A stretch of DNA of 13,200 nt from Candidatus Hydrogenedentota bacterium (GCA_003697085.1 RFFU01000016.1:1-13200); one strand, 5' to 3'. Positions 1 through 13,200 are shown, numbered from the stretch's first letter. The notes: generated by a model from the letters alone, not told the origin. Made by a program: numbers and translations.

Positions 1-1305
1 CATCTTCAGGATCGTGTAGATGATGCTGCTGTAGTAGTTCTCGTGAGCAAGCACCAGCGTGTGCGGGATTCCCGCGAGAATCCCCTGGACCGCCTCGAGG
101 AACTCCGCGACCGAGCCGCTCTTCAACAGCGCCCGCAACTCCCTCAGCCGCAATTCCTGGTCGCCGTTCTCCACGCCCATGTACTCCGCCACGAAATAAT
201 CGAGCATCGAGCGTTCCACTTCCCGGTTCGGATACCGCAGGTGATACAGGACCTCCTCGGCCTCCTCGTCCCGCTCGACCGCGTCGATCGTGAGGTACCC
301 GGTCTGGAAGAGCAGCGGGATCAGCTGCATCTTCTCCACCTCGTATTTTCCCAACGTCGATTCCCGCGCCACCAGGTGCTCCAGGTCCGAAAGATCGAAA
401 TTCCGCTCCCGCATCAGTTTGATCAGAAACGTCGGCGTGCCCGTGGCGAACCAGTAATTGCGGAATTCCCTCTGCCGGAAAAAACTCAGCATCGAAAACG
501 GATTGTACACCCGCTCGTCTTGGATCGAGAATCGATACCCGTTGTACCAATGTTCCATCTTTTCCTTCAGGGCGACCGGGGTAACATCCATTTCCGTGCT
601 GACGGCGTCGATGTGTTCGGCAAAATACGATTCCAGTTCGACCTGCGTATACCCCAACACGGCGGAGAATTCCCGGTCCATCGTGAGATCATACAGGTTA
701 TTCAGATCGGAAAAGATGCTCGTCCGCGAGAACTTGCTCACACCGGTCAAGAACACGAATTTCAGATGCGCATCCAATCCCTTGATCACGCCATAAAAGT
801 CCTTCAGCAGATCCCGGTACGCCGCGCAGGCGACGGTGTCGGGCAGAGCGCCGATGATCGGCTTGTCGTATTCGTCGATCAACAACGCCACCTTGCCGCG
901 CGGCGAGAGCGCCGTCACCAGATTCGCGAAGGCGTCTTTCGGCAGGCGCCCGTTGATCGCAACCCCGTATTCCCGGCCGATCGCCTGGAGACACTCGACC
1001 AGCGCCGTTTCCAGCTCCTCCGGTCTCCGGTATGCCATCTGCGTCATATCCAGCTTGATCACCGGGTGTTCCTTCCACTCGATCTTGTCGTGGATGTACA
1101 GCCCCTCGAACAACGCCTGATTCCCCCTGAAAATCTGCTCCAGGGTTGAGACCAACAGCGATTTCCCGAATCGCCGCGGTCGAGACAGGAAATAAACCTT
1201 TCCCTCCGTAATCAGCCGATAGAGGTAAGATGTCTTATCGACGTAGATGTAACCCTCCTGCCGAATATGCGGAAAATCCTGTATCCCGATCGGAAGTTTC
1301 TTCAT
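1..1305 (-). CDS. PF09820-type AAA-ATPase-like protein, 3' end beyond window edge
   Basis: The minus-strand frame is open from an ATG at 1305-1303 to the window edge (435 codons). The N-terminus MKKLPIGIQDF..YVDKTSY is the hallmark opening of the AAA-ATPase-like family (PF09820). A Walker A segment SRPRRFGKS lies at about residues 41-49 (K48), and a Walker B-like LLIDEYDKP lies at about 141-149. Later segments (VFLTGVSKFS, YNGYRFS, NPFSMLSFF, FATGTPTFL) are also typical. Intact members are usually somewhat over 500 residues and end in a PD-(D/E)XK nuclease-like domain, so that end should lie left of this window. The start is supported by a GGAGGA Shine-Dalgarno eight bases upstream. The cellular role of the family is poorly known; it is often found in many copies per genome and may be defence-related or mobile, which is inference. 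No frameshift or internal stop was seen. Confidence 0.93.
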   Translation of the reverse strand, partial: MKKLPIGIQDFPHIRQEGYIYVDKTSYLYRLITEGKVYFLSRPRRFGKSLLVSTLEQIFRGNQALFEGLYIHDKIEWKEHPVIKLDMTQMAYRRPEELETALVECLQAIGREYGVAINGRLPKDAFANLVTALSPRGKVALLIDEYDKPIIGALPDTVACAAYRDLLKDFYGVIKGLDAHLKFVFLTGVSKFSRTSIFSDLNNLYDLTMDREFSAVLGYTQVELESYFAEHIDAVSTEMDVTPVALKEKMEHWYNGYRFSIQDERVYNPFSMLSFFRQREFRNYWFATGTPTFLIKLMRERNFDLSDLEHLVARESTLGKYEVEKMQLIPLLFQTGYLTIDAVERDEEAEEVLYHLRYPNREVERSMLDYFVAEYMGVENGDQELRLRELRALLKSGSVAEFLEAVQGILAGIPHTLVLAHENYYSSIIYTILKM

Positions 1306-1369
1306 TCGGTGTTCCTCCGGCCGTCCTCAAGAACTTCGTCTCCGCCGTCATCATCCCGACGCCGAAACT

Positions 1370-1397
1370 ATTGTACGAAACGGAGACTCCAGGACAA
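1370..1397 (-). promoter_or_regulatory. candidate sigma70-type promoter for the PF09820 ATPase gene
   Basis: On the minus strand a TTGTCC box (1397-1392) is followed after 16 bases by TACAAT (1375-1370). These match the -35 consensus at 4 of 6 and the -10 consensus at 5 of 6 positions. The implied transcript would have a leader of roughly 55-60 nt before the ATG at 1305. The rest of the 176-bp divergent gap (1306-1481) shows only a weaker TTGACG-like box at 1414-1419 on the plus strand that could serve the DUF342 gene. This is by eye only; consensus promoters in this lineage are not established. Confidence 0.3.
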
Positions 1398-1481
1398 ACC
1401 CAAACCACGTGAATTGACGAAGGAGCCCGCGGGTTCACAACGCCGTTCCCCCGCTGTTGGGACTTCCTTTTTTTCCGAGGA

Positions 1482-2921
1482 ATGGCTCCTTCCCTGCGGA
1501 AAAGAAAAAGCCTTTTGGTGCTTTCGCCGCGGCAAAGCTCCGAGTATGATCTCGGCGTTATGGGGGACGGGACACCTCCAATCGAGTTGCGCATCAGCGA
1601 AGATGCGATGACGGCCGAGGTGAAGATCGCCTCGGGCGCGGCCGTCGGCCTTCCCGCCGTGCTGAACGCTCTGGCGGGGCGGGGTGTCGTGTATGGAATT
1701 GATCAAAAAAGCATCGAGGAAGCGCTCGAGAAGCGCGGGGAATGGGTCGTCGTCGCCAGAGGAACCCCGGCCGTCAAACCCGTGCATGGCCGAGTCGAAT
1801 ACCATTTTTCCACATCTCAGAAACCGAAGGTCACGATTCGCAAGAACGGTTCCGCGGACTTCAAGGAGCTCGGTTACGTTCAAAATGTCACGGCCGGATT
1901 CCAACTCGCCACCCTCGTCGATCCCGTCCCCGGGCGAACCGGCCGGAACCTCCGGGGTGACGTATTGCCGTGTGCCGAGCCGGTGCCGGCGAAACTCAAG
2001 CCCGGGCGGAACGTCTCGATCTCCGAGGACGGCCGCCATCTCATCGCCGACGTCGATGGAGCCGTCAAGATCGACCGCGACGGCGTCGTCTCCGTCGATC
2101 AGGTTCTCAACATCCTCGGAGACGTCGGGCCCGAGACGGGAAACATCGACTTCGTTGGGACGGTTATCGTCGGCGGCAACGTTCTTTCCGACTTCCGCGT
2201 CAAGGCGGCGGAAGAGGTTGTCGTCCGCGGCTCCGTCGAGGGGGCCTTCATCGAGGGCCGGAAAGGGGTCCGGATCGAAGGGGGGGTCTTCGGAAGCGGA
2301 AAAGCCCTGATCCAATCTCCCGGTAACATCACTGTTCGGCGGGCGCAGGATGCCCACCTCTATTCCGGAGGCGATATTCTCGTTCAGGACAGCCTCGTGC
2401 GGGTCAGCGCGGTCGCCGCCGGAAAAATTTCCGTGGCACGCGCGATTATCGGAGGATCCGTCGCCGCCCCTTCGGTCTTCGCCGGAACCCTCGGAGCCGA
2501 TTCCGAAACCCGCACCGTGGTCGAGATCGGAATCTCACCTCGCGCACGCCTGATGGGACGAAAATGGGAGATGGACTTTCAAAAGGCTCGTAACCGGCTC
2601 ATCATCGTGAGAGAACGCCTCCATCCGCTCCAGGAAGCGAAGCGGAGCGGAAAGATCATGGATCGCGAGATGGTCGTCGAGATGGATCGGCTCGAACGGG
2701 AAGAGTTTTCGTTGCTTTCGACGATCCTGGCCGCCGCGGCGGATGTCCGCATTATGCTCGCGAAACCGGATACCGCCGTGCCTGGGACCCTCACCGTCTC
2801 GGGCACGGTTCATCGCGGCGTCATTCTGGCCTCCTGCGGGATGGAGCGACCGGTCACGCAGGAACATCCGCGCTTGAAGGTCACCGCGAGCGAGGGGAAA
2901 TTAGCAGGAGGCGCGGCGTGA
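1482..2921 (+). CDS. FapA/DUF342 family beta-helix protein
   Basis: The 479-residue product matches the DUF342 (FapA) architecture. A N-terminal alpha/beta region runs to about residue 205 and includes the typical opening IELRISEDAMTAEVKI. A right-handed beta-helix follows at about 215-345, with repeated Gly/Val/Ile rungs such as GNIDFVGTVIVGGNV, EEVVVRGSVEGAFIEG and GVRIEGGVFGSG. A helical, probably coiled-coil segment lies at about 355-425, and a short beta tail ends the protein. The founding member FapA is linked to flagellar assembly and polar targeting, but relatives occur widely and there are no flagellar genes here, so the role is open. It has no signal peptide or membrane span and is probably cytoplasmic. 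The start is uncertain: ATG 1482 has a GAGG only one base away, and an in-frame ATG at 1560 (codon 27) would still keep the whole domain. The stop codon overlaps the GTG start of the next gene, so the two are coupled. Confidence 0.9.
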   Translation: MAPSLRKRKSLLVLSPRQSSEYDLGVMGDGTPPIELRISEDAMTAEVKIASGAAVGLPAVLNALAGRGVVYGIDQKSIEEALEKRGEWVVVARGTPAVKPVHGRVEYHFSTSQKPKVTIRKNGSADFKELGYVQNVTAGFQLATLVDPVPGRTGRNLRGDVLPCAEPVPAKLKPGRNVSISEDGRHLIADVDGAVKIDRDGVVSVDQVLNILGDVGPETGNIDFVGTVIVGGNVLSDFRVKAAEEVVVRGSVEGAFIEGRKGVRIEGGVFGSGKALIQSPGNITVRRAQDAHLYSGGDILVQDSLVRVSAVAAGKISVARAIIGGSVAAPSVFAGTLGADSETRTVVEIGISPRARLMGRKWEMDFQKARNRLIIVRERLHPLQEAKRSGKIMDREMVVEMDRLEREEFSLLSTILAAAADVRIMLAKPDTAVPGTLTVSGTVHRGVILASCGMERPVTQEHPRLKVTASEGKLAGGAA

Positions 2922-4003
2922 AGGACGCGGAGATCATCCAGCCGCTGGGCTCTTTCGCGACTGCGGTCCGCAAGAACGTCAAGGGACTCTCGAGCCGGAT
3001 CGTGTGGTACGCGTATGGAATGGAGAACGAATTCGAGGCGGGAGGCGCCTCACAGGAGGATTTCACGCTCAAACCTCTCCCCAAGAACCGCGTGGACTGG
3101 GAAACCTATGTCCTGGCCCAGGGCGCCGGAGCCCTTCAAGGGCACATGACGGGAAGGATCGACCCCGACGGAACCCTCAATCAGGACAAGAAGACACAGT
3201 TCATCCATCAGATTCTTCCTGAAAACTTCGCGTTCCTCGCCTCCCGTTGTCGGATTCCCGGAACCGGAACCGGCGGCCGTCTCGGACTGCTTCTCAAGGA
3301 TCCGGTCCGCGCCTCGGCCATCCTCTTCTTTCAGGAATATCTCCGAAGCATCTACAAATCGGTTGCGGGCGCCGACGAAACGCTCCTGCTCAAACTCCTC
3401 GCCGATCTCCCCGGCTCCGTCCCCCCCAAGGAACTCCTCGCCTCGTGGCGCGAGAATGAAGAGATACTGAAGAAGGAAACCCGGAATCCGATCTACGAAC
3501 CCGACGAGAACCACCAACTGCGAATCTATGTCAAGGAAGGAAAGAAGAAGAAACTCGTCAACGGTTGGCTCTTCGGGACCGAAGAAGAACCGGAAGAGGA
3601 GGAAAGGGGTGCCAAGGAAATTCCGGCGGGCACGGATTACGACAGAAGGATCGAGAAGGGGGCGTTTTACACGCGAATGATGGCATTGTTGGACGAAGCC
3701 GCGTTTCTGATCGGACCGGACGGCTCGGCGGTTCTGGACGCAGCCGTCGAGATTCGCTCGGGAGCTGTCGGTAAGATGGTCCAGGCCGTCCAGAAATTCA
3801 CGGACCTGGCGGACTCGCGCCAACTTACGGAACAGCACGCCAAGATGGCGGAGTCTCTTATTTCACGCCTGGAAACCTTGGGGAAGATCGCGGGAAGCCG
3901 CGGCCGGCTCCTCGAAAGCGTTGGCCTCGACCGCGAGGCGCTCAAGACCGCGCAGGCTGAAACCCTCCGCCTCAAGCGGAAACTTCGTATCCAATCCTCG
4001 TAG
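2918..4003 (+). CDS. hypothetical protein, translationally coupled to the DUF342 gene
   Basis: This is a 361-residue product that I do not recognise. It starts at GTG 2918, which overlaps the TGA of the upstream gene (GTGA). A strong AGGAGG at 2906-2911, six bases upstream, supports this start. It has no signal peptide or membrane span. The middle holds a Lys-rich turn (GKKKKLVNGW, about 208-217) followed by an acidic run (TEEEPEEEER, about 221-230), perhaps an exposed linker. The part after about residue 245 reads as mostly helical, with a heptad-like C-terminus rich in Leu, Glu, Lys and Arg. The tight coupling suggests that it works with the DUF342 protein, possibly as a binding partner; that is inference. 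It ends in TAG and converges with the Yip1-family gene, leaving a 59-bp gap with no convincing terminator. Confidence 0.85.
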   Translation: MKDAEIIQPLGSFATAVRKNVKGLSSRIVWYAYGMENEFEAGGASQEDFTLKPLPKNRVDWETYVLAQGAGALQGHMTGRIDPDGTLNQDKKTQFIHQILPENFAFLASRCRIPGTGTGGRLGLLLKDPVRASAILFFQEYLRSIYKSVAGADETLLLKLLADLPGSVPPKELLASWRENEEILKKETRNPIYEPDENHQLRIYVKEGKKKKLVNGWLFGTEEEPEEEERGAKEIPAGTDYDRRIEKGAFYTRMMALLDEAAFLIGPDGSAVLDAAVEIRSGAVGKMVQAVQKFTDLADSRQLTEQHAKMAESLISRLETLGKIAGSRGRLLESVGLDREALKTAQAETLRLKRKLRIQSS

Positions 4004-4062
4004 GAATCTCCTGCGAAACCGCGGAGTCAGAGCGCCCGCCCTTCCGCCGTGATCGGTGTCTT

Positions 4063-4599
4063 CTACACGGTCATTCCTTTTGCGTGCATCGCCTGCATAA
4101 GTCCGGGAATCATTACCGCCGCCGCGACGCCCAGAACCAGCACCCCGAGACAACACACAAAGACCGGCAGTAGAACGACAGCGATGGCCTGGCCGCGGCT
4201 GAGCCGATGGAGGCGCTCGACGATGATCACGTTGACCGCGAGGCTCCACAAAACGGCCGGAACGGCGAGGATCGGTCCCAGGAACGGCACGACGGTCGCC
4301 AGATTGAGAATGTTCGCCAGCCCCACCGCGCGAAGGTGTCCGATATAGTCCGCGGTTCCTCCGAAGAGACGCGCCACGCCCCACAAGATACCGGTTCCAA
4401 TGAAAAGTCCCAGGACGCCGAAGACCGGCCCGACAACGAGTCCGATGGGATTGAGCGTTCCCACAGCACTGGCGACTCCGCCCAGAAGAACCATCACGAC
4501 CGCTCCGACCGTGTTCGACTCGTCCGCCGCCGCCCGCTCGATCACGCCTTCCTTGAAAGTCACGATCTCCCAACCCAAACGAAACCAATCACCGAGCAT
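4063..4599 (-). CDS. Yip1-family integral membrane protein
   Basis: The 178-residue product is very hydrophobic, with about four to five membrane spans (roughly residues 30-48, 51-76, 92-101 weak, 103-127 and 137-163). The opening WFRLGWEIVTFKEGVIERA, which runs straight into the first span, and the polar GGTADYIGHLRAVGLANI between spans are typical of bacterial Yip1-domain (PF04893) proteins. The function of the bacterial members is unknown. The start at ATG 4599 is supported by GGGGAGG (4612-4606) with a six-base spacer. It lies 54 bp downstream of the stop of the 211-residue gene on the same strand, so the two are probably one operon. The 54-bp gap shows no clear terminator. Confidence 0.85.
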   Translation of the reverse strand: MLGDWFRLGWEIVTFKEGVIERAAADESNTVGAVVMVLLGGVASAVGTLNPIGLVVGPVFGVLGLFIGTGILWGVARLFGGTADYIGHLRAVGLANILNLATVVPFLGPILAVPAVLWSLAVNVIIVERLHRLSRGQAIAVVLLPVFVCCLGVLVLGVAAAVMIPGLMQAMHAKGMTV

Positions 4600-4653
4600 T
4601 GCGCGCCTCCCCGTCTCCTCTCTTTTTTATCCTGTAAGGACGTTCGGATGATT

Positions 4654-5289
4654 TTATTGAAGAAGACGCGGTGAGGCAATAATGGGAATTCGACCGAAGC
4701 GGAAAAGCGTTGCGCGGGAAGCCCGAGAACCGGTCAGGAACCATCGCAACACGGCGTCGTCGAGCCGCTTCTTTCCGGCCGACTTCATCCTCTCCACGAC
4801 CGTTGAAAGCACCTCGGAGAAACGCTCGAACCCCTCCGATAACTCCCTGAAGATCTTCCGCCCCGCCCCCGGACGGCCCATCGCGGAGAGGGTGTGATAC
4901 GCCTTTCGGCCGAAGTGAATGTAGTAATCGGGTCGAACGGGACGGCGCGCCAATTGCTCGGGAAAACACCCCACCAACAAAAGCGAATAGTCCCCGACCC
5001 ACCGGATCAATTCCTCGCGCCGCGTTGGCTCCGCCGTCTTCGCCTCCAGCCACGCTTCGGCCACCGTATCCGGAAACGACGCCGCCCCGGAGGATCGCCG
5101 CTTTCCAAAGAAACGTTTCTCCGTCGCCAAACGGCGCAAAAGTAGAACAAGGTAATGCTCCGCATCCTCCGAGGCTTCGATACCGTTTCGCTTCATCGCG
5201 CCTCGGACCGCCTCATGAAAGAATTCCTCCAGCGAAGAGGACGCGATGATCCCCGCCGTCTCACCGGATCGGATCGCTTTCTCGCTCAT
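4654..5289 (-). CDS. conserved hypothetical protein, 211 residues
   Basis: The segment RREELIRWVGDYSLLLVGCF, continued by a Pro-Glu turn and DYYIHFGRKAYHTLS (about residues 90-135), resembles a conserved motif I have seen in uncharacterised bacterial proteins that pair a VGD-x-x-L-hydrophobic-G-x-FP stretch with a YY-x-x-x-G-x-x-AY stretch. I know no function for it. There is no signal peptide or sure membrane span; it looks like a soluble helical protein. The frame stays open upstream to 5460, but the real start is placed at ATG 5289 because GGAGG (5300-5296) lies six bases before it. The upstream extension is low-complexity and covers a hairpin and an ATPase remnant. It is followed 54 bp later by the Yip1-family gene in the same direction. 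The 5' leader carries a perfect inverted repeat that may control its translation. Confidence 0.8.
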   Translation of the reverse strand: MSEKAIRSGETAGIIASSSLEEFFHEAVRGAMKRNGIEASEDAEHYLVLLLRRLATEKRFFGKRRSSGAASFPDTVAEAWLEAKTAEPTRREELIRWVGDYSLLLVGCFPEQLARRPVRPDYYIHFGRKAYHTLSAMGRPGAGRKIFRELSEGFERFSEVLSTVVERMKSAGKKRLDDAVLRWFLTGSRASRATLFRFGRIPIIASPRLLQ

Positions 5290-5300
5290 AACCTTCCTCC

Positions 5301-5338
5301 CGGGGAAGCGCGTGCGTTCCTTCTTCCGCGCTTCCCCG
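5301..5338 (-). promoter_or_regulatory. perfect 12-bp leader hairpin abutting the Shine-Dalgarno
   Basis: The arms CGGGGAAGCGCG (5338-5327 on the minus strand) and CGCGCTTCCCCG (5312-5301) are perfectly complementary over 12 bp, mostly G-C. They enclose a 14-nt purine-rich loop, GAAGAAGGAACGCA. The next base after the 3' arm begins GGAGG, the ribosome-binding site of the 211-residue gene. As RNA this would be a very stable stem stacked against the Shine-Dalgarno, with a second GGA in its loop. There is no U-run after it, so it is unlikely to be a simple terminator. Translational control or transcript stabilisation is inferred, not shown. Confidence 0.6.
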
Positions 5339-5347
5339 CTCTCTTCT

Positions 5348-5633
5348 TTATCCTCTATCGGCACAAATCTGAACAAAGTTGAGAACCGTAGAGCGCGCCG
5401 TCCGGCTGACCCGGGCGATGGGCGCGATGTTGGTGGCCTGAGCGTTTTGCCGCACGGCAATCTCCAAAAAATCAGATGAACGAACCTATGTTTCGAACGA
5501 GGGCCTCGTTTCGTATCTCCTCCTGCAGGTAAGTCTCAGCGTAGGTCGAAAGGGATCGCTCGGAATGAAAGCGGCGCCGGAACCAAGTGGACTTCCCAAC
5601 GCCCCGGAGCCCGAGCAAAAGAATCGACCGCAT
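5348..5633 (-). pseudogene. remnant of an AAA_14/DUF4143 ATPase (deleted, frameshifted)
   Basis: Reading from ATG 5633, the frame gives MRSILLLGLRGVGKSTW with a clear Walker A (GVGKST, K at 5594-5592). It then jumps within about ten residues to TYAETYLQEEIRNEALVRNI, which in intact AAA_14/DUF4143 ATPases lies well over a hundred residues further on. Walker B and the rest of the ATPase core are therefore missing, as if by an in-frame internal deletion near 5545-5575. A TGA stops this frame at 5474-5472. In the next frame the homology continues with DFLEIAVRQNAQATNI and APIARVSRTARSTVLNF, the helix-turn-helix part that follows the TYLQEEI motif in this family, until TAA at 5350-5348. One extra base near 5466-5480 explains the shift. 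The C-terminal DUF4143 region is absent. Family ATPases are usually near 380-400 residues, so this is a dead fragment. Confidence 0.75.
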
Positions 5634-5838
5634 CGGAGAGGGAAGAATCCGTAAATATAGTCATCATTCTTCTGGCGAATATACTCTCTGTCAATTAACA
5701 AAGGGTGCATGGCGAAAATGGGGACCTTTTGCCGGATCGTGTCGGCAGCGGAGAGATATGTTCGCGCTGGGAGGTTCAAAGCGTGCGGATTCTGGTGTGC
5801 TTGAACCACAGGAGAAGGCGGATCCTCGAGACTTCCAG

Positions 5839-5865
5839 TTGAACCAAGACGACCAAGGGGATAAT
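5839..5865 (+). promoter_or_regulatory. weak candidate promoter for the MNT/HEPN pair
   Basis: TTGAAC (5839-5844) and GATAAT (5860-5865) are separated by 15 bases. The -10 matches at 5 of 6 positions, but the spacer is short. If used, transcription would begin almost at the GTG start at 5874, giving a nearly leaderless message, which fits the lack of a well-spaced Shine-Dalgarno there. An AAGGGG at 5855-5860 is 13 bases from the GTG. The remainder of the 5634-5873 gap shows only an isolated TTGACA on the minus strand near 5690, facing the ATPase remnant and without a matching -10. Confidence 0.2.
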
Positions 5866-5873
5866 CTCGCAAT

Positions 5874-6200
5874 GTGACGTTGAAAGAGGACATCAGAGCC
5901 AGGTTTCTTGCTGAAAAACCACGGCTCATCGAGGCTCTGCGCCGTTATCGCCCGGAACGCGTCTACCTCTTCGGCTCCTTTGCTCACGGCGATGTCAACG
6001 CCCACTCCGATATCGATCTTTGTATCATCAAGCGAACGAAGCGACGTTTTCTCGACAGGATCGAGGAGGTTTCGAGGCTTTTGAATTCTTCCTTCCCGCT
6101 CGAGGTCCTCGTTTACACTCCGGAGGAAATGGAGGCGATGCGGCGGATGCGAGTTCCGCTGGCGCGGGTGATCCTCGAAGAAGGAGAGAGGCTGCTATGA
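5874..6200 (+). CDS. MNT-type nucleotidyltransferase (antitoxin of an MNT/HEPN pair)
   Basis: The 108-residue product contains GSFAHGDVNAHSDIDL at about residues 34-49. This is the GS-x10-D-x-D signature of minimal nucleotidyltransferases (PF01909), with G34, S35 and the metal-binding D46 and D48 all present. Length and layout are normal for the family, and the protein looks complete. Such proteins are encoded next to a HEPN protein and act as its antitoxin; in the characterised MntA/HepT pair the antitoxin modifies the toxin with AMP. The start is GTG 5874; TTG 5880 is an alternative, because no well-placed ribosome-binding site separates them. Its TGA overlaps the ATG of the HEPN gene (ATGA, 6197-6200), the usual coupling for this pair. 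The odd point is that the antitoxin is intact while its toxin partner is frameshifted. Confidence 0.9.
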   Translation: MTLKEDIRARFLAEKPRLIEALRRYRPERVYLFGSFAHGDVNAHSDIDLCIIKRTKRRFLDRIEEVSRLLNSSFPLEVLVYTPEEMEAMRRMRVPLARVILEEGERLL

Positions 6201-6590
6201 GTGAGAACCGCAGGTTATACCAGCGGTGGTTCCAAACGGCTCAGGAAGACTTGGAAGCGGCCCGGTGGAACCTCCAGGGGGGATTCTATAGTCAAACCTG
6301 CTTTCTCTGCCAACAGGCTGTCGAGAAGGCCCTGAAGGCGTTTCTCTTTTTGCAGGGAGAGCGGGATGTATGGGGACACAGCGCCGAGTTCTTGGCAAAG
6401 ATGACCAGTCGGCTATCTCCCGCTTCTCGAGGAGAAAATGTCGGTGTTGAAGAAACTCGATCGTTTCTATATCCCGACTCGGTATCCCAATGGCCTCCCG
6501 GAGGGAACGCCGCACCAGAATTACACGCGCGAGGATGCGGATTTCGCCTTGCGGCTGGCCGAGGAAATAATGGGGTTTCTCTCCAGGTAA
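6197..6590 (+). pseudogene. HEPN-domain protein (toxin partner) broken by one frameshift
   Basis: From ATG 6197 the frame reads YQRWFQTAQEDLEAARWNL and FYSQTCFLCQQAVEKALKAF, the typical opening of HEPN proteins (PF05168), then RDVWGHS at about residues 56-62. R56 and H61 form the R-x4-H pair of HEPN RNases. After about 6405 this frame turns to unrelated sequence and stops at 6595. The +1 frame takes over with LLEEKMSVLKKLDRFYIPTR, YPNGLPEGTPHQNYTRED and ADFALRLAEEIMGFLSR, the normal HEPN ending, to TAA 6588-6590. Removing one C from the CCC at 6419-6421 would give a continuous protein of about 130 residues, the usual family size. Either the toxin is inactivated or the base is a sequencing error. 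If unshifted, it would be the RNase-like toxin held in check by the MNT protein upstream. Confidence 0.85.
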
Positions 6591-6610
6591 AATAAGAGGT
6601 TCGTCAGCAA

Positions 6611-6682
6611 AATGACAACGCGGGGCTTGGTTCATCCGCCCGCAGGTTGGAGAACCTGCGCCTCGCTTCTGCCGACAAGATG
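6611..6682. repeat. direct repeat copy 1 with a perfect internal palindrome
   Basis: This 72-bp block returns almost unchanged at 6892-6964. It begins AATGACAACGCGGGGCT and contains a perfect 8-bp inverted repeat, CGCAGGTT-ggag-AACCTGCG, at 6641-6660. An imperfect one around GCCGACAAGATGGCGGC follows. It begins 20 bp after the HEPN stop codon. Copy 1 and copy 2 differ by a few substitutions and one inserted C. No coding potential is evident. Confidence 0.8.
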
Positions 6683-6721
6683 GCGGCGTTCCCAGGGATC
6701 GCGCTCCTCGCGGGTCTTCCT

Positions 6722-6759
6722 GCAGGCAAGATGCCTGCGCTACCAGGCTAGAGAGCCTG
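6722..6759. repeat. two tandem short palindromes
   Basis: The first unit is GCAGGCA-aga-TGCCTGC (6722-6738, perfect 7-bp arms, 3-base loop). The second is CAGGCT-agag-AGCCTG (6744-6759, perfect 6-bp arms). They are joined by a short ctac-type spacer. The same layout, a palindrome carrying an AAGATGCC or GGATGCC core and then a CTACC or GTCCC tail, is typical of dispersed intergenic palindromic repeats in several GC-rich bacterial groups; that comparison is from memory. Confidence 0.7.
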
Positions 6760-6795
6760 CGCTCCATGCCGTGCCTCCATGGCGCTTCCCTTCCT

Positions 6796-6812
6796 GCAGG
6801 CAGGATGCCTGC
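6796..6812. repeat. short palindrome, second copy of the GCAGGCA unit
   Basis: GCAGGCA-gga-TGCCTGC has the same arms as the unit at 6722-6738 but a different loop base, and is preceded by the same TTCCT. This shows that the element is repeated inside this gap rather than being a single hairpin. A smaller GGGC-ttc-GCCC palindrome follows at 6874-6884. The bases between 6813 and 6873 show nothing else I can name. Confidence 0.7.
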
Positions 6813-6891
6813 GGTCCCGGGAGAGTGTTCATTGCCCGGTTCGCTGGTCGCCACTCCTGGGGGATTCCTCGTCGGGCTTCGCCCTCCTCGG

Positions 6892-6964
6892 AATGACAAC
6901 GCGGGGCTCGGTTCATCCGCCCCGCAGGTTGGAGAACCTGCGCCTCGCTTCTGCCGGCAAGATG
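6892..6964. repeat. direct repeat copy 2 with a perfect internal palindrome
   Basis: This is the second copy of the 6611-6682 block, with one extra C and a few changes. The 8-bp palindrome CGCAGGTT-ggag-AACCTGCG recurs at 6923-6942. The sequence runs on into GCCGGCAAGATGCCCGC and a C-rich stretch, and ends a few bases before the stop codon of the PorV-like gene at 6989. The two copies bracket the shorter palindromes, so the whole 6611-6985 stretch is a small repeat cluster between convergent genes. Confidence 0.8.
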
Positions 6965-6988
6965 CCCGCGGTCCCCGGGGAATTACGC

Positions 6989-8623
6989 TTACCTCTTCAC
7001 GCCCTTCAAAAACGATTTTCCTAATTGACTCCAGAAAGATTGGTTGCGTTCGAGATTTTCCAACGGCGCTCGTTTTTCCGCCTCGTTGATATCCCGCCAC
7101 CCTCGCCGCACCGTCCCGCGTATCACCACCTCGCCGTCTCGAATCCAGTACTCCCCCGTCACACTCTCCTTCGCCTCGCTCGGCTTCTCGACGACGTCCC
7201 TCCCTTCGTCTCGAAACCCTCGCGCCAAAATCTCCTTCACGTATTTGCCGATCCAGGAGTAACGCTTCGGACCCGACCTCTGCCGGAAAGCTTCGACATA
7301 AATCGGAGGGCCAACCTGCTTTTCGGCGGCCCGTTCGCTTGAGTTCTCTTTCTCCGCCGGCTTCTCCTCCTCCGCCTTCTTCCCAACAGTGGCCGATTCG
7401 GAACCGGCGACCTCTTCCCTCCTCCCCGGCTTCTTCCTCGTTTCATCACGTCGATGCTGCCGCGATCGTTGCCGCGCTACCTCCGTCCGCTTTTCCCGCA
7501 CTTCTTCTTTCCGCGCTTCCCGCATCCGCGGCGCTTCCCTCCGCGGTGCCTTCCGCGTTTCCTTCTTCGCTACTTTCCTCTGCTCCCGCTTCGTTCTCTT
7601 CGCCGGCTCCGCTTTCCCTTTCTCCTGCCCCTTTCCCTTCCCACGAACCGTTCGCTTCTTCTCCCCTCCCCACTTCGGCTCCTTCCGCTCGGGCCCGAAG
7701 GCCATCCAGATCGAGGCGCGGTGCTGGGCGTCGAGGCCGCGTTGCGCGGGCACGAAGGCGTAATCGATTCGCATCTTGTCGAGATGGAAGCCGACGCCGA
7801 CGGCGGTATGAACCTTCCCCGCGCGCGGCCCCGAAACCCCCGCGCGGAACGTCAGCATTCTCGTCAACGCCGCCTCGATCCCTCCCGTGAACTCCCAATC
7901 CGCGTCGTTGGATTTGGCGGCATCCGCTCCGACGAAGAGCCGTCCGTTCCAGAACCGCTTGCCGACGCCTGCGCGGAAGGTTCGCGGCAACGCGAACGTC
8001 TCGCGCACAAACCGTAACTTGCCGAAGAGATTGGACCCGCTCAGGCCAATCGCCAGCGATCGGTCCTCGTTCTCCCAGAGTACTCCGAGATCGGCACTGA
8101 AGGTCTGATCCGTGAAGCGATCGAGACGTTCGTTGAGATACTTCCCCGTCACGCCGATCCGAAGCCGCTCGGTCAATCGCAGGCCGGCTGTGACTGCGGC
8201 GAGATCATCGCCGGTCTGAATCTTTCCGAGGGTGCGTCCGGTCGCGTCGGTCTTGTCGATCGAGCCGTAATCGACGTTGGTGTAAGCGATACCGAGGATG
8301 ATCCGATCGGCGACGGGTTGAGCGAAACCGATCAAGTTCACGGCGATGTCGGCGAAGGACTGGACGCGGGAGAGCGAAATCTCGCGCCGTCTCAAATCCG
8401 CCAGCCCGGCCGGATTCGTCCAGAGCGATTCGACTCCGCCGCCCGTCGCCGCCGAGAGATCGGCCAGCGCGGCCGTACGGGCGGTAATGGCGTCACGAAG
8501 GATCGGGGCGGCGCTGGTTCCGGCTCGGCTCGCCGGGGTCGCTCCGACCGGCGCAACCGCGAGGAGCGCTAGGGAAAGGAAGAGAAACAGGCCCGGACCG
8601 GACCGCCGGAAGCGGCTTCTCAT
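6989..8623 (-). CDS. PorV/PorQ-like outer-membrane protein with basic linker and extra C-terminal domain
   Basis: The 544-residue product starts at ATG 8623. An Arg-rich n-region and hydrophobic core (GLFLFLSLALLAVAP) form a signal peptide cleaved near residue 28. Residues 29-309 show the PorV/PorQ pattern: AARTAALADL-type opening, GVESLWTNPAGLA at about 64-76, then alternating beta strands (IILGIAYTNVDYGS, LRIGVTGKYLNERLD, TFRAGVGKRFWNGRL) as in an outer-membrane barrel. Residues 310-438 are a highly charged, Lys/Arg/Glu-rich linker. Residues 439-544 (from PPIYVEAF) form a small domain; its YVKEILARGFRDEGRDVVEK and TGEYWIRDGEVVIRG resemble FlgO-like domains, a tentative match. PorV in type IX secretion binds the C-terminal signals of cargo at the outer membrane. 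The ATG overlaps the TGA of the giant repeat protein (ATGA), so the two are co-translated. The open frame upstream of 8623 lies inside that gene and is not used. Confidence 0.85.
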   Translation of the reverse strand: MRSRFRRSGPGLFLFLSLALLAVAPVGATPASRAGTSAAPILRDAITARTAALADLSAATGGGVESLWTNPAGLADLRRREISLSRVQSFADIAVNLIGFAQPVADRIILGIAYTNVDYGSIDKTDATGRTLGKIQTGDDLAAVTAGLRLTERLRIGVTGKYLNERLDRFTDQTFSADLGVLWENEDRSLAIGLSGSNLFGKLRFVRETFALPRTFRAGVGKRFWNGRLFVGADAAKSNDADWEFTGGIEAALTRMLTFRAGVSGPRAGKVHTAVGVGFHLDKMRIDYAFVPAQRGLDAQHRASIWMAFGPERKEPKWGGEKKRTVRGKGKGQEKGKAEPAKRTKREQRKVAKKETRKAPRREAPRMREARKEEVREKRTEVARQRSRQHRRDETRKKPGRREEVAGSESATVGKKAEEEKPAEKENSSERAAEKQVGPPIYVEAFRQRSGPKRYSWIGKYVKEILARGFRDEGRDVVEKPSEAKESVTGEYWIRDGEVVIRGTVRRGWRDINEAEKRAPLENLERNQSFWSQLGKSFLKGVKR

Positions 8624-11394
8624 CGGATCACCACCAGTTTCCCGACGCGTCGTTCGGCGCCGTTCTCCAATACATAGACGTACACGCCCGAAGCGACGGC
8701 GCGACCGGCGGCGTTCCGTCCGTCCCATCGCACGGTGTTGGCGCCCGCCGCCACGAACGCCTCGTCCACCAACCTTCCGTCTCCCGTGTAAATCCTCACC
8801 CGCGTTCCGGAGGGCAGATTGGCGAAAGTGACATACTGGTGCCCCGCTGCACTGTTCGGCTCGAACGGGTTCGGATAGACGGTAACGGAGTTCAGGTCAT
8901 TGACAGCCGCTCCTCCCGCGATCGAGAAGATCGTCAGATGGTCCACCTCGACCGTGACCCAGTTGTTCACCGGATCGACCACACTCCCAGGTTCGACGTT
9001 CCATCGCCCGAGGTCCTCGTCGAGTCGATAGATTTGCAAATTTTGTTCGCGAATCTTCGTTCCGTCGACGATTCCGTCCTGATCGGCATCGGGATAAGTG
9101 ATCCGAACCTCGATGCTCCTCTTCAAGGAATGCTGCTCTTGGCCGCCGATTCTGACGAGGAACTGGTGTTCGGAACGCACCTGCTCGTTGGTCGCCGTGG
9201 AAAGGGACGTGAGGTTGCGGACGTCTCCGAGTTCGTTGTTGGCGATCGCAATCAGCGGCGGCAAGGCCGGCGTGTCGCTGAGGGCGTTAAAGTTCTCCAC
9301 CGTGATCTTGGCGGTATCGGGGAAGAGGGAGGCGGGAGCGATCAGCATCCCGATCGTTCCATTCTCCGGTTGATTCGCAACAAGGAGGCGGCTGTCGGCT
9401 CCCGTTGAGAGAATCACTCCGGCCACGAAGGTCTCCGCCGAGACCTCGAAGACCATCCGCAATTCGGCATCCTCGACCTTGTTGTAAACGAAGCGGGCGA
9501 ATCCGCTCACGATCGTCTCCGAGCGGCTGGTGAAGTCGCCCGTGCCGCCGGTGAACGAGAGCAGGCGGACGGGCACGAGAAGTTCGAGGTCGGGGATCGT
9601 GTCGCCGAAGCGATCGAGGAAGGTGACGAGGAAGAGCGTCGTATCGGTAAAGGGCGTCGCGTCGACGTGGAGGAGCGCGATGGGCGAGGAGAGTTCGAGC
9701 ACGGCGGTATCGAGCGCGAGATCGGCCGCGTCGAAGAGATCTCGATAGGTAACCGTCAGCGTCTCGCCCAACCGAGCCTGAATCACTCCGTCCTCAACCC
9801 CCGGCGTATCGCTCACCTCGAACGACAACCCGACGACATTGCGGAAAACGCCCGAGGTGTCGGTCGTCTCGGTCAACTCCACCGTCTCGGTATCCCCGCG
9901 CGCTGCGTCGATGATCGTAACGCTCACGGTATCCGGGGAGCGCGGATCGACGTTCGCGTTGGGATCGGTCAGGACCGCCACGACGGAATCTCCCGGAGCA
10001 TAGATCGCCTTTTCGAAGGAGAGCGCGGACGTGGAGAACGTCATCACGAAGGTACCGGCGACCGTGGCGCTGTCGGAGGGAGCGTCCGGATCGCGATAGG
10101 TCACCGAGAAGGTATCGCCGGCGCCGATCATCAGAATCCCGTCTTCAAGGTTGGCACCACGCGTATCGGAAAGCCGCAAGCCGGCCGCATTCGTGAATCC
10201 TCCCGTCGCCGCCGCCGTCTCGGTCAAAACGACCGTCTCGGTATCCCCCGTCCCCGGAACGAAGACGGTCACGGCGACCGTCTCGACCGCCAACGCCAGA
10301 AGATTCTGATCGAGATCGATCACGGTGATGACGAGCCGATCCGCCACGACGTAAGTCTCCGCATTCAGACTGATCGCGCTCGGCGTGGGATCGGGCACGA
10401 TCGTCGCGGTGTCCAGAGCGGTTTCCGAACCGTCATACGCATCGGTGTACTCCGCTCGAATTTCGTCTCCGACCTGCACGAGAAGGTTCCCATCCCCGTT
10501 TGTCGGAAGGCCGACCTTTATCAGCGGCAAAAGCCCCGTGAAGATGCCGCTCGTCTCCCCTGTCTCCGTCAAAAGCACCGTCTCGCTGTCGGTGGTCGTG
10601 GGGTCCCGGAGAATCACGGTCACGGTTTCGGCGAGGCGCGGGCGACGGTTCCGGTCGGGATCGGAGAGCGTAATCGAGACGGTCTCGGACGGCGTGTAGG
10701 TCGCCTGATTGAGAAGCAAAAGCGACGGCGTCGCGCGGCGCACCGTCGGCACGCTCGTCTCCGCCGAATCCGCCACGCCGTACGGATCGGCGTAGAGCGC
10801 CCGAACGGTATCGCCGATCCCGATCAGAAGAATCCCGTCCTCCGCCGTTCCGCCGCGCGTATCGGAGACGGCGATCCCGGCGAAGGTGAATTGTCCCGAA
10901 CTGTCGGCCGTCTCCGTCAAAACGACCGTCTCGGTATCGGCCCCGAGCAGGCTCGTGAGTATCACGTTGAGCGTATCGCCGACGAACGGCGCGCGATTCA
11001 TATCGGAATCGACGACGGTCACGACCAGCACGGAGTCGGGGGCGGTCAACGGCGTCGCGATCGCAATCGTTCCCGTCGAGGGAACTTCCGACACAAAGAC
11101 CGTATCGAGCGAGGCATCCGTGTCGTATCGCGCCACGATCGAGTCGCCGAATCCGGCCGTCAATATCCCGTCTCCCGGCCCGGACCCCCGCGTATCGCTG
11201 AGGAAGATCCCCTTCGAGACGAACCGCGGGGAAGAAAGCCCATCCTCGGTCAACGTGACCACTTCGGTGTCGCCTGATCGGACCGTGACGAGAACGGCGT
11301 TGACCGTCTCAACGAGCAGCGGGTTCCGATTTCGATCGGTGTCGACGAGAACCGCAAAGACGCTGTCCCCCGCCCGATAGGTTCCGGGCGGATT
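8620..11394 (-). CDS. giant Ig-like repeat surface protein, C-terminal part with FlgD-like/T9SS-type sorting domain
   Basis: This is the part of the giant gene downstream of the in-frame TGA at 11397-11395; the frame is the same as upstream. It encodes the rest of repeat 6, then repeats 7-10 of about 116 residues (for example DTETVVLTETADSSGQF, LSDTRG, ED/GDGIL, GDT-x-x-x-x-Y-x-D). From about 9684 a non-repeat region of some 260 residues follows, including a calcium-loop-like DADQDGIVDG at about 9061-9092. The last 93 residues (8901-8623) are a FlgD-Ig-like/T9SS type A-like C-terminal domain: SVTVYPNPFEPN, VRIYTGDGRLV, ANTVRWDGRNAAGRAVASGV. The first possible internal start, GTG 11262, has no Shine-Dalgarno and lies mid-repeat, so independent translation is unlikely. 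The protein is probably exported and surface-anchored or released. The TGA stop overlaps the PorV-like start. Confidence 0.82.
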   Translation of the reverse strand, partial: NPPGTYRAGDSVFAVLVDTDRNRNPLLVETVNAVLVTVRSGDTEVVTLTEDGLSSPRFVSKGIFLSDTRGSGPGDGILTAGFGDSIVARYDTDASLDTVFVSEVPSTGTIAIATPLTAPDSVLVVTVVDSDMNRAPFVGDTLNVILTSLLGADTETVVLTETADSSGQFTFAGIAVSDTRGGTAEDGILLIGIGDTVRALYADPYGVADSAETSVPTVRRATPSLLLLNQATYTPSETVSITLSDPDRNRRPRLAETVTVILRDPTTTDSETVLLTETGETSGIFTGLLPLIKVGLPTNGDGNLLVQVGDEIRAEYTDAYDGSETALDTATIVPDPTPSAISLNAETYVVADRLVITVIDLDQNLLALAVETVAVTVFVPGTGDTETVVLTETAAATGGFTNAAGLRLSDTRGANLEDGILMIGAGDTFSVTYRDPDAPSDSATVAGTFVMTFSTSALSFEKAIYAPGDSVVAVLTDPNANVDPRSPDTVSVTIIDAARGDTETVELTETTDTSGVFRNVVGLSFEVSDTPGVEDGVIQARLGETLTVTYRDLFDAADLALDTAVLELSSPIALLHVDATPFTDTTLFLVTFLDRFGDTIPDLELLVPVRLLSFTGGTGDFTSRSETIVSGFARFVYNKVEDAELRMVFEVSAETFVAGVILSTGADSRLLVANQPENGTIGMLIAPASLFPDTAKITVENFNALSDTPALPPLIAIANNELGDVRNLTSLSTATNEQVRSEHQFLVRIGGQEQHSLKRSIEVRITYPDADQDGIVDGTKIREQNLQIYRLDEDLGRWNVEPGSVVDPVNNWVTVEVDHLTIFSIAGGAAVNDLNSVTVYPNPFEPNSAAGHQYVTFANLPSGTRVRIYTGDGRLVDEAFVAAGANTVRWDGRNAAGRAVASGVYVYVLENGAERRVGKLVVIR

Positions 11395-11397
11395 TCA
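11395..11397 (-). other. in-frame TGA interrupting the giant repeat gene
   Basis: The codons before it read ITLVDSA and those after it NPPGTYRAGDSVF, which continue the same repeat in the same frame without loss of residues against the neighbouring repeats. A single-base change from TGG, CGA or GGA would restore Trp, Arg or Gly. TGA works as an ordinary stop at 2919-2921, 6198-6200 and 8622-8620, each in a four-base overlap with the next gene. A changed genetic code is therefore not supported. It is a nonsense mutation, a sequence error, or, least likely, a readthrough site. Confidence 0.8.
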
Positions 11398-13200
11398 CGC
11401 GGAATCGACCAGGGTGATCATCCCCGCGGACGGCGGGATCGTGTCGATCAAGGCCGTGGAGAACGGCGCATCGGCCGGTGTGTTCGGGTCTTGATAGTCC
11501 ACGCGGATCGTGTTCCCGATCATGACGTAAAGCCGGCCGTCGCCCGAGAGAGAATCGGAGAGAAGTGAGGAGAGGAAGAGACCCGTGTCATCGACGAACG
11601 TGAACGACGTGCTCGAGGTTTCCCGCAGAAGACGCTCTTCCGTCTCCCCCGTGTTCGTGTTCGTCACCGTCACCGTAATGGTATCCCGAACACCGGGATG
11701 GCGATTCTCGTCGCGGTCCACGACGGTCACGAACGCCGTCTCGGCCAGCGGATAGAGAGCACGATCGAACAAGACCTGGGAGGTCATCGGGGAATCGATC
11801 GTGAGGACGGAGTCGGAAGCGAAATCGAGGAAGACCGGATCGCGGTACTCCGCCTGAATCGTGAAGTTTAATCCCGCGGTCAGAACGGTATCCCCCACCA
11901 CGGCCGGAAAGGCGGTATCGGAGAGAAGAAGCGGCGCGGGCAGCGTGAAGATCGCCGAGGTCTCGGTCGTTTCGACGAGCGTGAAGACCTCGAAGTTGTT
12001 CTCGACGGCCGCACCCGTCGGATCGCTCACGAGCAGCCGGCGCAAGGTGATCGTCTCCGCTGCATACGGGTCGGTGTTTCGATCCATGTCGTGAACGATG
12101 ACTTGCAGCGTATCGAAGACGGTGTAGTTCGTTCGATCGAAACGGATCGATCCCTGCGAGGGCGTGATTCCCATCTGAGCGGTGTCGCTTTCCACCGTCA
12201 CCGGCAGCGGATCGGCGTAAAGAACCTCGATCGTATCGCTGTTCGAGGCGAAGAATTTCCCGTCTCCGGGCACGACGACACCGGTATCCGTGAAGACAAG
12301 CGCATTCGACGTGAAGGTCAACGACGTGGAATCGGTCTCCGTCAAGAGAAGACTCTCCGAATCACCGGTTCGCGGATTCTGCACCGCGACGCCGAGGGTG
12401 TCCTTCCCGCGCGGATCGAGGTTTCGGTCCCGATCGAAGACCGTGATCACGACGCTGTCGGTCTGGAGATAGGAGTCGCGATCGAAGGCGACGGTCCCCG
12501 CCTTCGCCAGGGTATCGACCGAAGCCAACGCCGAAGCCGAATCGGTCGGATCCACGGCATCGACGTAAACGGCGGTGAAGGTATCTCCGAGAGCGACGAG
12601 CAGCGCGCCGTCGTTCGAGGCGAACCCCGTCGTGTCGGAAATCCGCGCTCCGGCCGCGTTCGAAAAGACGCCCGAGGTCTCACTCGTCTCCGTCACCAAC
12701 ACCGACTCCGTGTCGTTTCGCGTTTCGGAAACGAGGGAAACGGAGAAAGAATCGAGGACCAGCGGATTCCGATTCCGGTCCGGGTCGGTGACAATCACGA
12801 CGACCCGCGTTTCCGGCGCGTAGGAGGAGCGGTCGAAGGCGAGAGAAGAGTTGCGCGGCGACCGCGCGATCCCCGCCGTATCCGTCGAGGAATCGAAGGG
12901 CGTCACGGCATCGACATACCGCGCCGTGATCGCGAAGACCTGCCCCGTGAAGAGAATCCCGTCGTTGATTCTCACGCCGATCGTATCGGAAAGCGGCAGG
13001 CCGGTGGTGTTGCGAAAGATGCCCGAGTCGGCCGCCAGTTCCGTAAGGACCAGCGTCTCCGAATCCCCCGTGTTCGTGTCGAAGACGGTCGCCGAGACGT
13101 TCTCGATGAGCGCGCCGCTGAGGTTCTGGCCGGTGTCGCGCACCTGTACGAAGACGAGCGAATCCATCGCGAAGACCGAAACCGCGTTCCCGTTTCCGTC
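11395..13200 (-). CDS. giant Ig-like repeat surface protein, N-terminal part in window, 5' end beyond edge
   Basis: The minus-strand frame is open from the right edge to a TGA at 11397-11395, about 600 codons. It contains the end of one repeat, four complete repeats and the start of a sixth. Each runs as a hydrophobic strand with FDR-x-x-Y, a D-x-D-x-N-x-x-P loop (DPDRNRNP, DRDRNLDP, DMDRNTDP, DRDENRHP), a T-G-D-S/T-E strand, a ET-x-x-TS-x-x-F strand, an LSDT turn, and a GDT-x-x-x-x-Y-x-D strand. This reads as a beta-sandwich (bacterial Ig-like) array; the exact family is not assigned. The sequence upstream of the first ATG at 13167 is still repeat-like, so the true start and the expected signal peptide lie to the right. 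The protein breaks off at VDSA in mid-repeat, which is why this is taken as one gene with the downstream part. Possible roles are adhesin or surface layer. Confidence 0.82.
   Translation of the reverse strand, partial: DGNGNAVSVFAMDSLVFVQVRDTGQNLSGALIENVSATVFDTNTGDSETLVLTELAADSGIFRNTTGLPLSDTIGVRINDGILFTGQVFAITARYVDAVTPFDSSTDTAGIARSPRNSSLAFDRSSYAPETRVVVIVTDPDRNRNPLVLDSFSVSLVSETRNDTESVLVTETSETSGVFSNAAGARISDTTGFASNDGALLVALGDTFTAVYVDAVDPTDSASALASVDTLAKAGTVAFDRDSYLQTDSVVITVFDRDRNLDPRGKDTLGVAVQNPRTGDSESLLLTETDSTSLTFTSNALVFTDTGVVVPGDGKFFASNSDTIEVLYADPLPVTVESDTAQMGITPSQGSIRFDRTNYTVFDTLQVIVHDMDRNTDPYAAETITLRRLLVSDPTGAAVENNFEVFTLVETTETSAIFTLPAPLLLSDTAFPAVVGDTVLTAGLNFTIQAEYRDPVFLDFASDSVLTIDSPMTSQVLFDRALYPLAETAFVTVVDRDENRHPGVRDTITVTVTNTNTGETEERLLRETSSTSFTFVDDTGLFLSSLLSDSLSGDGRLYVMIGNTIRVDYQDPNTPADAPFSTALIDTIPPSAGMITLVDSA

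Follow-up and report, generated by a model that had tools for sequence, protein, structure and literature searches.

A protein gene with a type A-like type IX sorting domain overlaps a PorV/PorQ-family barrel gene in Candidatus Hydrogenedentota: a recurrent, putative cargo-carrier pair

Results

Gene content of the locus

The DNA analysed here (the window, 13,200 nucleotides) is the entire 13.2-kb contig C42 of a 3.2-Mb draft genome from a Candidatus Hydrogenedentota bacterium (G000; 145 contigs, 94.6% complete). The two genes considered here are both on the minus strand: the end of a long, repeat-rich gene for a putative type IX secretion system (T9SS) cargo and, directly downstream, a gene for an outer-membrane barrel. 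Their features are as follows.

11398..13200, minus strand: middle part of the cargo gene, 601 codons, open at the 5' end, with ~105-aa Ig-like repeats (from the overlap with contig C106 and the repeat count)
11395..11397, minus strand: in-frame TGA in a cargo repeat (from frame reading)
8620..11394, minus strand: C-terminal part of the cargo gene, 924 codons plus stop, with repeats, two other domains and the sorting domain
8623..8871, minus strand: type-A-like T9SS sorting domain, nearest to that of PorZ (from profile matches)
8626..8632, minus strand: GGTGATC, Shine-Dalgarno-like, within the codons for the cargo's terminal V-I-R
8620..8623, minus strand: ATGA, in which the barrel ATG (8623-8621) overlaps the cargo TGA (8622-8620), 4 nt in all
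6989..8623, minus strand: PorV/PorQ-family outer-membrane barrel gene, 544 aa plus stop (from NF033709 and a paralogue profile)
8540..8623, minus strand: N-terminal ~28 aa of the barrel protein, predicted by eye to be a signal peptide, MRSRFRRSGPGLFLFLSLALLAVAPVGA
7697..8518, minus strand: barrel domain (from profile matches and solved PorV 6h3i)
7313..7696, minus strand: K/R/E-rich linker of the barrel protein (from alignment and sequence)
6992..7312, minus strand: C-terminal extension domain of the barrel protein, possibly TolB_N/FlgO-like and presumably periplasmic (from weak matches)

The cargo frame is open at the contig end, 13200, has no start within the contig and stops at 8620. The window holds only the last third of the gene; contig C106 ends with the N-terminal two thirds, and its final 99 bases are exactly those with which C42 begins on the minus strand, a 99-mer that is unique in the genome. 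Joined, the two contigs give a frame of 4,684 codons that begins on C106 with a GTG behind a purine-rich site and a Sec signal-peptide-like N-terminus (...SWKRFLFVLGGLFFSAVSVLAAP, by eye), and whose product has 30 detectable Ig-like repeats of ~105 aa, 10 of them in the window. The giant cargo originally proposed is incomplete in the window, and its frame is interrupted by a single in-frame TGA (11397-11395, codon 3760 of 4684), inside a repeat. Past this codon the frame is open for 924 codons, with no further stop in the whole frame, and over the last 411 residues the product shares 48% identity with a protein of a relative (Candidatus Hydrogenedentes CG07, L094). The TGA may be either a consensus error or a real nonsense change; if real, this cargo would lose its C-terminal sorting domain (CTD). 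Reading TGA as a sense codon was rejected because TGA terminates genes at the pair junctions described below.

The sorting domain

The last ~85-95 residues of the cargo match the Por_Secre_tail model TIGR04183 at 25.8 bits, or 30.1 bits when scanned alone (cut-off 23 bits), bearing out the proposal of a T9SS-type C-terminal domain, here type-A-like. The CTD closest to it is that of PorZ, as seen both with NF052228 (E 2.7e-15 to 4e-17) and against solved PorZ 5m11 (E 4e-8). Furthermore, the protein ends in VGKLVVIR, with the conserved Lys of type A CTDs present in a GK motif. The likeness to PorZ covers the CTD part only: NF052228 is matched at 56-62 bits against a cut-off of 260, and a search of the cargo for the beta-propeller body of PorZ found none. 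Among the CTDs scanned from this order, all 15 match TIGR04183 and 14 match the PorZ CTD; the type B model TIGR04131 has no match to the window CTD and one weak match among the 15. The match of the cargo C-terminus to FlgD_ig is weaker and under cut-off, and a FlgD hook-cap protein was rejected on this sub-cut-off Ig match and the absence of flagellar context.

The barrel and the gene junction

That the partner is PorV/PorQ-like, as first proposed, is confirmed by a score of 121.2 bits against the PorV/PorQ family model NF033709 (cut-off 90) and by a profile of the G000 barrels, which finds solved PorV 6h3i with an E of 9.5e-33. The window barrel is nearer PorQ (76-79 bits) than PorV (42-46 bits), and reaches neither equivalog (NF033711 for PorQ, cut-off 220; NF033710 for PorV, cut-off 250). 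All 12 barrels tested match both PorV and PorQ; the PorP/SprF model TIGR03519 has no match to the window barrel and one weak match among the 12, and some members of the barrel family match Toluene_X weakly. A type B/SprF pair was rejected, since the window CTD and barrel lack matches to TIGR04131 and TIGR03519, respectively. The C-terminal extension of the barrel protein (~230 aa) is carried by 20 of the 51 barrels in four genomes where PorU was not seen (G000, G001, G019, G030) and by 3 of 34 in the remaining genomes. Its possible TolB_N likeness comes solely from a paralogue extension (L064; E 0.0015, below cut-off), and FlgO chains match the extension weakly (E ~0.9). AlphaFold models made from two-sequence alignments had a mean pLDDT of 42-43 and were too poor for use.

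At the junction, the stop of the CTD-bearing repeat protein overlaps the start of the barrel gene by 4 nt, just as originally described. The GGTGATC at 8632-8626 is complementary to the 16S 3' end and is common to most G000 pairs; lying upstream of the barrel ATG, it is presumably a Shine-Dalgarno site (3' part). Read from this junction, cargo and barrel are a translationally coupled pair.

Recurrence of the pairing

Loci for comparison were chosen by similarity to the window's barrel, blind to their neighbourhood, and every barrel listed reads in a sense frame. The source genome gave 16 PorV-family matches, 15 with enough sequence to judge, and in 11 of these 15 the gene immediately upstream encodes a CTD protein. 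An overlap of exactly 4 nt joins ten of these pairs, and the remaining one (on C130) abuts; a separate count gives 9 pairs, the barrel frame being broken in L066. With ~21 CTD genes and a genome taken to hold ~3000 genes, the chance of finding 11 of 15 barrels behind a CTD gene is ~2.6e-21, which rules out chance pairing. Two further barrels sit in operons with CTD genes in looser arrangements: one on C110, with a GDP-mannose dehydratase gene in between, and one on C6, in a block where two CTD genes precede two barrels. Roughly eight CTD genes lack an operon barrel; some of these sit at contig ends.

The search for the same gene pair in related genomes, suggested at the outset, was productive. 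Just one other genome, G001, belongs to the same order. Of its 14 barrels, 10 have a CTD partner, and these include the counterpart of the window pair (L074/L094 at locus C149; PEWQ01000180.1, 'Candidatus Hydrogenedentes bacterium CG07_land_8_20_14_0_80_42_17'), which shares 48% identity in the cargo C-terminus, 41-42% in the barrel and an identical ATGA. Across ten genomes, 60 of the 85 barrels examined are paired with a CTD gene. The barrel start codon is at -4 in 33 of the 60 pairs (G000, G001, G004, G008, G010, G019, G030); the genes of the G046 and G059 pairs adjoin without overlap and have no -4 start. Viral contigs, searched with a two-sequence profile, yielded no relatives; one named relative was found elsewhere.

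Paired barrels are also present in five PorU-bearing genomes (G004, G008, G010, G046, G059), so pairing does not need loss of the sortase. CTDs and barrels number about 21 and 16 in G000, 16 and 15 in G001, and 12 and 11 in G019, in all of which PorU was not seen. The PorU-bearing G059 and G046 have 202 and 155 PorU-model candidates, expected to be mostly CTDs and scored in part, vs 13 and 20 barrels.

Matching of CTDs and barrels

Within genomes, CTD-to-CTD distances correlate with those between the corresponding barrels (r=0.71). When partners were shuffled inside each genome, the correlation fell to 0.06±0.09, and none of 5000 shuffles was as high. CTD and neighbouring barrel therefore co-diversify within genomes, in keeping with the predicted dedication of the barrel to its cargo; what does not stand is the notion of one special pair, as the genome has at least 11. 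Joint duplication of linked genes could also yield correlated trees without any binding. Orphan genes are unlinked, and any agreement in class among them is therefore independent of physical linkage. The orphan barrels L061 and L099 (G000/G001) share 54-58% identity with the class L056/L057/L097, as against no more than 37% with others, and the orphan CTDs of these two genomes are for the most part nearest to the CTDs of that same class. The pair L102 is likewise the one to which an orphan barrel (L104) and two orphan CTDs (L169, L176) all point. This matching is suggestive, given few cases, only small differences in CTD identity from class to class, and an L104-L169 agreement that spans two genomes. 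It mirrors the orphan type B set of F. johnsoniae, in which one orphan barrel serves three orphan substrates (PMC12618676).

Secretion machinery in the lineage

The advice to look for SprA and PorU homologues gave a divided answer. Contig C50 of G000 encodes a 2,100-aa SprA-like frame with two matches to TIGR04189 (SprA) at 74 and 61 bits, below the cut-off of 200, and a SprA_N match of E 5e-5, also under cut-off; G001 has a SprA-like counterpart of 2117 aa. Profile search did not detect SprA in G019, though this genome has pairs. The PorU catalytic region was not found in G000 and G001 (incomplete drafts, 95% and 86%), where matches to NF033707 are confined to CTD positions; an identical search recovered full-length PorU in G002, G004, G008 and G010. 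The GldM model, insensitive here, gave no convincing match in any of 21 genomes, even where SprA and PorU are strong.

Discussion

We favour, with reasonable though incomplete confidence, the reading that cargo and barrel form a unit of a T9SS-type pathway in which the cargo is exported, and then retained, by its own carrier. The best reading is a sortase-poor T9SS variant that resembles both the type B SprB-SprF pairs and PorZ-PorQ. From gene order, family membership and the known systems we infer binding, an export route, surface retention and a display function as follows. Both proteins would cross the inner membrane via Sec. The barrel would insert into the outer membrane and dock on a single divergent SprA-like translocon, where the loops of the cargo's own barrel would catch its CTD, and both would leave laterally together. 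This step is modelled on the type A CTD that binds PorV loops within SprA and exits laterally with PorV (PMC10994853). In the known pathway PorU then cleaves the CTD, freeing PorV (PMC5562754); because the PorU sortase is not seen in this lineage, the CTD would here stay uncut and the barrel would not be recycled. The cargo would remain on the surface one-to-one with its barrel, as PorZ does on PorQ and SprB on SprF, with its repeat array forming a long surface fibre. If, in the absence of a sortase, each cargo molecule uses up a barrel, it would need an equal amount of its own barrel, which the gene overlap may supply; one barrel per cargo molecule would explain the ATGA coupling, the near-equal numbers of CTDs and barrels, and the co-diversification of the two. 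As a guess, the C-terminal extension of the barrel might act as a periplasmic tether, the role of PorE in some type B operons. Points against this reading are the similarity to SprA, which is partial and below cut-off, the pairs in PorU-bearing genomes, and the CTD genes that lack an operon barrel.

It is unlikely that the pairs instead belong to a shared-shuttle T9SS, in which the PorV copies are redundant and interchangeable, linkage serves dosage, and an unrecognised sortase later releases or attaches the cargo. Such a system would fit the presence of pairs in PorU-containing genomes, as well as the eight or so CTD genes of the source genome that, lacking a linked barrel, have to rely on a different one; furthermore, the type A CTDs of Bacteroidota are all served by one PorV with a plastic pocket (PMC10994853, PMC12618676). 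However, interchangeable copies sit poorly with the co-diversification of CTDs and neighbouring barrels and with the class matching of the orphans, both of which favour specificity, and the search for a PorU catalytic region found none.

We give still less credence to the idea that a two-gene operon was duplicated as a whole and that cargo and barrel lack specificity, the barrel being an accessory porin or transporter for a surface structure. Tight linkage would by itself yield correlated trees, and PorV belongs to the FadL/OmpP1 superfamily, in accord with the weak Toluene_X matches of some family members. Yet the linkage persists across genomes of different families despite low identity, all 12 barrels tested match PorV and PorQ, which are known for CTD binding, and the orphans agree in class. 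Finally, it is highly improbable that the window pair is decaying, with the cargo a pseudogene, the barrel poorly made and only the other pairs of the genome at work: a TGA does fall in an otherwise open frame, and TGA does serve as a stop in this genome (e.g., at pair junctions), but it is the sole stop in 4684 codons, and the 924 open codons after it and the 48% identity of the C-terminal part to its relative are what either a consensus error or a very recent mutation would leave.

Returning to the cargo with its own carrier, a broader proposal, which we put forward tentatively and hold to be somewhat short of an even bet, is that these lineages represent a sortase-free branch of the T9SS. 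Here the PorV family would have radiated into specific one-cargo-one-barrel carriers that also serve as permanent anchors, some with a periplasmic tether, displaying very long repeat proteins in little-studied lineages. The source organism probably makes about a dozen surface proteins encoded beside their own barrels, one of ~4,700 aa, with the barrels acting in export and anchoring. Type A-like CTDs with apparently cognate PorV/PorQ-family barrels occur in several lineages, and the dozens of natural CTD-barrel pairs are material for finding the determinants of carrier specificity. Lineages without visible PorU additionally offer a test case for surface retention of T9SS cargo without a sortase. 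The suspicion that T9SS is poorly described in this lineage was supported. Within the open-access literature searched, we found no description of this arrangement.

Current accounts hold that one PorV is common to all type A CTDs and that cognate carrier pairs are a type B feature (PMC12618676). The pairs described here share with the canonical PorV shuttle the CTD class and the barrel family, and the genome has a candidate SprA-like translocon (PMC10994853, PMC5562754); unlike that shuttle, in which a single PorV of Bacteroidota is recycled by PorU, the genome has about 16 PorV-family genes, mostly linked to cargo. The resemblance to the PorZ-PorQ and PorU-PorV complexes of Porphyromonas gingivalis lies in a CTD nearest that of PorZ and a barrel that scores higher for PorQ than for PorV. 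In P. gingivalis, PorZ and PorU retain their CTDs and remain on PorQ and PorV (PMC5562754, PMC8545088, PMC10202324) in 1:1 complexes with the CTD uncleaved (PMC5562754, PMC10202324), and an uncleaved CTD protein held ~1:1 on its barrel would be the arrangement here too. PorZ and PorU, however, belong to the machine itself and occur once each per cell, whereas here there are a dozen cargos, repeat-rich or multidomain, and each has a barrel. The closest parallel in gene organisation is SprB-SprF of Flavobacterium johnsoniae, where each type B substrate stays with an SprF-like barrel of its own, a 14-strand outer-membrane barrel, as a cognate pair (PMC9143113, PMC12618676). In both cases a large surface protein with a CTD has its own barrel gene directly downstream, many pairs occur per genome, and a few orphans share, or here may share, an orphan barrel (PMC12618676, PMC9143113). 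Unlike SprB-SprF, the pairs here have a CTD that is type A-like (TIGR04183, PorZ-like), a barrel of the PorV/PorQ rather than the PorP/SprF family, and ATGA coupling, and PorU is not seen. Cognate cargo-carrier pairs, known for type B substrates and SprF, would in this case consist of a type A-like CTD and a barrel of the PorV/PorQ family.

Variant cargo-barrel operons

Elsewhere in the genome, genes for type-A-like C-terminal sorting domain (CTD) proteins and PorV-family barrels occur in other arrangements. At barrel locus L062 (8573-10829), a tight operon comprises a CTD gene, a GDP-mannose 4,6-dehydratase gene and a barrel gene, such that the cargo-carrier unit encloses a sugar-nucleotide enzyme. 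Locus L064 (4102-13206) holds a 2:2 operon of two CTD genes followed by two barrel genes, and at L066 (6271-7118) the barrel gene, immediately after its CTD partner, is split over two frames, which may reflect a frameshift or an assembly error.

The 4,684-codon cargo frame itself is open except for a lone in-frame TGA (window 11395-11397), which may be an error, a polymorphism or a recent nonsense change.

Window gene content and the barrel extension

Features in the window
1-1305, minus strand: AAA-ATPase_like (PF09820) protein, truncated at the contig end
1482-2921: FapA/DUF342-type protein (PF03961 and PF20250)
5874-6592: nucleotidyltransferase (MNT) gene, then HEPN-domain gene
6992-7312: barrel C-terminal extension, with paralogues in barrel loci L056, L057, L060, L061 and L064

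The gene that follows and overlaps the FapA/DUF342-type gene (2918-4003) is without a family match. The MNT and HEPN-domain genes, with an apparent ATGA overlap near 6197-6200, form a putative type VII-like toxin-antitoxin pair, the MntA model match being below cut-off. Intergenic dispersed short repeats, whose translations give CRQDAGAPRY/AGKMPAVPGE-like peptides, lie at window 6600-7000, at about 7900-7960 of another stretch (L161), and upstream of the cargo start on contig C106.

Roughly half of the genome's own barrels carry a C-terminal domain weakly resembling TolB_N/FlgO, preceded by a charged or proline-rich linker; the counterpart of the window's barrel in Candidatus Hydrogenedentes bacterium CG07 is without this extension. 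Such a domain on a PorV-family barrel is an unusual fusion.
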